64,000 bases of DNA from Paraflavitalea devenefica (GTDB lineage Bacteria > Bacteroidota > Bacteroidia > Chitinophagales > Chitinophagaceae): the NCBI RefSeq assembly GCF_011759375.1, contig NZ_JAARML010000006.1, positions 310,001-374,000 of the forward strand. The letters run 5' to 3'. The first letter of the stretch is position 1, and every line of letters begins with the position of its first letter. This document shows positions 1-64,000 of this stretch, piece after piece. The notes beneath the pieces were generated by a model. That model searched no databases and was not told where the DNA came from. It saw only the letters and a list, made by a program, of their open reading frames with translations. Position numbers and translations under genes: made by a program.

Positions 1-45
1 AAAAGCGATATCTCCTTATTGGCGGACTTGAAGAAATTCCTTTAA
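1..45 (+). CDS. C-terminal end of a gene cut by the window start
   Basis: Frame 1 is open from the first base and ends in TAA at 43-45, giving the tail KSDISLLADLKKFL. It is followed after six bases by a perfect 13-bp hairpin, which is what one expects just after a real stop codon. Only 14 residues are visible, so the product cannot be named. The reading is supported by position and terminator only. Confidence 0.4.
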   Translation, partial: KSDISLLADLKKFL

Positions 46-51
46 ACTAAA

Positions 52-81
52 AACCCTTCAGATTCAGCAATCTGAAGGGTT
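52..81. terminator. Rho-independent type hairpin
   Basis: A 13-bp perfect stem (52-64 with 69-81) with a 4-base loop sits just after the stop at 43-45. A-rich sequence on the left and T-rich sequence on the right suggest it can work in both directions. The right arm and the following bases (ctgaagggttcattattag) recur at about 3766-3784. Confidence 0.7.
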
Positions 82-121
82 CATTATTAGGCCCGCCGTC
101 GCTAAAGCTATGGCGGGTGAA

Positions 122-190
122 GTCGGGAAGCCAGGATTCAAACCTGCGATCCTCCGGCCAGGGCCGGGATGCGCTTTCAGTTATGATCAG
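122..190 (-). pseudogene. Degenerate tRNA-like remnant
   Basis: On the minus strand the 3' part reads like a tRNA T-arm and acceptor end (GCAGG-TTTGAAT-CCTGG followed by CTTCCCGAC). The canonical TTCGAAT loop carries a C to T change, the T-stem has a mismatch, the anticodon loop has no U33, and no matching 5' acceptor strand is present. It touches the 3' end of the secreted-protein gene at 187. A terminator hairpin lies downstream at 52-81, as for real tRNA genes. It is more likely a decayed tRNA than a working one. Confidence 0.35.
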
Positions 191-600
191 GGCAATATAT
201 GAAGGGTTATCTCGCTAAAATCCTGCGTCATACCGTCATACAGTCCGTCATAGGTCAGCCACGTATATCCCGGCGCATAAAAATACAGGACAATGTACTC
301 ATTGCCCCACGCATCTTGTCCCTGGTCAACAATAGTTGCGAAAGGCGACAGATAGCCATTATAATCCCATATAGGCGTGTAGGGTTCTGCATCAGGATAC
401 CGGGGTGTCACGTAATAGGTTTTGGTATCGCCCACTCGTACTAACTCTTCGCCCAGGATAAGAACATTACAACCTTCACACTGTTGCGCCGAAGCCGGGG
501 AAGTGGCTACCAGGCTGATGGCAATAATAAAAGCAGCTTTCAGCAGATGTCTGAACAATACATTAAAACGGGCGGATTGGACTGGCAATACAACTTTCAT
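187..600 (-). CDS. Secreted hypothetical protein
   Basis: The product has 137 residues. A positively charged start and a hydrophobic stretch (about 20-36) end in the signal peptidase site SPASA-QQ near residue 39. The mature part is about 98 residues, rich in Tyr, Asp and Gly, with two closely spaced Cys (CEGC). Alternating short hydrophobic segments suggest a beta-sandwich or Ig/PKD-like fold, which is inference. No family is recognised. The stop codon lies at the edge of a tRNA-like remnant, so the original C-terminus may have been lost. The gene stands alone between that remnant and the HxlR regulator gene on the same strand. Confidence 0.6.
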   Translation of the reverse strand: MKVVLPVQSARFNVLFRHLLKAAFIIAISLVATSPASAQQCEGCNVLILGEELVRVGDTKTYYVTPRYPDAEPYTPIWDYNGYLSPFATIVDQGQDAWGNEYIVLYFYAPGYTWLTYDGLYDGMTQDFSEITLHILP

Positions 601-728
601 AAAAAAATCGGTTTAATAATTAAAGAATAATTGAAAAAAAGCAATGCACAGTCAAGATAAACAGCAATGCTGCCCGCTGTATTCGTCCGATTAGCCAACT
701 AATAAGCAGCATTGGCAGCAGCCCTATC

Positions 729-1142
729 TTAGCGATATGATTGTAATTCTTTCGTCGTTCTTTTTATAAATCCAGCCTTGTCCTTTTTTACCTCTTTCAA
801 CATAGCCTTTCTATCTTCTGGTAATGGAAAATATTTTTCAGCCCATAAATTTATTTCAATCATAATGGGAAGTAAGTCAATCCCTTTCCGGGTTAACCGA
901 TAGAGCACTTTTATCTTACTGTCCGGGTGCGCTGATTTTTCAATGAGCTTGTTTTCTTCCAATGCCTGTAACCTCGATGCTAAAATATTGGTGGCGATTC
1001 CCTCCGGTGATTTTAACAAATCACCATAAGTACACTCTTTTGCAAACATTAGATCCCTGATAATCAACAGCGACCACTTATCTCCCCATATATCAAGGGA
1101 ACAGCTAACAGGGCAATCAGACCTCTTTTTAGACTTATTCAT
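729..1142 (-). CDS. HxlR-family winged-helix transcriptional regulator
   Basis: This 137-residue protein has the length and layout of the HxlR/MarR-like family. It has an N-terminal Cys region (CPVSC, residues 10-14), the motif WGDKWSLLIIRDL (19-31) for the first helices, and a recognition-helix region around GIATNILASRLQALE (48-62). The wing follows (about 70-85, ending LYRLTRKG). Such proteins bind palindromic operators as dimers and often sense electrophiles or redox stress through the N-terminal Cys. It is divergent from an SDR/MDR oxidoreductase pair, and two near-identical palindromes lie in the shared intergenic region. It therefore very likely controls itself and the oxidoreductases. 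The inducing signal is not visible. Confidence 0.9.
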   Translation of the reverse strand: MNKSKKRSDCPVSCSLDIWGDKWSLLIIRDLMFAKECTYGDLLKSPEGIATNILASRLQALEENKLIEKSAHPDSKIKVLYRLTRKGIDLLPIMIEINLWAEKYFPLPEDRKAMLKEVKKDKAGFIKRTTKELQSYR

Positions 1143-1162
1143 AAAAATATTTTCTTTAATTC

Positions 1163-1211
1163 ACTTGCAATTTGCAAGTAATATATACATTTGCACTTGC
1201 AAATTGCAAGT
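1163..1211 (+). promoter_or_regulatory. Twin palindromic operators around the oxidoreductase promoter
   Basis: Two 17-bp palindromes, acttgcaatttgcaagt (1163-1179) and acttgcaaattgcaagt (1195-1211), have perfect 8-bp arms. Their centres are 32 bp apart, about three helical turns, so they lie on one face of the DNA. Between them is TACATTTG (1186-1193), matching the Bacteroidota -7 box TAnnTTTG. A TTG at 1166-1168 within the first palindrome is a candidate -33 element. The layout fits repression by the adjacent HxlR dimer, with a start point near 1200 inside the second site. Confidence 0.8.
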
Positions 1212-1282
1212 AAAGTTACAGAACAACACGAAAAAAAACAAACAACCTGGCAACATTGAATAATATACATAACTCAAAAAAC

Positions 1283-2047
1283 ATGGAAATACAAGGAAAA
1301 ACAATATTGATAACAGGCGGTACAGCAGGTATTGGCCTCGAAGCAGCAAAGCAATTTTTGGCTAATAGTGCAAAAGTGATTATCACAGGAAGAGATCAAT
1401 CAAAACTGGACAAAGCGAAACAATTATATCCAGCCTTGATTGCTATAAAAAGTGATGCTGGAAATGCAGATGATGCCCAATTGCTTTTCAATCAAATTAA
1501 AGAACTCGGAGGAATCGATATTCTATATAATAACGCTGGTGTTTTAAGTATGTCAACTAATATGGGAGTGGCAAATGACAGACATTCAAAAGAAGCAGAA
1601 CATGAAATGAATGTCAATTATTTCGGTGTAATCCGCCTGAATAATCTTTTTATGGAGATGCTGAAATCAAGAAAAGAAAGTGCAATTATCAACACAACTT
1701 CCATTCTTAGTTATGTTCCTTCTGCACTTGAAGCAACCTATTCCGCTTCCAAAGTGGCACTGCATTTCTATACGGAAACGCTCAGGAAACATTTAGAGAT
1801 TATAAACAGCCATATAAAAGTGTTCGAACTTTTACCTCCGGTGGTTGCAACAAACATGACCGCAGGCAGGAATGATAAGAAAATAACCCCTGAGAAAGTG
1901 GTAAAAACGCTTATTGCAGGTCTTAAGAAGCAGCAATTTACCATTCGTGTTGGCGATACGAAGTTGCTCTACCTTGTCAACAGGCTTTTTCCTAAAATGG
2001 CTTTCGGTTTGGTTAACTCAGATAAGAATATAAAACAATTACAATGA
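1283..2047 (+). CDS. Short-chain dehydrogenase/reductase (SDR)
   Basis: This is a 254-residue classical SDR, NAD(P)H-dependent and cytoplasmic. The cofactor motif TGGTAGIG is at residues 11-18, NNAG at 83-86, and the catalytic Ser140, Tyr153 and Lys157 (YSASK) are all present. The ATG at 1283 is chosen because it directly precedes the first beta strand (MEIQGKTILITGG). An upstream in-frame TTG at 1256 would add nine residues without family support. The stop overlaps the ATG of the next gene (ATGA at 2044), so the two oxidoreductases are translationally coupled. Control by the divergent HxlR protein through the twin palindromes is likely. Substrate is unknown; HxlR-SDR-MDR groups often deal with reactive carbonyls or quinones, which is inference here. 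Confidence 0.9.
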   Translation: MEIQGKTILITGGTAGIGLEAAKQFLANSAKVIITGRDQSKLDKAKQLYPALIAIKSDAGNADDAQLLFNQIKELGGIDILYNNAGVLSMSTNMGVANDRHSKEAEHEMNVNYFGVIRLNNLFMEMLKSRKESAIINTTSILSYVPSALEATYSASKVALHFYTETLRKHLEIINSHIKVFELLPPVVATNMTAGRNDKKITPEKVVKTLIAGLKKQQFTIRVGDTKLLYLVNRLFPKMAFGLVNSDKNIKQLQ

Positions 2048-3045
2048 AAGCCTTTATAGTAAATCAGTATAGTAAAAAAGACAGGTTACAACTTGCCGAA
2101 ATGCCAGAACCAGTATTACATGACAATGATGTATTGATTCAGGTCTACGCTGCCGGTGTAAATCTGTTGGATTCCAAAATCAGAAACGGAGAGTTCAAAC
2201 TCATTTTGCCTTATAAAACACCGTTTGTGTTAGGACATGACGTGGCGGGAGTTGTGGTTAAAGTGGGGCCTCGTGTACAACAATTTAAAGTTGGCGATGA
2301 GGTTTATGCACGACCAGCAGACCATCGAATTGGCACCTTTGCAGAGTTCATTGCAATCAATGAAAAAGACGTGGCTATCAAGCCCCAAAGACTCACCATG
2401 GAAGAAGCGGCTTCCATACCATTGGTTGGCTTGACTGCCTGGCAAGCGCTCATCGAAAAGGCGAATCTGAAGAAAGGACAAAAAGTTTTCATCCAGGCAG
2501 GTTCCGGCGGCGTAGGAACATTTGCTATTCAGTTGGCGAAACATATGGGTGCAACCGTAGCCACAACAACCAGCACAGCCAATATTGACTTGGTTCAGCG
2601 CCTCGGCGCAGATATTGTGATCGACTACAAGAAAGATGATTTCGAAAAAATGCTGAAAGACTATGATGTTGTTTTGAATAGTCAGGACGCAAAGACCCTG
2701 GAAAAATCCTTACGGGTATTAAAACCTGGTGGAAAGCTGATCTCAATCTCTGGCCCACCTGATCCCGGTTTTTCCATAGAAATTGGATCGCCGTGGTACG
2801 TAAGATTAATAATGCGCCTTTTGAGTTATCGGATCAGGAAAAAAGCAAAACGTCTTCAAGTCAGCTATGCATTTCTTTTCATGAGAGCAAACGGAAGTCA
2901 ATTGAACGAGATTACTTCTCTTATCAACGCTGGTATCATACGACCAGTTGTGGATAAGGTATTTCCATTCGAAGCAACAAATGATGCTCTTACTTATATT
3001 GAAAAAGGACGTGCAAAAGGAAAGGTCGTAGTCAGGGTAAAATAA
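2044..3045 (+). CDS. NADP-dependent MDR-family oxidoreductase (quinone reductase-like)
   Basis: This is a 333-residue medium-chain dehydrogenase/reductase of the zinc-independent quinone oxidoreductase type. The N-terminal GroES-like domain contains GHDVAGVVVKVG (64-75) and KVGDEVYA (82-89). The Rossmann motif GSGGVGTFAIQLAK is at 153-166. The Cys/His set for structural and catalytic zinc is missing, as expected for this branch. It reduces enones or quinones with NADPH in related enzymes. Its start codon overlaps the SDR stop by four bases, so the two form an operon under the HxlR operators. A strong symmetrical terminator follows at 3091. Confidence 0.88.
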   Translation: MKAFIVNQYSKKDRLQLAEMPEPVLHDNDVLIQVYAAGVNLLDSKIRNGEFKLILPYKTPFVLGHDVAGVVVKVGPRVQQFKVGDEVYARPADHRIGTFAEFIAINEKDVAIKPQRLTMEEAASIPLVGLTAWQALIEKANLKKGQKVFIQAGSGGVGTFAIQLAKHMGATVATTTSTANIDLVQRLGADIVIDYKKDDFEKMLKDYDVVLNSQDAKTLEKSLRVLKPGGKLISISGPPDPGFSIEIGSPWYVRLIMRLLSYRIRKKAKRLQVSYAFLFMRANGSQLNEITSLINAGIIRPVVDKVFPFEATNDALTYIEKGRAKGKVVVRVK

Positions 3046-3090
3046 AACGGATGAGGTCTTACATCTTTCGCTTTTATACCAACACAGACT

Positions 3091-3125
3091 AAAAAGCCTT
3101 CAATTCGTTGAATTGAAGGCTTTTT
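3091..3125. terminator. Bidirectional terminator between convergent genes
   Basis: A perfect stem of 16 bp with a 3-base loop (left arm aaaaagccttcaattc, right arm the exact complement) lies between the MDR gene and the convergent cupin gene. The A-run on the left and T-run on the right make it usable from both sides. Confidence 0.9.
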
Positions 3126-3153
3126 AATGTATTTCAATGGAACTTAAAGCATA

Positions 3154-3522
3154 TTACTTTTTCGTTTCAATAAGCAGGGCCTTTATTTCTGTAGTGCCTA
3201 CATTTTCAATGGTATGTGTAATGGGCTCCCGCCAGGCTATATCACCGTCCTTGTATTCAATCATCTGCGATTTCCCATCGGGTGTGGTCGATTTCAATTT
3301 TCCCCCTTTAATAACATAGATCAGAATAGCAGGATGAGAATGCATGGCTTCTTTTTCGCCAGGCTTACTCGCATATTCAAGAACATTGACATGCGCGTTA
3401 TTGAGCTTTTCTTTGAATGCTTTCGGCGCTACTTTGAGTGGATCCTGGGCGATAGCTGATTTTTGAACAAAAAAGCATGCCGCGAAAATCATAATGAATG
3501 CAAACTTGCCAAAGCGTTTCAT
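3154..3522 (-). CDS. Secreted single-domain cupin protein
   Basis: This 122-residue protein has a signal peptide (hydrophobic 7-20, cleavage near SAIA-QD at 26). The mature domain is a small beta-barrel cupin. The motif EKEAMHSHPAILIYVIKGG (56-74) gives two metal-ligand His (61, 63), and a third His (103) lies in the second cupin motif near THTIENVG. It matches periplasmic cupin proteins of about 120-140 residues found widely in Bacteroidota, whose substrates are unknown. It stands alone and converges on the MDR gene, sharing its terminator. Confidence 0.82.
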   Translation of the reverse strand: MKRFGKFAFIMIFAACFFVQKSAIAQDPLKVAPKAFKEKLNNAHVNVLEYASKPGEKEAMHSHPAILIYVIKGGKLKSTTPDGKSQMIEYKDGDIAWREPITHTIENVGTTEIKALLIETKK

Positions 3523-3924
3523 AACAGGCCTCCTTTGATTTTAAGATGAAATAATAATTACCTGGTTATTGGATTGTTTCATTCGGGCAGATAATCTGAA
3601 GCAATATGATGAGATAAAAGGAAGGTTTGGGGGAGATAACTATGGAAGAGGTTCCAATTGAGAAATATAGAATAATAAAGGTACTAAATATCTTACTAAA
3701 CAAGGTCCCACTGAAAAGCATAAATACAGACTACGACTTAAATTAAACCATTCAAAATCAACGATCTGAAGGGTTCATTATTAGCTGCTGGGGTAGCTGG
3801 ACAAATATCATGGGGACCTGGATTTTATTAGGGTCTTGCGTCAGGTGGGTTGACATGCAAACTTTGAGCTTTATAATAAATACAGAGACTTTATAATTGT
3901 TGTATTTTTAACGACAACACCCAT
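3523..3924. other. Gene-free stretch with a decayed terminator/tRNA-like copy
   Basis: No open frame here looks coding. At 3766-3784 the 19 bases ctgaagggttcattattag repeat the segment at 73-91. What follows (3785-3850) has weak resemblance to a minus-strand tRNA, as does the sequence after the first copy. The left arm of the hairpin is degraded here (aaaccattcaaaatc), so it is probably not a working terminator. Nothing else is recognised. Confidence 0.4.
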
Positions 3925-4356
3925 ATGACAAAAAATTTTTTATTGTCCATTTTGCTCCTTGCCTTTGGACAAATACTGCAGGCTCAAACCTTCGACACTA
4001 CAACTTACTTTAAACTGGTTACAGCAGACAAGAATGAATTTATTACTTACGCCAAATCTGTTGGTTTGACAACTGATTTTGACACGGCATCGCAAGCATT
4101 GTTTGCCAAAACAAAAGGCTTTGTTTATACAAAACCACTAGGCGACAAAAACAATAACGAATACTACGACCTGGTATTAATTGTATCAACCTTAAGCAAA
4201 GAAAACAACAAGTTGATTTTGAAAAATGCAACTGAAAATCCTACTAAAAAAGGAACGTGGACTGATGATAAGTATCTTTATATAGAATGGGATACAGAAA
4301 ACCCAATATCAAAAGAAATGTGGCACAAAGTACTTGTCTATAAAAAGAAAAAATAA
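3925..4356 (+). CDS. Secreted hypothetical protein
   Basis: This 143-residue protein begins with a clear signal peptide (MTKNFLLSILLLAFGQILQA, cleavage before QTF near residue 20). The mature part is Thr-, Lys- and Asn-rich, and a central strand-rich core (VYTKPLG, YYDLVLIVSTLS, KYLYIEWDTENP) suggests a small alpha/beta periplasmic domain. No catalytic motif, repeat or lipobox is seen and the family is not recognised. The coding region is more AT-rich than the later housekeeping genes, in keeping with the accessory character of this part of the window. It stands alone. Confidence 0.65.
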   Translation: MTKNFLLSILLLAFGQILQAQTFDTTTYFKLVTADKNEFITYAKSVGLTTDFDTASQALFAKTKGFVYTKPLGDKNNNEYYDLVLIVSTLSKENNKLILKNATENPTKKGTWTDDKYLYIEWDTENPISKEMWHKVLVYKKKK

Positions 4357-4380
4357 AACTGCTACCAATAACTTCCTTGA

Positions 4381-4551
4381 TCTCACCACGCATCATATGC
4401 TGGAACAATATTGCCTGGCTTAATTATACCATTTTTTTATGAATGTCTGGACGGGCTACCTGAAATAAAATATTTAATAGCTATTAGGGAAAATCATGAT
4501 GAATGGTTCAATGAATTTCGTAATATCGCTAATTGCCGCGCTTATACTTAA
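4381..4551 (+). pseudogene. Possible coding remnant without a start
   Basis: A frame open from 4381 to the TAA at 4549-4551 has protein-like composition in its second half (ECLDGLPEIKYLIAIRENHD at 4441-4500, then EWFNEFRNIANCRAYT). There is no start codon or promoter-like context, and upstream residues look random. It may be the 3' end of a lost gene. The family is unknown. Confidence 0.25.
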
Positions 4552-4607
4552 AAATAATCCTAAGTCAAATACAGCGCGCACATAGATAATAATAAATTCT
4601 GACTAAT

Positions 4608-4988
4608 ATGAAAAAAGTAACGGGCCTGGGCGGCGTGTTTTTTAAATGCAATGACCCGAAAGGTATGAACGATTGGTATACCCAAAACCTGGGATTGCCT
4701 ACCAGCGAATACGGAACAACTTTTGAGTGGCGGCAGGCTGATGATCCGTCGAAAAAAGGATCTACAAGCTGGTGTGCGTTTCCGCAGGACACGAAATACT
4801 TCAATCCGTCGGCTAAGCCATTTATGATCAATTACCGGGTGGAAAACCTTGTTGCGCTGGTGGATGAACTAAAAAAGAACAATGTGACCATTGTTGATGA
4901 AATTTCGGAATATGATTATGGCAAATTCATCCATATACTCGATCCGGAAGGTAATATCATTGAGCTTTGGGAACCAAAGGATGATTAG
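4608..4988 (+). CDS. VOC-family (glyoxalase/dioxygenase-fold) protein
   Basis: This 126-residue single-domain vicinal-oxygen-chelate protein starts with the typical pattern GLGGVFFKCNDPKGMNDWYTQNLGL (6-30). It ends with the paired strand FIHILDPEGNIIELWEP (107-123), whose Glu is the usual C-terminal metal ligand. The family covers glyoxalase, antibiotic-resistance and dioxygenase-like proteins, and function cannot be fixed from sequence. It has no operon partner. Downstream lies the remnant of a peptidase E-like gene on the other strand. Confidence 0.85.
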   Translation: MKKVTGLGGVFFKCNDPKGMNDWYTQNLGLPTSEYGTTFEWRQADDPSKKGSTSWCAFPQDTKYFNPSAKPFMINYRVENLVALVDELKKNNVTIVDEISEYDYGKFIHILDPEGNIIELWEPKDD

Positions 4989-5018
4989 GAGCGGGAACAT
5001 GTTTCTAAACCATCTCCT

Positions 5019-5306
5019 TTAAGTGATAGTAGGGGTAAACAGCTTCCAGTGTCCCTCGGAGACGACCTCGACGATACCGTCGGTCATTTTTATAGTGGTG
5101 TGATCATCAATCGCCTATGACGGTACGGGTATCGTGGCGGCCAACTTTTCCAGGTTGGTCAGGGAATTCTCCGGAAACCACTCATGATCCAGCTGCGGAT
5201 GCAGCGCAAAATCAAACACTCCCAACGACTTCCAACCCAATTCGCAGAAGGGGTCACCTGGCGATCCGCAAATCACCCTTCGTGCTATGTCAGCCCTGCC
5301 GGGCAA
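5019..5306 (-). pseudogene. Broken peptidase E-like (S51 family) gene
   Basis: The minus strand encodes a recognisable C-terminal part of a dipeptidase E/S51-type protein. LGVFDFALHPQLDH and FPENSLTNLEKLAATIPVPS read in frame from about 5306 to 5118. Then comes TAG at 5115-5117 where the family has Tyr (TAT), and the same frame continues as AIDDHTTIKMTDG and VEVVSEGHWKLF to a TAA at 5019-5021. The N-terminal two thirds, including the nucleophile Ser, are missing. So the gene is truncated and carries a nonsense mutation. The family assignment rests on remembered consensus and was not searched. Confidence 0.72.
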
Positions 5307-5345
5307 GGCGTATATCTTTGGTTTTATTATTGATAAATTTATGGT

Positions 5346-6587
5346 GTGGAAAACAATCTCTATTTGTTATTGGGCCTATCCCTGGGATTAGGTTTGTTAG
5401 TAGGGCTTCAGCGGGAGTACGCCAGTTCAAAAATTGCCGGTATCCGTACTTTCCCTTTAATAACACTTACTGGCACCATTTGTGGATTGCTGGCAAAAGA
5501 ATTGGATGTATGGATATTAGTGGCTGGTTTTTTGGGAGTCATTTCTTTACTGGTTATAGGGAGCATTCAACAAATAAAAAATAAACAAGAAGGCGGGGGC
5601 ATTACAACTGAAGCAGCCGTATTACTCATGTTTTCACTGGGCGCTTACCTGGTTTTTGGTGAACCAATTGTGGCCGTTGTTCTTACAGGAGTTATTACCG
5701 TGTTATTACATTTTAAAACTTCTCTGCATGGCCTGGTTAATAAGATTGGAGAACAGGACCTGAGAGCTGTGATGCAATTCGTATTGATTTCAATGGTAAT
5801 CCTACCCGTTCTTCCGAATACCACTTATGATCTGTATAAAGTTTTAAATCCAAGGGATATATGGCTAATGGTTGTTCTAATTGTGGCTATCAGTCTTTGC
5901 GGATACTTTGCTTATAAATTATTTGGCGACAAGGTTGGAGCTTTATTGGGTGGAGTTTTAGGCGGTCTTATATCGAGTACAGCTACAACTGTTTCTTACT
6001 CTAAAATGGCAGCCCGGAACATTACTGCAGGTAAACTTGCCGCCTTTGTAATTATAACAGCTTCAACCATTTCTCTAGTGAGGGTCTTAATTGAAATAAG
6101 AATAGTGTCGCCTTCATCTTTTATAAATTTGGCATTTCCCCTTGTGGCGGAATTGGCTGTCATGATCGTTCTTACAGGAATACTGTCTTTTAAACAGAAG
6201 AAAGGGGTCTTTAAAATGCAGGATCAAAAAAACCCTGCCGAATTGAAAAATGCCATAATGTTTGGCTTGTTATACGCGGTTATAAGTTTTCTTTCAGCGG
6301 CGGCTAATGATAAGTTTGGGAGTGAAGGGTTATATGTTGTTTCAATTTTATCCGGGTTGACTGATATGGATGCCATCACTTTATCTACAGCTAAAATGAC
6401 GGAGCAAAAAAACATAGATGCTTCCTTAGGATGGAGATTAATTCTTGTTGCATTTTTGTCAAACCTTGTGTTTAAAGGGGGAATCGCCATGATTATAGGA
6501 GGTAAAGAGTTTGGTAAAACAATAGCATTTTTGTGTGGCATTGCCATTTTAACCGGCCTTGCAATTCTTTATATATGGCCTTTCTGA
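5346..6587 (+). CDS. MgtC/SapB N-domain and DUF4010 membrane protein
   Basis: This 413-residue polytopic inner-membrane protein has about 11-12 hydrophobic segments. The N-terminal part (1-130) shows the MgtC/SapB signature LGLGLLVGLQREYASSK with Arg and Glu in the first loop, followed by AGIRTFPLITLTG. The C-terminal part (170-410) matches DUF4010, with the conserved GGLISSTATTVSYSKMA (about 205-221). The full-length family has this two-part layout and its transport role is unknown. The start is GTG at 5346, eight residues before the first membrane segment; an ATG at 5341 is in another frame. It is a single gene, divergent from the broken S51 gene. Confidence 0.85.
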   Translation: MENNLYLLLGLSLGLGLLVGLQREYASSKIAGIRTFPLITLTGTICGLLAKELDVWILVAGFLGVISLLVIGSIQQIKNKQEGGGITTEAAVLLMFSLGAYLVFGEPIVAVVLTGVITVLLHFKTSLHGLVNKIGEQDLRAVMQFVLISMVILPVLPNTTYDLYKVLNPRDIWLMVVLIVAISLCGYFAYKLFGDKVGALLGGVLGGLISSTATTVSYSKMAARNITAGKLAAFVIITASTISLVRVLIEIRIVSPSSFINLAFPLVAELAVMIVLTGILSFKQKKGVFKMQDQKNPAELKNAIMFGLLYAVISFLSAAANDKFGSEGLYVVSILSGLTDMDAITLSTAKMTEQKNIDASLGWRLILVAFLSNLVFKGGIAMIIGGKEFGKTIAFLCGIAILTGLAILYIWPF

Positions 6588-7029
6588 AATTAGGCTGGTT
6601 TAAAGGCGGGCCATTGAATATTCAGCCATTTATGCACAAATTGTTAACAAATTGCGTATCAGGGTTCTTCATGGTTTACCTTTGACCTCCATTCGTATAA
6701 GTGGAATTAATCTTATAGTAATTGGGCACTTTAGCATAATGAAAATTCACTAGCATTTATCAAAGGATTACTTATTAGCTCATTACATTCTTTCAAAACC
6801 TCATCATCCTTTCTCTTGTGTGCCTTGTAAATTAGCGGCCTACCAATGCCTGCCTTAATAGTATTCTATTCATACGCCTTCCTTTTTATTAAAGAATTAC
6901 TTAGGTATCCCATTTTGTTCTTTCACAAATAGCATCTTCATTTCCCCTCCCCCCACGCCTTGTGAATTAACTGGTTAACAGTACCTGCCTTAACGGTACT
7001 CTATCCATTAACATTAAAATTTCATCCTT
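6588..7029. repeat. Imperfect tandem duplication upstream of the metzincin-like gene
   Basis: Two diverged copies lie head to tail: about 6756-6873 and 6885-7008 (offset 129-135). Shared words include atTaaaG-attactta at the start, then ttctttcaaaa/ttctttcacaa, gccttgtaaatta/gccttgtgaatta, and cctgccttaatagtattctat/cctgccttaacggtactctat at the end. No protein is encoded. The second copy ends about 20 bases before the ATG at 7030, so the copies form the upstream region of that gene. Confidence 0.7.
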
Positions 7030-9240
7030 ATGAGTTATTATGATCACAATGGGCATTCAACTATGCTGACTGAACCCAACGGGCCAGCATTATCTGAAGT
7101 AACGCCTGTTTCAAAAAAAGCAAAAACTGTTATTAAGGAAACCGAAACCGATGACATAGACGCGTTAATTGCAACGATGGAGATAGGTGAGGCCACCACC
7201 GAAGCAATCACGGAAATGGAAGAAGGCATTACTGAAGTGCCTATTCCTGCAGCTATTCCCACCCCAATTATTCCTTTCCCCAAAAACAGGGTATACGGTC
7301 GTTACCGCGCCCTTTTAGGCGCTTTTGAACTGGAATTACGTATTGATACAGATGGCCCGGGCCCACTTCAAAAGGTGAGTGGGGATTATTACCAGATCAT
7401 TGGGCAAACGAAATCCTATTTTGGTTCTTTTATTGTTGACAGCCTTACCAAAAACATTGCCAATGGTGTTATCACCCTCACTGGTATTGCCAATACCACA
7501 TGGGCCACCTCATTTAAAAAACTGAAAGTGTCCATTAAGCAAAGCCCGATTTTTCAACCACTGGCGCCGGCTTTACTGCAATGGTTCCATGCTACGACCA
7601 ATGCCCCCGGAGCTTTATATGTATGTAACCATATTCACAGGGCTTTCAGAACGGTGAGGCTGGAGCAGGATTGCACCGCGGGTGTTACTCCTTTTGTCTC
7701 TTACAATACCGGGTCACTTCCCTCCGGCGGGCCTGCCAGGATATTATCCGTAACCGATGCCTTTAAGGAAGCCGGCGTTGACATGATTAACGCAGGGCTT
7801 GGAAGTGTAGTACCGATGGTCAACATTACTCCTCCTGCCGACAGGTGGTCCAATGCAGAATTGCACAGGGCTATGATACAACATTTCAGCCTGTACAGGC
7901 CAGTACCACAATGGAATGTTTGGTTACTGCATGCCTACGAGCATGAATACGGACCGGGTTTGTATGGCATCATGTTCGACCAGGAAGGCTTGCAGCGCCA
8001 GGGTTGTGCCGTGTTTTACAGGGGCATTGGCGGGTTAACAGCCGAACAAAAACGCTTGCAGCTTTATACCTGCATACATGAACTGGGCCACTGCTTTAAC
8101 CTGCTGCACTCCTTCCAGAAAAACCTGGCGATACCTCCCAAACCGAACATTCCCAATTCTCTGTCATGGATGAATTATCCCCAGTTCTATCCGGGTGGAG
8201 CCGCTGCATTCTGGAGTGCATTCCCATTCCAGTTTGATGCCGTAGAAGTGGCACATATCCGCCATGGGTTCCGGAACAATGTTTTGATGGGTGGCAATCC
8301 TTTCAGGGTAGGCGCATCGTTGGAAGAAACAGGAAATATATTTGAAGACAATATCGAGAATCACACTTCCCTTTACATGGAACTGGAAGCTAAAAAGTCA
8401 TACCTGCTGGGCGAACCGGTTTGCCTGGAAACCCAACTGAAAACTTCCAGCAACCTGAGCACACAAGTAATGAGCAACCTGCATGCCGATTTCGGATTTG
8501 TAACTATTGGCATCAAGAAGCCGGGAGGTAAAATAATGATTTATAAACCGGTAACTGAAATGTGTGCTGAGCCTACCTATACAGTACTGAATGCCAGCAA
8601 CCCTGCTATCTATGAAAGTTCCTATATAGGCTATAGCAAAGAGGGATTCATTTTCGATGAAATTGGCAATTACCAGGTGAAAGCGGTTTACTATCATACC
8701 GATGGTTCTCGCATCGTTTCCAATACACTCAACATCCGCATCAAGAGTCCGGTAACCGCCCAGGATGATGCAGCCGCAGAATTATTATTTGAAGACCAGG
8801 TAGGTTACCTGATGAGCTTTATGGGTTCAGATGCCGAATACCTGCAGAAGGGGAATGATGCTTTGCAACTGCTGGTTGATAAGTATAGAGACCACCCCCT
8901 CACAATCTATGCACAATTTGTAAGGGGCGTGAATGCACAACGCGCTTTTAAGACTATTACCGCTGATAAGAAGTTGTATGTCAGAGAAGCCAACTACCAG
9001 TCAGGCGAGGATATGCTGAGAGAGGCCATCGAAAAATCAAAAGGGGATAAAGGGCTGGATAATATCAGCCTCAACCAGGCTATGCAGATATTGGCTAAGA
9101 CCTATTATCGCGAAGGCAACAAAGAAGCAGCAAACGCAGTGGCCGGTGATATGATCAACTATTTCAGCAGCCTTCCTATTAAAGAGCATGTGAAAGAGAA
9201 GATACGCAGACAAAGCGCCACATTGTTTACCAAAGAATAG
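7030..9240 (+). CDS. Metzincin-like zinc metalloprotease domain protein
   Basis: This 736-residue protein has no signal peptide or membrane segment. Residues 1-85 are acidic and low-complexity (repeated Thr/Glu, Pro-rich at 72-85). Residues 90-175 form a beta-rich domain. The catalytic region has HELGHCFNLLH at 350-360, giving zinc ligands His350, His354 and His360 with Glu351. A Met-turn-like SWMNY at 379-383 follows, so the fold is of the metzincin type. Residues 440-580 look like a beta-sandwich and 590-736 is helical with TPR-like spacing. The upstream region is a tandem duplication and a terminator follows. The closest family is not recognised. Possible roles are a contractile- or toxin-delivered protease or an intracellular enzyme. 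Confidence 0.75.
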   Translation: MSYYDHNGHSTMLTEPNGPALSEVTPVSKKAKTVIKETETDDIDALIATMEIGEATTEAITEMEEGITEVPIPAAIPTPIIPFPKNRVYGRYRALLGAFELELRIDTDGPGPLQKVSGDYYQIIGQTKSYFGSFIVDSLTKNIANGVITLTGIANTTWATSFKKLKVSIKQSPIFQPLAPALLQWFHATTNAPGALYVCNHIHRAFRTVRLEQDCTAGVTPFVSYNTGSLPSGGPARILSVTDAFKEAGVDMINAGLGSVVPMVNITPPADRWSNAELHRAMIQHFSLYRPVPQWNVWLLHAYEHEYGPGLYGIMFDQEGLQRQGCAVFYRGIGGLTAEQKRLQLYTCIHELGHCFNLLHSFQKNLAIPPKPNIPNSLSWMNYPQFYPGGAAAFWSAFPFQFDAVEVAHIRHGFRNNVLMGGNPFRVGASLEETGNIFEDNIENHTSLYMELEAKKSYLLGEPVCLETQLKTSSNLSTQVMSNLHADFGFVTIGIKKPGGKIMIYKPVTEMCAEPTYTVLNASNPAIYESSYIGYSKEGFIFDEIGNYQVKAVYYHTDGSRIVSNTLNIRIKSPVTAQDDAAAELLFEDQVGYLMSFMGSDAEYLQKGNDALQLLVDKYRDHPLTIYAQFVRGVNAQRAFKTITADKKLYVREANYQSGEDMLREAIEKSKGDKGLDNISLNQAMQILAKTYYREGNKEAANAVAGDMINYFSSLPIKEHVKEKIRRQSATLFTKE

Positions 9241-9264
9241 CAATAGCAAGTGCCGGATTACAAT

Positions 9265-9303
9265 AAAGAGGCTATCCCTTTGAAGGGCGGGATAGTCTCT
9301 TTA
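9265..9303 (+). terminator. Terminator of the metzincin-like gene
   Basis: Hairpin with arms aaagaggctatccc and gggatagtctcttt (one G-T pair) followed by T-rich sequence, 25 bases after the stop at 9240. Confidence 0.75.
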
Positions 9304-9380
9304 TTTCCGGCACATAACGGAATCCTGCATCTATTTAAAGGTCTCTCAGGCTGATACGTTGCTCTTTCATCATTTTCATT

Positions 9381-9740
9381 ATGAAATTCCCATTGGCAAT
9401 TATCATATCTTTTATTTTATTTAATGCTTGCGATATGGCAAACTCAGATAAAAAGTTTTCCGCTTCATCCGGTGAGCTGGAACAACAACATCCTCTTACC
9501 AGCCGCCAAACAACTGATACGCTGGAAAATCAGGAAGGGGAAATTGTGGTTATTGATGCCACCAACTTTGGCATTCAGTGCAAAAACGATAGCAACAGGT
9601 TATTGCTTCCGTTGAATCTTCCAGCTCCTCTGCAGAAAGCAGGTATGAAAGTAATATTTAGCGGTTCAGTCAAGCAAACCAATCCCGAAGAACTTTGGGC
9701 TGCACATCCCGTGATATTGACATCCATCCAGGAAAAATAA
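9381..9740 (+). CDS. Small lipoprotein, unknown function
   Basis: The protein has 119 residues. The N-terminus MKFPLAIIISFILFNACD has a lipobox-like LFNAC with Cys17, so it is probably lipid-anchored. After a polar linker (20-50, Ser/Gln/Thr-rich) comes a compact strand-rich domain (GEIVVIDATNFGIQC and PAPLQKAGMKVIFSGSVKQT, to the end). The spacing recalls a small OB-like fold, but no family is recognised. It is a single gene with its own leader. Confidence 0.6.
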   Translation: MKFPLAIIISFILFNACDMANSDKKFSASSGELEQQHPLTSRQTTDTLENQEGEIVVIDATNFGIQCKNDSNRLLLPLNLPAPLQKAGMKVIFSGSVKQTNPEELWAAHPVILTSIQEK

Positions 9741-9912
9741 AAAAATGTTTGCTGATTGACAAAGAGCCACCGAAACCTTGGTGTCCACTGCTTCTATCTG
9801 CTACCGGGTATACAAATGATAGGTCGCTGATGAAAAGAATACTATTCCCCTGAATACCTCTGGCTAAACACTTATAGCATCATTGTTGTTTTTCTTCAAC
9901 CTGGAAAAAAAA

Positions 9913-9963
9913 TTTGCGCAACCAAATAATTGCACTTATATTTGCAACCACATAGTTGCAAAT
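9913..9963 (+). promoter_or_regulatory. Promoter and ArsR-type operator of the ArsR-AHSA1 operon
   Basis: TTTG at 9913-9916, 20 bases of spacer, then TATATTTG at 9937-9944 is an exact fit to the Bacteroidota promoter consensus. Overlapping the -7 box and start point is a perfect inverted repeat with arms ATTTGCAAC (9940-9948) and GTTGCAAAT (9955-9963). This is the right size and place for a winged-helix dimer, so the ArsR protein encoded just downstream probably represses itself. Confidence 0.8.
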
Positions 9964-9972
9964 AATCCCAGG

Positions 9973-10299
9973 ATGGAAATAAGAAGAGACATTTTTCAAG
10001 CAATTGCCGACCCGACCAGGCGGGCAATCATCGCCCTGATTGCATTGCAGGCAATGACACCCAATGCCCTTGCCGAACATTTTAATACAAGCAGACAGGC
10101 TGTGTCAAAACATATTAAAATATTGACAGAGTGCGAACTGATAAAACAGGAACAACAAGGCAGGGAAATTTACTACTCGCTTCAAATTCAAAAAATGAAA
10201 GAGATTGATAAATGGTTAGACCAATTCAGAAGGCTATGGGAAACCCAATTTAATCAACTTGACAAAGTATTAGCAACAATTAAAAAACAAAAAAAATGA
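9973..10299 (+). CDS. ArsR-family transcriptional regulator
   Basis: This is a 108-residue winged-helix protein of the metal-independent ArsR branch that pairs with AHSA1/SRPBCC proteins. [20 protein letters not shown] (4-23) is the family start. The helix-turn-helix is at about 30-52 ([23 protein letters not shown]) and the wing at 58-70. No Cys metal site is present. ATG 9973 is chosen because it starts exactly at the family N-terminus and lies about 22 bases after the predicted start point; the longer frame from 9883 would run through the promoter. The stop overlaps the next ATG (ATGA at 10296), so it is coupled to the AHSA1 gene. Confidence 0.9.
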
Positions 10300-10796
10300 C
10301 AACCAATTTGCTATTTGATTTTACCGTTGACAAAACAACAAAAACAGTGTTCATAACCAGAGAATTTGATGCCGAACTTTCGCTGGTATGGGATGCTTTT
10401 ACCAAAGCAGAAATCCTTGACCAATGGGTAGCACCTAAACCCTGGACTTCAAAAACAAAATTTATGGACTTCAAGGTTGGTGGAAGAAGATTTTATGCGA
10501 TGGTAAGCCCCGAAGGACAAGAGCGTTGGGCAATTCAGAAATACACTTCAATTAGCCCAAAAACCAATTTCAAAATGTTCAATGCTTTTGCAGATAAAGA
10601 TGAAAACCCTGAATTGCCAGGTTCAGATTGGGATTACACTTTTAGCGAACAAGACGGAAAGACAACAGTGCGTATTACTATTTATAATGAATCCCTTGCC
10701 CGCATGGAGAAGATGATTGAAATGGGCTTCACAGAAGGATTTAAGGCGTCAATGAACAATTTGGAAAATCTGTTGGCGCGTTTATCGCAAAAATGA
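10296..10796 (+). CDS. SRPBCC/AHSA1-domain protein
   Basis: This 166-residue START-like protein of the Aha1 C-terminal (AHSA1) family starts [30 protein letters not shown] (about 19-48). It ends with the long C-terminal helix containing [17 protein letters not shown]. The hydrophobic cavity fold binds small ligands, and the ligand is unknown. It is translationally coupled to the ArsR regulator, a pairing seen in many genomes, and is followed by a VOC protein gene 72 bases later. The three probably form one operon. Confidence 0.88.
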
Positions 10797-10868
10797 TTTT
10801 CGTTTTCAAAAATGGCAGTCAAAACAAGTAAGAAAGTAACGAATTTAACAACCTAAAAAATAAGAATT

Positions 10869-11309
10869 ATGGCACTTATCAATCCTCACATTAATTTCAA
10901 CGGAAATGCCGAAGAAGCATTTACCTTTTACAAATCAGTATTTGGCGGAGAGTTTGCAAAGGTTATTCGTTTCAAAGACCTTGCAAGTCCTGAATTCAGC
11001 GTTGCGGAAAAAGAAGAAAATAAAATTATGCATATTGCTTTGCCTATTGGTAAGAGTAGTATGTTGATGGCAAACGATGTTCCGGAAATTATGGGAAAAA
11101 CAAACGAAAATGAGAACAGAAGTAAAATTGTAATAAGTGCAGAAAGTAAAGAAGAAGCAGACAAATTATTTAATGGGCTTTCAGTGGGAGGACAAATAGA
11201 AGGGCCTATTGGTGATAGTCCTTGGAATTCATATTTTGGTTGTTTTAGAGATAAATACGGTATTGAATGGATTGTGGAATTTGACCCAAAATATAACGGG
11301 CAAAAGTAA
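10869..11309 (+). CDS. VOC-family protein (PhnB/3-demethylubiquinone-like)
   Basis: The product has 146 residues. The PhnB-like start INPHINFNGNAEEAFTFYKS (4-23) is followed by VFGGEFA and by a C-terminal PWNSYFGCFRDKYGIEWIVEF (about 118-138). This branch of the vicinal-oxygen-chelate fold often lacks an intact metal site and its substrate is unknown. It lies 72 bases downstream of the AHSA1 gene in the same direction and is probably the third gene of the ArsR-controlled operon. It converges on tRNA-Pro. Confidence 0.87.
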   Translation: MALINPHINFNGNAEEAFTFYKSVFGGEFAKVIRFKDLASPEFSVAEKEENKIMHIALPIGKSSMLMANDVPEIMGKTNENENRSKIVISAESKEEADKLFNGLSVGGQIEGPIGDSPWNSYFGCFRDKYGIEWIVEFDPKYNGQK

Positions 11310-11349
11310 CTGGCCAGCCATAATTTTTAGATGGATTGTATAAAAAGCA

Positions 11350-11376
11350 AAAAGGAACACATAATGTGCTCCTTTT
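11350..11376 (-). terminator. Terminator of tRNA-Pro
   Basis: Minus-strand stem aaaggagcac/gtgttccttt with a 4-base loop and a T-run, starting five bases past the tRNA 3' end. Confidence 0.8.
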
Positions 11377-11381
11377 CTCTG

Positions 11382-11455
11382 TCGGGACGACTGGATTCGA
11401 ACCAGCGACCCCTACGTCCCGAACGTAGTGCGCTACCGGGCTGCGCTACGTCCCG
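11382..11455 (-). tRNA. tRNA-Pro (anticodon CGG)
   Basis: On the minus strand all four arms are present. The acceptor is CGGGACG/CGTCCCG with discriminator A. The anticodon stem is CTACG/CGTAG with loop TTCGGGA, giving anticodon CGG. The T-arm is CTGG-TTCGAAT-CCAG. CCA is not encoded. It has its own consensus promoter and terminator and is transcribed alone. Confidence 0.95.
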
Positions 11456-11484
11456 ATCTGAAATACAAGGGAAACGCGGGACTG

Positions 11485-11516
11485 CAAAAGTAATAGTCAG
11501 CCAGCATTTTATCAAA
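11485..11516 (-). promoter_or_regulatory. Promoter of tRNA-Pro
   Basis: Minus-strand TTTG (11516-11513), 20-base spacer and TACTTTTG (11492-11485) match the Bacteroidota promoter exactly. The predicted start point is about 23 bases before the mature tRNA 5' end. Confidence 0.85.
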
Positions 11517-12246
11517 AAAATGGCGCTTTTGGGTGAAGCAAGCTGTAAAGCTATATCTGTATTCTGTCCTTGTATAACTACTGTAGATAGGGTTATTCAC
11601 TGTATAACCAATTTAGATAACTCCGGAAAACTGTATAGTTATTTTAGCAAGGGACATTCAGGGACAGTTTGTCCCAATTCGCTTTTCCTTATTAAATGCT
11701 TCGGTACATGTTCGCTATTCCTTCGCTCCGGCTTCGCTCAGGAGCGAACATGTACCGAAGCAATAGCGAAGCGGAAGCGAAGAACAAGCGAAGAAATGAC
11801 CGTATATGAGTATTTTGGGCAAAGTTTATACCCGGAAGCGGTCAAAACCTGGCTGTTTTCGGGCATAGGCCACACAAAACATCACCACATTAAAACCTCC
11901 CGGAAGCATCAGCAACCGCGTAACGCATTACAGCCTCCTGGCGGGCTTTCCTGATCAGCCAACATGCTCTTCCTAATCAAAAGCTGATCCAGCCGTAAAA
12001 GGGCTTTACAATGCGCTTAAACGGCAGCATAATCACCGGCAGCATTCCCCCGATTACATACGATTTCGTCCCGGATTGGGACATAGGGGTAGGCAAGTGC
12101 TCTAAACAAGGCGAGGGAATGCCTTGAAAAGCGCACTGGAGTGCTCTAAATATATGCAGTTCTATAGTGTACCAGTGCAAGGTTCAGGCAATACGTAGGT
12201 CATTCCCTGAGCATCCCCCACCCTACCCATCACCAGGAGGTAAATT
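11517..12246. other. Long gene-free stretch next to tRNA-Pro with a large inverted repeat
   Basis: No supported gene in about 730 bases. It holds a perfect 20-bp inverted repeat (11697-11716 with 11743-11762) and a cluster of GCGAAG/CTTCGC words from 11711 to 11790. A short hairpin gggaca/tgtccc lies near 11661-11675. A minus-strand frame at 11977-12180 ends in a hydrophobic, membrane-like tail (VIGGMLPVIMLPF) and could be the remnant of a lost membrane protein, with low support. The stretch has the look of an old insertion or deletion scar beside a tRNA gene. Confidence 0.4.
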
Positions 12247-13347
12247 TCAGGAACCAAACGAAGCAAAGGCCAGTCCCGACAATGGCCGGCCGGCCATTCC
12301 CTTATGCTGGACCAGCACCTTGAACCGCAGGCCCATATCCAGCAAAAGCGTCCGGGTAAGCTGCGCTTCTTGTAACGCTGCCTTGAGTTTATTTTCCCCC
12401 GCCGCCAGGGTTTTCCGGAGACAGGCTTTAAAGTCGAGGGCCAGCAGGAAGGCCGCCTGGCTCACCAGCCCCAACGGGGCCAGACCGTTTTTAAAGCCCC
12501 AATGACTCAACGCGGAAAAATTGATATGTGTGGTAATATCCTGCCGGCCAATCGCCCGATAGGGATCATCATTGACCTGGTGCTGGTGATAGCAAAGCAA
12601 AGTACCTGCACGCCGGCTATTGCGGTATAATTCAGCAGAAGCATAACCGTAATCAATGGTAATGACATAGCCTTTTTGTAAAGCAGCGCCAATAGATCCG
12701 ATCCATTGCGTGGCTTCCAGGTTGATCTCGGTCTGAAAACCGCGCGGCAGCGCTACGTCCAACTCCCGGAAATAACCGGTCAGGGCCGCACTGGCGGGGC
12801 GCAGGGTTTCCACAAACCCATCCTGGTAATCCAGGAACACTTCCTGCAATGTATCCTGCATCACCACCCGGTGCACCGCAAAATTATCCACCAACTCATT
12901 GGAGATAATGCAGCCCGTGAGACGGCCAATGGCTTCAATGGAATCATACCAGGCTACCTTATCGGGCAGGTGCGCCCGTTGCCGGTTGCGCATGACCGGA
13001 CTTTTCTCAATGATACAATACCGCAACCTGCTGTACAACTGCTTATTCTCACACAGGTAACCAAGGATATCATGACAAAGAAAACCGTTCCCCGCACCGT
13101 ACTCAACGATCGTAAAGTCTGCTGCGCCCAACTGGCGCCACATTTCTTCGATCTGTTTGCCCAGCACCATGCCCATTACCGGACTGAGGCAGGAACTGGT
13201 AAAATAGTCGCCCCGCTTGCCGAATTTATCCCGGTCGGAAGTATAATAACCCAGGCCCGGATAATAAAGCGCCATTTCCATAAAATCATGAAACGAAATA
13301 GGCCCTTCTTCTTTGATGCGGTCGATGATGATCTCCTGTAAGTCCAT
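12247..13347 (-). CDS. SAM-dependent methyltransferase, MidA/NDUFAF7 family
   Basis: This is a 366-residue member of the MidA (DUF185) family. In mitochondria the homologue NDUFAF7 methylates an Arg of a complex I subunit; the bacterial target is unproven. The start LQEIIIDRIKEEGPISFHDF (3-22) and YYPGLGYYTS (28-37) are family hallmarks. The SAM-binding motif EYGAGNG is at 82-88, and VDNFAVHRV and the beta strand YVITIDYGY follow. ATG at 13347 is chosen because the extra 16 residues from 13395 are not family-like. It is convergent with nothing nearby and divergent from the TfoX-N gene. Confidence 0.88.
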   Translation of the reverse strand: MDLQEIIIDRIKEEGPISFHDFMEMALYYPGLGYYTSDRDKFGKRGDYFTSSCLSPVMGMVLGKQIEEMWRQLGAADFTIVEYGAGNGFLCHDILGYLCENKQLYSRLRYCIIEKSPVMRNRQRAHLPDKVAWYDSIEAIGRLTGCIISNELVDNFAVHRVVMQDTLQEVFLDYQDGFVETLRPASAALTGYFRELDVALPRGFQTEINLEATQWIGSIGAALQKGYVITIDYGYASAELYRNSRRAGTLLCYHQHQVNDDPYRAIGRQDITTHINFSALSHWGFKNGLAPLGLVSQAAFLLALDFKACLRKTLAAGENKLKAALQEAQLTRTLLLDMGLRFKVLVQHKGMAGRPLSGLAFASFGS

Positions 13348-13487
13348 ACCGGGAAGCACAAAAAATACATGCCCGTCAGGAGGTTGCTGTGTCATCCCCC
13401 GAGCGGGGCATTTATTGCCCGGCCTGCTGTATTTTTCCTATTTTTAGTGAGTCAACGATCCGCAAATAATCTTACAATTGATCGTAT

Positions 13488-13838
13488 ATGCCATTCAACG
13501 AACAACTCGCCGACAGGGTGAGAGAGCTCATTGCCGCCACAGAAAAGAAGGTGGAAGAAAAGAGAATGTTTGGCGGCCTCTGCTTTATGGTTAATGATAA
13601 GATGTGCGTGGGCGTTGAACAGGAAAGGCTCATGCTGCGTATCGGTCCCGATGTATATGAAGAAGCGCTGGAAAAAGAGGGCTGCATACCGATGGACTTT
13701 ACCGGTAAGGTCATGAAAGGATATGTCTTCGTAGACCAGGAAGTATTGACCACAAAAAAACAACTTTCGGGGTGGATCAAACTGGCGCTGGACTATAACA
13801 AAATAGCCAAAGCGGCTAAACCTAAAAAGAAGAAGTAA
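13488..13838 (+). CDS. TfoX N-terminal domain protein
   Basis: This 116-residue protein consists only of the TfoX/Sxy N-terminal domain. It has MPFNEQLADRVRELI at the start, EEKRMFGGLCFMVNDKMCVGV (25-45), RIGPDVYEEAL (51-61), and GKVMKGYVFVD at about 73-83, then a Lys-rich tail. In gamma-proteobacteria TfoX regulates competence, but stand-alone N-domains in Bacteroidota have no known role. It is followed at short distance by the M13 peptidase gene in the same direction. Confidence 0.88.
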   Translation: MPFNEQLADRVRELIAATEKKVEEKRMFGGLCFMVNDKMCVGVEQERLMLRIGPDVYEEALEKEGCIPMDFTGKVMKGYVFVDQEVLTTKKQLSGWIKLALDYNKIAKAAKPKKKK

Positions 13839-13914
13839 CCACTCATATAGAATATTGATTTGCCATCACGGCAACCGGTATCTTTATAACACATCAAATT
13901 CAAATTTATCATCT

Positions 13915-15948
13915 ATGAAATTGTATGTGTTGCTTATGGCTGTTTCTACCGGCTGCTTCCTGGCTTGTCAGAACAGCGATACCAAAACTACCCGGCCCGA
14001 TGTGGTAGCCGCCAACATGGATACCACCGTACAACCCGGCAATGACTTTTTCCTGTATGCCAATGGCGGATGGATTAAACAAAATCCTATACCCGATGAA
14101 GAAAGCAGGTGGGGCATTGGCAATATGGTGAATGAAGAGATCTACAAGCGGGTGCTCACCATTAATGAAAAAGCTGTAGCCGATTCTGCAGCCGGCGGCG
14201 CCTCCAGAAAGCTGGCCGATTTCTGGCTGAGCGCAATGGACACCGTAGCCATTGAACAAGCCGGCATCACGCCCCTGCAACCTGAACTGGACAAGATCAA
14301 TGCCATTACGGATATTCCTTCCCTGATGCAACTGATTGCCCGCTGGCAAACACAAGGCATCTCCCCTGCCTTCAGCCAGTTCATTTTCCAGGACAGCAAG
14401 AACAGTGAACAGATGGCGCTCTACCTGTACCAGGGCGGACTGGGTCTTCCCAACCGGGATTATTATTTCAATACCGATGAGCGCACCACCATGATACGCA
14501 ATGAATACGTGAAGCATGTGGCCAAAATGCTGCGCCTGCTGGGCGATGATACAACAACAGCCGCCGGAAACGCGGCAATGATCATGAAACTGGAAACGAG
14601 GCTGGCCAAAGCTTCCCGTAAACTGGAAGCCCTGCGCGATCCCTATGCCAATTATAATAAGTTTGCCGTAACAGATATCAAAAAATTAACGCCGGCTGTT
14701 GACTGGAAAACATGGGCCACCAATTATGGCGCCGGCGCGGTAGACTCTGTCATTATAGGACAACCGGAGTTCTTTAAGGAACTGCAGGCAGCGCTCACCA
14801 CTATCCCGCTGGCCGACTGGAAAGTGTACCTGCGCTGGAACCTTGTCAACAATTCGGCCGAGTTTATCAGCAAGCCTTTTGCCGACCAGGATTTTGAATT
14901 CTATTCTAAAACCATCCGCGGTGTCAAGAAACAACGCCCACGCTGGAAGCGGGTGCTCGATACCCAAAAAGGCATTATGGGCGAACTGGTAGGTCAGCTA
15001 TTTGTGAAAGAGTATTTTAATGAAACGGCCAGGAAGCGCTATGAAGACATGGTGGAGGCCATCCGCACCGCTTTAAAAGACCGCATCAATAAGCTGGACT
15101 GGATGAGCGACAGCACCAGGCAGAAAGCCTTACACAAGCTGGCTACCATGAAGAAGAAGGTAGGCTATCCCGACAAATGGAAAGATTTTTCTGCTATGCA
15201 GATTGTCCGCGGACCTTATGTCATTAATATGCAACACGCCAATGCCTGGTGGCACCAATACAATATCAATAAACTGGGCAAACCTGTGGACCGTACAGAA
15301 TGGGATATGCCGCCACAGGAATACAACGCTTATTACAATCCGTCCAACAATGAGATTGTATTACCCGCAGGCATCTTCACCGTGCCCGGCTACCGCGATG
15401 AAGAACTGGATGATGCGGTCGTATATGGTTATGCCGCCGCCTCTACCATTGGCCACGAGATCACCCATGGCTTTGATGATGAAGGCCGGCAGTTTGATGC
15501 CAACGGCAACCTGGTAAGCTGGTGGACAAAAGAAGATGAGCACAAGTTCATGAAGAAAGCGCAGGTAATGGTAGAGCAGTTCAACGGATATGTGGTGGTA
15601 GATACCTTGCGCATCAACGGCAAGGCAACACTGGGAGAAAATATTGCCGACCTGGGCGGTATACTCCTCGGGTGGGACGCTTTTCAAAAGACCGATCAAT
15701 ATAAGAAAGCAGAAAAACTAGCCGGTTATACACCTGCCCAACGTTATTTCCTGGGCTATGCACTGGGCTGGCTGGGACATACCCGCAAGGAATCGCTGGC
15801 CAATCAATTGCTCACGGATGTACATTCTCCCGCGCAATACCGGGTGAATGGCCCCATGGCCGATGTAGATGCATTCTATGAAACCTTCAACATTAAACCA
15901 GGTGATAAACTGTACCGGCCCGATAGCTTGAGGGTAAGGATCTGGTAA
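13915..15948 (+). CDS. M13-family metallopeptidase lipoprotein (neprilysin/PepO-like)
   Basis: This is a 677-residue endopeptidase of the M13 family. The N-terminus is a lipoprotein signal with lipobox FLAC (Cys18), so it is probably anchored in the envelope and cleaves peptides there. The M13 N-domain starts DTTVQPGNDFFLYANGGW. The zinc site HEITH is at 514-518 and the third ligand Glu575 lies in ENIADLGG with Asp579. The substrate-binding NAYYNPSNNEIVLPAGI also matches the family. ATG 13915 is chosen because it starts the lipoprotein signal; upstream residues are not signal-like. A repeat-rich terminator follows. Confidence 0.95.
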   Translation: MKLYVLLMAVSTGCFLACQNSDTKTTRPDVVAANMDTTVQPGNDFFLYANGGWIKQNPIPDEESRWGIGNMVNEEIYKRVLTINEKAVADSAAGGASRKLADFWLSAMDTVAIEQAGITPLQPELDKINAITDIPSLMQLIARWQTQGISPAFSQFIFQDSKNSEQMALYLYQGGLGLPNRDYYFNTDERTTMIRNEYVKHVAKMLRLLGDDTTTAAGNAAMIMKLETRLAKASRKLEALRDPYANYNKFAVTDIKKLTPAVDWKTWATNYGAGAVDSVIIGQPEFFKELQAALTTIPLADWKVYLRWNLVNNSAEFISKPFADQDFEFYSKTIRGVKKQRPRWKRVLDTQKGIMGELVGQLFVKEYFNETARKRYEDMVEAIRTALKDRINKLDWMSDSTRQKALHKLATMKKKVGYPDKWKDFSAMQIVRGPYVINMQHANAWWHQYNINKLGKPVDRTEWDMPPQEYNAYYNPSNNEIVLPAGIFTVPGYRDEELDDAVVYGYAAASTIGHEITHGFDDEGRQFDANGNLVSWWTKEDEHKFMKKAQVMVEQFNGYVVVDTLRINGKATLGENIADLGGILLGWDAFQKTDQYKKAEKLAGYTPAQRYFLGYALGWLGHTRKESLANQLLTDVHSPAQYRVNGPMADVDAFYETFNIKPGDKLYRPDSLRVRIW

Positions 15949-15953
15949 GAGAT

Positions 15954-16032
15954 GAAGCCTGAAGTTTGAAGTCGGAAGTCTGATTGGTTGCTTTCAGACC
16001 TCCGGCTTCAGACTTCAGACTTCGGCTTTTTC
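15954..16032 (+). terminator. Repeat-built terminator after the M13 gene
   Basis: The words gaagtctgaag/cttcagacttc recur in inverted orientation (15954-15983 with 15994-16026) and are followed by a T-run. It can fold into a long imperfect hairpin right after the stop codon. It is one of several 3'-end repeat elements in this window. Confidence 0.65.
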
Positions 16033-16045
16033 GTACCTTAGCGGC

Positions 16046-16900
16046 ATGGATGCCGACATTCATAGCCTGTATACCTCCGGCTTCTACCAGATACTGGATT
16101 TCAAATGCCGGTGTGTGGACTGCCGCACTTCCAAACCGGAATACAACGAGGCATTCTGCATCAGTTTTGTACGCAAAGGCAATTTCCTGTTCAATATATT
16201 CCGCCACTCCCTGGATTCTTATACCGGTTGCGTGCTGATCACCAAACCGGGTTATGAACGAACGGTGACACATACCCATACGGTACCTGATGAATGTACC
16301 ATTTTTGAGTTCACCGCCTCCTTTTATGCAGCATTACTGGAGCACTATGGCCGCACAAAGTTTTTTGCCAGCAACGACCTGCACTCCACCTTGTATAAAA
16401 CCAATCCGGAAACAGAGTTCCTGCACTTCTACATTGTCCGGCTCATACTTACCAAAACAGGCAGTAAGCTGCAGGTAGATAACCTGGTGATGGAAATGCT
16501 CCATAAAGTATTGGGGAATATTACGGATTATGCGCCGGACAACCGGATACATCCACGGCTCAAACAACAACACCTCACCACGATAGAGCTGGCCAAGACT
16601 TATATCACTGAACATTTTACCGATGATATTTCCCTGCAGGAGATAGCCACGCACTGCCATGTGAGCCCTTTCCACTTCAGCCGCATCTTTAAAACATTTA
16701 CCCACTGCTCTCCCCACCAGTTCCTGCTGAATATACGGCTGAAGCAGGCAGAGCTGCTCCTGAAAGACACGCTGCTGCCCGTAGGCGATATCGCCTTCTC
16801 TTCCGGCTTTAACAGCATAGAACACTTCACCGCCGCCTTCCGCCAAAAATACAAATGCCCGCCCGCGAAATACCGTACTCAGCAACCTGCTATTCATTGA
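16046..16900 (+). CDS. AraC-family transcriptional regulator
   Basis: The protein has 284 residues. The C-terminal AraC/XylS DNA-binding domain (about 185-284) has both helix-turn-helix motifs: DISLQEIATHCHVSPFHFSRIFK and PVGDIAFSSGFNSIEHFTAAF, ending with the family-typical CPPAKYR. The N-terminal half (1-170) resembles a cupin-type sensing domain with several Cys/His residues (FKCRCVDC near 21-27). Its ligand is unknown. A DinB gene follows 137 bases downstream in the same direction and is the likely partner or target. A TACCTTAG close to the start resembles a -7 box. Confidence 0.9.
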   Translation: MDADIHSLYTSGFYQILDFKCRCVDCRTSKPEYNEAFCISFVRKGNFLFNIFRHSLDSYTGCVLITKPGYERTVTHTHTVPDECTIFEFTASFYAALLEHYGRTKFFASNDLHSTLYKTNPETEFLHFYIVRLILTKTGSKLQVDNLVMEMLHKVLGNITDYAPDNRIHPRLKQQHLTTIELAKTYITEHFTDDISLQEIATHCHVSPFHFSRIFKTFTHCSPHQFLLNIRLKQAELLLKDTLLPVGDIAFSSGFNSIEHFTAAFRQKYKCPPAKYRTQQPAIH

Positions 16901-17037
16901 AGTTGTCTTTCCGCTATCAAAGCAAACGACCTCTCCCACCAATCCCATAAATCCACTTAATCCCAGTTCAGACAAAAGCAAGATTCCTTAAGTCATCCGG
17001 AAGCACGCTCAATAGCTTTGTAAAAAACAAAATAGCT

Positions 17038-17445
17038 ATGCAAGCACCATTGATCAAGACGTTACAAAACTCCCGGAATTACACGCTGCAGGTAGCAGAG
17101 GCCATGCCCGAAAAATTGTACGATTCCAAACCGGCAGGCGCCGGTTGGAACTTCAGGGAACAGCTACACCATATTGCTTATGGTATACAGTGGTGGGAAA
17201 ACAATTACATGAAGGGGAATAAAACCGATTGGCAACCACCTGCTACCAAAAAGAACAAGAAAGAGATCATGGCCTACCTCAACGAAGCCTATGATGGGTT
17301 GCAGCAAACCCTGGAACAGGGAAAACTATCAGCAGATGCCGTACAGGGCTTTCATGCCACCATTGACCATATCACCCATCACCGCGGGCAGGCAGTACTC
17401 CACCTGCATGTGCAGGAAATAGAACCACCGGAGTACACCTATTAA
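17038..17445 (+). CDS. DinB-family protein
   Basis: This 135-residue four-helix-bundle protein of the DinB/YfiT-like superfamily has the usual His set: LHHIAYGIQWWE near residue 42-53 and DHITHHRGQAVLHLHV near 111-126. Related proteins bind a metal and some are thiol-dependent transferases, but the function here is unknown. It follows the AraC-type regulator in the same direction. Confidence 0.88.
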   Translation: MQAPLIKTLQNSRNYTLQVAEAMPEKLYDSKPAGAGWNFREQLHHIAYGIQWWENNYMKGNKTDWQPPATKKNKKEIMAYLNEAYDGLQQTLEQGKLSADAVQGFHATIDHITHHRGQAVLHLHVQEIEPPEYTY

Positions 17446-17501
17446 AAACAAGTCAGTAACCGGCGCTCAGGAGTTTACCGGTTACAGCATTCGTGGCCAA
17501 T

Positions 17502-17542
17502 TAAAAAAATGCAGGGGAATCAATTGCTTGCCCCCCTGCATT
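17502..17542 (-). terminator. Terminator of the T9SS protein gene
   Basis: Stem aatgcagggg/cccctgcatt with an A-run on its left, that is, a U-run for minus-strand transcripts, placed 20 bases past the stop at 17563. Confidence 0.85.
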
Positions 17543-17562
17543 GTGTACAAATACTGAAAAAC

Positions 17563-19491
17563 CTACTTAACCAACTGTACTTTTTGTGTACAGCTATTAT
17601 TGGTTGCTACCACCCGCAATACATACATGCCTGCCGGACAGGAACCATCAGTACCCATTTGTACTGTTGATATCCCTTTCTGAACCGGTATGATCTTTTT
17701 ACCTACCTCCCTTCCGTTCATATCCACCAAAACAGCAGTAACAGGTCCGGATACCGGCGACTGGTATTTAAAAACGATACTGCCCCTGGCAGGATTGGAC
17801 AGCAACGCCAGTTGCGGCGCAGCATCCTCGTTTACGATCTTTACAATATTGGAATACCGCACTGCTCCGGCAGTACTGACTATTTTCAAGCGGTACAATA
17901 CAGCACCCTGAACAGCATATTGATCCTTGTAAGCAAAACCTCCCTGAACAGTCTGCCGCTCGGGGAAGAACAAAGCCTGTGTTGTAAACGCTGACCCTGC
18001 TTCGCTGCGCTGAATTTCATAATGGTCCGCAGCGCTGCTATTGGCATCGGTCCAGGCAAGTTGCACCTGTTGAGCCGTTGCATGATAACTGCCCGATAAG
18101 GTAGCAGATGAGGTCGCCAGTAAAGCAGCGATGAAAGTGCCTTTGCTGGAGAACACGTCCCGTCCGCAACCATCGGTCAGGGTAACCGTAACGATACAGG
18201 CGCCGCCACCCTGTGGCGCTGTATAGGTTACTGACTGGTTATTGGTGCTGGAAAAAGTTCCTCCGCAGGTAGCCGACCATTGAATGGTATAATTGCTGAG
18301 GTCTATTCCGGGAGGTACAGCAAAGGAAAGCTGATAGGGTTGATTAGGCATGATCACCTCGGGAAGCCCGCTTACCTGCGTATTGAATTCTGCAAAACGA
18401 TCCACTGCAACATAAAAGGAATAATTAAAAAAGGCCCGTTGTGCTGCCACGCGTTCTGCCTCTGTTCCATTGGAATTATGATCATGGCCGGCCTCATACA
18501 TTACATAGCCGCGGTCCTCATCACCATACGCACGGCCATAGGCAACAATAGCAGCAGGCCCTGCCGACAAGGAAGGCACTTTTTCGTTGCTGATATCATA
18601 TACGCCCAAGCTGGTCGTATTGCGCCAGGCGCCTCCCAATACAGGCAAATAAGTTTTTTCTGAACCAATATTGGTGGCTTCGTCCAGGGTGCCCATGAAC
18701 TGCATCACAGGATGGCCATGGTCCTGGTACTGGTAAGGAGGAGAAGCATCTTTTTTATGCAGGCTCCAATCCACCAATCCCGCCGTACTTAGAAAATTCA
18801 TTTGTATAGTATTATCCGGACTGGTCATATTTTCCAATTCGCTTACCGCATGACAGGCCGCCCAGATATTACCTTTATAGTCCCTGTTCCAGTAATAAAG
18901 ATTATTGTGTGTGCTCCAGGCCGGATCGGCATGAGGCATTACAAAAATATCGTCGCAGGCATTCAACTGGGCAGGCGTTTTCCAGTTGGCAGTATCACCA
19001 CCATAGGCAGACGCAGGAATACCAGCATTCATGAAATAATTGGCGGCAATAATGCCGTTTTGCTTATCCATGGTCCAGTTGGGCGCATAATAAATAGTCT
19101 TAAAAACATCCAACACCATTTGGCTCACCGAAGTTTCTACTACCACACCCTGTGCCTGCCATGAACTGATCACATTATTGACCGTGGTTGTCCTGAATTC
19201 AAAAGGAACAATGAAGGTGCCTCCATGGTAGTCAATACCATTGTGCGTAAAATCAGCGCCATCCTTTGTTTTACCGGTATTGATCACCCACTTTACAGGT
19301 ACTTTATGATTTTTTACGAGGTCGTAGACCAACCCATACGGTTTTAAAGAATTATTAATAGTTTGAGGCGTAACGCCCATTCTGATAAGGAAAGAACCGG
19401 CTTTGATGGTGTCCTGGGCACCCCAGCAATGCATAACAGTAAAGAGAATGATAATGCAGATGAATACGAAGGAAGGGTATAACTTCTTCAT
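17563..19491 (-). CDS. Large secreted T9SS-sorted protein with a GATase-like region
   Basis: This 642-residue protein has a signal peptide (hydrophobic 8-22, cleavage near WGA-QD). Residues 25-365 form one alpha/beta region with HNGIDYHGGTF, HADPAWSTHNN and the end GYVMYEAGHDHNSNG. The last of these recalls glutamine-amidotransferase-like (ThuA/DUF4350-type) domains, without a proven catalytic triad. Residues 385-470 are PKD/Ig-like with a Cys pair (CGGTF and CIVTV). Residues 485-560 are FN3-like. The C-terminus 565-642 is a type A sorting domain (LLSNPARGSIVFKY, VLVDMNGREV, GMYVLRV, KVQLVK), so it is exported by the type IX system and attached or released outside. It is a single gene. Confidence 0.78.
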   Translation of the reverse strand: MKKLYPSFVFICIIILFTVMHCWGAQDTIKAGSFLIRMGVTPQTINNSLKPYGLVYDLVKNHKVPVKWVINTGKTKDGADFTHNGIDYHGGTFIVPFEFRTTTVNNVISSWQAQGVVVETSVSQMVLDVFKTIYYAPNWTMDKQNGIIAANYFMNAGIPASAYGGDTANWKTPAQLNACDDIFVMPHADPAWSTHNNLYYWNRDYKGNIWAACHAVSELENMTSPDNTIQMNFLSTAGLVDWSLHKKDASPPYQYQDHGHPVMQFMGTLDEATNIGSEKTYLPVLGGAWRNTTSLGVYDISNEKVPSLSAGPAAIVAYGRAYGDEDRGYVMYEAGHDHNSNGTEAERVAAQRAFFNYSFYVAVDRFAEFNTQVSGLPEVIMPNQPYQLSFAVPPGIDLSNYTIQWSATCGGTFSSTNNQSVTYTAPQGGGACIVTVTLTDGCGRDVFSSKGTFIAALLATSSATLSGSYHATAQQVQLAWTDANSSAADHYEIQRSEAGSAFTTQALFFPERQTVQGGFAYKDQYAVQGAVLYRLKIVSTAGAVRYSNIVKIVNEDAAPQLALLSNPARGSIVFKYQSPVSGPVTAVLVDMNGREVGKKIIPVQKGISTVQMGTDGSCPAGMYVLRVVATNNSCTQKVQLVK

Positions 19492-19801
19492 ACGGTACGA
19501 TTTTAGGGTTTACGATATAGCAATCGTTTCTCAGGAGGAAATGGACAAAGAATGTGTCACGGGAGATTGGACATTGCGTGGAAGAAAGAAAGCATGCTTT
19601 TTCCGGAATATGCTCGTGCAGATAAGATCAGTGGATCTGTAGATGATTAGATACTGTAAAACTATATAGCTTTATTTTTCCATGCAAGCTTTTACTAATA
19701 TTATCCTCAACATAATGACTTCCGTCAAGTTGATAATAAACTGGCTAAGTATAATGACTTATGTATAAATATAATAGGAGCCTGGTCAGGGGATCGTAAA
19801 C
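19492..19801. other. Gene-free stretch between two minus-strand genes
   Basis: About 310 bases without a credible reading frame. It must contain the promoter of the T9SS gene, but no good TAnnTTTG match is seen near its start. The word ataatgactt occurs twice (about 19711 and 19751). Nothing else is seen. Confidence 0.4.
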
Positions 19802-20836
19802 CTACACCGTTAGTTTTTCATATACATCGGTGAACTCAATACCCAGGCCCGGCTGACCGGAGAAAACGACTTTGCCGTTATCAAACTCAATGCCTTTGGC
19901 AATATCTTCTTTCAACAACAGTGGGCCATCCATATCCACATAATCCAGCAAGGGCGTTAAATGGGCAATGGCGGCTGTACCGATGGTGCTTTCATTCATG
20001 CTGCCCACCATCACTTTCATACCCAGTGAACGGGCTTTCTCAATCATAAAACGGGCGGGCGTAATACCGCTGCATTTGGTAAGCTTGATGTTGATGCCAT
20101 GAAAATGCTGGTAGCATTTCTCTACGTCTTCCTGCACCACACAAGCTTCATCGGCAATCAGCGGCAAGGGTGATCTTTCAAATAAGATCTTCATCCCCTC
20201 CCAGTTGTCTTTGGCCAGCGGCTGTTCGATGAACTCTACCCCCAGCGCCGCCAGTTGCGGTATCTTTTCCAGGGCTTCTTCCACTGTCCAGCCGGCATTG
20301 GCATCTATACGCAGGATGGCATCGGTATGTTGGCGTAAGGCAGTAACGATGGCAATATCTTCAGGGGTGCCCAGCTTGATCTTATAAATGGGCCAGGGCT
20401 TTTCTTTCATCTTGGCTACCATCTTATCAATGGTGTCAATACCAATGGTATAATCGGTCAGGGGCGCTTTTGCGGGGTCCAGTTGCCAGAGTTGGTACAG
20501 GGGCTGGCGGGATAACTTGCCAAACATATCCCAGGCGGCCATGTCCAGTGCACATACCAGGAAATTATTCTGCGGGTACAGGTGATGCAGGTAATGCCAG
20601 TAACGTTCCGGCCCGGTAAAAGCAAACTTCTCCACCATCATCTTCTTGCGCTCCAGGTCTTCGATCATCTTCTCTACCGGTATATTGTAATAAGCAATGG
20701 CCGGCGCTTCTCCATAACCGGTAACACCCCGGTGCTCCAATTCCACTACCAGCGCAGGCTGGTGTGTTTTGGTGCCTTTAGAAATCGTGAATGGATGACG
20801 GAAAGGTAGGTTATACGTTCTATAAGAGACCTTCAT
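19802..20836 (-). CDS. Dipeptide epimerase (L-Ala-D/L-Glu epimerase-like, enolase superfamily)
   Basis: This is a 344-residue member of the enolase superfamily, muconate-lactonizing subgroup. The capping domain starts MKVSYRTYNLPFRHPFTIS. The barrel carries the base pair KIK (Lys152, Lys154), the metal ligands Asp178 (RIDANAGW), Glu204 (FIEQPL) and Asp229 (IADEA), and the opposite Lys region INIKLTKCSG (248-257). This is the complete active site of dipeptide epimerases that recycle murein-derived Ala-Glu dipeptides. Exact dipeptide preference is not decidable here. It lies just downstream of the 4-alpha-glucanotransferase gene on the same strand (36-base gap), so the two may be cotranscribed. 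Confidence 0.9.
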   Translation of the reverse strand: MKVSYRTYNLPFRHPFTISKGTKTHQPALVVELEHRGVTGYGEAPAIAYYNIPVEKMIEDLERKKMMVEKFAFTGPERYWHYLHHLYPQNNFLVCALDMAAWDMFGKLSRQPLYQLWQLDPAKAPLTDYTIGIDTIDKMVAKMKEKPWPIYKIKLGTPEDIAIVTALRQHTDAILRIDANAGWTVEEALEKIPQLAALGVEFIEQPLAKDNWEGMKILFERSPLPLIADEACVVQEDVEKCYQHFHGINIKLTKCSGITPARFMIEKARSLGMKVMVGSMNESTIGTAAIAHLTPLLDYVDMDGPLLLKEDIAKGIEFDNGKVVFSGQPGLGIEFTDVYEKLTV

Positions 20837-20872
20837 TGAATATGTTAGCTTTTAATTATGCTGAATCCGGGA

Positions 20873-23584
20873 TCACCTGCCACTGGCAGCCACCTGTTCT
20901 TTCAATTCCTCATTAAAATCTTTCTCTTTGATCAGTTGTTCCAGCGGCATATGCATGCGGTATTTCCAGTAATGCTGTGCAATGGCTGGTATATTGATGC
21001 GTTCTTCCTGCGGGCTTTGCCGGCGTATGGCCTCACTGGTGCCCAATATATCCTGCAATTGGAAGATGGCCCACATGGCAGGTGAGTGCAGGTGTTGCAG
21101 TACAATGGCTTTATTGATCCAGGGCTCACAGAAAGGAGGCGCTTCGCCCCACTGTCCCAGTTCATCATTAAAGAAACGCTGGATCTTTTCCCGGTCTTCC
21201 TCCCACCAGCCGCGGATGGTGCTCATATCATGCGTAGAAGGTGTTACTACCGATAGATAGGGCGCTGTAGACGGGCTAAAGAATTCATGACCGGCTGCTT
21301 TGGGCATGCGTTGTATCTCCAGGCTCAGGATGCCCAGTTGCTTCATCACATAGGGTACACTGCCCGGCACCAGGCCCAGGTCTTCCCCGCAGATCAGCAT
21401 ATTGGTGGAACGTTTCAACGCAGGCAGTTTCTTCATGGCTTCCTTCATCCAGTAGCCGTCCTGGCGGCGGAAGAAATAATCTACATACAACTGCTTCAGC
21501 AGGTATTGTGTATGGCCATCGAGGTGGCGGAAGGAAGTGGTACTTTCTATACCAAAGCGGAAGTGAAACTCCTGTCCGTTGGAACCTGGCTGTTCAAATA
21601 AAATGACATTGGAAATAAGATCAAACAATCCTTGTCTGATGTGCAGGTTATCCTGGGTAGGCTCCTGCGTGGCGAAATAGTGTTCTACCTGCCGCTGGGT
21701 GGCAAACTCAGGTTTCAGTTCGTACGTACCATCGCCAATGGCATGCAGGAAGGGTTTGAACTTATCATTATTGGGACCAAACAATTCCCAAAGGATCGCA
21801 TCATTGATACAGGGCTTGCAATAGCGGTAATGATCAAACCATAACCCGTACTGGCCAAACTCATGCAGGTGTACCGGAATGGCATGCACAAAATACCCCA
21901 TAATGCCTTCCACCGCATGCAGGGGAATGCTCCAGATGCGGAAGAAACCCAGTATATGGTCAATGCGGAAAGCATCGAAATAATTGCTCATCTGCACAAA
22001 GCGCCGGTGCCACCATTCAAAACCGTCCCCGGCCATGCGCTCCCAGTTATACGTAGGAAAGCCCCAGTTTTGTCCGCGTACCGCAAAATCATCCGGCGGT
22101 GCGCCTGCCTGTACATCGAGGTGGTACAGTTCGGGTTCCATCCAGGCATCGCAGCCATAGCGGTATACACCGATCGGGATATCCCCTTTCAGGATAATGC
22201 CATGCTTATGCGCATATTCCGCCGCGTCTTTCAATTGCAGGTGCAGGTGGTACTGCGTGAAATAATGCAGGGCCACCTCATCATAATGCTTTGTTTTGGG
22301 CGATACAAACTTCTCAATCGATTCCTTGCTGTATTTGCTATGCGTTTTCCATTGGTTAAAGTCGGAAGTATGGTAGCGGTCGCGCAGGCAACAAAAGGCG
22401 GCATAGGGCACCAGCCAGTGTTTATTGTTCTCAAAGAACAGGTAATAATCCTTGTCCTTTAATAACTCTTCCTTCTGCAAGGCGTACAGCTCACGGATAG
22501 CAGCCAGCTTTAGTTTCATCACGGCTTCATAATCCATATCCGGCAGTTCATTGAGCTGCTTCTGTTTTTTCTTCAGCGGCTTGATAATATCTGCATACGT
22601 CTTGCCTGCCACTTCTTCCAGGTTGAGGTACAGGGGATGCAGGGCAAAAGCAGAAATGGCTGCATAGGGATACGTATCTGCCCAGGTATGCGTGGCAATG
22701 GTATCATTAACCGGCAATATCTGTATCAGCTTCAGGCCGGTTTTCCGGGCCCAGTCGGTCAATAACTTAAGATCGGTGAATTCGCCGGTGCCAAAAGAGT
22801 CTTTGCTGCGTAAACTGAATACCGGTATAGAAATCCCCGCCCCTTTCCAGGTATCATTGGGCAGGTGTACAAAACCATCATGGAGGATGGAGATCATCTC
22901 CTGGTCGCCCTCATTGCCCGGCGGTGGCTGCAGGCCATACAATACCCGGTTCTCCCCTGCTTCATAGCGCACAAAGGCTTGTTCTTTGGTATTGTACACA
23001 CCATACTTATAGCTGAGGGGAAATCCTTCGCGCAGCAGGGTGAGCTTAACCGTCCACCAGCCATTTTCCTGGTTCAGCAGGATGGGTGCGTTGGTATCCC
23101 AGTTGCCCGTTTCCCCGGTATTGCCCAGCAGGCATACCACTTCATTGCGGGTGAGCAGGGGCGCTTTCACTTTGAACAGGTGGGTGAACTTCTTTACCGC
23201 CTTGGCTTTGGTACGGACATGGTCACTGAGCAATACCTGCTGAAAGGGATCAGAATAAAACACATTTTCATATTCACCTGCATGGTTCCAGGTATCTATC
23301 ACCTGGATCACTTCAGGGCCTTTCATTTTGGCGGTGTCAATCATCCGGTCGCCCCACTCAAAAACGCGGAAGCCATCCTCATTTTTCAAGACATAATTAT
23401 ACTGGACCGGTCCTGATTCCGGAACGTTGGTATGGATGGTACCATGCCAGAATTCATTATTCAGGTGGGTAAGTGTAAAAGCCTTTTCTATATCATGATT
23501 GCCCAGGGCTTCGATATTGCCGGTGACTGCCAATAACTGGCCATACTGGGTATGAAAACGAACATAAAAGTGAATTGTCATCAT
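20873..23584 (-). CDS. malQ: 4-alpha-glucanotransferase (GH77) with N-terminal starch-binding modules
   Basis: This 903-residue amylomaltase transfers glucan chains between maltodextrins in the cytoplasm. Residues 1-110 and 125-235 are two CBM20-type starch-binding modules (VRFHTQYGQLLAVTGNIEALG and VVCLLGNTGETGNWD). The GH77 barrel (about 260-900) shows RSKDSFGTGEFTDLKLL, the nucleophile region DAFRIDHILGFFRIW, the acid/base region MLICGEDLGLVPG, and TPSTHDMSTIRGWW. The two-CBM20 layout resembles plant DPE2 and is usual in Bacteroidota. The start is either of two adjacent ATGs (23584 or 23581). It is followed by the dipeptide epimerase gene. Confidence 0.95.
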   Translation of the reverse strand: MMTIHFYVRFHTQYGQLLAVTGNIEALGNHDIEKAFTLTHLNNEFWHGTIHTNVPESGPVQYNYVLKNEDGFRVFEWGDRMIDTAKMKGPEVIQVIDTWNHAGEYENVFYSDPFQQVLLSDHVRTKAKAVKKFTHLFKVKAPLLTRNEVVCLLGNTGETGNWDTNAPILLNQENGWWTVKLTLLREGFPLSYKYGVYNTKEQAFVRYEAGENRVLYGLQPPPGNEGDQEMISILHDGFVHLPNDTWKGAGISIPVFSLRSKDSFGTGEFTDLKLLTDWARKTGLKLIQILPVNDTIATHTWADTYPYAAISAFALHPLYLNLEEVAGKTYADIIKPLKKKQKQLNELPDMDYEAVMKLKLAAIRELYALQKEELLKDKDYYLFFENNKHWLVPYAAFCCLRDRYHTSDFNQWKTHSKYSKESIEKFVSPKTKHYDEVALHYFTQYHLHLQLKDAAEYAHKHGIILKGDIPIGVYRYGCDAWMEPELYHLDVQAGAPPDDFAVRGQNWGFPTYNWERMAGDGFEWWHRRFVQMSNYFDAFRIDHILGFFRIWSIPLHAVEGIMGYFVHAIPVHLHEFGQYGLWFDHYRYCKPCINDAILWELFGPNNDKFKPFLHAIGDGTYELKPEFATQRQVEHYFATQEPTQDNLHIRQGLFDLISNVILFEQPGSNGQEFHFRFGIESTTSFRHLDGHTQYLLKQLYVDYFFRRQDGYWMKEAMKKLPALKRSTNMLICGEDLGLVPGSVPYVMKQLGILSLEIQRMPKAAGHEFFSPSTAPYLSVVTPSTHDMSTIRGWWEEDREKIQRFFNDELGQWGEAPPFCEPWINKAIVLQHLHSPAMWAIFQLQDILGTSEAIRRQSPQEERINIPAIAQHYWKYRMHMPLEQLIKEKDFNEELKEQVAASGR

Positions 23585-23834
23585 TCAGGTATTTTCCATG
23601 CAGAGCCCTTCCCACACAGGTTAGGTAGGGCGAATTTATTACAAACTGCATAAATTATGCTACCCTCTTGTGGGCGTTTTACAAACGTGTTAGCGAAATG
23701 CGATATATAGAAACCGGATAAAGGCTGCCTGCACTATCTTTCAGCCCAAACCTGGCAGGTTTAGGCAGTCAGCAAAATAATTGGCCGCAATACTCCAAAA
23801 CCTGTCAGGTTTTAATAAAAAATATCCTTTACAC
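23585..23834. other. Intergenic stretch with two CCTG-CAGG hairpins
   Basis: No gene is seen. Two short palindromes of the same kind occur, AAACCTGGCAGGTTT (23748-23762) and AAAACCTGTCAGGTTTT (23797-23813). The second is followed by AT-rich sequence and could end transcription. Their shared consensus AACCTGnCAGGTT suggests a small intergenic repeat family. Confidence 0.5.
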
Positions 23835-23865
23835 TTTCATAATTAACCCTTTCACCCTATTTTTG
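23835..23865 (+). promoter_or_regulatory. Promoter of the 50-residue membrane protein gene
   Basis: TTTC at 23835-23838, a 19-base spacer and TATTTTTG at 23858-23865 fit the Bacteroidota consensus. The predicted start point is about 12 bases before the ATG at 23884. Confidence 0.65.
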
Positions 23866-23883
23866 CGCAAATTCTTTTGTACC

Positions 23884-24036
23884 ATGGCGAATAAAAGACC
23901 CAAAGGCTTATACTGGTTGTTATTCCTGATCTCTACGGCAGCATTCGTAGCAGCGATTTTCTATCATTGGGAATACCTTACCCTGATCATTCCTTTTGTG
24001 TGCACGTATTTTGTACTGGCGCTGGACATTATCTAA
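23884..24036 (+). CDS. Small membrane protein, 50 residues
   Basis: The frame ATG 23884 to TAA 24034-24036 gives a protein starting MANKRPKGLYWLLFLISTAA. A basic N-terminus is followed by two hydrophobic segments (about 9-26 and 31-48) joined by the polar turn YHWEY, ending LALDII. So it is a two-pass hairpin with both ends probably in the cytoplasm (positive-inside). A consensus promoter precedes it and a strong terminator follows 21 bases after the stop, which makes it a complete transcription unit. The function is unknown and the family is not recognised. Confidence 0.7.
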   Translation: MANKRPKGLYWLLFLISTAAFVAAIFYHWEYLTLIIPFVCTYFVLALDII

Positions 24037-24057
24037 GACCATTTGAACTTTTTATAC

Positions 24058-24088
24058 AAAGCCACCTTTTATAGGTGGCTTTTTTGTT
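24058..24088 (+). terminator. Terminator of the small membrane protein gene
   Basis: Stem aaagccacct/aggtggcttt with a short loop and a long T-run. A second, related hairpin (gccacct...agatggc, about 24110-24128) faces the end of the convergent L,D-transpeptidase gene. Confidence 0.85.
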
Positions 24089-24158
24089 TTTGGGCTATAA
24101 AAGCAAAAGCCACCTTGTGAGAGATGGCTCTTATTATAATGAGTTATTATAAAACAGT

Positions 24159-25370
24159 TTAATTAGCGGCAGTTCCGCCGGTGGGGCCTCCGGTTTTGGT
24201 GGAGGAGGTTTCCAGGCGCTCAATGAACAATGACTGCTTCAGCTTCACGGCCACATGCTGTTCCAGCCGCACGGCAGGCGTCCAGTTGGGCATCTTATCA
24301 AAAGCATCGATCAGTTTATCATTCAGTTCATCATTGCCACCCTTGATCACTTTAGTATAACCCGGTTTTCCTTCCTTGTCTATCACAAACTCCACCATCA
24401 CATAGGCTTTCTTCTGGTCTTCTTCCAGGTATTGGGCCATTTCATGGCTCAACTTATCAATGAAGGCCTGGAACCCCGTATTGCCGCCGGGAAATACAGG
24501 CAGCTTATTCACGACCGCTGCTATTTCGCCGGTGAATTCTTTTGCCGGACGCGGGTCTCTCTTCTTCACCACTTTCGCTTTATCGGGCGTAACCGGTATG
24601 GCCCCTTCCACTACATAATCGCCTTTTTTGGAGACCATGATCACCGGTAACTTCTTCGTTTTTTCAAAATACAGGTAAGCATGTTTCAGCTCATCGGCCA
24701 TGGGTGCATATTCCGGAAAGTCCTTCATATACTTATCCAGGTAGATACTGCTGCGTTGGTTTTTGAAATGGATAGGGAAAATATGCACAGGTATAAAATC
24801 CTGTCCCTGGCTGCGGGCATGTGCGGCCAGGATATATATTTCTTCAATCTGCTGATCAGTAATAGGAATGCAACCGGTGGTCACACAACTGCCGTGGATA
24901 TAAATATCCCCTCCGGGTTGCAGGGAATCGCTCAGGATACGGTCTGAGGCGTTGGGATAATTGAGACCCAGGGAAAGATGGTACTGGCTTTTGGGGTTAA
25001 ACTCATTGATGTAGTAAAACCCTTCGGGCACCTGGTAGTCGCCCTGCATACGTTTGGGGCCTAATGTACCGGCCAGGGCGCATACTTTATAGGTCTTGAA
25101 CAGTTTGAAAGGCTCATTTTGCTCATACTTCACCCATACCTCCAGTTGACTATCGTATTTGAAAGAACGCACATACATGTAGCGGAATGGCCAGGCCAGG
25201 CCTTTTTCCTGGAACTGCTTCATGAGAGTGTCCTCTTTGCGTTTCCAGGCATCACTGGTGCGGGGGAATGTTTTCTGGTATTCGACGAAGTTAAAGCTGG
25301 AAGCAGTGGTTTGAGACCACACACTACCTCCTGTAAGAAGGAACGCAGCTACTATCAGTACATATTTCAT
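24159..25370 (-). CDS. L,D-transpeptidase (YkuD) fused to a TonB C-terminal domain
   Basis: The protein has 403 residues. A signal peptide (hydrophobic 4-17, cleavage after VWS) sends it to the periplasm. Residues 75-200 are a YkuD catalytic domain: VPEGFYYINEFNP, then HGSCVTTGCIPI with His159 and the nucleophile Cys167. This domain makes or remodels 3-3 cross-links in peptidoglycan or attaches proteins to it. Residues about 270-390 are a TonB_C-type domain (LPVFPGGNTGFQAFI, VMVEFVIDKEGKPG, KMPNWTPAV), normally found at the end of TonB energy transducers. No membrane anchor separates the two. ATG 25370 is chosen because it starts the signal peptide. It is a single gene. Confidence 0.85.
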   Translation of the reverse strand: MKYVLIVAAFLLTGGSVWSQTTASSFNFVEYQKTFPRTSDAWKRKEDTLMKQFQEKGLAWPFRYMYVRSFKYDSQLEVWVKYEQNEPFKLFKTYKVCALAGTLGPKRMQGDYQVPEGFYYINEFNPKSQYHLSLGLNYPNASDRILSDSLQPGGDIYIHGSCVTTGCIPITDQQIEEIYILAAHARSQGQDFIPVHIFPIHFKNQRSSIYLDKYMKDFPEYAPMADELKHAYLYFEKTKKLPVIMVSKKGDYVVEGAIPVTPDKAKVVKKRDPRPAKEFTGEIAAVVNKLPVFPGGNTGFQAFIDKLSHEMAQYLEEDQKKAYVMVEFVIDKEGKPGYTKVIKGGNDELNDKLIDAFDKMPNWTPAVRLEQHVAVKLKQSLFIERLETSSTKTGGPTGGTAAN

Positions 25371-25705
25371 CTGGTAGAATCCCACAGTAATTAATAACGT
25401 ATTTTAAGACCGGATATTTCTGAAAAGCGGGTCAATCCGGGATTAAAATTAGCACAAATGGAAGTGCAAAAATCAGCCCACATTGTTAACAATGTGAAAA
25501 ACAGGGAAAAGAATACAGAAGACAGAATACAGAATTCAGCATCTATTGCTTCGAATAGGCCTCAAATATTACTCGAAATATCAATTAGTGCAAGTTGTGC
25601 CACAATCAGAAAAGGCTGAAGCCTGCCTGTTATGGAGCTTCAGCCTTATATTGTTTTTTTGCCGAGCAAAAGATTCTGTATGCTGGATTCTGGGTTCTGG
25701 ATTCT
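25371..25705. repeat. Inverted low-complexity arms around the hppD terminator
   Basis: No gene is seen. Left arm agaatacagaagacagaat and onward (25508-25539) and right arm (25672-25706, repeated gattctg words) are inverted copies of the same gaatacag/gaatccag vocabulary. Between them lies a hairpin aaggctgaagc/gcttcagcctt (25612-25647), which fits a terminator for the minus-strand hppD gene ending at 25706. A related single arm occurs at 47724-47758. Confidence 0.6.
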
Positions 25706-26836
25706 CTAAAGATTTCCCCTCGCCTCCTGTTCACGCTCAATCGCTTCAAACAATGCTTTGAAGTTGCCTTTGCCGAAACTTTTAGCGCCTTTGCGCTGGA
25801 TGATCTCGAAAAACAGGGTGGGCCTGTCTTCTACGGGTTTGGTGAATATCTGTAACAGGTAGCCTTCATCATCGCGGTCTACCAGGATACCCAGTTCTTT
25901 GAGCGGTTCAATATTTTCATCAATCTTCCCTACCCGCTCCTGCAGATCATCGTAATACGTGGTAGGCACCTGCAGAAATTCTACCCCACGATCACGCAAG
26001 GCCGTTACTGTTTCCACAATATTGGCAGTGGCCAGGGCTACGTGCTGGCAACCTTCCCCATCATAAAACTCCAGGTATTCCTCTACCTGTGATTTCTTCT
26101 TGCCTTCTGCCGGCTCATTGATGGGGAATTTGACAAACCCGTTCCCATTACTCATTACCTTACTCATCAGGGCAGAGTATTCGGTAGAAATATCTTTATC
26201 GTCAAAGCTGAGGATATTGCGGAAGCCCATTACCTGCTCATAAAAGCCTACCCATTTATTCATTTGGTTCCAGCCTACATTGCCCACGCAGTGGTCTACA
26301 TACAACAATCCTGTAGGAGAAGGATTATAGTTGGACTGCCAGGCCCTGAACCCCGGCATAAAAGGGCCCTGGTAGTTTTTGCGCTCGATAAACAGGTGTA
26401 CGGTATCGCCATAGGTATGGATACCACTCATGACCAGCTCGCCCTGGGTATCGCTCAGCTTCACCGGCTCCAGGTAGCTTTTGGCCCCCCGCTTCGTGGT
26501 TTCCCGCCAGGCGCTGGCGGCATCGTCTACCCGCAGGGCCAGGGCTTTCACCCCATCGCCGTGCTTATAAATATGATCGGCTATCGCATTACCGGCTCTC
26601 AATGGCGTGGTAAATACAAAAGTCAGTTTCTCCTGGCGCACCGCATAGCTGGCGCGGTCTTTTACCCCGGTCTCAGGTCCTGCATAAGCAAGCGACTGAA
26701 AACCAAAGGCTGTTTTATAAAAGTGGGCGGCCTGTTTGGCATTACCCACATAAAATTCCACGTAATCGGTACCCTGCAATGGCAGGAAATCGGTACTGGT
26801 ATCAACGGAAGCAATAGTTGCCGTTTGAGCAGGCAT
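25706..26836 (-). CDS. hppD: 4-hydroxyphenylpyruvate dioxygenase
   Basis: This 376-residue Fe(II) enzyme converts 4-hydroxyphenylpyruvate to homogentisate in tyrosine breakdown. Two VOC-type domains are visible. The iron ligands are His182 (YVDHCVGNV), His265 (GCQHVALAT) and Glu344 (LFFEIIQRKGAKSFGKGNF), all intact, and the C-terminal helix with GNFKALFEAIEREQ closes the active site as in the family. ATG 26836 is preferred over the TTG two codons upstream. No homogentisate dioxygenase or other tyrosine-pathway gene is next to it. A -7 box at 27012-27019 implies a leader of about 170 bases. Confidence 0.95.
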   Translation of the reverse strand: MPAQTATIASVDTSTDFLPLQGTDYVEFYVGNAKQAAHFYKTAFGFQSLAYAGPETGVKDRASYAVRQEKLTFVFTTPLRAGNAIADHIYKHGDGVKALALRVDDAASAWRETTKRGAKSYLEPVKLSDTQGELVMSGIHTYGDTVHLFIERKNYQGPFMPGFRAWQSNYNPSPTGLLYVDHCVGNVGWNQMNKWVGFYEQVMGFRNILSFDDKDISTEYSALMSKVMSNGNGFVKFPINEPAEGKKKSQVEEYLEFYDGEGCQHVALATANIVETVTALRDRGVEFLQVPTTYYDDLQERVGKIDENIEPLKELGILVDRDDEGYLLQIFTKPVEDRPTLFFEIIQRKGAKSFGKGNFKALFEAIEREQEARGNL

Positions 26837-26907
26837 AATCAATCAATTTAAAAGTCAGTAAAATAAGGTCAACCATTCCTAAAAGACAATCACATAAAGC
26901 GGGGAGC

Positions 26908-27006
26908 TTAGCAGCTTACAGATGAATCCATGGCCAGTGCCTCCATCAGCAGGCAGTAGCACATTCTCTTGTCGTTGAATAATTTATGGTCGTAATCGGG
27001 ACGCAT
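26908..27006 (-). CDS. Possible 32-residue leader ORF upstream of hppD
   Basis: A minus-strand frame, ATG 27006 to TAA 26908-26910, encodes MRPDYDHKLFNDKRMCYCLL and onward (32 residues). It lies fully inside the predicted hppD leader, and its ATG coincides with the predicted start point (about 27005), as for a leaderless message. Composition is protein-like with three Cys. No aromatic-residue run that would suggest classical attenuation is present. It could be a small protein or chance. Confidence 0.3.
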   Translation of the reverse strand: MRPDYDHKLFNDKRMCYCLLMEALAMDSSVSC

Positions 27007-27011
27007 GACTA

Positions 27012-27073
27012 CAAAGATAATCGTTTTTGGCTTTTTACCCCGTTGCCTCATTGCCTTGTTGCCTCGTTGCCTT
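27012..27073 (-). promoter_or_regulatory. hppD promoter with four 8-bp tandem repeats upstream
   Basis: TATCTTTG on the minus strand (27019-27012) matches the -7 box. No good -33 TTTG is seen. Directly upstream, 27042-27073 consists of four 8-base units (gttgcctc, attgcctt, gttgcctc, gttgcctt on the plus strand). Regular phased repeats at this place could be activator binding sites or a slipped simple repeat. Confidence 0.45.
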
Positions 27074-27243
27074 TTATATTATAAATACGTATATTAGCCC
27101 CTGATTCACAGCAAAGAACACATTTTACACAAGCTTACTGATCCTCCGCCACCTAACCCCGCCCGCTCTGCTTAGTACATGATTCCGGTCTGCGACCGGC
27201 AGGTATTTATTTCATCAATCCTTCACAATCAAAACAATCAGTT

Positions 27244-27939
27244 ATGAACGCTTCGTTGTTGAAAAAATGTTTGGCAGAATTTGTTGGCACTTTTGTATTG
27301 GTATTCATGGGATGCGGCAGCGCCGTGCTGGCCGGCAGCCATGTTGGCTTCCTGGGCATCTCCTTTGCTTTTGGCCTATCGGTCCTGGCCATGGCCTATG
27401 CCATCGGCCATATTTCCGGTTGCCATATTAACCCGGCTATTACCATCTCCATGCTGGCCACCGGCAAAATAACCGCCAAAGAAACAGGCGGTTACATCAT
27501 TGCGCAGATCCTGGGCGCTATAGCCGGCGCCGCCGTTCTTTATTACATAGCAGGCGGCAAGGCCGATTATTCGCTGGCAGCCAACGGCCTGGGCCAGAAT
27601 GGCGTGGAAGGTGGCTCGCCCGACCACTATTCACTGGTTAGTGGCCTGGTCACCGAAATTGTGCTCACGGCCATTTTCCTGGTAGTGATACATGGCGCTA
27701 CCAGTAAGCACAACAGCAATGGCCTGATGGCCGGCACCGCCATTGGCCTCTCGCTCACCCTGATCCATATTGTGGGCATTCCTGTTACCGGCGTTTCCGT
27801 CAACCCTGCCCGGAGCATCGGCCCGGCCCTTTTTGTGGGGGGTGATGCCCTGTCGCATCTGTGGGTATTTATTGTGGGACCGATTGTCGGCGGCCTGATC
27901 GGCGGCGGTATCTGGAAGGCGATAGATAAACCCAACTGA
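27244..27939 (+). CDS. aqpZ: Aquaporin (MIP family, AqpZ-like)
   Basis: This 231-residue water channel has six membrane helices and two half-helices. The NPA motifs are at 63-65 (HINPAITI) and 187-189 (SVNPARS). The selectivity filter has Phe43, His175 and Arg190, which points to water rather than glycerol. The position that is Thr in E. coli AqpZ appears to be Val184 here. It is a single gene placed 42 bases upstream of purK, which seems to have its own promoter. Confidence 0.93.
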   Translation: MNASLLKKCLAEFVGTFVLVFMGCGSAVLAGSHVGFLGISFAFGLSVLAMAYAIGHISGCHINPAITISMLATGKITAKETGGYIIAQILGAIAGAAVLYYIAGGKADYSLAANGLGQNGVEGGSPDHYSLVSGLVTEIVLTAIFLVVIHGATSKHNSNGLMAGTAIGLSLTLIHIVGIPVTGVSVNPARSIGPALFVGGDALSHLWVFIVGPIVGGLIGGGIWKAIDKPN

Positions 27940-27956
27940 TAAACTATCCGTACCCT

Positions 27957-27964
27957 TATCTTTG
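27957..27964 (+). promoter_or_regulatory. Likely -7 box of purK
   Basis: TATCTTTG lies 18 bases before the purK ATG and after the aquaporin stop. The -33 element is weak, so this is a moderate call. Confidence 0.5.
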
Positions 27965-27981
27965 CGCCTCAACCTACAGGC

Positions 27982-29103
27982 ATGCAAAAAGTTGGTATTC
28001 TCGGCGGCGGACAATTAGGCAGAATGTTATTACAGACAGCCGCTAATTATCCTGTTGAAACCTATCTCATGGAAAACGATCCCGCATGCCCTGCGGCCCA
28101 TCTGTGCCATCATTTCACGCTGGGAGACATCCGGAACTTTGATGATGTATACAATTTCGGAAAAGGACTGGATGCGCTGACCATTGAGATTGAATCCGTT
28201 AATGAAGATGCGCTCGAAAAGCTGGAACAGGAAGGCGTGAAGGTCTATCCCAGGCCATCCGCTTTGCGTACCATTAAAAACAAGATACTTCAGAAACAAT
28301 TCTATAAGGACCTCCAGATACCCACTGCTCCTTTTGTAGTGACCCAAAATAAAAGGGAACTGCGGGAACAGGCCGCTTTCTTACCGGCCGTGCACAAAAT
28401 AGGACTGGGCGGTTATGACGGCCGTGGCGTGCAGGTGATCAAAACAGCCGACCACCTCGATAAAGGTTTTGATGCGCCCTCCGTGCTCGAAAAGATGGTA
28501 ACCATCCAAAAAGAGATCGCCATGATCGTAGCCATCAATGCCAAAGGAGAAACAGCGCTCTACCCGGCAGTGGACATGGTATTTGACCCGACCCTCAATT
28601 TGCTGGATTACCAGATAAGTCCGGCCGATATCCCCGAAAAAACACTGTGGAAAGTAGAAGCCATGGCACTGGCCGTAGTGAAAGGATTAAAAAGCCCCGG
28701 TCTTTTTGCCGTGGAATTGTTCATTGACAGGCAAGGCGATGTATTCGTGAATGAAACAGCACCGCGGGTGCATAACAGCGGGCATCATACTATAGAAGCC
28801 AACTACTCCTCTCAATTTGATATGCTGTGGCGCATCATGCTCGATTATCCGCTCGGCAATGCAGACCATATTCTTCCGGCAGCTATTGTGAACCTGCTGG
28901 GTGCAGAAGGACATAGCGGAGACGCTAAATATGATGGGCTCCACGAAGTGTTGCAGATGGATAATGTATTTGTCCACATCTATGGGAAAAAACAAACGAA
29001 ACCCGGGCGCAAGATGGGGCATATAACTATCGTCAGTAAGGATAAACACGACCTGACCTATAAAGCACATCGTATTAAAAACACATTAAAAGTCATCAGT
29101 TAG
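27982..29103 (+). CDS. purK: 5-(carboxyamino)imidazole ribonucleotide synthase
   Basis: This 373-residue ATP-grasp enzyme makes N5-CAIR from AIR, bicarbonate and ATP in purine synthesis. The start KVGILGGGQLGRMLLQTAAN is the family signature. The ATP-grasp core includes HKIGLGGYDGRGVQVIK (about 133-149), EKMVTIQKEIAMIVAIN, and the metal-binding FVNETAPRVHNSGHHTIEA (about 255-273). All expected motifs are present. Its partner purE lies 5.8 kb downstream in the same direction, separated by an RND efflux operon, although the two are often adjacent in bacteria. Confidence 0.95.
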   Translation: MQKVGILGGGQLGRMLLQTAANYPVETYLMENDPACPAAHLCHHFTLGDIRNFDDVYNFGKGLDALTIEIESVNEDALEKLEQEGVKVYPRPSALRTIKNKILQKQFYKDLQIPTAPFVVTQNKRELREQAAFLPAVHKIGLGGYDGRGVQVIKTADHLDKGFDAPSVLEKMVTIQKEIAMIVAINAKGETALYPAVDMVFDPTLNLLDYQISPADIPEKTLWKVEAMALAVVKGLKSPGLFAVELFIDRQGDVFVNETAPRVHNSGHHTIEANYSSQFDMLWRIMLDYPLGNADHILPAAIVNLLGAEGHSGDAKYDGLHEVLQMDNVFVHIYGKKQTKPGRKMGHITIVSKDKHDLTYKAHRIKNTLKVIS

Positions 29104-29275
29104 AGCTTGTTACGCTACCACTCATACCCATTTTAACATTGGCGCATTGTTAATGTATTAACTTAGCCGCGCACTAACCAAACCCAGGCCCTGACACATG
29201 AGACGTAGCATGCCCACTTTTTCCTGTGCCAATACGCGAAGCAATAAATGGTCAATGAATACCAAACACATGCAC

Positions 29276-30322
29276 ATGAAAGGTATAAGCCCTGTTGCAC
29301 TGGCATTATTATTTGTATCGTTTATTGCCTGTAAGGAAGAAAAGAAAACGGAGACGCCGGCAACCGGCGCCCCGCGCAATGCCCCCCTGCAGGTGGAAGC
29401 ATTTATTGTAAAGACCCAACCCCTCAGCGAAAACCTCGAAGTGCCCGGCACGTTACAGCCGTATGAACAAACAGAGATCCGCCCCGAGATCACCGGACGG
29501 GTTGTAAAGCTGAATATACCCGAAGGAAGTTTTGTAAAGAAAGGCACCCTGCTGGTGAAGCTCTTTGATGAAGACCTGCAGGCACAATTAAAGAAATTGC
29601 AGGTACAGTTACAGATCAACGCCAAAACAGCCGAACGGCAAAAGGAGTTATTGACCATTGGCGGTATCAGTCAGCAGGAATATGACCTGAGCGAACTGGC
29701 CGTAAATAACCTGAAGGCAGATATAGACCTGGTGAGAGTGAGCATCGGCAAAACAGAGATCCGCGCGCCCTTTGATGGCCGTATCGGTTTGAAGGCGATC
29801 AGTGACGGCGCTTATATCACTCCCACCAATCTCATTACTACTATCAGCCAGGTAGGACAACTGAAGATGGAATTCTCTGTACCGGAAAAATACAGCGACC
29901 TGATGCGTAAAGGCAGGCCTGTAACATTTACCATTGCCGGCACCAACAAAAAATTCAATGCTGCTGTGCTGGCTACCGAATCGGTGATAGAGGCCAATAC
30001 CCGTACCTTACGGGTGAGGACCGTAGTGAAAGGCAGTGACCCGGCACTGGTGCCCGGCGCTTTTGCCAAGGTAGGATTGAGACTGGATGAAAATGACAAG
30101 GCACTGATCATACCCACACAGGCTGTTATACCACAGGCACGGAATAAGCGGGTGATTGTTTATTCGGGCGGCGTGGTCAAATACCAGATCGTTAGCACCG
30201 GCATCCGCGACTCTTCGTATGTACAGATCACCGATGGCCTGAAGTTGGGAGATACCGTGATCACCACCGGCCTGCTGGCCATCCGCCCGGACAGCAAAAT
30301 CAAATTAACCAAAGTTCAATAA
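29276..30322 (+). CDS. RND efflux periplasmic adaptor (membrane fusion) lipoprotein
   Basis: The product has 348 residues. ATG 29276 starts a lipoprotein signal with lipobox SFIAC (Cys19), so it is anchored in the inner membrane. It has a beta-barrel and lipoyl half (LEVPGTLQPYEQTEIRPEITG and FVKKGTLLVKL), a short coiled-coil hairpin (about 95-145), the second lipoyl half with IRAPFDGRIGLKAISDGAYI, and a membrane-proximal domain ending IRPDSKIKL. It bridges the inner-membrane pump and the outer-membrane channel encoded by the next two genes. ATGs at 29198, 29255 and 29270 are possible but would lengthen the n-region. The gap to the pump gene is only nine bases. Confidence 0.92.
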   Translation: MKGISPVALALLFVSFIACKEEKKTETPATGAPRNAPLQVEAFIVKTQPLSENLEVPGTLQPYEQTEIRPEITGRVVKLNIPEGSFVKKGTLLVKLFDEDLQAQLKKLQVQLQINAKTAERQKELLTIGGISQQEYDLSELAVNNLKADIDLVRVSIGKTEIRAPFDGRIGLKAISDGAYITPTNLITTISQVGQLKMEFSVPEKYSDLMRKGRPVTFTIAGTNKKFNAAVLATESVIEANTRTLRVRTVVKGSDPALVPGAFAKVGLRLDENDKALIIPTQAVIPQARNKRVIVYSGGVVKYQIVSTGIRDSSYVQITDGLKLGDTVITTGLLAIRPDSKIKLTKVQ

Positions 30323-30331
30323 GCGCTTCTC

Positions 30332-33300
30332 ATGAATATTTCTGAGCTGAGTTTACGGCGACCGGTACTGGCCACCGTACTGAACATAGCGATCGTGTTG
30401 TTTGGGGTCATCGGCTTCACCTTCCTTGGCATACGCGACTATCCCGCTATTGACCCGCCCAATGTAAGCGTGGGCACCTCCTACCCCGGCGCCAATGCGG
30501 AGATCGTGGAATCACAGATCACCGAACCGCTGGAGAAAGCCATTAATGGTATTGCCGGCGTAAAAAATATCACTTCCACCAGCAGCCAGGGTACCAGCCG
30601 TATCAATGTGGAATTTGAACTGAGCATTGACCTGGAAGCCGCGGCTAATGACGTACGTGATAAAGTATCACAGGCTTCCCGCTCCCTGCCGGATGACCTG
30701 CCGGCGCCCCCTGTTGTATCGAAAGCAGATGCCAGTTCCGATGCGATCATCTCCATGACGATACAGAGCAATACGCGCAACCAGCTACAGATCACAGAAT
30801 ATGCCAATAACGTGTTGGTGGAAAGGCTGCAAACCATTCCCGGCGTAAGCGCCATCCAGATATGGGGTGAAAAGAGATACGCCATGCGCGTTTGGTTCAA
30901 CCCGGCCAAACTAAGCGCTTATGGTTTAACGCCCGGCGATGTGCAAAGCGCCCTCGCCCGGGAAAACGTAGAGTTGCCTTCGGGTAAAATATCCGGCAAC
31001 ACCACCGAACTATCCATCCGCACCTACGGCCGCCTGTTTACCGAAGAGGACTTCAATAATGTGATCATCAAAACCGTCAATGGCAATGAGATCCGGCTCA
31101 AGGATGTGGCAGAGGCCGTACTGGGACCAGAGAATGAAGAAACCATATTGAAAGAGAGCCTCATTCCCATGATCGCCCTGGCGCTGGTGCCGCAGCCGGG
31201 CTCCAACTATGTATCTATCTCCAATGAATTCTATAAACGTTTTGAACAGCTCAAGAAAGAAGTACCCGGCGATATTAAGCTGAATATTGCGCTGGACCAA
31301 ACAAGGTTTATCAAACAATCCATTTCGGAAGTAGAAGAAACGCTCATCATAGCCCTGATCCTGGTGGTGCTCATCATCTACCTGTTCTTCCGCGACTGGA
31401 TCATTTCCATCCGGCCTTTGATAGATATCCCGGTATCGCTGATCGGCGCCTTCTTTATTATGTACCTGAGCGGCTTCACCATCAATGTACTTTCTTTACT
31501 GGGCATTGTACTGGCTACCGGCCTGGTGGTGGACGATGGTATTGTGGTAACAGAAAACATCTTTAAGAAGATGGAACAGGGCATGAACAAATACCAGGCG
31601 GCCAAGGAAGGTTCCAAAGAGATCTACTTTGCGGTCATCGCCACCTCCATCACCCTGGCGGTGATCTTTTTGCCCATCATCTTCCTGCAAGGCTTCGTGG
31701 GACGTTTGTTCCGTGAGTTTGGCATCGTGGTGGCAGGTGCTGTATTGATCTCTGCGCTGGTATCCTTAACCTTAACGCCGGTACTCAACGTAAAGCTCAC
31801 CCGCAAAGTACACAAGCATAGCTGGTTCTACCATAAAACCGAGCCTTTCTTCCAGTGGATGGAAAATGGCTATTTTAATTCACTGAAAGCCTTTATGCGG
31901 GTACGCTGGATAGCCCTGATCCTGATCGTAGCCTGTTTTGGCATCATCTGGTTCATTGGCGGCGGCCTTAAATCAGAACTGGCCCCCATGGAGGACCGCA
32001 GCCAGTTCCGCCTGCAGGTAACAGCCCCCGAAGGCACTTCCTTCGATTACATGGATAAGTATATAGACCGGCTGGGGCAACTGATGCTGGATTCCATTAA
32101 ACCCGAAGAACGCCGCATTGTATTAACGATCACCGCACCCGGCTTCAGTGGCGCAGGCTCTGTGAACAGCGGCATGGTGCGGGTGACGCTGGTAGACCCG
32201 AAGGACCGCACCCGCTCGCAGGAAGACATTGTGAATATGGTGAACAGGAACCTGGGTAAGTATTCCGAAGGCCGCGCCTTCGCTGTACAGGAACAAACCA
32301 TCTCGGTCAATCGCCGCTCGGGACAGCCCGTACAGTTCGTTATACAGAACAACAACTTCGAAAAGCTGAAAGAGGTATTGCCGAAGTTCCTCGAAGAAGC
32401 GAATAAGAGCGGCGTGTTGATGAACGTGGATGCCGACCTTAAGTTCAATAAGCCGGAACTGAATATTGATATTGACCGCATCAAGGCCAGCCAACTGGGC
32501 GTGAGCATTGCCGATGTATCGCAGGTATTGCAACTGGCGTTGAGCAATCTTCGCCTGGGATACTTCTATCGTGAAGGTAAACAGTATGAAGTAATCGGCC
32601 AGGTAGCCCGTAATGACCGCGATGACCCTACCGACCTGAAGAATATTTACGTACGCAATAACCGCAATGAAATTATTTCGCTGGATAACCTGGTAAACAT
32701 ACGGGAAGAAACAACTCCCCCCCAACTGTACCATTTTAACCGGTATAAATCGGCCACCATCTCTGCCAGTCCGGTCAATGGCCGCACACTGGGAGAAGGT
32801 ATCAAGACCATGCAGGATATTGCCGCCCGGTTACTGGACGATACGTATTCTACTTCGCTGTCGGGCCCGTCAAGAGACTTTGCCGAAAGCTCCGGCAATA
32901 CCAGCTTTGCCTTTATACTGGCGCTGATCCTGATCTTCCTCGTATTGGCGGCACAGTTTGAAAGTTTTGTTGACCCGCTGGTGATCATGTTCACGGTACC
33001 GCTGGCGATTGCCGGTGCGGTATTGTCGTTGTGGATCTTTGACCAGACCCTGAATATCTTTTCTCAGATCGGTATGATCATGCTCATTGGCCTGGTGACC
33101 AAAAATGGTATCCTGATCGTGGAGTTTGCCAACCAGAAACAACTGGCGGGATTACCCAAGCGACAGGCTGTTACCGAAGCCGCTCAGGCGCGTTTACGGC
33201 CCATCCTGATGACCAGCCTGGCCATGTCGCTCGGCGCTTTGCCCATCGCTTTATCGCTGGGCGCTGCCGCTACCAGCCGTATCCCATTGGGTATAGTGAT

Positions 33301-33448
33301 TGTAGGTGGTATTATGTTCTCCCTGGTACTTACCCTGTACGTAATACCTGCGATGTATACATTCCTTTCCTTCAAAAAGAAAAAGAGTGAGCTGGAACTG
33401 ATGGAAATGGCGGAAAAAACACACCAACCGGAAGTTCAACATGCATAA
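30332..33448 (+). CDS. RND efflux permease (HAE1/AcrB-like)
   Basis: This 1038-residue inner-membrane pump has twelve predicted helices and two large periplasmic loops. The start MNISELSLRRPVLATVLNIA is typical. TM4 carries LATGLVVDDGIVVTENIFKK, with the paired Asp of the proton relay, and the second-half equivalent MLIGLVTKNGILIVEFANQ has the relay Lys. It exports drugs, metals or lipid-like compounds by proton exchange, and the substrate is not decidable. The closest grouping is HAE1 rather than heavy-metal HME, based on the TM4 motif. It is the middle gene of an adaptor-pump-channel operon, and its stop overlaps the TolC-like start by eight bases. Confidence 0.95.
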   Translation: MNISELSLRRPVLATVLNIAIVLFGVIGFTFLGIRDYPAIDPPNVSVGTSYPGANAEIVESQITEPLEKAINGIAGVKNITSTSSQGTSRINVEFELSIDLEAAANDVRDKVSQASRSLPDDLPAPPVVSKADASSDAIISMTIQSNTRNQLQITEYANNVLVERLQTIPGVSAIQIWGEKRYAMRVWFNPAKLSAYGLTPGDVQSALARENVELPSGKISGNTTELSIRTYGRLFTEEDFNNVIIKTVNGNEIRLKDVAEAVLGPENEETILKESLIPMIALALVPQPGSNYVSISNEFYKRFEQLKKEVPGDIKLNIALDQTRFIKQSISEVEETLIIALILVVLIIYLFFRDWIISIRPLIDIPVSLIGAFFIMYLSGFTINVLSLLGIVLATGLVVDDGIVVTENIFKKMEQGMNKYQAAKEGSKEIYFAVIATSITLAVIFLPIIFLQGFVGRLFREFGIVVAGAVLISALVSLTLTPVLNVKLTRKVHKHSWFYHKTEPFFQWMENGYFNSLKAFMRVRWIALILIVACFGIIWFIGGGLKSELAPMEDRSQFRLQVTAPEGTSFDYMDKYIDRLGQLMLDSIKPEERRIVLTITAPGFSGAGSVNSGMVRVTLVDPKDRTRSQEDIVNMVNRNLGKYSEGRAFAVQEQTISVNRRSGQPVQFVIQNNNFEKLKEVLPKFLEEANKSGVLMNVDADLKFNKPELNIDIDRIKASQLGVSIADVSQVLQLALSNLRLGYFYREGKQYEVIGQVARNDRDDPTDLKNIYVRNNRNEIISLDNLVNIREETTPPQLYHFNRYKSATISASPVNGRTLGEGIKTMQDIAARLLDDTYSTSLSGPSRDFAESSGNTSFAFILALILIFLVLAAQFESFVDPLVIMFTVPLAIAGAVLSLWIFDQTLNIFSQIGMIMLIGLVTKNGILIVEFANQKQLAGLPKRQAVTEAAQARLRPILMTSLAMSLGALPIALSLGAAATSRIPLGIVIVGGIMFSLVLTLYVIPAMYTFLSFKKKKSELELMEMAEKTHQPEVQHA

Positions 33449-34796
33449 AATGCATTTCATTATGAGAAGTTTTCTTGTATTTGTTATTTCGGCTGCATTA
33501 CTGGCTCCTGCTGCTACCGCGCAGGATTCGCTTACCCTGGAACAGGCGATCATGGCTGCCCTCAAAAACAATTATGATATCCTGCTTACCCGTAATGATT
33601 CCGCTTCTTATGCGCTGGACAATTCTTATTCCTGGGCGGCCTTCCTGCCACAGGTAAATGGTACGGCAGGCACTACCTGGAATACCAATAACCAACAATT
33701 AAAATTTACCAAGCGTGCGCCCGGCGGCGGCGATAGCAGTGTGACCAGGGATGCGGTGAAAACGCATAACATGAACTATGCGCTGAACCTTAACTGGACC
33801 TTATTTGATGGTCTTAAAATGTTTACCACCCGCAACAAGCTGGAAGAGCTGGAGAAGCTGGGTGAACTGGGCGTGAAAACACAGGTGATCAATACCGTGG
33901 CGGCAGTGGTCAACAATTACTACAATATTGTACGCCAGAAACAACAGCTTAAAGCAGTGGAAGAGCAGATATCCATCAATGAAGAGCGGGTGAAACTGGC
34001 CGATAAAAAACTATCCGTAGGCCTCGGCAGTAAACCGGAACTGTTACAGGCAAGGGTGGACCTGAATGCACAAAAAGCAGCCCAGTTACAACAACTCACC
34101 CTGATTGCCCAGTTGCGCGACCAGCTCAACCAGTTGATCGGTTTCCGCACCGGCGCTACCTATCATGTGAGTGATAGCATCCCGCTGAATACCTCCCTGC
34201 AGTTTGGAGAGCTGGCGCAGAAACTTGAAGAGACCAACCCTTCCCTGTTATTTGCCAAAAAGAATATTGACATTGCCCGCCTCACGGTGAAGGAACGCAA
34301 GGCAGACCTGTTTCCCATTTTATCTTTCAACTCGAACTATACTTTCACACAGAATGATAACAGCATAGCGGTGAATATTAACCAGCCTTTCTTTAACCAG
34401 AATAAAGGGTTCAATTATGGCTTTGGCCTCACCGTTCCCATCCTCAATGGCTTTAACGTAAAAAGACTGATCAAACAGGCTGAGCTGGATGTACGCTACC
34501 AGCAATTGGTGTATTTTAATCAACGCTCCCTGATAGATGTGGGACTGAGCAATGCCTTTAAAGATTATGAGCTGCAAAAAAAGCTGCTGACGCTGGAAGA
34601 AGACAATATTGCCCTGGCCAAGGAGAATGTGATGATCGCACTGGAACGTTTCCGCCAGGGCGTGTCTACTTTCCTTGAATTACGGGAAGCGCAGATCAGC
34701 CTGCAGGATGCCTATAACCGTCTTATTGCAGCCCGGTACAATACCAAATTGGCTGAAACAGAATTATTAAGGCTCAAAGGCGACCTGGTAAGGTAA
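33441..34796 (+). CDS. TolC-family outer-membrane efflux channel
   Basis: This 451-residue protein has a signal peptide ending near APAATA-QD. Two tandem OEP repeats (about 30-225 and 245-445) contain long helices rich in Gln, Leu and Glu, for instance ITEQ-like AVEEQISINEERVKLADKKL and the second-half LALEENVMIALERFRQG-type region ending FLELREAQISLQDAYNRLI. It forms the outer-membrane duct for the pump encoded upstream. The ATG at 33441 overlaps the pump gene; ATGs at 33450 and 33462 are alternatives, the last giving the cleanest signal peptide. It is the last gene of the efflux operon. Confidence 0.92.
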   Translation: MHKMHFIMRSFLVFVISAALLAPAATAQDSLTLEQAIMAALKNNYDILLTRNDSASYALDNSYSWAAFLPQVNGTAGTTWNTNNQQLKFTKRAPGGGDSSVTRDAVKTHNMNYALNLNWTLFDGLKMFTTRNKLEELEKLGELGVKTQVINTVAAVVNNYYNIVRQKQQLKAVEEQISINEERVKLADKKLSVGLGSKPELLQARVDLNAQKAAQLQQLTLIAQLRDQLNQLIGFRTGATYHVSDSIPLNTSLQFGELAQKLEETNPSLLFAKKNIDIARLTVKERKADLFPILSFNSNYTFTQNDNSIAVNINQPFFNQNKGFNYGFGLTVPILNGFNVKRLIKQAELDVRYQQLVYFNQRSLIDVGLSNAFKDYELQKKLLTLEEDNIALAKENVMIALERFRQGVSTFLELREAQISLQDAYNRLIAARYNTKLAETELLRLKGDLVR

Positions 34797-34895
34797 CCGT
34801 ACATAAAACACCATAATAAATACATCAGGCAGGCCTGCTCTTTGTGCTGATACTTGTAAATTTTTCCTTTCTTTGCCGTTCAAATCAATCCTTGC

Positions 34896-35411
34896 ATGAA
34901 TCCGCAGGTAGGCATAATTATGGGCAGCGATAGTGATCTGAATGTTATGCAGGCTGCTGCTGATATACTTACAGAGCTAGGAGTAACCTACGAACTAACA
35001 GTTGTTTCTGCTCATCGTACCCCCCTGCGGATGGTGGAATATGCTACCAAAGCAAGAGAAAGAGGACTCAAAGTGATCATTGCCGGCGCCGGCGGCGCTG
35101 CTCATCTGCCCGGCATGGTAGCCTCCCTTACCCCCCTACCCGTCATCGGCGTCCCCGTGAAATCATCCAATTCTATAGATGGCTGGGATTCCATATTGTC
35201 CATCCTTCAAATGCCCAATGGTATACCTGTAGCTACTGTGGCCCTCAATGCAGCCAAGAATGCAGGCATACTGGCCGCTTCTGTGATCGGCGCTTTTGAT
35301 ACGGCTATCGGTGAAAAAGTAGCCAGTTATAAAAAGAGCCTGGAAACGGAGGTATTGAAAAAAGCGGATAAGCTGAAAAAAGAAGGCTGGCAAAACCAGT
35401 TCGACCAATAA
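34896..35411 (+). CDS. purE: N5-carboxyaminoimidazole ribonucleotide mutase
   Basis: This 171-residue class I PurE converts N5-CAIR, the product of PurK, to CAIR. The active-site loop GSDSDLNVM is at 10-18, SAHRTP at 37-42 includes the catalytic His39, and [20 protein letters not shown] is at about 65-84. Length and motifs are those of the family. It stands 99 bases after the efflux operon. A TTTG at 34841 and TTTCTTTG at 34868-34875 are a possible imperfect promoter, so it can be expressed apart from the pump genes. Confidence 0.95.
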
Positions 35412-35472
35412 CGGGTTGCCCTTATATTGATAAGGCGGCAACAGATGCTTATGAGGTAGTTAAACACATTAT

Positions 35473-36357
35473 ATGAAATTGACGCTGACAGATTTTAAAG
35501 TGCTCGAATCTTTTCCTTCCGGTTCAGGCATTGAATTCCATGATGAAAAAGTATTCCTGGTAGGAGATGATGCCAAAGAAGTACTGATCATGAATAAAAG
35601 CTGGAAAGAACTGGAACGTATTCCCCTGTTCGAATCCACCGATGAACGCATTCCCAAAAAGATCAAATCCGACCTCGAAGCCACTACCGTGGTGGTGGTG
35701 AACAGCATTCCCCGTTTACTGATCCTCGGCTCCGGCTCCAAAGAAGAACACCGCAATAAAGCCATCCTGCTCGACCTTGACAGCTACCTGAAAGATGAGT
35801 TTGATATGACGGTCTTCTATGATCGTATCAGGGCAGCCGGCATTACCGACCTGAATATTGAATCTGCCGCCACACTGGAAGAAGGGCATATTATCCTGGG
35901 CAACCGGGGCAACAAGAAGAATCCTGATAATCACCTCATCATTACCAAAAACACTTTCTGGAAGCACCAGGCCGATGCTGAACTGGAAATATTACCGATC
36001 AAATTTCCCGGCAAAGAAAACAAGTTAAAGCTGGCAGGCATCTCGGGCCTCGCCTACTCTGCTTTAAATGACTGGTTGCTCTTCACCGCTTCTACAGAAG
36101 ATACAGACAATGCAGTGGATGATGGCGCTATTGGCGACAGCTACCTCGGCATTATTGAAAATGCCTCCCGCAAGATTGGCCGCAAGGATATGAAGGTAAA
36201 TGAATTCATTACCCTCCGCGAAGCCGAGAAATCATTGAAAGGCTACAAAATAGAATCCGTATGCGTACAGTCGGAAAAGAACGGACGGCTGAAGCTGCAG
36301 CTCGTAGCTGATAATGATGATGGGGTGAGTAGCTTGTTTAAGGTGCGGTTGAAGTAA
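35473..36357 (+). CDS. DUF6929-like protein, unknown function
   Basis: This 294-residue cytoplasmic protein has no signal or membrane segment. Repeated strand-turn units (SGIEFHDEKVFLVGDDAKEV, LEATTVVVVNSIPRLLILGSG, ESAATLEEGHIILGNRG, KLAGISGLAYSALNDWLLFT, YKIESVCVQSEKNGRL) suggest a beta-propeller. I associate it with the DUF6929 family from memory and with limited certainty. No catalytic motif is obvious. It lies 61 bases after purE in the same direction and converges on bshC with a six-base gap. Confidence 0.7.
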   Translation: MKLTLTDFKVLESFPSGSGIEFHDEKVFLVGDDAKEVLIMNKSWKELERIPLFESTDERIPKKIKSDLEATTVVVVNSIPRLLILGSGSKEEHRNKAILLDLDSYLKDEFDMTVFYDRIRAAGITDLNIESAATLEEGHIILGNRGNKKNPDNHLIITKNTFWKHQADAELEILPIKFPGKENKLKLAGISGLAYSALNDWLLFTASTEDTDNAVDDGAIGDSYLGIIENASRKIGRKDMKVNEFITLREAEKSLKGYKIESVCVQSEKNGRLKLQLVADNDDGVSSLFKVRLK

Positions 36358-36363
36358 CGGCTG

Positions 36364-37959
36364 TTACTTCTGCTGCAATATCACAAACTCCTGTTCCAAT
36401 GTGAGAGAGCTTTTGTATACGCAGTCTATAAAGGCTTTACCCCAGAGTGCGTAATAAGGCAGGAAGTTCTCGATACGTTCCTGTAAACCGCCGGCGGGGA
36501 ATAAGGCGGCCTTGATGGTATTGATCTGGTGTTGCTCCTGCTCGTACTTTTTCTTTTCGGCCCGTAACATTTTCTTCTCTAATTCCTGGATGGGCTTGAG
36601 CGTCTTTATTTCCAGCGCTTCAATATGCGGCAGCAGGGTTTCATCAATATGCCCGGCTTTCTCACGCAATTGCTTGTACAATTGCTCAGCCGCCAGCAAT
36701 TCATTTTCCAGCTTCAGGTGGCCATTTGAATGGCGCGTTACTAAGGCTGTTAATAGCTGTTGTTCATTCTGAAAGAAATCAGCTAACCCAAATCCCAGTT
36801 TATGGATCTTATCTTCCCATTTCTCTTCCACGATGAGGAAGGAGTTGCGCAGTACCAATACCGGGTAAGATACTTTGTAATGCTGCATCAGGTCTTTCAG
36901 TTCCAGCCAATAGCTGGTTTCCCCGCCACCGCCAATAAAAGCAATATTAGGTAGCAAGGTTTCCTGGTATATACCCCGCAGGATCACATTGGGGCTGAAG
37001 CGTTCCGGATGTTCTTCCAGTTCTTTCTTGAGCGTTTCTGCTGTGAACCTGATATCGGTGCCTACCACCGTCCATTCATTGCCCTGCTTTTCGATGCGCT
37101 CCCGGATATTGCCTTCCAGGTAAAAAAGGTTGATGGCCCTTGGATTGGCCTGTACTTTATATTGCTCGCCCAGTCTTCCAATCGTCTTCTCTACAATACC
37201 GGAAGCTGTTTGATTAAACAGGTCATCTTCAAATACCGGTTGCATGATCCGCTTCAGCTCCGCATTATCCGGCAGGATAACGATCAAACCATAGTCTGCA
37301 AACAAGGCATTCAACAGTTTAAAAGTAGCGGTTTGTATATCGGGGCTGTTGCCATAACAATCTTTTAATAACTGCACCAGCTCCTGGCCATGCGGCTGTA
37401 CGGACAATTCGCCTTCGATACGGTGAATGATGGCCTCCAGCCCTTTGGTGTTCATGCGGCCTACGGCACCTGTTTGTTGAGTGTCCCACACCAGCTTATC
37501 ACCGCTCAGCCAGATATTGCCCAGCTCATCCAGGTCGGCATCTTCACTGCCCATCCAGAATACCGGTACAAATTCATATTGCGGCAGGTCCTGCTTTAAG
37601 CGGGCTGCCAGTTTAATGGTGTGCAGTATCTTATAAATGAAATAGAGGTGGCCGGTAAAAATAGCCGGCTGGTGGGCTGTGGTAATGGTAAAGGTATTGT
37701 CCTGCTGCAGCAAGGCAATGTTCTTTTGTACAGCTTCTGTAGTGGTAACAGCCGAATACTGTTTTTGAAGGCTGGCCGACAGCAATGACCGGTGCAGGGG
37801 TAATTGCTGACGATCTTTTATAGCTTCCTGAATACCCTGCAGGGTGGGTTCATATTGGTAGAACGGACGTAAGGAAGGCGCCTGCTGCAGGTAATCGGTA
37901 GCGATCTTTGAAAAATAACCGGTAGCAATGTAAGGTAACTGTGTAGTATTACAATTCAT
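36364..37959 (-). CDS. bshC: Bacillithiol biosynthesis cysteine-adding enzyme
   Basis: This 531-residue BshC adds Cys to GlcN-malate in the last step of bacillithiol synthesis. The Rossmann-like core shows TITTAHQPAIFTGHLYFIYK (about 92-111), PVFWMGSEDADLDELG and the late motif IAFIGGGGETSYWLELKDL. A long coiled-coil (about 430-485, Lys/Glu/Gln-rich) joins to the C-terminal end, as in the family. BshA and BshB are not in this window. It is a single gene with a TACTTTTA-like -7 box upstream, convergent with the DUF6929-like gene. Confidence 0.93.
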   Translation of the reverse strand: MNCNTTQLPYIATGYFSKIATDYLQQAPSLRPFYQYEPTLQGIQEAIKDRQQLPLHRSLLSASLQKQYSAVTTTEAVQKNIALLQQDNTFTITTAHQPAIFTGHLYFIYKILHTIKLAARLKQDLPQYEFVPVFWMGSEDADLDELGNIWLSGDKLVWDTQQTGAVGRMNTKGLEAIIHRIEGELSVQPHGQELVQLLKDCYGNSPDIQTATFKLLNALFADYGLIVILPDNAELKRIMQPVFEDDLFNQTASGIVEKTIGRLGEQYKVQANPRAINLFYLEGNIRERIEKQGNEWTVVGTDIRFTAETLKKELEEHPERFSPNVILRGIYQETLLPNIAFIGGGGETSYWLELKDLMQHYKVSYPVLVLRNSFLIVEEKWEDKIHKLGFGLADFFQNEQQLLTALVTRHSNGHLKLENELLAAEQLYKQLREKAGHIDETLLPHIEALEIKTLKPIQELEKKMLRAEKKKYEQEQHQINTIKAALFPAGGLQERIENFLPYYALWGKAFIDCVYKSSLTLEQEFVILQQK

Positions 37960-38049
37960 AAGTGCTTAAACGAGCGTAAAAGTACAACTTGCAGGCGGCA
38001 AAACTGCCCGCCGGTCATTTTTAACAAAGTCTAAGCGAAAAGGTTGTGA

Positions 38050-39300
38050 TTACTTAAACCGTTCTACATTAAATGCTGAAACATCAATACTTGTCTTCTT
38101 TCCTTCCACCATTTCCTCCACCAGTTTGCCGGTACCGGCAGCCAGGGAGAGACCCAGCATGGCATGACCACCGGCCAGGGTAAGATTGGCATATTTGCTG
38201 TGCCGGCCGATATAGGGCAATCCGTCGGGGCTTAAAGGACGTAATCCACTCCATATTTTCTCTACGCCGGGGAATTCGACAGGCAGGTTGGGATAATAGT
38301 TTTTAGCGGCTTTAAAGATGGCCTGCGCCCTTTTCACCAGCGTGGGACTTTCCAGTCCACTGATCTCCATGGTGCCTCCCATGCGCAGGTCGGCGCCCAT
38401 CGGGGTCATGGCTACCCGGTCATCTACCAGGATGGCGGGATGACGCAGGTTGCGGGCTACGTTCTCATACGTAATGCTATACCCTTTACCGGCCTGCAAT
38501 AAAAGATCAATGCCCAGGTATTCAGTGATCACCGGCATCCAGGAACCATTGGCCAGCACCAGTTCTTCGCAGGCAAACTTTCCTTTATCCGTGATCACGG
38601 CAGTCACCTTGGCACCGTTCTTTTCAAAACCGGTTACGGTTGTATTCAACTGAAGCTTTACACCGGCCTCTTGTAAATGCTTTTTAAGGGTGATCATGAA
38701 ATCACCGGGGTGCATGTGGCAATCCAGCGGGTACAAGATACCACCCCGCACATTAACTTCCACCTCCGGTTCCATGGCCTGCACTTCCTGGGCGCTCAAT
38801 ACTTTCGTATCAATTTTGAAATGTGCTGCTTCTTCTGCCAGTTCCAGCTCATGTTTTTCTGTATTGGCATTTTTATACAACATAAAGCAGCCTACTTCCT
38901 GCATGCGGAAGTGATTGCCCAGTTGCTCTTTCATGTCCACGGTCAGTTCCCGGCTCAATTGCAGGATATTGTTCAGGTGCGGCGCGCTATAGGTAACATG
39001 GGCGGCATTGGCTTTCTTGTAAAAGCTCAACAGCCAGCGCAGCAGGTCCCAGTTAAGACGGGGTTTAATGTAAAAAGGGCTTGTTGAGCTCAGCATCCAT
39101 CGTATGCCCTGCGCCACAATACCGGGTGTGGCCAAAGGAATGAAGTGGCTGGGCGATACATAACCGGCATTGCCAAAAGAAGTGCCATTGGTAATGTCTC
39201 CTTTATCAATCACTGTTACCTGGTAACCGGCCTGCTGCAGATAATAGGCACTGCACAATCCGATCACACCACCACCTACAATAGTTACTTGCTTGCTCAT
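38050..39300 (-). CDS. FAD-dependent D-amino acid (cis-4-hydroxy-D-proline) oxidoreductase
   Basis: This 416-residue DadA-like flavoprotein has the FAD motif VTIVGGGVIGLCSAYYL near residue 5-21 and EKIWSGLRPLSPDGLPYIGR, followed by LAGGHAMLGLSLAAGTGKLV, at the C-terminal FAD end. Family members oxidise D-amino acids. In this neighbourhood (2-epimerase, deaminase, semialdehyde dehydrogenase) the substrate is most likely cis-4-hydroxy-D-proline, giving 1-pyrroline-4-hydroxy-2-carboxylate. That is inference from context. It is the last gene of the hydroxyproline group on the minus strand, separated from the others by the mutarotase-like gene. Confidence 0.85.
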   Translation of the reverse strand: MSKQVTIVGGGVIGLCSAYYLQQAGYQVTVIDKGDITNGTSFGNAGYVSPSHFIPLATPGIVAQGIRWMLSSTSPFYIKPRLNWDLLRWLLSFYKKANAAHVTYSAPHLNNILQLSRELTVDMKEQLGNHFRMQEVGCFMLYKNANTEKHELELAEEAAHFKIDTKVLSAQEVQAMEPEVEVNVRGGILYPLDCHMHPGDFMITLKKHLQEAGVKLQLNTTVTGFEKNGAKVTAVITDKGKFACEELVLANGSWMPVITEYLGIDLLLQAGKGYSITYENVARNLRHPAILVDDRVAMTPMGADLRMGGTMEISGLESPTLVKRAQAIFKAAKNYYPNLPVEFPGVEKIWSGLRPLSPDGLPYIGRHSKYANLTLAGGHAMLGLSLAAGTGKLVEEMVEGKKTSIDVSAFNVERFK

Positions 39301-39318
39301 AGTAATCCTTTGTTTATT

Positions 39319-39348
39319 CCGCAGCGTCCCCTCCGGGAGACACTGCGG
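39319..39348. repeat. CCGCAG palindromic intergenic repeat, copy 1
   Basis: A palindrome with arms ccgcagcgtc and gaCaCTGCGG (one mismatch) around ccctccggga. Copies occur at 41749-41778 (identical) and 57844-57873 (variant gag/ctc), and a longer relative at 41820-41872. Confidence 0.65.
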
Positions 39349-39379
39349 GGAAATCTATTTCTTTGATGTTATGAAATAG

Positions 39380-39431
39380 AAAAGCCGCCCGGGCAAGAGC
39401 AATGACAATCATTAGCCACCCGGACGGCTTT
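39380..39431 (-). terminator. Terminator of the mutarotase-like gene
   Basis: Stem aaagccgcccggg/cccgga-cggcttt with a T-run in the minus direction, eight bases past the stop at 39439. Confidence 0.75.
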
Positions 39432-39438
39432 CCGGCTT

Positions 39439-40599
<1,161 letters not shown>

Positions 40600-40662
40600 A
40601 TAGCTGGTTTAAATTTTAAAACGTTTTGCCCTTGAGCCATAACTACCGGACCCTTTCAACAG

Positions 40663-41724
40663 CTACAATACCTGGAACCCATGCGCGTAGGGATCATCCT
40701 GCGGGTCGATGGAAATACTATTATAACCATAGATCTTTGCCCATCCCTCAATACTGGGCCTGATGGCCGGCTTACCGGAACCGAAAGCGTTGGGTATCTC
40801 TTCTTCGATCCGGCCGATAAATTTAGAGCCTATAATGCTTTCATGGATAAATTCATCGCCTTTTTTTAATTTACCCTTTGTGTACCATTGGGCCATCCTG
40901 GCCGAAGTGCCGGTACCACAGGGCGACCGGTCGATGGCCTTATCGCCATAGAAAACCGCATTGCGGGCTGTAGACGTTTTATCCAGCACTGTACCCGTCC
41001 ACAGGATATGCGAACAGCCATTGATGGTGGGGTCTTCGGGGTGCACAAACTCGTACTTTGCATTGATGCGTTTGCGCAGTTCCCGCGCCCAGGCGATCAG
41101 CTTATCGGCCGCATAGTGTTCCAGCCCTTTGAAGTTTTGCTGCACATCTACAATGGCGTAGAAATTACCACCGTAAGATACATCTATTACCAGCTCGCCC
41201 AGGTCGGGACATTCCACCGTTAATTCGGTGGCCGCAAGATACGCCGGAATATTTGTCAGTTTAACGCTTTTAACTTTGCTGCCCTCCTGCCTGTATTCGA
41301 TCAGTACCAGGCCGGCCGGCGCTTCCATGCGGATGACGCCCGGCGTTTTGGGAACGATCAGTCCTTCTTCCACCGCCATGGTAATGGTGCCAATGGTGCC
41401 ATGGCCGCACATGGGCAGGCAGCCACTGGTTTCAATGAAGAGTACGGCTACATCATTTTTGGGATCGTGCGGCGGGTACAGGATACTTCCGCTCATCATA
41501 TCATGACCGCGCGGTTCAAACATGAGGCCTTTGCGGATCCAGTCATATTCCTTTAAAAAATGCTGGCGCTTTTCACTCATGTTGGCGCCGGTTAAAGCGG
41601 GGCCACCGCCGGCCACCAGCCTTACGGGATTACCGCAGGTATGCGCATCCACACAATGAAACACGTGCCCCTGTAAGGGCTTCGCCAGCGTGGAAGTCGT
41701 TTTTGTAATGGGGTTGTTCGTCAT
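40663..41724 (-). CDS. 4-hydroxyproline 2-epimerase (proline racemase family)
   Basis: This 353-residue enzyme of the proline racemase superfamily has both catalytic Cys: Cys106 in MCGHGT and Cys269 in SPCGTGTSA. Enzymes with Cys at both places are racemases or epimerases; the dehydratase branch has Thr at the first. The start HCVDAHTCGNPVRLVAGG matches hydroxyproline epimerases. It converts trans-4-hydroxy-L-proline to cis-4-hydroxy-D-proline. The neighbouring deaminase, ALDH and FAD enzyme complete the route, so epimerase of hydroxyproline is preferred over proline racemase. Confidence 0.88.
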   Translation of the reverse strand: MTNNPITKTTSTLAKPLQGHVFHCVDAHTCGNPVRLVAGGGPALTGANMSEKRQHFLKEYDWIRKGLMFEPRGHDMMSGSILYPPHDPKNDVAVLFIETSGCLPMCGHGTIGTITMAVEEGLIVPKTPGVIRMEAPAGLVLIEYRQEGSKVKSVKLTNIPAYLAATELTVECPDLGELVIDVSYGGNFYAIVDVQQNFKGLEHYAADKLIAWARELRKRINAKYEFVHPEDPTINGCSHILWTGTVLDKTSTARNAVFYGDKAIDRSPCGTGTSARMAQWYTKGKLKKGDEFIHESIIGSKFIGRIEEEIPNAFGSGKPAIRPSIEGWAKIYGYNSISIDPQDDPYAHGFQVL

Positions 41725-41748
41725 TGTTTCTTCTTATACTTAAGTTCT

Positions 41749-41872
41749 CCGCAGCGTCCCCTCCGGGAGACACTGCGGGGAAGAGATTTATGGCGCAGTT
41801 GGTGAGCCACCTGGATTCTCCGCAGTGTCTCTTCCAGCCAGGCTTTTGTGTGCAGGTGGAAGGACGCTGCGG
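41749..41872. repeat. CCGCAG palindromic repeats, two copies
   Basis: Copy 41749-41778 is identical over the palindrome to the one at 39319. The second (41820-41872) has longer arms, ccgcagtgtctcttcca against tggaaggacgctgcgg, and a T-run on its right side. They fill the gap between the epimerase and ALDH genes. Confidence 0.65.
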
Positions 41873-41877
41873 CCTTT

Positions 41878-43359
41878 TTATATACTGTCTTTTGTTACTT
41901 CGTTGTTCACTGTTCTCCAGATGCCCAGCGGGTTGCCGTTCTTCAGTTCAGCGGGCAGGAGGCTATCGGGCCATCCCTGGAAGGAAACCGGCCTTGCAAA
42001 ACGCTTGATACCATCGGCCCCTACCGAAGTAAAGCGGGCATCGGTGGTAGCGGGGAATGGTCCGCCATGGTGCATGCTCAGGCATACTTCCACACCGGTG
42101 GGCACACTGTTGAGGATAAACCTGCCGCAGATGTTTTGAACGGCTTCTACCAGTTCGTCCTGTTCCAGGATATCCTGTTCGGTAGCCATCAGGGTAGCAG
42201 TGAGCTGCCCCTCGAGGTGCTTCGCCACCTGCAGCATTTCGGGTATATCGGCACAACGGATCACCAGTGAATAAGGGCCAAATACTTCCTGGTGCAATAC
42301 CGGGTTATTGAGAAAGGCTTTGCCGGTAGCCGAAGCGATGGCCGGCACGCCCTGGTTGGCCACAGGGGCTGCAGCTGATTCGGCCACGGTAGTCACTTCC
42401 TGCTGGGATAAAGCGGCTGACTTTTTCTCACCATAGGCTTTGGCAATACCGGGGTGCAACATGGTGCCTGGCGCAACCTGCCTGATCTCATTGCCGAGGG
42501 CAGTGATGAATTCCTGCAGCGGCGCTCCTTCTATACCAATGATGAGACCGGGATTGGTGCAAAACTGTCCGACCCCGAGGGTGATGGAGCCGGCATACAG
42601 TTTGGCAATATCGGCGGCGGATTGCTGCAATTTGCCGGGCAGGAGCCATACGGGGTTGATGCTGCCCATTTCGGCAAATACCGGGATGGGTTCTTTCCGC
42701 TGGTTGGCCCAGTCGAACAGGGCTTTACCGCCCCCATAGGAACCGGTAAAACCTACCGCTTTGGTATAAGGATGGGTAACGAGGGCTTTTCCTACTTCGA
42801 AGGATGCGCCATGCACATGGGCGAAAATGCCTTCCGGCAGACCCAGTTGCTGGGCCGCTTTCAAAATGATCTGCGCCACGATCTCAGAAGTACCTGCATG
42901 GGCGGGGTGTGCTTTCACAATCACCGGGCAGCCGGCTGCCAGGGCACAGGCCGTATCGCCGCCGGCCGTAGAATAGGCAAACGGGAAGTTACTGGCGCCG
43001 AATACCACTACCGGCCCCAGAGGTACCCCCATTTTGCGGATATCCGGTTTGGGCGGAGTGCGGTCGGGATTGGCTGTATCAATACGCGCTTCCAGCCACT
43101 CCCCTTTCTCACAAGCCGCTGCATAGCTGGTGAGCTGGAATACGGTACGTGTTTTTTCATTGCGCAACCGTGCCTCGGGGAGATTGGTCTCCTGCATGGC
43201 GGTTGGTATCAGTTCATCCGGGGCATTGTCGAGCCCGGCTGCGATGGCCCGCATGAAACCGGCCCGTTGCTTCAGCGACAATTTACGGTAGGCATGAAAA
43301 GCCTTCCAGGCCTTTTCCATAATAATATTGATCTCCGCTACGGTAGTATCTTTAAACAT
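41878..43359 (-). CDS. 2,5-dioxovalerate (2-oxoglutarate semialdehyde) dehydrogenase
   Basis: This is a 493-residue aldehyde dehydrogenase. Active-site Glu230 (VFAEMGSINPVW) and nucleophile Cys267 (GQFCTNPG) are present; the cofactor region includes FGASNFPFAYSTAGGD and FTGSYGGGKAL. The sequence style (FAEMGSINPVWLLPG, GQFCTNPGL) is that of the KGSADH group which oxidises 2-oxoglutarate semialdehyde to 2-oxoglutarate, the last step of hydroxyproline and some sugar-acid routes. A -7 box TACCTTTG lies upstream at 43393-43386, so it may have its own promoter in addition to read-through from the deaminase gene. Confidence 0.88.
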   Translation of the reverse strand: MFKDTTVAEINIIMEKAWKAFHAYRKLSLKQRAGFMRAIAAGLDNAPDELIPTAMQETNLPEARLRNEKTRTVFQLTSYAAACEKGEWLEARIDTANPDRTPPKPDIRKMGVPLGPVVVFGASNFPFAYSTAGGDTACALAAGCPVIVKAHPAHAGTSEIVAQIILKAAQQLGLPEGIFAHVHGASFEVGKALVTHPYTKAVGFTGSYGGGKALFDWANQRKEPIPVFAEMGSINPVWLLPGKLQQSAADIAKLYAGSITLGVGQFCTNPGLIIGIEGAPLQEFITALGNEIRQVAPGTMLHPGIAKAYGEKKSAALSQQEVTTVAESAAAPVANQGVPAIASATGKAFLNNPVLHQEVFGPYSLVIRCADIPEMLQVAKHLEGQLTATLMATEQDILEQDELVEAVQNICGRFILNSVPTGVEVCLSMHHGGPFPATTDARFTSVGADGIKRFARPVSFQGWPDSLLPAELKNGNPLGIWRTVNNEVTKDSI

Positions 43360-43385
43360 AGTAGAATGCTTTAAACATGAAAAGG

Positions 43386-43393
43386 CAAAGGTA
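43386..43393 (-). promoter_or_regulatory. Likely -7 box for the ALDH-epimerase genes
   Basis: TACCTTTG on the minus strand, 27 bases before the ALDH start. A -33 TTTG at the ideal distance is not seen. Confidence 0.5.
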
Positions 43394-43459
43394 CTTTACC
43401 ATGCATTGAGAGGTGGCACCTTTTCAAAAGATGTCACCTCTCCAGGCAGTTTATTCACT

Positions 43460-44395
43460 TTACAGGTAGTTGTTGGCCATTGCCAGGTTCATATAGTCGG
43501 GCAAGGCAGGCCTTGTGCGGATACCTTCATTGATCACTTCCAGTATCCTTTCCCGCTCTTCACCGATCAGGCGCAGGCGGGGCGCCCTTACGTATTCGGA
43601 ACCAATGCCGGCTTGCGTAGCAGCCAACTTGATGTATTGTACCAGTTTGGGATGAATGTCCAGGTCGAGCAGGGGCATAAACCAGCGGTAGATGGCGGCG
43701 GCCTCTTCCAGTTGACCGGCTTTTACCAGGCGGTAAATCGCTACCGTTTCACGGGGGAAGGCATCCACCAGGCCGGCTACCCAGCCATCAGCGCCCATCA
43801 CGAGCTCTTCCATGGCGAGGGGATCCACACCACATAAGATCTTAAAGCGGTTGCCAAAACGATTGATCATGCGGGTTACATTCGATACATCGCGGGTGGA
43901 CTCTTTCACGGCGCCGATGTTCCGGCATTCGGCCAGCTCCTCAAACATGTCCAGCGTGATCTCGATCTTATAATCAACCGGGTTGTTGTATACGATGATG
44001 GGCAGGTTGGTAGACTGCGCTACGGTTTTGAGGAAGGCCACTGTTTCGCGGTGATCGCTTTTGTAGCGCATGGGGGGCAGCAGCATTAAACCATGGGCGC
44101 CCCATTTGGCGGCATTGGCAGCCTGCTGTATTGCTTCGCGGGTAGAGCCTTCTGCTATATTGATGAGCACAGGCACCTGCCCGGCAGTTTTTTGCAAGGC
44201 GGTCTTAACGAGTATTTCTTTCTCAGGGGTAGTCAGCACACTGGCCTCGCCCAGTGACCCTCCCAGGATAACACCATCAACACCGGCATCCAGTTGGGCA
44301 GCCAGGTTCTTCTCAAAAAGGGGTATGTCCAATTCATCATCCGCTGTAAACTGTGTAGTTAGTGCAGGGAAAACACCTTTCCATTCAAAATGCAT
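43460..44395 (-). CDS. DHDPS-family deaminase/aldolase (1-pyrroline-4-hydroxy-2-carboxylate deaminase)
   Basis: This 311-residue TIM-barrel lyase of the dihydrodipicolinate synthase family has the substrate-carboxylate loop GGSLGEA (45-51), Tyr136 (IIVYNNPV) and Schiff-base Lys164 (GAVKEST). These features are shared by aldolases and deaminases. Context with hydroxyproline epimerase, D-amino acid oxidoreductase and KGSADH points to the deaminase that turns 1-pyrroline-4-hydroxy-2-carboxylate into 2-oxoglutarate semialdehyde. True DapA is less likely. It is the first gene of the group, with a TAGTTTTG -7 box at 44422-44415. Confidence 0.85.
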   Translation of the reverse strand: MHFEWKGVFPALTTQFTADDELDIPLFEKNLAAQLDAGVDGVILGGSLGEASVLTTPEKEILVKTALQKTAGQVPVLINIAEGSTREAIQQAANAAKWGAHGLMLLPPMRYKSDHRETVAFLKTVAQSTNLPIIVYNNPVDYKIEITLDMFEELAECRNIGAVKESTRDVSNVTRMINRFGNRFKILCGVDPLAMEELVMGADGWVAGLVDAFPRETVAIYRLVKAGQLEEAAAIYRWFMPLLDLDIHPKLVQYIKLAATQAGIGSEYVRAPRLRLIGEERERILEVINEGIRTRPALPDYMNLAMANNYL

Positions 44396-44414
44396 GGGCT
44401 AAAAATTTTGAGGA

Positions 44415-44422
44415 CAAAACTA
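44415..44422 (-). promoter_or_regulatory. Likely -7 box of the hydroxyproline cluster
   Basis: TAGTTTTG on the minus strand, 20 bases before the first gene of the cluster. The -33 element is not clear. Confidence 0.5.
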
Positions 44423-44492
44423 CGGCGCTACGAATTGATTTATTTTGCGGTATTTAATCAGTTTTAGTACAATATTCTCCTAACGGCTGTTC

Positions 44493-44647
44493 AGGGTTTC
44501 GCGTTATGAGTTCCGGGTTCTTCCCGTGTAGCCCGCTAATAAAATTACTTTGTTGCTGAAATGGCTGTTCTCTCAGGCTGCTTAAGTTAAGCAACCAGCT
44601 TGAACAGCGGTAGCAACCCGAAACTTAGCACTCGAAACCCGAAACCG
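44493..44647. repeat. Inverted GGGTTTCG-repeat element after rimO
   Basis: The left arm (44493-44522, gggtttcgcg and ttccgggttc) and right arm (44613-44646, aacccgaaac and cgaaacccgaaacc) are inverted copies of the same word. The core holds a smaller hairpin gctgttc/gaacagc with gctt/aagc inside. It begins right after the rimO stop. A relative with another core is at 52287-52464. Confidence 0.65.
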
Positions 44648-45955
44648 TTATACCACTTCCCCTTCCAGGTCATAGTCATAGGCCTTGGTGATCTTTACGT
44701 TCACAAATTCGCCGGGGGTTAACCGTTTGGTACTGTTAATGATCACTTCATTGTCTACTTCCACGCTATCGAACTCTGTACGGCCCAGGTAGCGGCCCGA
44801 TTCTTTTTTATCAATTAGTACCTTGAATGTTTGCCCGATCTTTTCCTGGTTCTTCTCATAGCTGATCTCCTGCTGCACTTCCATGATCTCCTGCGCCCGG
44901 CTTTCTTTTTCTTCCTGGGGAATATCATCTTCCAGTGTATGGGCGGAGGTACCTTCTTCGTGTGAGTAAGTGAAGATGCCCACGCGGTCGAAGCGGTGCT
45001 GCCGCAGGAAGTCTTTTACGTCTTCCACATCCTGGGCTGTTTCGCCCGGGAAGCCGGTGATGAGCGTGGTACGCAGGCAAATGCCCGGCACTTTTTCCCG
45101 GATGGCAACAATCAGCTCATCCATTTCGCCCTTGGTGATCTGGCGGCGCATGGCTTTCAGCATGGGATCGCTGGCATGCTGCAAAGGCATATCGAGGTAA
45201 TTACAGATGTTGTCGCGTTCGCGCATCACATCCAGTATTTCCAGCGGGAATTTGGAAGGGTATGCATAGTGCAACCTGATCCAGTGCAGTCCTTTTACAT
45301 CGGCCAGTTTGTGGAGCAGGTCGGCCAGCATGCGTTTTTTATAGATGTCGAGGCCATAATAGGTAAGCTCCTGGGCGATGAGCATGATCTCCTTCACGCC
45401 CATCTGAACCAGGCGTTCTGCCTCCTGCACCAATTGCTCGATGGGCCTGCTCACATGCGCGCCCCGCATGAGGGGAATGGCGCAAAAAGAACAGGTACGG
45501 TTACAGCCTTCTGATATCTTCAGGTAGGCATAATGCCTGGGCGTAGCCAGCAGGCGCTCACCCAGTAATTCGGCCTTGTAATCAGCCTCGAATTGTTTCA
45601 GGATCAGGGGCAGCTCCATGGTGCCGAAATAGGCATCCACTTCGGGTATCTCCTGCTCCAGGTTGTTGCGGTAACGTTCGCTCAGGCAGCCGGTTACGTA
45701 TACTTTGTCCAGCTTTCCCTTGCGTTTCAGGTCTACCTGGTCTAAAATGGTATTGATGGATTCTTCTTTGGCCTTGTCGATAAAGCCGCAGGTATTCACC
45801 ACTACGATGTTGTGGTCAAGGCGGGCGTTCTCATGCACTACGTCAATATCATTGGCCTTTAACTGGCCGCTCAGCACCTCACTGTCTACCATATTCTTGC
45901 TACAGCCCAGGGTAATAATATTGACCTTATCTTTTTTTAGTGACCTCGTTTTCAT
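44648..45955 (-). CDS. rimO: Ribosomal protein S12 methylthiotransferase
   Basis: This 435-residue radical-SAM enzyme adds a methylthio group to the conserved Asp of ribosomal protein S12. The N-terminal MTTase domain has Cys18 (LGCSKN), Cys56 (NTCGFI) and Cys90 (TGCLSERY) for the auxiliary cluster. The radical-SAM motif CNRTCSFC is at 151-158 (Cys151, 155, 158), and a C-terminal TRAM domain (about 375-435) follows. The signature LGCSKNMVDSEVLSG separates RimO from MiaB. It has a consensus -7 box at 45977-45970. Confidence 0.96.
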   Translation of the reverse strand: MKTRSLKKDKVNIITLGCSKNMVDSEVLSGQLKANDIDVVHENARLDHNIVVVNTCGFIDKAKEESINTILDQVDLKRKGKLDKVYVTGCLSERYRNNLEQEIPEVDAYFGTMELPLILKQFEADYKAELLGERLLATPRHYAYLKISEGCNRTCSFCAIPLMRGAHVSRPIEQLVQEAERLVQMGVKEIMLIAQELTYYGLDIYKKRMLADLLHKLADVKGLHWIRLHYAYPSKFPLEILDVMRERDNICNYLDMPLQHASDPMLKAMRRQITKGEMDELIVAIREKVPGICLRTTLITGFPGETAQDVEDVKDFLRQHRFDRVGIFTYSHEEGTSAHTLEDDIPQEEKESRAQEIMEVQQEISYEKNQEKIGQTFKVLIDKKESGRYLGRTEFDSVEVDNEVIINSTKRLTPGEFVNVKITKAYDYDLEGEVV

Positions 45956-45969
45956 AATAATATAGCCTG

Positions 45970-45977
45970 CAAAGGTA
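45970..45977 (-). promoter_or_regulatory. -7 box of rimO
   Basis: TACCTTTG on the minus strand 14 bases before the start codon, with a TTG about 22 bases further upstream. Confidence 0.6.
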
Positions 45978-46150
45978 CTGAGGATATGCCGGAATTATGC
46001 AATTAAGAACACCTAGTTGCCAACTGACAGCCCTTCTGTGCATTAGTAACTTATATACAGGGCATTACACTACCGGGAAACCGGTATTTTGACCCCGAAA
46101 CTGCGAGTTGGGGAACATTTGGCACAATATTTATAACAACCTGCTGTAAA

Positions 46151-46642
46151 ATGAACAGCATGAAGAAAATAACCATTATTGCAGTAGCTATGATCTGTTT
46201 GCTCTCCCTCACGCAAACAGCCTTTTCCCAATCAACCGGCCCCACTTACAGAACTGCCCTCGGCGCCAAAGCCTATTTTGGCGATGGTACTACCGGTGGC
46301 ATCAACCTCAAACATTTCCTGAACAGTAAAGGCGCGCTGGAAGCCTCCCTGCTGTTTGAAAGAGGCCATCTGGGGGTGGAAGGTTTGTACGACTGGCATG
46401 GTGATATCACTGGCGCTTCCGGCCTGAAATGGTATGTTGGCGGTGGCGCTCTGCTTTTCTTCCCTACTGATGATGATTATGGTGATGATGTGTTGTTTGC
46501 CCTTCGTGGAACCCTGGGCCTGGATTACAAGTTTACCGGCGCCCCGATCAATGTATCGTTCGACCTGAACCCGGTCTTTGCCCTTACCCCGGATACTGAT
46601 TTCGACTTCTGGGCGGGCCTTGCTTTCCGCTTTACGTTCTAA
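46151..46642 (+). CDS. Small outer-membrane beta-barrel-like protein
   Basis: The product has 163 residues with a signal peptide ending TAFS-QS near residue 27. The rest is alternating strands rich in Gly, Phe, Tyr and Asp (GAKAYFGDGTTGGINLKHFL, ALEASLLFERGHLGVEGLYD, LKWYVGGGALLFF, LRGTLGLDYKF) and ends FWAGLAFRFTF, an outer-membrane C-terminus with terminal Phe. About eight strands are likely. The role is unknown. An ATG at 46160 is an alternative start. It is a single gene ending at a terminator shared with ftsY. Confidence 0.8.
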   Translation: MNSMKKITIIAVAMICLLSLTQTAFSQSTGPTYRTALGAKAYFGDGTTGGINLKHFLNSKGALEASLLFERGHLGVEGLYDWHGDITGASGLKWYVGGGALLFFPTDDDYGDDVLFALRGTLGLDYKFTGAPINVSFDLNPVFALTPDTDFDFWAGLAFRFTF

Positions 46643-46666
46643 GTTTTCAACCTTTCCTTATAAAGC

Positions 46667-46705
46667 AAAAGGGTGAGCCGCCTTTGGAAGGCGACCCACC
46701 CTTTT
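46667..46705. terminator. Terminator between convergent genes
   Basis: Stem aaaagggtgagccgcc/ggcgacccaccctttt (with small internal mismatches) between the beta-barrel gene and the convergent ftsY. Confidence 0.8.
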
Positions 46706-46746
46706 CCTTTATATGCTATACAGTTCGTGGCGAGTGGCCGCGAAGC

Positions 46747-47712
46747 CTAACTCTTCTCCAGATTAAACAAGCTGTCTACAAACTCGTGCTTGTCAAAGAC
46801 CAGCAGGTCTTCCATCTTCTCCCCCATGCCAATGAACTTGACCGGTATTTTAAACTGGTTGGCAATGGCCAGCACCACGCCGCCTTTGGCCGTACCGTCG
46901 AGTTTGGTAATGGCCAGCGCCGTTACATCGGTAGCGGCTGTAAACTGTTTGGCCTGCTCCAGGGCATTCTGCCCGGTAGAGCCATCCAGCACCAGCAATA
47001 CTTCATGGGGTGCTTCGGGGATATGCTTTTGTATTACGCGTTTGATCTTGCTCAGTTCATCCATCAGGTGCGCCTTGTTGTGCAGCCGGCCGGCCGTATC
47101 AATGATGACTACATCAGATCCTTTCGATACCCCACTTTGTACAGTATCAAAAGCCACAGAAGCCGGATCAGCGCCCATGCCCTGCTTTACAATCGGTACT
47201 CCTACCCGCTCACTCCAGATGGTCAACTGGTCTACCGCGGCAGCCCGGAAGGTATCGGCGGCGCCCAGTAACACCGATTTACCGGCTTTCTTGAAGTTAT
47301 AGGCCAGTTTGCCGATGGTGGTGGTCTTGCCCACACCATTCACGCCTACCACGAGGATCACAAAGGGTTTGGCCGGCAGGGTAGATTCGAAGGTATAGGC
47401 GTCGGCTTCCGGTGCTTCCACCAGTATGTTCTCTATTTCCTGCTGCAATATGTTGTTCAGTTCGCTGGTGTTGAGGTACTTGTCCTTCGCCACCCGTTTT
47501 TCAATGCGCTCAATGATCTGTACGGTGGTTTCGATACCCACATCGGCGCTTACGAGCGCTTCTTCGAGGTTATCCAGTACTTCATCATCTACCGAACTTT
47601 TACCGGCAATGGCTTTGGTCAGTTTTGACAGAAAACCGGTCTTGGTTTTCTCCAGCCCCTGGTCGAGTGTTTCCTTCTCTTTTTTGCCGAATAATTTATT
47701 GAACAGGCCCAT
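46747..47712 (-). CDS. ftsY: Signal recognition particle receptor FtsY
   Basis: This is a 321-residue SRP GTPase. The short N-terminus (MGLFNKLFGKKEKE) leads to the N domain helices (about 20-100) and the G domain: P-loop GVNGVGKT at 123-130, DTAGRLHNK, TKLDGTAKGG and the C-terminal GMGEKMEDLLVFD. It docks ribosome-SRP complexes at the membrane. ATG 47712 is chosen as it begins exactly at the family N-terminus. It follows rpmB, rpmG and the DUF4295 gene, a typical Bacteroidota order, but a terminator hairpin lies before it. Confidence 0.96.
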   Translation of the reverse strand: MGLFNKLFGKKEKETLDQGLEKTKTGFLSKLTKAIAGKSSVDDEVLDNLEEALVSADVGIETTVQIIERIEKRVAKDKYLNTSELNNILQQEIENILVEAPEADAYTFESTLPAKPFVILVVGVNGVGKTTTIGKLAYNFKKAGKSVLLGAADTFRAAAVDQLTIWSERVGVPIVKQGMGADPASVAFDTVQSGVSKGSDVVIIDTAGRLHNKAHLMDELSKIKRVIQKHIPEAPHEVLLVLDGSTGQNALEQAKQFTAATDVTALAITKLDGTAKGGVVLAIANQFKIPVKFIGMGEKMEDLLVFDKHEFVDSLFNLEKS

Positions 47713-47723
47713 AGTGCAATTTA

Positions 47724-47797
47724 AGAATACAGAATTCAGAATCCAGCATACAGAATATGAGAAATACAAAAAGCTGTTCCGGTACAGAACAGCTTTT
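47724..47797 (-). terminator. Terminator hairpin plus GAATACAG-type repeat between DUF4295 gene and ftsY
   Basis: A perfect stem aaaagctgttc/gaacagctttt (47769-47779 with 47787-47797) follows the DUF4295 gene by 24 bases. Next to it, 47724-47758 carries gaatacagaattcagaatcc-type words like those beside hppD. Confidence 0.7.
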
Positions 47798-47820
47798 AAT
47801 ATTGTACTTACTTATCCAAC

Positions 47821-47991
47821 TTACTTTTGAGCTAAGTATTCTTTCACCTTATCCTTGTGCACGATAGCTTCTTTAAAAGTATATGCACCTGATTTGGGGC
47901 TGCGCACAGCACGGATCACTTTGGTCCAGTTCTTTGCTTCAGCAGCCAGTTTGGGGTCCTTCTTGATCGCGGTTTTAGCTGACTTTGCCAT
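47821..47991 (-). CDS. DUF4295 small basic protein (ribosome-associated, bL38-like)
   Basis: The protein has 56 residues, starts MAKSAKTAIKKDPKLAAEAK and ends KEYLAQK. It is highly basic and matches the DUF4295 family confined to Bacteroidota. I recall that the Flavobacterium johnsoniae ribosome structure contained an added large-subunit protein named bL38 from such a locus, and assigning this gene to it is moderate-confidence memory. The order rpmB-rpmG-DUF4295 with short gaps supports a ribosomal role. Confidence 0.88.
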   Translation of the reverse strand: MAKSAKTAIKKDPKLAAEAKNWTKVIRAVRSPKSGAYTFKEAIVHKDKVKEYLAQK

Positions 47992-48083
47992 ATATAATCA
48001 ATTTGAAAATTAGCGAATTTGAGCATTTGAAATTGAGTACAGTACTAATCATTTTCGAATTAGCACATTACCCTATTTTCAAA

Positions 48084-48266
48084 TTACTTGATTTCCTTGT
48101 GAACGGTTACCTTTTTGAGGATCGCGTTGAATTTTTTCAGTTCCAGGCGCTCCGGATTGTTCTTCTTGTTCTTGGTAGTGATATAGCGGCTGGTACCGGG
48201 CTTACCACTGGTTTTGTGCTCAGTGCACTCCAGGATTACCTGTACTCTGTTTCCTTTCTTTGCCAT
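48084..48266 (-). CDS. rpmG: 50S ribosomal protein L33
   Basis: The product has 60 residues: [18 protein letters not shown] at the start, [22 protein letters not shown]-type core (residues 25-45) and a basic tail ending HKEIK. It belongs to bL33, and only one Cys is present, so it is the zinc-free (C-minus) form. It is cotranscribed with rpmB upstream (32-base gap) and the DUF4295 gene downstream. Confidence 0.96.
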
Positions 48267-48298
48267 TGTTATAGACTTTGACGGTGTTTACTAACTAA

Positions 48299-48535
48299 TT
48301 AAATTTTCTCGCCTTTGGCCCTCAACTCCTTAACCACACTGATCAGTCCGCGCTTGTTGATGGTACGGATACCTTCAGTAGACAGTTTCAGGGTAATCCA
48401 TTTGTCTTCTTCAGCCAAAAAGAAACGTTTAGTCTGCAGATTGGGCAGAAAACGGCGCTTTGATTTGATATTTGAGTGGGAAACGCGGTGCCCAGACACT
48501 GGAACTTTACCTGTTACCTGACATACTCTTGCCAT
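48299..48535 (-). CDS. rpmB: 50S ribosomal protein L28
   Basis: This 78-residue bL28 starts MARVCQVTGKVPVSGHRVSH and has the core KSKRRFLPNLQTKRFF and the end LISVVKELRAKGEKI. The zinc Cys of some L28 are reduced to a single Cys5. It is the first gene of the rpmB-rpmG-DUF4295 unit, with a consensus -7 box at 48564-48557 close to the start. Confidence 0.96.
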   Translation of the reverse strand: MARVCQVTGKVPVSGHRVSHSNIKSKRRFLPNLQTKRFFLAEEDKWITLKLSTEGIRTINKRGLISVVKELRAKGEKI

Positions 48536-48556
48536 GACTTCAAAAATTTAGGACGG

Positions 48557-48564
48557 CAAAGGTA
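48557..48564 (-). promoter_or_regulatory. -7 box of the rpmB operon
   Basis: TACCTTTG on the minus strand, 21 bases before the rpmB ATG, with T-rich sequence (TTTTTCTTT) about 20 bases upstream as -33 region. Confidence 0.65.
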
Positions 48565-48672
48565 GGAATTAGCATCGAATAAAGAAAAAGAAAATCAAGG
48601 TTTTTGCGAGAAAGGTTGTCCACAGTGTGAATTTCGGGAGAATAAGTCAAAATCAGGGGATTACGAGTCAGA

Positions 48673-49035
48673 TTATTTCTTTAAAAAGAGCAGGATAAAT
48701 CCAAATGTAGCAGCTATTTGCCCAACCCAGAAAATAAACATCCACCTTACGATCTCTACCCGTGTGCTGGAAAGATCTTCTTTTGTAGCAAATTTGAAAT
48801 CCAAATGTGCAAATTCCTTGGCAATGTATGCCTTCATATGCCCAAACTCCAGGTCCATATGCTCATTTAACAGCTTTATATCCTTCTGCACCATTTGCTC
48901 CAAGTGTTTATGTTTATCTGCCTGTTTTTCCTCCACTACATTCTGGATGACTTCTACCAGTTCCTTCGCTTCTGCTTCCTGTAATTTCAGGTTCTTCCTG
49001 AAAATATCATATAACCTGATACTAATTGTACTCAT
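48673..49035 (-). CDS. Coiled-coil protein with C-terminal membrane anchor
   Basis: The product has 120 residues from ATG 49035. Residues 1-85 are helical and charged with heptad spacing (LQEAEAKELVEVIQNVVEEK, LEQMVQKDIKLLNEHMDLEF). Then comes FATKEDLSSTRVEIVRWMF and one hydrophobic segment (about 97-117, MFIFWVGQIAATFGFILLFL) ending in KK. The layout is that of the DUF1640/CCDC90-like family, whose members are membrane-anchored coiled coils. The longer frame from 49113 adds residues that do not fit. It is a single gene, and its role is unknown. Confidence 0.75.
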   Translation of the reverse strand: MSTISIRLYDIFRKNLKLQEAEAKELVEVIQNVVEEKQADKHKHLEQMVQKDIKLLNEHMDLEFGHMKAYIAKEFAHLDFKFATKEDLSSTRVEIVRWMFIFWVGQIAATFGFILLFLKK

Positions 49036-49223
49036 AAAATTAGACCAATTTTTACGATTAATGCCGGGCGCTTTACAAACATAATATTTTTTTATTATTA
49101 ATAAAAATGACAATAAGATATTTTGTCAGCCCACAAGTCCATGAAAAACAGTCTAATGAATTAATAATTCCTTAATTTAAAGTTGTTTTTGCCTGCAACA
49201 CCTTTGGCAAAAGCTACGTTTAA

Positions 49224-51347
49224 ATGACACTAATGAAAAGAAAGACCATAGCAAGGGATATCAGTTGGTTATCGTTCAATGCCCGGGTATTGCAGGAAGC
49301 CGCCGACCCCAGCGTGCCGCTGCGGGAGCGCATCAAGTTTTTAGGCATCTTTTCCAATAATATGGACGAGTTCTTCCGGGTGCGCGTAGCCACCCTGAAA
49401 CGCATGACCGAAATGGGCAGCAAGCTCCGGAATATGCACCTGGAGCAGGCGCCTGACCGCATCCTGGACCAGATCCAACAGATCGTACTGGAACAACAGG
49501 CCGAATTTAACCAGATCTGGGAAACCATTCGCAAGGACCTGGCGCGGGAGAAGATCTACCTGGTGAATGAACGGCAGTTGAATAAAGACCAGCAGAAGTT
49601 TGTGCATACCTATTTTGAGGAAGAGGTGCGCTCCAATATCATTCCCCTGATGGTGGAAAGTATTCCCCAATTCCCCTATCTCCGCGATAAATCCATTTAC
49701 CTCGGTGTGGTGCTTTCCCGTAAGGATGCCACCCTCCGGCGCAAGTATGCGATTATTGAGGTGCCTTCCAAAGCGATCGGCCGCTTTATCAAGCTGCCTT
49801 CCCCGGATGGCGAGCACCATATTATCCTGCTGGAAGATGTGGTCCGCTTTAACCTGAAAAGCATTTTTGCCTATTTCGGGTATGACCGGTACCAGTCGTG
49901 GGTGTTTAAGGTGACCAAAGATGCGGAGCTTGACCTGGATACCGACCTCTCCACCTCCCTGATCCAAAAGATAGAAAAGGGCCTTAAGAACCGGCGTAAG
50001 GGCAAACCTGTGCGCTTTGTATACGATAAGGAAATGGATGATGGGCTGCTGGCCTACCTGATCCGCAAGCTGAATATTTCCCGGAAGGAAAGTGTGATAC
50101 CCGGCGGGCGCATCCATAATTTCCGGCACTTTATGGACTTCCCGGATGTGTTCCAGCGCAGGGGGCAGCGGAAGAAACCCTTCCTGCATCCCCTGCTGAA
50201 GAATACGATGCGGGTAACGGATACGATATTGCAAACGGATATTATGCTGAATTTCCCCTATCACTCTTTCAGTCCGGTGATAGACTTGTTGCGCGAAGCG
50301 GCCATTGACCCGGATGTTACTTCCATTAAGATCACCGCTTACCGGCTGGCCTCGAATTCCAAGGTGATCAATGCCCTGATCAATGCGGTACGTAATGGCA
50401 AACATGTGACGGTGATGCTGGAACTGCGGGCCCGTTTTGATGAGGAGAATAACCTGGAATGGAAGGAGCGCCTGGAATTGGAAGGCGTGAAGGTGGTGAT
50501 CGGTATTCCCAATATGAAGGTGCATGCCAAGATCTGCCTGATCAAGAAGCGGCAGAATAATCATACGATCCATTATGGTTTTGTAAGCACGGGTAACCTG
50601 AATGAGAAAACAGCTTCGCTGTATGGCGATCATTGTTTGCTCACTGCCGACCGCTTTATTATGGCCGATGTGAACCGCCTGTTTAATTACCTGGAGAAAC
50701 CCAAGGACGGCGCCAGGTTCCTGAAGGCCTGTAAAACACTGATCCCCTGCCCTATCAGTCTGCGCCGTGAACTGCATAAGCTCATCAATAAGGAAATACG
50801 CAATGCCCGGGCAGGCATACCAGCCGCCATTACGCTTAAGATGAATTCCCTGTCGGACGAGGAACTTATTATGCGCCTGTATGAAGCGGCGCGGGTGGGT
50901 GTGGAGATCAAACTCATCATCCGGGGTATTTTCTGTCTATACTCAGAAAATAAGAAGTTCAAGCATCCTGTGCGGGCCCTCAGCATTATTGATGAGTTCC
51001 TGGAACATGCACGGGTATTCATCTTCCACAATAATGGAGAGGAAAAGGTATTTATCTCATCGGCCGACTGGATGGTGCGCAATCTTGATCACCGTGTAGA
51101 GGCTACCTGCCCCATCATGGATGAGAATATTAAGAAAGTGTTGAAAAATATACTGGAAATTCAATTGAGTGATAATGTAAAAGCCAGAATTTTGGATAAT
51201 GATCTGACCAACCGGTATGTGCGCGACAGAAAACAGAAGAAGGTCAGGTCGCAGGTAGAGATCTATAATTACCTGCATCAGAAAACCAGTTCGGTATTGG
51301 GTATTGTACACCCGCCTGCCGAACCGGTGGTAGTGACTGCTACCTGA
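49224..51347 (+). CDS. ppk1: Polyphosphate kinase 1
   Basis: This 707-residue PPK1 makes polyphosphate from ATP at the membrane. The N-domain starts ARDISWLSFNARVLQEAADP. The head domain follows (110-320), and the two phospholipase D-like C domains carry the phosphorylated His434 in MKVHAKICL and the segment FVSTGNLNEKTASLYGDHCL. Length and motifs are normal. An ATG at 49233 is an alternative start. Exopolyphosphatase follows 31 bases downstream, so synthesis and breakdown of polyphosphate are encoded together. Confidence 0.96.
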   Translation: MTLMKRKTIARDISWLSFNARVLQEAADPSVPLRERIKFLGIFSNNMDEFFRVRVATLKRMTEMGSKLRNMHLEQAPDRILDQIQQIVLEQQAEFNQIWETIRKDLAREKIYLVNERQLNKDQQKFVHTYFEEEVRSNIIPLMVESIPQFPYLRDKSIYLGVVLSRKDATLRRKYAIIEVPSKAIGRFIKLPSPDGEHHIILLEDVVRFNLKSIFAYFGYDRYQSWVFKVTKDAELDLDTDLSTSLIQKIEKGLKNRRKGKPVRFVYDKEMDDGLLAYLIRKLNISRKESVIPGGRIHNFRHFMDFPDVFQRRGQRKKPFLHPLLKNTMRVTDTILQTDIMLNFPYHSFSPVIDLLREAAIDPDVTSIKITAYRLASNSKVINALINAVRNGKHVTVMLELRARFDEENNLEWKERLELEGVKVVIGIPNMKVHAKICLIKKRQNNHTIHYGFVSTGNLNEKTASLYGDHCLLTADRFIMADVNRLFNYLEKPKDGARFLKACKTLIPCPISLRRELHKLINKEIRNARAGIPAAITLKMNSLSDEELIMRLYEAARVGVEIKLIIRGIFCLYSENKKFKHPVRALSIIDEFLEHARVFIFHNNGEEKVFISSADWMVRNLDHRVEATCPIMDENIKKVLKNILEIQLSDNVKARILDNDLTNRYVRDRKQKKVRSQVEIYNYLHQKTSSVLGIVHPPAEPVVVTAT

Positions 51348-51378
51348 TGCGGGCCGGACATTTATACCATACTAATTC

Positions 51379-52284
51379 ATGAGACTGGCGGCTATTGATA
51401 TAGGCAGTAATGCGGCGAGATTGCTGATATCCGATGTAACCATACAGGGTAATGGCAAACCGGTGTTCCAGAAGATCAACCTCATCCGGGTGCCCCTGCG
51501 ACTGGGTTTTGATGTATTTGAACAACAGGAGATATCGCCCGAAAAAGTGGCCATGATCATGAATACCCTCAAGGCTTACCGCCACCTGCTGGACGCCTAT
51601 GAGGTACAACACGTAAAAGCCGCCGCCACTTCGGCCATGCGCGATGCATCCAATGCACGCGCTATCCTGCAACGGGTAAAAGACGAAACCGGTATTGACA
51701 TCGAGGTGATCACCGGCGATGCAGAAGCCTCCCTGATTTACGAGAACCATGTTGCCGAAAATATGGACACCGACCACGCCTACCTGTATATTGATGTAGG
51801 CGGTGGCAGCACCGAACTCACTTTCTTTGCGGATGGCAAGCCGGTGTTCAAGCGCTCTTTCAATATCGGCACCATCCGCCTGCTGAAACAGCAGGTAGAT
51901 GACTGGCACTGGGAGGAAATGAAAGATGTGATCAAACGCGAGACCCGCGGCCATGACAATGATATTGTCGCCATTGGCTCGGGTGGTAATATCAATAAGG
52001 TATTTTCTATCTCCAAACGTAAGGAAGGCAAGCCCCTGCAACTGGAACTGCTGAAGGATTATTATAAGGAGTTCAGCAGCTTTTCGCTGGAGGACAGGAT
52101 GCGCTTGTATAAGCTGCGCGAAGACCGGGCCGATGTGATCGTTCCTGCCCTGCAGATCTATATCAACGTGATGCGCTGGGCCAATATCACGGAGATCTAT
52201 GTGCCCAAGATCGGTCTGGCGGATGGGTTGATACAGTACTTGTATGAAGAGCTGAAGCTGAAACAAAAACTGCCGACGGTGTGA
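51379..52284 (+). CDS. ppx: Exopolyphosphatase/GppA family phosphatase
   Basis: This 301-residue member of the ASKHA fold has phosphate-1 motif AAIDIGSNAARLLISDV (4-20), ATSAMRDASNA, and phosphate-2 motif YIDVGGGSTELTFF (about 137-150), followed by IGSGGNINKVF. It lacks the C-terminal HD-like domain of E. coli Ppx (about 500 residues), as usual in Bacteroidota. Placement directly after ppk1 favours polyphosphate rather than pppGpp as substrate, without excluding it. Confidence 0.92.
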   Translation: MRLAAIDIGSNAARLLISDVTIQGNGKPVFQKINLIRVPLRLGFDVFEQQEISPEKVAMIMNTLKAYRHLLDAYEVQHVKAAATSAMRDASNARAILQRVKDETGIDIEVITGDAEASLIYENHVAENMDTDHAYLYIDVGGGSTELTFFADGKPVFKRSFNIGTIRLLKQQVDDWHWEEMKDVIKRETRGHDNDIVAIGSGGNINKVFSISKRKEGKPLQLELLKDYYKEFSSFSLEDRMRLYKLREDRADVIVPALQIYINVMRWANITEIYVPKIGLADGLIQYLYEELKLKQKLPTV

Positions 52285-52286
52285 TT

Positions 52287-52464
52287 CCGGGTTTCGGGTT
52301 TCGGGTTTCGGGTTTTGTGTTTCGGGTTCTTTGGATGTAACAACTTACTTCTTTTTAAAATAGCTGCTATCGCCAGGGCAACTCCGGTGATCAGCCCGTT
52401 TAAAGCATACAAAATTTCCCAAAGTGCAGCAACAACCCAAAACTCCAAACACGAAACCCGAAAC
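52287..52464. repeat. Inverted GGGTTTCG-repeat element after ppx
   Basis: It starts two bases after the ppx stop. The left arm repeats gggtttc four times and ends in gggttctttgg. The right arm (52429-52464) is its inverted copy (acaacccaaaactcc and acacgaaacccgaaac). The core encodes, on the minus strand, a hydrophobic run LYALNGLITGVALAIAAILK preceded by an ATG at 52448. This could be a tiny membrane protein, but the tail runs into the repeat, so it is weak. Confidence 0.65.
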
Positions 52465-52503
52465 TTTCATACCTTTCCGCCCGCTTAATAAAACGCACCC
52501 CGT

Positions 52504-53319
52504 ATGTCGGTTAATAAAGAAGTAAAGCGGATCACGACCAATACCCTGCAAAAAATGAAGTCGGTAGGCGAAAAGATATCCATGATCACGGCCTATGATT
52601 ATTCTTTTGCCAGGTTATTCGATGCTGCCGGTATAGATGTGATCCTGGTTGGCGACTCTGCCTCCAATGTGATGGCGGGCCATGAGACCACGCTGCCCAT
52701 TACGCTGGACCAGATGATCTACCATGCTTCTTCAGTGATCAGGGGGGTGGAACGTTCCCTGGTGGTAGTAGACCTCCCCTTCGGCACCTACCAGGGCAAT
52801 TCCAAGGAAGCGCTGGCATCGGCCATCCGCATTATGAAAGAAACCGGCGCCCATGCCGTAAAGCTGGAGGGTGGTGAAGAGATCGTTGAGTCGATCAAAC
52901 GTATCCTTGCTGCCGGTATTCCTGTGATGGGACACCTCGGATTAACTCCTCAGTCTATTTATAAGTTCGGCACGTATACGGTGCGGGCCAAAGAAGAAGC
53001 CGAAGCCAATAAGCTGCGCAGCGATGCCAAACTGCTGCAGGAGTCCGGCTGCTTTGCCATGGTGCTGGAAAAGATCCCTGCCCAGCTGGCCAAAGAAGTA
53101 TCGGAAAGCATTGCCATTCCTACGATCGGCATCGGCGCCGGCAGGCATTGCGACGGGCAGGTGCTGGTGATGCACGACCTGCTTGGTATTAATACCGAAT
53201 TCAAGCCCCGTTTCCTGCGTCAATACCTCAACCTGCATGAACAGGTAACCGGTGCGGTGAAGCATTATATCAAGGATGTGAAAGACAGGGATTTTCCCAA
53301 TGAGCAGGAGCAATATTAG
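52504..53319 (+). CDS. panB: 3-methyl-2-oxobutanoate hydroxymethyltransferase
   Basis: This 271-residue PanB makes ketopantoate in pantothenate (CoA) synthesis. Visible motifs are [40 protein letters not shown] with the metal-binding Asp, [21 protein letters not shown] with the metal ligand Glu region, and [17 protein letters not shown]. All family hallmarks are intact. It has its own TACCTTTC-like -7 box near 52472. panC and panD are not in the window. Confidence 0.96.
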
Positions 53320-53525
53320 GAGAACCGGCAGTCGGCAGTGCGTTTGCTTCGCAAGCAGATTTCTCGCCCTGTATACACGCTGAACAGGCAAGGACGTATG
53401 GCAGGGCTCGAAATGACAATTAAGAAAGGGGCGTTTCACCCTTGCGGGTTCATGACAACTAAGAGGGGGCTCATGGCTTTGTCGGTTAAATGCGTTAAAT
53501 TACAATATAACCAACAAGACTTTTT

Positions 53526-56111
53526 ATGAGAAAACCGCTCCTGTTGCTGGCGCTGATCGCCAGTTCTTACCTGCTATACGCACAGCAAACTGTTTCCGGA
53601 ACTATTAAAGACGCCAAGACCAAAGAGCCCCTCCCGGGCGCCTCCATCACGATCAAAGGAACCAACCAGGGAACCACTTCCTCCGCTACCGGCACTTTCA
53701 CCATCAGTATTCAAAAAGGAGATATACTTGTTGTCCGCTACATCGGTTATGCCGTTTCTGAAGTAACGGTGGGCGACCAGGCAACACTGGCTATCGAACT
53801 ATCGCCCCAATCGGGCAACCTGCAGGAGATAACGATCGTGGGCAGCCGCCGGCTGGGCCGCACCGCCACCGAAACGCCGGTACCCATTGACGTGATCGAT
53901 ATTAAAAGCATTGCCCGTCAAACCGGCCGGTTCGATGTGAATAATATGCTGCAGTTTGCCACCCCCTCTTTCAATGCCAATAAGCAATCGGGCTCCGACG
54001 GCGCCGACCATATTGACCCGGCCACGATCCGTGGCCTCGGCCCTGACCAGACCCTGGTACTGATCAACGGGAAAAGAAGGCATCAATCGTCGCTCATCAA
54101 CCTCTTTGGCACGAGGGGCCGCGGTAATACGGGCACCGACCTGAACGCCATCCCTGCTGCCGCCATTGAACGGGTGGAAGTACTGCGCGATGGCGCCTCT
54201 GCCCAATATGGCTCTGATGCCATTGCCGGCGTGGTGAACGTGATCCTGAAGTCGTCCGTGAATGAATTCTCTGCCAATATCAATACGGGGGTATATGATG
54301 CCAAGAAGTACCGCCGCGACCGGAATTATGATGGGGAGAGCTTCCAGCTCAATGCCAATTATGGTACCCGCATCGGTGAGAAAGGGTTTATCAATTTCAC
54401 CGCCGATTACCTCACGAATGCCAAGACCAACCGGGTGCCGCCTCCCGGCGCCGTTACGTATCGCCGTGAGTTTGGCGATGCTTCTGCTGAAAACTACAGC
54501 GCCCTCTTCAATAGTGAGATACCTGTTTCGGAAAATACTTCCGTGTATGCTTTCGGGGGCTATACCCATCGCTTTACGGATGCCTATGCCTGGTCGCGCG
54601 ACCCGGATGATGACCGGAATGTGAAGGAGATCTATCCCAATGGATTTGACCCGCGTATTCAATCGGCTATTGATGATAATTCCATTTCCGTAGGCGTACG
54701 CACGGTACACAACGGCTGGAATATTGACCTGAATAATACGTACGGCAAGAATAAGATGCACTATTATGTGGATGGCACGCTGAATGCTACCCTGCTGGCC
54801 AAGTCGCCCACACATTTCGATGCCGGTGGCTTCTGGTTCTCCCAGAATACCACGGGCATTACTTTCTCCAAACCTTTTGATGTGGCCGAAGGCCTCAACG
54901 TAGCGTTCGGCGCTGAATACCGCACCGACCGCTATGCTATTTTCGCCGGCGAAGAAGGCTCCTGGCAAAATTATGGCGTGATCGATACCCTGATCGATAA
55001 CCGGATCGTGAAGTATGATGTGTTGCAAAGGCCGGCCGGCTCACAGGGCTTCCCCGGTTTCCAGCCCAGGAATGAAGTGAATGCCAGTCGCACCAATTTT
55101 GGCAGTTATGCAGATGTGGAACTGGATGTGACGAAGGCCTTATTGGTGTCAGGCGCTGTGCGCTATGAAAAGTACAGCGATTTTGGCGGCACCCTGAATG
55201 GTAAGCTGGCCACCCGCATCAAGGTAGCGCCCGGCTTTAACCTGCGCGCTTCCGTGAGCACCGGCTTCCGCGCGCCTTCCCTGCAACAGACTTATTTCAA
55301 TACGATCTATACCAATTTTGAACAAGGCGTGCCCATTGAGATCCTGCTGGCCAATAACCTCAGCACAGTGACCCGCACACTGGGTATACCGCCACTCACC
55401 GAAGAGAAGTCGGTGAACCTGAGCGCCGGTTTCACGGCCAAACCCGTGAACGGCCTTACGATCACGGTAGACGGTTACCTGATCAATGTGAAAGACCGCA
55501 TTGTACTGACCGGCACGTTCGACCAGGATGATCCTGATATCGGCTCCGACCTGGCCGCCCTGAATGTAGGCGCCGCCAATTTCTTTACAAATGCGATTGA
55601 CTCGCGCAATATCGGCCTGGATGTGATCGTCACGCACAGCGCGCCGCTGGGCGATGGCCGGTTGAATACTTCCTTCGCCGCCAATTTTAATAAGCTAACT
55701 ATTGAAGACATTCATACGAGTCCCAAGTTGGTGGGCAAGGAAGAGAATTACCTCAGCGCGCGGGAACGCTCTTTCATTATCGCTTCTGCGCCCAAAAGCA
55801 AGATGAACCTTACGGTGGATTATAGCACCAACAAGTTCAGCGCTACTGCCCGCCTGGTACGTTTTGGTGAAGTGACCCTGCTGGGCTATGATGACCTGCC
55901 CAATGTGTATGACCCGAAGATCACAACCGACCTGACGGTGGGTTATCGTTTTTCGAGGAATGTGGGCCTTTATGTGGGTGTGGACAACCTGTTTAATGTA
56001 TACCCCGATGAGCAGGACCAGGAGAATACGGAAGAAGGCGGGCTGTGGGATTCGGTGCAGATGAATTTTGGGGGACGGCATTATTTTGCGCGGTTGAGTT
56101 TTACATTTTGA
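53526..56111 (+). CDS. TonB-dependent receptor with carboxypeptidase-like N-domain
   Basis: The product has 861 residues with a signal peptide ending LLYA-QQ (about 20). Residues 22-110 are a carboxypeptidase-regulatory-like domain (VSGTIKDAKTKEPLPGASIT). Next comes a TonB-box-like stretch EITIVGSR. The plug domain (about 115-245) includes IRGLGPDQTLVLINGKRRH and VEVLRDGASAQYGSDAIAGV. A 22-strand barrel follows and ends RLSFTF. It takes up a large substrate across the outer membrane using TonB energy. No SusD partner follows, so it belongs to the siderophore/other group rather than a glycan SusCD pair. The ligand is unknown. Confidence 0.94.
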   Translation: MRKPLLLLALIASSYLLYAQQTVSGTIKDAKTKEPLPGASITIKGTNQGTTSSATGTFTISIQKGDILVVRYIGYAVSEVTVGDQATLAIELSPQSGNLQEITIVGSRRLGRTATETPVPIDVIDIKSIARQTGRFDVNNMLQFATPSFNANKQSGSDGADHIDPATIRGLGPDQTLVLINGKRRHQSSLINLFGTRGRGNTGTDLNAIPAAAIERVEVLRDGASAQYGSDAIAGVVNVILKSSVNEFSANINTGVYDAKKYRRDRNYDGESFQLNANYGTRIGEKGFINFTADYLTNAKTNRVPPPGAVTYRREFGDASAENYSALFNSEIPVSENTSVYAFGGYTHRFTDAYAWSRDPDDDRNVKEIYPNGFDPRIQSAIDDNSISVGVRTVHNGWNIDLNNTYGKNKMHYYVDGTLNATLLAKSPTHFDAGGFWFSQNTTGITFSKPFDVAEGLNVAFGAEYRTDRYAIFAGEEGSWQNYGVIDTLIDNRIVKYDVLQRPAGSQGFPGFQPRNEVNASRTNFGSYADVELDVTKALLVSGAVRYEKYSDFGGTLNGKLATRIKVAPGFNLRASVSTGFRAPSLQQTYFNTIYTNFEQGVPIEILLANNLSTVTRTLGIPPLTEEKSVNLSAGFTAKPVNGLTITVDGYLINVKDRIVLTGTFDQDDPDIGSDLAALNVGAANFFTNAIDSRNIGLDVIVTHSAPLGDGRLNTSFAANFNKLTIEDIHTSPKLVGKEENYLSARERSFIIASAPKSKMNLTVDYSTNKFSATARLVRFGEVTLLGYDDLPNVYDPKITTDLTVGYRFSRNVGLYVGVDNLFNVYPDEQDQENTEEGGLWDSVQMNFGGRHYFARLSFTF

Positions 56112-56115
56112 TAAC

Positions 56116-56218
56116 ACTCGCTCGCCTCCGGCGAGTGAGGCTATTGGCAAGCCTCCGGCTTGCAAGAACAAGCCGGAGGCTTGTAAATACCCCTCACCAG
56201 CGGGACGCTGGCGAGTGA
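56116..56218. repeat. Cluster of hairpins after the TonB receptor gene
   Basis: Three adjacent palindromes occur: CACTCGC...GCGAGTG (56116-56138), a nested pair caagcctccggcttg/caagccggaggcttg (56148-56162 and 56169-56183), and CCAGCGGGACGCTGG (about 56199-56213). The last two recur, with changes on both arms, at 57920-57963. Confidence 0.7.
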
Positions 56219-56230
56219 ATACAGATTCCG

Positions 56231-56238
56231 TACTTTTG
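56231..56238 (+). promoter_or_regulatory. -7 box of the ALDH7 gene
   Basis: TACTTTTG, 20 bases before the ATG at 56259. It lies directly after the two-hairpin module. Confidence 0.6.
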
Positions 56239-56258
56239 CCGTCTTAACAAAAGAACGT

Positions 56259-57782
56259 ATGGATTTTCTTGCTTCGCTCAAAATACAAGGTAATAATGCC
56301 GGGGTGTCTACCGGCGCCACCTGGATCAATAGCTCCGGAAAGGCTATTGAATCTTATTCTCCGGTAGATGGGAAACTGATTGGCACGGTGCAAACTGCTG
56401 ACGCTGCCAGTTATGAAGCCGTTATTGCCAAGGCACAGGAAGCGTTCCTGGCCTGGCGGCAATGGCCTGCCCCCAAGAGAGGCGAGATCGTGCGCCAGAT
56501 CGGGGAAGCCCTCCGGCAATATAAAGAGCCGCTGGGCAAACTGGTGTCTTATGAAATGGGCAAGAGCCTGCAGGAGGGTTATGGAGAAGTACAGGAGATG
56601 ATCGATATCTGTGATTTCGCCGTAGGACTCTCCCGCCAGTTGCATGGCCTCACGATGCACAGTGAGCGCCCGGCCCACCGCATGTATGAGCAATGGCATC
56701 CACTGGGTATTGTGGGCATTATTTCCGCCTTCAATTTCCCCGTAGCCGTGTGGAGCTGGAATACGATGCTGGCCTGGGTATGCGGCAATGTATGCGTGTG
56801 GAAGCCTTCTGAAAAGACACCGTTGTGCGCGGTAGCCTGTCAGCATATTGTAGCCGAAGTATTCGCTAAAAATAATGTACCGGAAGGTGTGTGCGGACTG
56901 ATCGTGGGTAACCGCGATGCCGGGGAATGGATGGCCGCCGATACCCGCATACCACTGGTATCTGCCACCGGCTCCACCCGTATGGGCAAGGCCGTAGGGG
57001 CTGCCGTAGGCGCGCGCCTTGGGAAGGCCCTGCTGGAACTGGGCGGTAATAATGCGATTATTATTTCCAAAGATGCCGACCTGGACATTGCCGTCCGGGG
57101 CGCTATTTTCGGGGCGGTAGGTACTGCCGGGCAACGCTGCACTACTACCCGCCGCCTGATCATCCAGGAAGACGTATACGATACGGTCAAGAATAAACTG
57201 GTGGGCGCCTACCAACAACTGAGCATCGGCGACCCGCTGGATGAGAAGAACCATGTAGGTCCGCTGATTGATAAAGACGCTGTGCGCCTCTACTCAGCCT
57301 CCATTGAAGCCTGTAAGAAAGAAGGCGGCCAATTCATTGTGGAAGGCGGCGTACTGGAAGGGAATGGTTATGAAAGCGGTTGTTATGTGAAACCCTGTAT
57401 TGCCGAAGCGCAACCGGGTTTTGCCATTGTGCAGCATGAAACGTTTGCCCCCATTTTGTACCTGCTGAAGTATAAGACGCTCCATGAAGCCATTGCTATC
57501 CAGAACGGGGTGCCCCAGGGGCTTTCCTCCGCTATTATGACCCTCAACCTGCGGGAGGCGGAACAGTTCCTTTCGGCTGCCGGCAGCGATTGCGGCATCG
57601 CCAATGTGAATATCGGCACTTCCGGCGCTGAGATCGGCGGCGCTTTTGGCGGGGAGAAAGAAACCGGCGGTGGACGCGAAAGCGGCAGCGATGCGTGGAA
57701 GGCGTATATGCGGAGGCAGACGAATACGATCAATTATTCGGCTCAATTGCCACTGGCACAGGGGATTAAGTTTGATTTGTAG
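56259..57782 (+). CDS. ALDH7-family aldehyde dehydrogenase (aminoadipate semialdehyde type)
   Basis: This 507-residue aldehyde dehydrogenase of the antiquitin/ALDH7 group has GIVGIISAFNFPVAVWSWN in the cofactor cleft and LLELGGNNAII with the general-base Glu. GTAGQRCTTTRRL carries the nucleophile Cys, and the C-terminal SGAEIGGAFGGEKETGGGRE is followed by GSDAWKAYMRRQT. ALDH7 enzymes oxidise 2-aminoadipate semialdehyde in lysine breakdown; other aldehydes are possible. It is a single gene between two repeat-rich intergenic regions. Confidence 0.92.
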   Translation: MDFLASLKIQGNNAGVSTGATWINSSGKAIESYSPVDGKLIGTVQTADAASYEAVIAKAQEAFLAWRQWPAPKRGEIVRQIGEALRQYKEPLGKLVSYEMGKSLQEGYGEVQEMIDICDFAVGLSRQLHGLTMHSERPAHRMYEQWHPLGIVGIISAFNFPVAVWSWNTMLAWVCGNVCVWKPSEKTPLCAVACQHIVAEVFAKNNVPEGVCGLIVGNRDAGEWMAADTRIPLVSATGSTRMGKAVGAAVGARLGKALLELGGNNAIIISKDADLDIAVRGAIFGAVGTAGQRCTTTRRLIIQEDVYDTVKNKLVGAYQQLSIGDPLDEKNHVGPLIDKDAVRLYSASIEACKKEGGQFIVEGGVLEGNGYESGCYVKPCIAEAQPGFAIVQHETFAPILYLLKYKTLHEAIAIQNGVPQGLSSAIMTLNLREAEQFLSAAGSDCGIANVNIGTSGAEIGGAFGGEKETGGGRESGSDAWKAYMRRQTNTINYSAQLPLAQGIKFDL

Positions 57783-57969
57783 ATAGCGAGTGGTAAATGG
57801 CGAGTGGCGAGTGGGCTTTTGCTTGGATAGCCCGGATCGGAAGCCGCAGAGTCCCCTTCGGGAGACTCTGCGGGGAATATAAGTGGTAAATGGCGAGTGG
57901 GCTTTTGCTTCGATAGCAGCAAAGCCAGAGGCTTTGAAATAGGCGTCACCAGCCAGAGGCTGGCGACTG
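57783..57969. repeat. Repeat-rich region between ALDH7 and OmpA genes
   Basis: The word gtggtaaatggcgagtgg with gggcttttgctt occurs twice (about 57790-57828 and 57882-57918). Between the copies is the CCGCAG palindrome (57844-57873). Then come the hairpins caaagccagaggctttg (57920-57936) and ccagccagaggctgg (57949-57963), matching the layout at 56169-56213. Confidence 0.7.
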
Positions 57970-58027
57970 GATACTTTTCCCCTATACTTTTTTGTCGTCC
58001 AATTCGTTAATAGTTGTTGGAAATCTA

Positions 58028-59491
58028 ATGTCGTTTATGAAAAAATTGATTACGCTGCTGTGCTTACTGGTGGTTGCGGGTACTGGTTTTGCCCAACTCA
58101 GGGTGGCTATCCTGGGCGGCCCCCACTCCTCCTCGGTGAAAGAAACCAATAGTTTGCCCGGGTGGACAACCGATGTAGAACCCTTCTACGCCAACCGGGG
58201 CGGTTTTAATGCCGGTTTCCTGGCAGAGATTCCCCTCGACGCCTCCGGCCGGTTATATCTTCAGCCAGGACTTTTCTATATGTCGAAGGGCCGGAAATAC
58301 CAGCGGTTCAATGATACCACAGTGATCCAGACCGACACGCTTTCCGTGAAATCGAATTTCTTTACGAATTATATTGATCTTCCCCTGAACCTGACCTTAA
58401 AGCTGCCCCTGGGCAAGAAAAGCAAGTTCTTTTTGAGCGCAGGCCCTTATATCAGTTTGTTTTACAATGGCAAAAGCAGCCAGGAAACGGTGGTAGCCGT
58501 TGGGGATTCTGTCCTTAAGTTTGATAAAACAGAAGATGATCTCGAGGTGGGTAAAGCCACAAATAAGGCCAAAACCTTCGATTATGGCATTAATGGCCGC
58601 GCCGGTTTTGAGCTGGGCGGTGTGATCCTCTCCGGCTTTTTCAGCCAGGGACTGGGGAATTTCTTCCAGCCCGATTATGACGCCACGTTTAAACACAAAG
58701 TGATTGGCGCTTCGGTAGGCTTCTGGCTCAATAAAGGTCCCGCCCTGGCCCCCAAAAAGCCCAAAGACAGGGATAAAGATGGTATTCCCGATGCAGAAGA
58801 TGGCTGCCCCACCCTGCCCGGTACCGCCCTTTCCAAAGGCTGCCCGGATAAAGATGGGGATGGAATTCCCGATAATGTAGACAAGTGTGCCGATGTGGCC
58901 GGTGTAGTCGCCTATAAGGGCTGCCCCATCCCCGATACGGATAAAGACGGTGTGAATGATCCCGACGATAAATGTCCGAATGAAGCAGGCCCTGCCTCCA
59001 ATAATGGTTGTCCGCTGCCCAAACCTGAACCGGACACCGATGGAGATGGTGTGATCGACTCGGCAGACAAATGTCCCACCGAATCGGGTAAACGTGAAAA
59101 TAATGGCTGCCCGGTGCCGCCTGTTATCCAGCAGGAAGTGATCGAAAAGGTGAATTATGCCGCCCGCAATATCCTCTTTACGAAGGGAAGCGATAAGCTG
59201 GCCGCCAGCTCTTACAAAGCGCTGGACGAGGTAACCGCCATCCTGCAGAAAGAACCTTCCCTGCGCCTGGTGATTGACGGCTATACCGATAATACGGGAC
59301 AAGCCGCCACCAACCTGCTACTGTCGCAAAAACGCGCCGATGCGGTGCAAAAATACCTGACCGATAAGGGTATAGCGGCCAGCCGGTTGAACGCCACAGG
59401 CCATGGACAGGCCAACCCCATTGCCCCCAATACGACCGAAGACGGGCGCAATAAGAACCGGCGGGTGGAACTGAAACTGGAAAGGCAATAA
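58028..59491 (+). CDS. OmpA-family outer-membrane protein with thrombospondin type-3 repeats
   Basis: The product has 487 residues with a signal peptide ending GTGFA-QL. Residues 22-235 are an outer-membrane beta-barrel (PorT-like style: QPGLFYMSKGRKYQ, SAGPYISLFYNGK, NGRAGFELGGVI). Residues about 250-370 carry four to five calcium-binding type-3 repeats (DKDGIPDAEDGCP, DGDGIPDNVDKC, DKDGVNDPDDKC, DGDGVIDSADKC). Residues 375-487 are an OmpA peptidoglycan-binding domain (LVIDGYTDNTGQAATNLLLS and NKNRRVELKLERQ). It links the outer membrane to the wall. ATG 58037 is an alternative start; the frame from 57992 is too long for the signal. Confidence 0.93.
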   Translation: MSFMKKLITLLCLLVVAGTGFAQLRVAILGGPHSSSVKETNSLPGWTTDVEPFYANRGGFNAGFLAEIPLDASGRLYLQPGLFYMSKGRKYQRFNDTTVIQTDTLSVKSNFFTNYIDLPLNLTLKLPLGKKSKFFLSAGPYISLFYNGKSSQETVVAVGDSVLKFDKTEDDLEVGKATNKAKTFDYGINGRAGFELGGVILSGFFSQGLGNFFQPDYDATFKHKVIGASVGFWLNKGPALAPKKPKDRDKDGIPDAEDGCPTLPGTALSKGCPDKDGDGIPDNVDKCADVAGVVAYKGCPIPDTDKDGVNDPDDKCPNEAGPASNNGCPLPKPEPDTDGDGVIDSADKCPTESGKRENNGCPVPPVIQQEVIEKVNYAARNILFTKGSDKLAASSYKALDEVTAILQKEPSLRLVIDGYTDNTGQAATNLLLSQKRADAVQKYLTDKGIAASRLNATGHGQANPIAPNTTEDGRNKNRRVELKLERQ

Positions 59492-59577
59492 ACTCCTTAC
59501 GAAGTATTCATAGGGCCACTCATGTAATCTTATCGCATGAGTGGCCTTCTTTTTATATTTTGGAAACCTGGCCGGGA

Positions 59578-59620
59578 AGTTTCGGGTTTCGGGTTTGGGG
59601 TTTCGGGTTCTTTGGTGCGG
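59578..59620. repeat. Single GGGTTTCG-repeat arm after the OmpA gene
   Basis: It repeats tttcggg three times and ends gggttctttgg, as in the left arm of the element after ppx. No inverted partner is seen within the intergenic region. Confidence 0.55.
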
Positions 59621-59775
59621 CGGGCTGATGAAAGGCAACCTGACTTAGCGCCAGGCAGGAGAAAACGGGCTGGCTTTTTCCAAATATTAACGTTAATGAA
59701 TAGTAAAAAAGAAGATATTTGCGGCTTTGCAACAAACGTATCGTGTTACAAAAACATCTGAGAGTAAGTAAATCA

Positions 59776-61485
59776 ATGACAATGATCAAACCGGTAAAAG
59801 TTACAGGGCTGGCTGTCGCCCTTGTGTTGACAGGATTTATCGCGCAGGCGCAACAGGATGAGCATGCACAATCCGACGAATTACCCAAAGGCTGGCATTT
59901 GCTGGACAAAGCCAAAGACGGTTATTATGGCATCAGTGTAGATAAAGCCTATGAATTCATCAAGCTGAAGAAGCTGAAAGGAAAAACAGTGGTGGTCGCC
60001 GTTATTGACTCCGGCGTTGATACCCTGCATGAAGACCTGAAAGAAGTGCTGTGGAAGAATCCCAAAGAGATCCCCGGCAATGGCATCGATGATGATGGCA
60101 ATGGCTATGTAGACGATGTGTATGGCTGGAATTTTATCGGTAATAAAGACGGCCGCAACCTGAAGCAGGACTCTTATGAAGGCGCCCGTGTATACCACCT
60201 GCTGAAACCCAAATACGATGGCAAAATGATCAATCCCGCCACGCTGAAAGGCGATGAGCTGGAAGAATATAATATGTGGGTGAAAGCCAAGGCCCGGATC
60301 GAAGGCCATAACGGAGAACCACAACTCGACCTCTATATGCTGAAACGCCTGCTGAAAGGCGCCAAGCAAGGCGACAGTATTTTGCAGGTGGCCCTGAAGA
60401 AGGGTACGTATACCGGTAATGACCTTGATACGATGAGCACCGCCACCGAAGTAGATAAGGCTGCCCGTGCCAATATCCTGTACCTGTTCCGCGCCAACCA
60501 GCGCATGGACCAGACGAATAAAGAACTGATCGGCGATTTCGATGAGTTCGTAGCCGGTGAAGAAAAGAAGGCAGAAGCCAAGGATAAGGTACCCCCTCCT
60601 TACCGCGCCGAAGTGGTAGGCGATAATGAAAATGATATTACCGACAAGTATTACGGCAACAACGATGTGATGGCCTCTACCCCCTTCCACGGTACCCACG
60701 TAGCCGGTATTATCGGCGCCGTGCGCAATAATGGCAAGGGCATGGACGGCGTGGCCGATAATGTAAAGATCATGATGATCCGCGCCGTGCCCGACGGCGA
60801 TGAGCACGATAAAGATATTGCCCTGGCTATCCGCTATGCGGTAGACAATGGCGCCAAGGTGATCAATATGAGCTTTGGCAAGGATTTCTCTCCCCAGAAG
60901 AAATGGGTGGATGAAGCCGTTCGCTATGCCGACAGCAAGGGCGTATTGCTGGTACACGCTGCCGGTAATGACGCCAAGAATGTAGACACTGCCGATAATT
61001 TCCCCAACCCGGTATACCGGGGCGTGAAAGGCAAGGCTACGAACTGGATCACGGTAGGCGCCAGCGGCGACCCCAAAGCAGGTGGCATTACCGCTTCCTT
61101 CTCCAATTATGGCAAGAAAGAAGTAGACGTATTCGCCCCCGGCGTACGCATCTATTCCACGATCCCCGGCACCACTACGTATGGCAACGCCCAGGGTACC
61201 AGCATGGCCTCCCCGGTAGTAGCCGGCGCCGCCGCTTTCCTGCTGGAATATTTCCCCTACCTCACCCCCGAGCAAGTGAAGTACTGCCTGGAGAAATCGG
61301 CGCAGTCGCCCGGCGAGAAGGTGAATAAGCCTGGTACAGATGATGAAGTGAACCTGTCGGATATCAGTAAGACCGGTGGGGTGATCAATGTGTATGAGGC
61401 GGCTAAGATCGCGGCTACGTTGCAGCCGAAGACAGTGGTGAAGAAGAAGGCGGCGAAGCCTGTGTTGCAGAACAAGAAGGGATAA
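59776..61485 (+). CDS. Secreted subtilisin-like serine protease (S8) with large insertion
   Basis: The product has 569 residues with a signal peptide ending IAQA-QQ near 25. The catalytic triad is Asp78 (AVIDSGVD), His305 (FHGTHVAG) and Ser476 (GTSMASP), all intact. The Asp-to-His distance is 227 residues against about 32 in subtilisin. The added part contains GIDDDGNGYVDDVYGWNFIG (a calcium-loop-like stretch) and then a helical, Lys/Glu-rich segment (about 125-285). No T9SS tail is present; the C-terminus is Lys-rich (KKKAAKPVLQNKKG). ATG 59782 is an alternative start. It probably acts in the periplasm or outside. Confidence 0.93.
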   Translation: MTMIKPVKVTGLAVALVLTGFIAQAQQDEHAQSDELPKGWHLLDKAKDGYYGISVDKAYEFIKLKKLKGKTVVVAVIDSGVDTLHEDLKEVLWKNPKEIPGNGIDDDGNGYVDDVYGWNFIGNKDGRNLKQDSYEGARVYHLLKPKYDGKMINPATLKGDELEEYNMWVKAKARIEGHNGEPQLDLYMLKRLLKGAKQGDSILQVALKKGTYTGNDLDTMSTATEVDKAARANILYLFRANQRMDQTNKELIGDFDEFVAGEEKKAEAKDKVPPPYRAEVVGDNENDITDKYYGNNDVMASTPFHGTHVAGIIGAVRNNGKGMDGVADNVKIMMIRAVPDGDEHDKDIALAIRYAVDNGAKVINMSFGKDFSPQKKWVDEAVRYADSKGVLLVHAAGNDAKNVDTADNFPNPVYRGVKGKATNWITVGASGDPKAGGITASFSNYGKKEVDVFAPGVRIYSTIPGTTTYGNAQGTSMASPVVAGAAAFLLEYFPYLTPEQVKYCLEKSAQSPGEKVNKPGTDDEVNLSDISKTGGVINVYEAAKIAATLQPKTVVKKKAAKPVLQNKKG

Positions 61486-61918
61486 AGCAATTCATTAAAT
61501 TTATTAGAAGCGTCTGTCTGATAAGACAGGCGCTTTTTATTTGCTTTTGCTTTGTTTTTTCTTTTGCTTTGTTCGCACTGCGTGCGGGGCTTTTTCTGTT
61601 CTTTTTTCTTGACAAAAAAGAACCAAAAAGTCAAGGCAAACCCGAATGCCTCCGGCCGGTTTGCCACCCACGCCACCCCAGGTATTACTTTGCTGACTAA
61701 TTGCTGGCTTTTATGCTTTGGAATGGATGGTTGTTGGTAAAGGGCTGGTACTTTTTGATTCCTCCTATGCTGGGGTTCTTGATTGTTGGTATCTTCTTGC
61801 TTTTACTCGTTGGCTTTTTTACTCACTACACACTAATCACTGGCTTTGGGGCTGCGGCCTGTTAGGGGCCTTTCCATATGTCAACACTTTTTAATAGCTT
61901 TAGCTAAATAACCTGCTT
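61486..61918. other. Gene-free stretch after the protease gene: terminator and repeats
   Basis: A terminator hairpin gcgtctgtct/agacaggcgc with T-run lies at 61510-61538. Then come cttttgctttg repeats, and an inverted word cttgac...gtcaag (61608-61635) in A-rich sequence. At 61714-61807 is a 94-base segment with a diverged copy at 62498-62592. A frame through this segment is hydrophobic (FLIPPMLGFLIVGIFLLLLV), but its status as a gene is doubtful. Confidence 0.5.
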
Positions 61919-62482
61919 ATGATCAGCCGGAAGGAAGTTGCCACTACGGTGCCTGAATCTTTTAAACGATATGTGAATGCCATCTCCGAGAACAATCTGG
62001 AAGAAGCCCTGCGGAAGAATACCAGGCGTTTCCGCAAGCTACTAAAGAATATTCCCAAGAAGAAGATCAATTATGCCTATGCCGAAGGCAAGTGGTCGCT
62101 CAAGGAAATGTTGCAGCACATCGTAGATGCCGAAAGGGTGTTCACCTTCCGCGCCCTGCATTTTGCCCGCAAAGACGGCGCACCCCTGCCCGGCTTCGAT
62201 GAGAATGTATGGGCCATTACCGCCAAGGCGCCCAAACGTAGCTGGAGCGACCTGGTAGATGAGTTCCTCGCCCTGCGCGCCGCCAATGAACTGTTCTTTA
62301 CCGCCCTCGATGAAGACCAGTTGCTGGCCACCGGTACTGCCAATAACAATCAAATCAGCGTGGCCGGTCTCGGCTTTGTATGTGCCGGCCATGTGGCGCA
62401 TCATATGAATATTATTAAGGAACGTTACTTAGGAGAGTATCCACCGCTCAAGCCGGTGCGGAAGAAGAAACGGCAGGCGTGA
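61919..62482 (+). CDS. DinB-like (DinB_2) family protein
   Basis: The 187-residue four-helix-bundle protein has WSLKEMLQHIVDAERVFTFRAL (about 58-79) and the C-terminal AGHVAHHMNIIKERYL (about 157-172), giving the His set of the superfamily. It differs from the shorter DinB at 17038 by an extra N-terminal helix. Function is unknown. It is flanked on both sides by copies of a 94-base intergenic repeat. Confidence 0.85.
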   Translation: MISRKEVATTVPESFKRYVNAISENNLEEALRKNTRRFRKLLKNIPKKKINYAYAEGKWSLKEMLQHIVDAERVFTFRALHFARKDGAPLPGFDENVWAITAKAPKRSWSDLVDEFLALRAANELFFTALDEDQLLATGTANNNQISVAGLGFVCAGHVAHHMNIIKERYLGEYPPLKPVRKKKRQA

Positions 62483-62497
62483 GCTTGTCACTTTCTT

Positions 62498-62592
62498 TGC
62501 CTTTGGAGTGGATGCCTGTTGGTAAGAGGCTGCTACTTTTTGATTCCTCCTATGCCGGGGTTCATGATTACTTGTATCTTCTTGTTTTTCCT
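62498..62592 (+). repeat. Second copy of the 94-base repeat flanking the DinB_2 gene
   Basis: It aligns with 61714-61807 nearly without gaps; the longest exact shared words are actttttgattcctcctatg and gtatcttcttg. Identity is roughly 80 percent by eye. Confidence 0.7.
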
Positions 62593-62621
62593 TTGCCTTT
62601 AATCGATGATGAATAGCGAGC

Positions 62622-63374
62622 TTACTGCTGGATGCTTTTCGTGAACCAGGCGTATAGTTCCTTCAACTCGCCATGGGCTTCCAGTAGTTCGAGGTGTTTC
62701 TGAATGGTCGGTGTGTCGTGCCGTATGGCAGGGCCGGTCTGTGCATCGCGAGGCGACAGGTATTGCAATCGCTCTGCTACTTCCTTTATCAATGGATGCA
62801 ATAGTTGAAAGCTAGCTCTCTCCGCTGCACAATACTGCGCCGCCAATGTATACAAGTGATTGGTAAAGTTGCTCACCATGACCGCTGCTACATGTAATTT
62901 CAGACGCTGTTCATCACTGGCCACCTGCACCTGCGGGGAAAGGCTGTTGGCTACAGTCTGCAGCAGGGAAAGATCTTCTTCCGTATTGGCATTGATGAGC
63001 AAAGGGATCACGGGCAATTGGGGCATTTCTTTGCGTAAGCTTTGTAAAGGATATAAGATGCCATACCGTGCACTTACTGGTTTCAGCACTTCTGCGGATA
63101 CGGATCCAGCTGTATGTACTACCAGTTTATCCTTTACGGGCAGAGAAGCTGCTACTGCGGCAATCGCCGCATCTGCCACGGCAATGAGGTAGAGGTCTGC
63201 ACTGGTGTCCAGTTCTTCCATACGGGTGGTATAGCCGGCCTGTAACTGCGCTGCCAATGTTCTTGCGTGTGTGGCTGCACGTCCGTACACCTGTACCACT
63301 TCATGGCCTGCTGCCGTGATGGTACGGCCCAGAACCGTTGCTACATTGCCTGTGCCGATGATGACGATGCGCAT
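62622..63374 (-). CDS. Rossmann-fold DUF2520 protein (F420/NADP-oxidoreductase-like)
   Basis: The product has 250 residues. The N-terminal half is a Rossmann fold with MRIVIIGTGNVATVLGR (1-17) and LYLIAVADAAIAAVA. The C-terminal half is the DUF2520 helical domain (KLHVAAVMVSNFTNHLYTLA, LLHPLIKEVAERLQ, TGPAIRHDTPTIQKHLELL), as in ketopantoate-reductase-like and pyrroline-carboxylate-reductase-like proteins. It is probably an NAD(P)-dependent reductase, with unknown substrate. It is divergent from the alpha/beta hydrolase gene. Confidence 0.9.
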   Translation of the reverse strand: MRIVIIGTGNVATVLGRTITAAGHEVVQVYGRAATHARTLAAQLQAGYTTRMEELDTSADLYLIAVADAAIAAVAASLPVKDKLVVHTAGSVSAEVLKPVSARYGILYPLQSLRKEMPQLPVIPLLINANTEEDLSLLQTVANSLSPQVQVASDEQRLKLHVAAVMVSNFTNHLYTLAAQYCAAERASFQLLHPLIKEVAERLQYLSPRDAQTGPAIRHDTPTIQKHLELLEAHGELKELYAWFTKSIQQ

Positions 63375-63426
63375 GATCTTGATTTGGGACGCAAGCTAAG
63401 GAAAACTTATTCTATCTTGCCTTCCC

Positions 63427-64000
63427 ATGAAGTTTGCACAGCAACTGGTTGTTAATTATCTCCGGGCGAGGCTCAATATGATTTCTCTGGTCTCTCCGAG
63501 GCGGGCAGCGGTGAAGGCCTTCGAATTGTTCTGCACGCCGCTGCGCCGGTCGCGCAAACAACCCCCTGCCATTTTCGACCAGGGCGAAGCATTGTCCTTC
63601 ACGCTGGAAGGAATTACCATCCGCGGGCACCGCTGGAACCATCCGCAGCCCCGGAAAGCACTGATCGTTCATGGCTTTGAATCTTCCTCCAAAAATTTCG
63701 ACCGCTATATTACGCCTCTTATCCGCAAGGGATACGAAGTACTCGCCTTTGACGCACCTGCCCATGGTAACTCCGGCGGCAAACAGATCAACCTGCCTTT
63801 GTATGTACGCACCCTGCAGGAGATTAACCAGCGATACGGTCCTATACAAAGTTTTATGGCGCACTCCTTCGGCGGACTGGCCCTCGTACATTTTATCGAA
63901 ACCATCCCGCATACAGCCGACACCCGCGTAGCCCTGATTGCCCCTGCTACCGAGACCACTTCGGCCATTGACTCTTTTTTCCGGTTCCTCGATCTACGCC
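63427..64000 (+). CDS. Alpha/beta hydrolase, cut by the window end
   Basis: The frame from ATG 63427 stays open to the last base (191 complete codons). The alpha/beta-hydrolase core is clear: oxyanion HG at 82-83 (IVHGFESSS), FDAPAHGNSGG (109-118), and nucleophile Ser147 in AHSFGGLALV, an Ala variant of GxSxG. The acid and His lie beyond the window. The N-terminal 45 residues (helical, basic) are typical of cytoplasmic esterase-like members. The substrate is unknown. Confidence 0.88.
   Translation, partial: MKFAQQLVVNYLRARLNMISLVSPRRAAVKAFELFCTPLRRSRKQPPAIFDQGEALSFTLEGITIRGHRWNHPQPRKALIVHGFESSSKNFDRYITPLIRKGYEVLAFDAPAHGNSGGKQINLPLYVRTLQEINQRYGPIQSFMAHSFGGLALVHFIETIPHTADTRVALIAPATETTSAIDSFFRFLDLR

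Follow-up and report, generated by a model that had tools for sequence, protein, structure and literature searches.

A dispersed two-hairpin repeat of Paraflavitalea devenefica is probably an atypical REP element spread by a RAYT transposase

The RAYT of E. coli (TnpA_REP) binds and cuts REP sequences in single-stranded form; the GTAG motif matters for this activity, which is harmed when the conserved mismatches of the stem are repaired (PMC8266576). In the available part of that source, the RAYT biochemistry described concerns the single-hairpin GTAG REPs of gammaproteobacteria (PMC8266576). For Bacteroidetes, TnpA_REP subclass 2.6, which equals RAYT group 5, is reported to be flanked by atypical secondary structures without GT[AG]G (PMC6006769).

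Here, we examined two structured modules in a 64-kb stretch of DNA (the window, i.e., the whole stretch analysed; G000:C6:310001-374000) from a genome of 8.73 Mb in 21 contigs. One module lies in the spacer between a TonB receptor gene and an aldehyde dehydrogenase gene (copy 1), the other between the aldehyde dehydrogenase gene and an OmpA gene (copy 2), and both were confirmed where a preliminary description had placed them. That description had also claimed the same spacing and order for both. The copies do align in register and gap-free, but the sequence it quoted skips five nucleotides between the A/T linker and CACCAGC, namely CCCCT at 56190-56194 in copy 1 and GGCGT at 57942-57946 in copy 2. 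The unit, of about 50 nt, comprises two hairpins (1 and 2) joined by a linker that contains AATA (Table 1). An A·C mismatch, one per copy, stands near the base of hairpin 2 and corresponds to G·T on the opposite strand. Given that copy 1 has an inverted partner, it forms a four-hairpin element. The promoter-type stretch (TACTTTTG-like) reported downstream of the modules is real; the one that precedes the aldehyde dehydrogenase gene is shared by all five genus genomes (5/5) and is not part of the module.

Table 1. Features of the two modules and of a neighbouring repeat (window coordinates; R1, covariance model described in the text)
Feature	Coordinates	Strand	Remarks
Copy 1, entire: BIME-like inverted pair of head-to-head units with four hairpins	56112..56220		R1 matches
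Copy 1, left unit	56112..56167	-	R1 60.0 bits
Copy 1, right unit (first module of the preliminary description)	56164..56220	+	R1 77.8 bits; columns as in alignment A1
Copy 1, right unit, hairpin 1	56168..56184	+	ACAAGCC-GGA-GGCTTGT; loop GGA
Copy 1, right unit, linker AATA	56186..56189	+	Invariant in 30/30 aligned units
Copy 1, right unit, hairpin 2	56193..56215	+	CTCACCAGCG-GGA-CGCTGGCGAG; A·C mismatch 56196/56212; loop GGA
Copy 2, single unit (second module of the preliminary description)	57916..57972	+	R1 78.3 bits
Copy 2, hairpin 1	57920..57936	+	CAAAGCC-AGA-GGCTTTG; loop AGA
Copy 2, linker AATA	57938..57941	+	
Copy 2, hairpin 2	57945..57967	+	GTCACCAGCC-AGA-GGCTGGCGAC; A·C mismatch 57948/57964; loop AGA
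Hairpin of a different dispersed repeat family, preceding copy 2 and outside the unit	57844..57873		CCGCAGAGTC...GACTCTGCGG

A repeat family with covarying stems

The 20-nt pattern of hairpin 2 was found at 30 places in the genome when up to three mismatches were allowed, and at none when the same pattern was reversed. Two shorter patterns, AAATACACCAGC and GGNGTCACCAGC, occurred at seven places each and were uninformative. Using a covariance model built from 30 units of this genome (R1), we obtained at least 48 matches at E ≤ 1, of which at least 44 reached 47 bits or more, at no fewer than 37 sites. Both window copies gave E-values of about 1e-16, but both are among the 30 training sequences of R1. 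Such a genome search had been proposed in the preliminary description, which named a lack of further copies as grounds against its reading; further copies were found, and its mention of two intergenic regions, true of both modules, understated the extent of the family. A wider covariance model (R2), built from 39 R1 matches at E ≤ 0.02 in RAYT loci (see below), gave at least 61 matches at E ≤ 0.01 in the entire genome. In 438 kb of it, R2 found 12 matches at E ≤ 1e-6 (six of the window family, three around the transposase locus L009 and three others) and two further weak ones. Copy numbers for this genome are lower bounds, with 150 of 4693 candidates scored for R1 and 150 of 937 for R2.

Most of the sites (33/37) are clear of predicted ORFs, as defined by a purpose-written coding-score ORF finder, and the other four overlap an ORF end. 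The unit is thus a short palindromic, many-copy, intergenic repeat, as expected of a REP or REPtron. A second strong unit in inverted, head-to-head order, the pairing typical of BIMEs and REPINs, was present at 7/37 sites (copy 1 and six further), and a single strong unit at 30/37. The 33 ORF-free sites lie between tandem (27), convergent (4) or divergent (2) genes. In the 27 tandem spacers, 14 units point along the genes, 11 are opposed to them and two are undecided, a count that covers 34 of the 37 sites, the ORF-overlapping L080, L088 and L093 being left out.

The 30 units picked by the hairpin 2 pattern could be aligned without gaps over 57 columns (alignment A1). Paired bases filled 99.4% of the 480 stem cells, and double changes occurred in six of the 16 pairs (45 cells), a level reached by none of 500 shuffles. 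When the partner column was slid by one to three columns as a control, 22-45% of cells were paired and 0-4 were double-changed. The claim that the modules represent conserved structure, palindromic despite their differences, is thereby borne out, with at least 44 strong copies. Hairpin 1 shows ten combinations of arms among the 30 units, with imperfect arms in two. The unpaired features are near-invariant: besides AATA, the loops are GGA or AGA in 29/30 and 30/30 units, and the A·C mismatch of hairpin 2 is present in 29/30. Choosing the 30 units by the hairpin 2 pattern accounts in part for the constancy of hairpin 2, with its loop and mismatch, but leaves that of AATA and hairpin 1 free of this bias. 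The loops as such are unremarkable, since hairpins with a 3-nt loop and a stem of at least 7 numbered 47 in the 438 kb versus 113 over five simulated sets (~23 each).

Moreover, none of the 480 stem cells holds a G·T pair. This strict absence speaks for a structure maintained at the DNA level. Template-switch repair of the arms would also give it, without selection, but would be expected to erase the A·C mismatch too.

Distribution among relatives and association with RAYT genes

At E ≤ 0.001, R1 found 44 matches in the genome of the window (G000), 39 in G148, six in G085 and none in G147 and G149, the other genomes of the genus. In a sample of 147 genomes of the family, 5 genomes, our own included, had an R1 match at E 0.001 and 19 an R2 match at E ≤ 1e-4; these searches scored 38 candidates per genome, so that copy numbers are lower bounds. 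A PF01797 gene is present in 107/147 of the same genomes, versus an R2 match in 19/147, although PF01797 also covers other Y1 enzymes.

The TonB receptor-aldehyde dehydrogenase-OmpA gene order is common to all five genus genomes (query, window 55000-59400), and the module was found in neither spacer of the four others. Their corresponding spacers hold different sequence, with 7-mer arrays in G085 and G148. We also compared the flanks of 18 unit sites of these relatives (12 of 39 in G148 and all six in G085) with those of our 37 sites, and 2/18 were shared, indicating that not all copies are recent. For the first, C1:971099 versus position 6471078 of G085, the flanking sequences are readily alignable, and hairpin 1 is GTTAGCC/GGCTAAC in this genome and GCTAGCC/GGCTAGC in G085, one pair being changed on both arms in place. 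Since the orthologous copy kept its stem in this way, the structure may matter after insertion. The second, C4:271696 versus C87:13506 of G148, has shared flanks but much divergence, so that a separate insertion is possible.

The genome of the window contains three RAYT-like genes, at C4:190543 (L009/L270), C1:1201308 (L010/L278) and C6:237066 (L282), and an IS200-like gene at C2:339815 (L008). Head-to-head units with different stems stand before and after the L009 gene (R2, 43.9-46.1 bits), one of the three units there having belonged to the R2 training set. In the fetched flanks of L010 there was neither an R1 match nor an R2 match at E ≤ 1. A single strong match to the L010 type was obtained in every one of the five genus genomes; two of these have no R1 unit, so that having the L010 enzyme is not in itself a predictor of the repeats. 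Hairpins of the CCGCAGAGTC type, like the one that precedes copy 2, stand on both sides of L282.

In related genomes, some RAYT genes are flanked by the repeats, whereas the window subfamily was not found beside L009, L010 or L282. In G068, two units 574 bp apart bracket the gene (C3:205868-206371) of a 168-aa RAYT with NHFH and YIHLNPVRAG motifs, which matches PF01797 and is a REP-associated tyrosine transposase by NCBIfam. In G002, units bracket one of two RAYT genes (L279; this locus and L187 of Pseudoflavitalea rhizosphaerae are one and the same, and count as one example, not two), and R1 has at least 38 matches in the genome. Both G068 and G002 also carry dispersed copies of the unit.

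We used the best 80 of 506 RAYT relatives, fetched by protein only with an alignment of three RAYTs as the query; this alignment includes the G068 RAYT, itself found via its units. The 80 loci are nearly all from Bacteroidota, a few being labelled otherwise (L255, Chlorobiota). Gene ends were taken as the ends of the tblastn matches, with 2990 serving in the R1 count as a shared end for loci not itemised. A purpose-written scan for hairpin-AATA-hairpin arrangements gave 19 matches in these loci and proved too strict, and the covariance models were used instead. Over these 410 kb, R1 found 31 matches at E ≤ 0.01, 27 of them, at 16/80 loci, no more than 250 bp away from the RAYT match. Hairpin 2 faces outward in 23 of these 27 (14 downstream on the plus strand, 9 upstream on the minus strand).

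With R2, 91 matches were obtained at E ≤ 0.01, 78 of them within 300 bp and 56/78 outward; 15 weaker matches and seven at L270, L271 and L279 are not part of this count. Units within 300 bp of the RAYT were thus present at 32/80 loci, on both sides in 22, and 48/80 had no unit near the gene at this threshold. Fourteen of the 32 positive loci played no part in the training of R2, and 19/31 of their matches are outward. For comparison, we ran R2 over the flanking DNA of the 30 listed family loci that score highest for PF01797 and obtained one match (E 0.0012); these loci, classified by PF01797 score, reach 96-125 bits versus 27-30 for the RAYTs.

The 39 RAYT-side units have double changes in all 16 pairs (203 cells), with 93.6% of cells paired. 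Their covariation is 0.758, versus 0.164 shuffled and 0.044-0.092 slid, in an alignment fitted to the structure, which favours the score. The linker has ATA in 33/39 units, and the A·C mismatch occurs in 31/39 and is absent from 8/39, both G068 RAYT units having a G-C pair at its position.

By protein family, the flanked genes at L099 and L009 are RAYTs, with 98.3 and 108.3 bits for NCBIfam NF047646 (cut-off 80); L010 scores 73.6, below the cut-off. The best solved chain for the RAYT protein was 4er8, a TnpArep (E 3e-7). Compared by motif alone with the subclass 2.6 set NH[LIV]H, WQ and YIH[QN]NP, L099 has NHFH, WQ and YIHLNP, L009 has NHVH, WT and YTHNNP, and L010 has NHLH, WQ and YIHENP.

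Origin of the repeats

The modules are very probably REP-type elements, i.e., gene-less repeats dispersed by a RAYT as folded single-stranded DNA, and would represent an atypical REP/BIME. This reading builds on what was observed: a repeat family, covarying stems, near-fixed unpaired features, absence from the corresponding spacers of the four congeners, and similarly built units next to the RAYT genes of relatives. The RAYT (TnpA_REP, a Y1 HUH transposase) would recognise the unit as folded single-stranded DNA and spread copies into intergenic DNA, where two units could pair head to head and form a BIME. Most likely, it would read the unpaired features, namely AATA, the loops and, in most lineages, the mismatch. 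The compensated drift of the stem letters would then arise because the enzyme needs the stems merely as stems. We infer from sequence that the unit is bound, cut and mobilised by a RAYT; the enzyme that dispersed the window subfamily may be either one of the RAYTs named above for this genome, acting in trans, or one since lost. The two window copies are most likely insertions between the TonB receptor, aldehyde dehydrogenase and OmpA genes, and no evidence points to a task that they perform for these genes.

The preliminary description had left open whether the structure acts as a DNA cruciform or as RNA at the end of the previous gene. DNA is favoured, although probably as folded single-stranded DNA recognised by a transposase and not as a cruciform. 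The RNA proposal, a conserved element such as a terminator or stability element at the mRNA 3' ends of the upstream genes, is not supported and appears very improbable. The units would fold stably as RNA on either strand (-22.9 to -28.0 kcal/mol each), and many sites are no further than a few dozen nucleotides from where an ORF ends. However, the module is missing from the same spacers of four congeners, so it does not serve those genes as a standing regulatory RNA; units between tandem genes take both orientations, and the stems lack the G·T pairs that RNA would tolerate. No intrinsic terminator (hairpin and T-run) was recognised at a module among the five terminator-like sites in 56050-58100, and a gathering-threshold Rfam scan of the window gave just a tRNA at 11382-11455. 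An ordinary DDE insertion sequence with a derived MITE would account for the imperfect inverted repeat of the paired form, whose outer CACTCGC...GCGAGTG would be the terminal inverted repeats. Yet a single strong unit is the rule at the sites, no direct duplications were seen by eye beside the paired copies inspected, and units of the same build adjoin HUH transposase genes; such an origin seems to us extremely unlikely.

The host could have co-opted the repeats, perhaps as sites where proteins bind or as borders of domains, and retained them for that purpose, which would be compatible with a RAYT origin. Known REPs bind host proteins (PMC2817692, a text without Bacteroidetes names), and the compensated change made in place between C1:971099 and G085 6471078 would suit such a function. 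Template-switch correction yields the same change without selection, however, and the counts over the five congeners, down to none in two of them, do not suggest a needed site, so that we regard a takeover as quite unlikely. It is also conceivable, if unlikely, that the unit is a transposon reduced to both its ends, hairpins 1 and 2 being left and right end hairpins of the IS200/IS605 kind, separated by just AATA and a few bases; one RAYT dimer would read both together, and the ~50 nt would move as folded single-stranded DNA. The arms of such a reduced transposon would stay matched in each copy, in line with the lack of G·T cells and the orthologous copy changed on both arms, because of selection, for mobility or for a use to the host, or through repair of the hairpin by template switching.

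A two-hairpin, GTAG-free unit that stands beside RAYT genes in several Bacteroidota families offers a defined substrate with which DNA recognition and cleavage by these enzymes can be tested. The covariance model, in turn, allows the annotation of such repeats, which may otherwise be mistaken for regulatory RNA.

Comparison with known systems

Our literature search, which included the available parts of PMC6006769, PMC3733652 and PMC8266576, found no description of the two-hairpin unit, and an overlap with Table S1 of PMC6006769 is possible. The architecture is thus without a description in the literature examined; the structured repeat is real and, rather than an RNA private to two genes, most likely a mobile element of RAYT type.

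Like the CGTC-tagged REPs, which are reported from Bacteroidetes as well, the family is palindromic and dispersed, and many units of this genome have CGTC at the start of hairpin 2 (PMC3733652). In those REPs, as far as the source available goes, CGTC is unpaired, loops have 4-5 nt and no transposase is known to be dedicated to them (PMC3733652). Here, in contrast, GTC is paired with GAC, the loops of this genome's units have 3 nt, and RAYT genes stand beside such units. Assignment to the CGTC REPs was rejected, given that GTC belongs to the stem and that covariation is seen at its first base, with 26 G-C versus 4 C-G at columns 30/52 (CTC/GAG in 4/30).

Shared with IS200/IS605 are the Y1 HUH enzyme and irregular end hairpins read as single-stranded DNA (PMC8266576), whereas our unit has no internal gene, and the fetched flanks of the IS200-like gene L008 had no R1 match. 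With REPs and BIMEs of E. coli, the family has in common short imperfect palindromes, a conserved stem mismatch, mosaics of repeats and repeats beside the RAYT gene (PMC8266576). The E. coli REP is one hairpin after GTAG (PMC8266576), while here two hairpins enclose AATA and GTAG is missing. A canonical REP was accordingly rejected, as the conserved columns of alignments A1 and A3 contain neither GTAG nor GTGG and the linker is AATA in every unit of A1.

Subclass 2.6 agrees with our family in the phylum, in a REP-type HUH transposase with flanking structures and copies elsewhere, and in the lack of GT[AG]G (PMC6006769). The part of its description available calls the structures atypical and weaker and gives no architecture (PMC6006769), whereas the unit defined here has two hairpins, AATA in its linker, RGA loops and, in most cases, an A·C mismatch. 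By this comparison, the unit would fit the niche of subclass 2.6, with stems that can change pairwise, a mismatch that is mostly fixed, and a fixed linker and loops.

Dispersed hairpins and 7-mer arrays

Distinct from the two-hairpin unit, a second dispersed hairpin family, CCGCAG[AC]GTC...GACTCTGCGG, gave 8 matches in the 438-kb sample of the genome, and hairpins of this type lie on both sides of L282 (G000:C6:237066), a gene resembling REP-associated tyrosine transposases (RAYT). The direct repeat beside the second window copy of the unit is made up of TGGCGAG-type 7-mers followed by GGGCTTTTGCTTSGATAGC, and its TTTGCTTCGAT portion was found again at L055. In the same 438-kb sample, 7 was the most frequent TRF period (23 of 80 rows). 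The inverted pairs among the 7-mer arrays of the window would be predicted to form long hairpins. Different 7-mer arrays were observed in the aldehyde dehydrogenase-OmpA spacer of the congeners G085 and G148.

Positions of repeats, hairpins and arrays in the window and at locus L009
Feature	Location	Position	Remark
38-nt direct repeat	window	57794-57831 and 57880-57917	87% alike
CCGCAG[AC]GTC...GACTCTGCGG hairpin	window	57844-57873	
CCGCAG[AC]GTC...GACTCTGCGG hairpin	window	39319-39348	
CCGCAG[AC]GTC...GACTCTGCGG hairpin	window	41749-41778	
7-mer tandem arrays	window	15953-15983/15993-16023	inverted pair, second unit = reverse complement of first, 0 changes
7-mer tandem arrays	window	25510-25539/25672-25705	inverted pair, second unit = reverse complement of first, 1 change
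7-mer tandem array	window	47724-47757	
7-mer tandem array	window	52288-52328	
7-mer tandem array	window	59579-59609	
Four-hairpin element	L009	1206-1303 and 1988-2085	both sides of RAYT gene

Units of unusual form or position

Three units of G085 (L108, L112 and L116) look chimaeric: hairpin 1 and AAATAG.CGTCA are normal, and a TCCCG...CGGGA-type hairpin stands in place of hairpin 2. At L068, since a predicted ORF (474-1527) extends into a unit and apparently ends at the TAG within AAATAG, an insertion may have supplied its stop codon.

RAYT genes and neighbouring elements

The L010-type RAYT (L278, L272-L275) is perhaps a settled, domesticated enzyme: each of the five genus genomes has one strong match, even the two that lack any R1 unit. 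Some 860 bp upstream of the L010 gene, a hairpin-AAATAGG-hairpin of similar build was recognized by eye (about 495-560), which the covariance models did not match. The four-hairpin element flanking the L009 RAYT gene has the same architecture as the window unit, with AATA-type linkers, whereas its stems are unrelated and its sequence is different.
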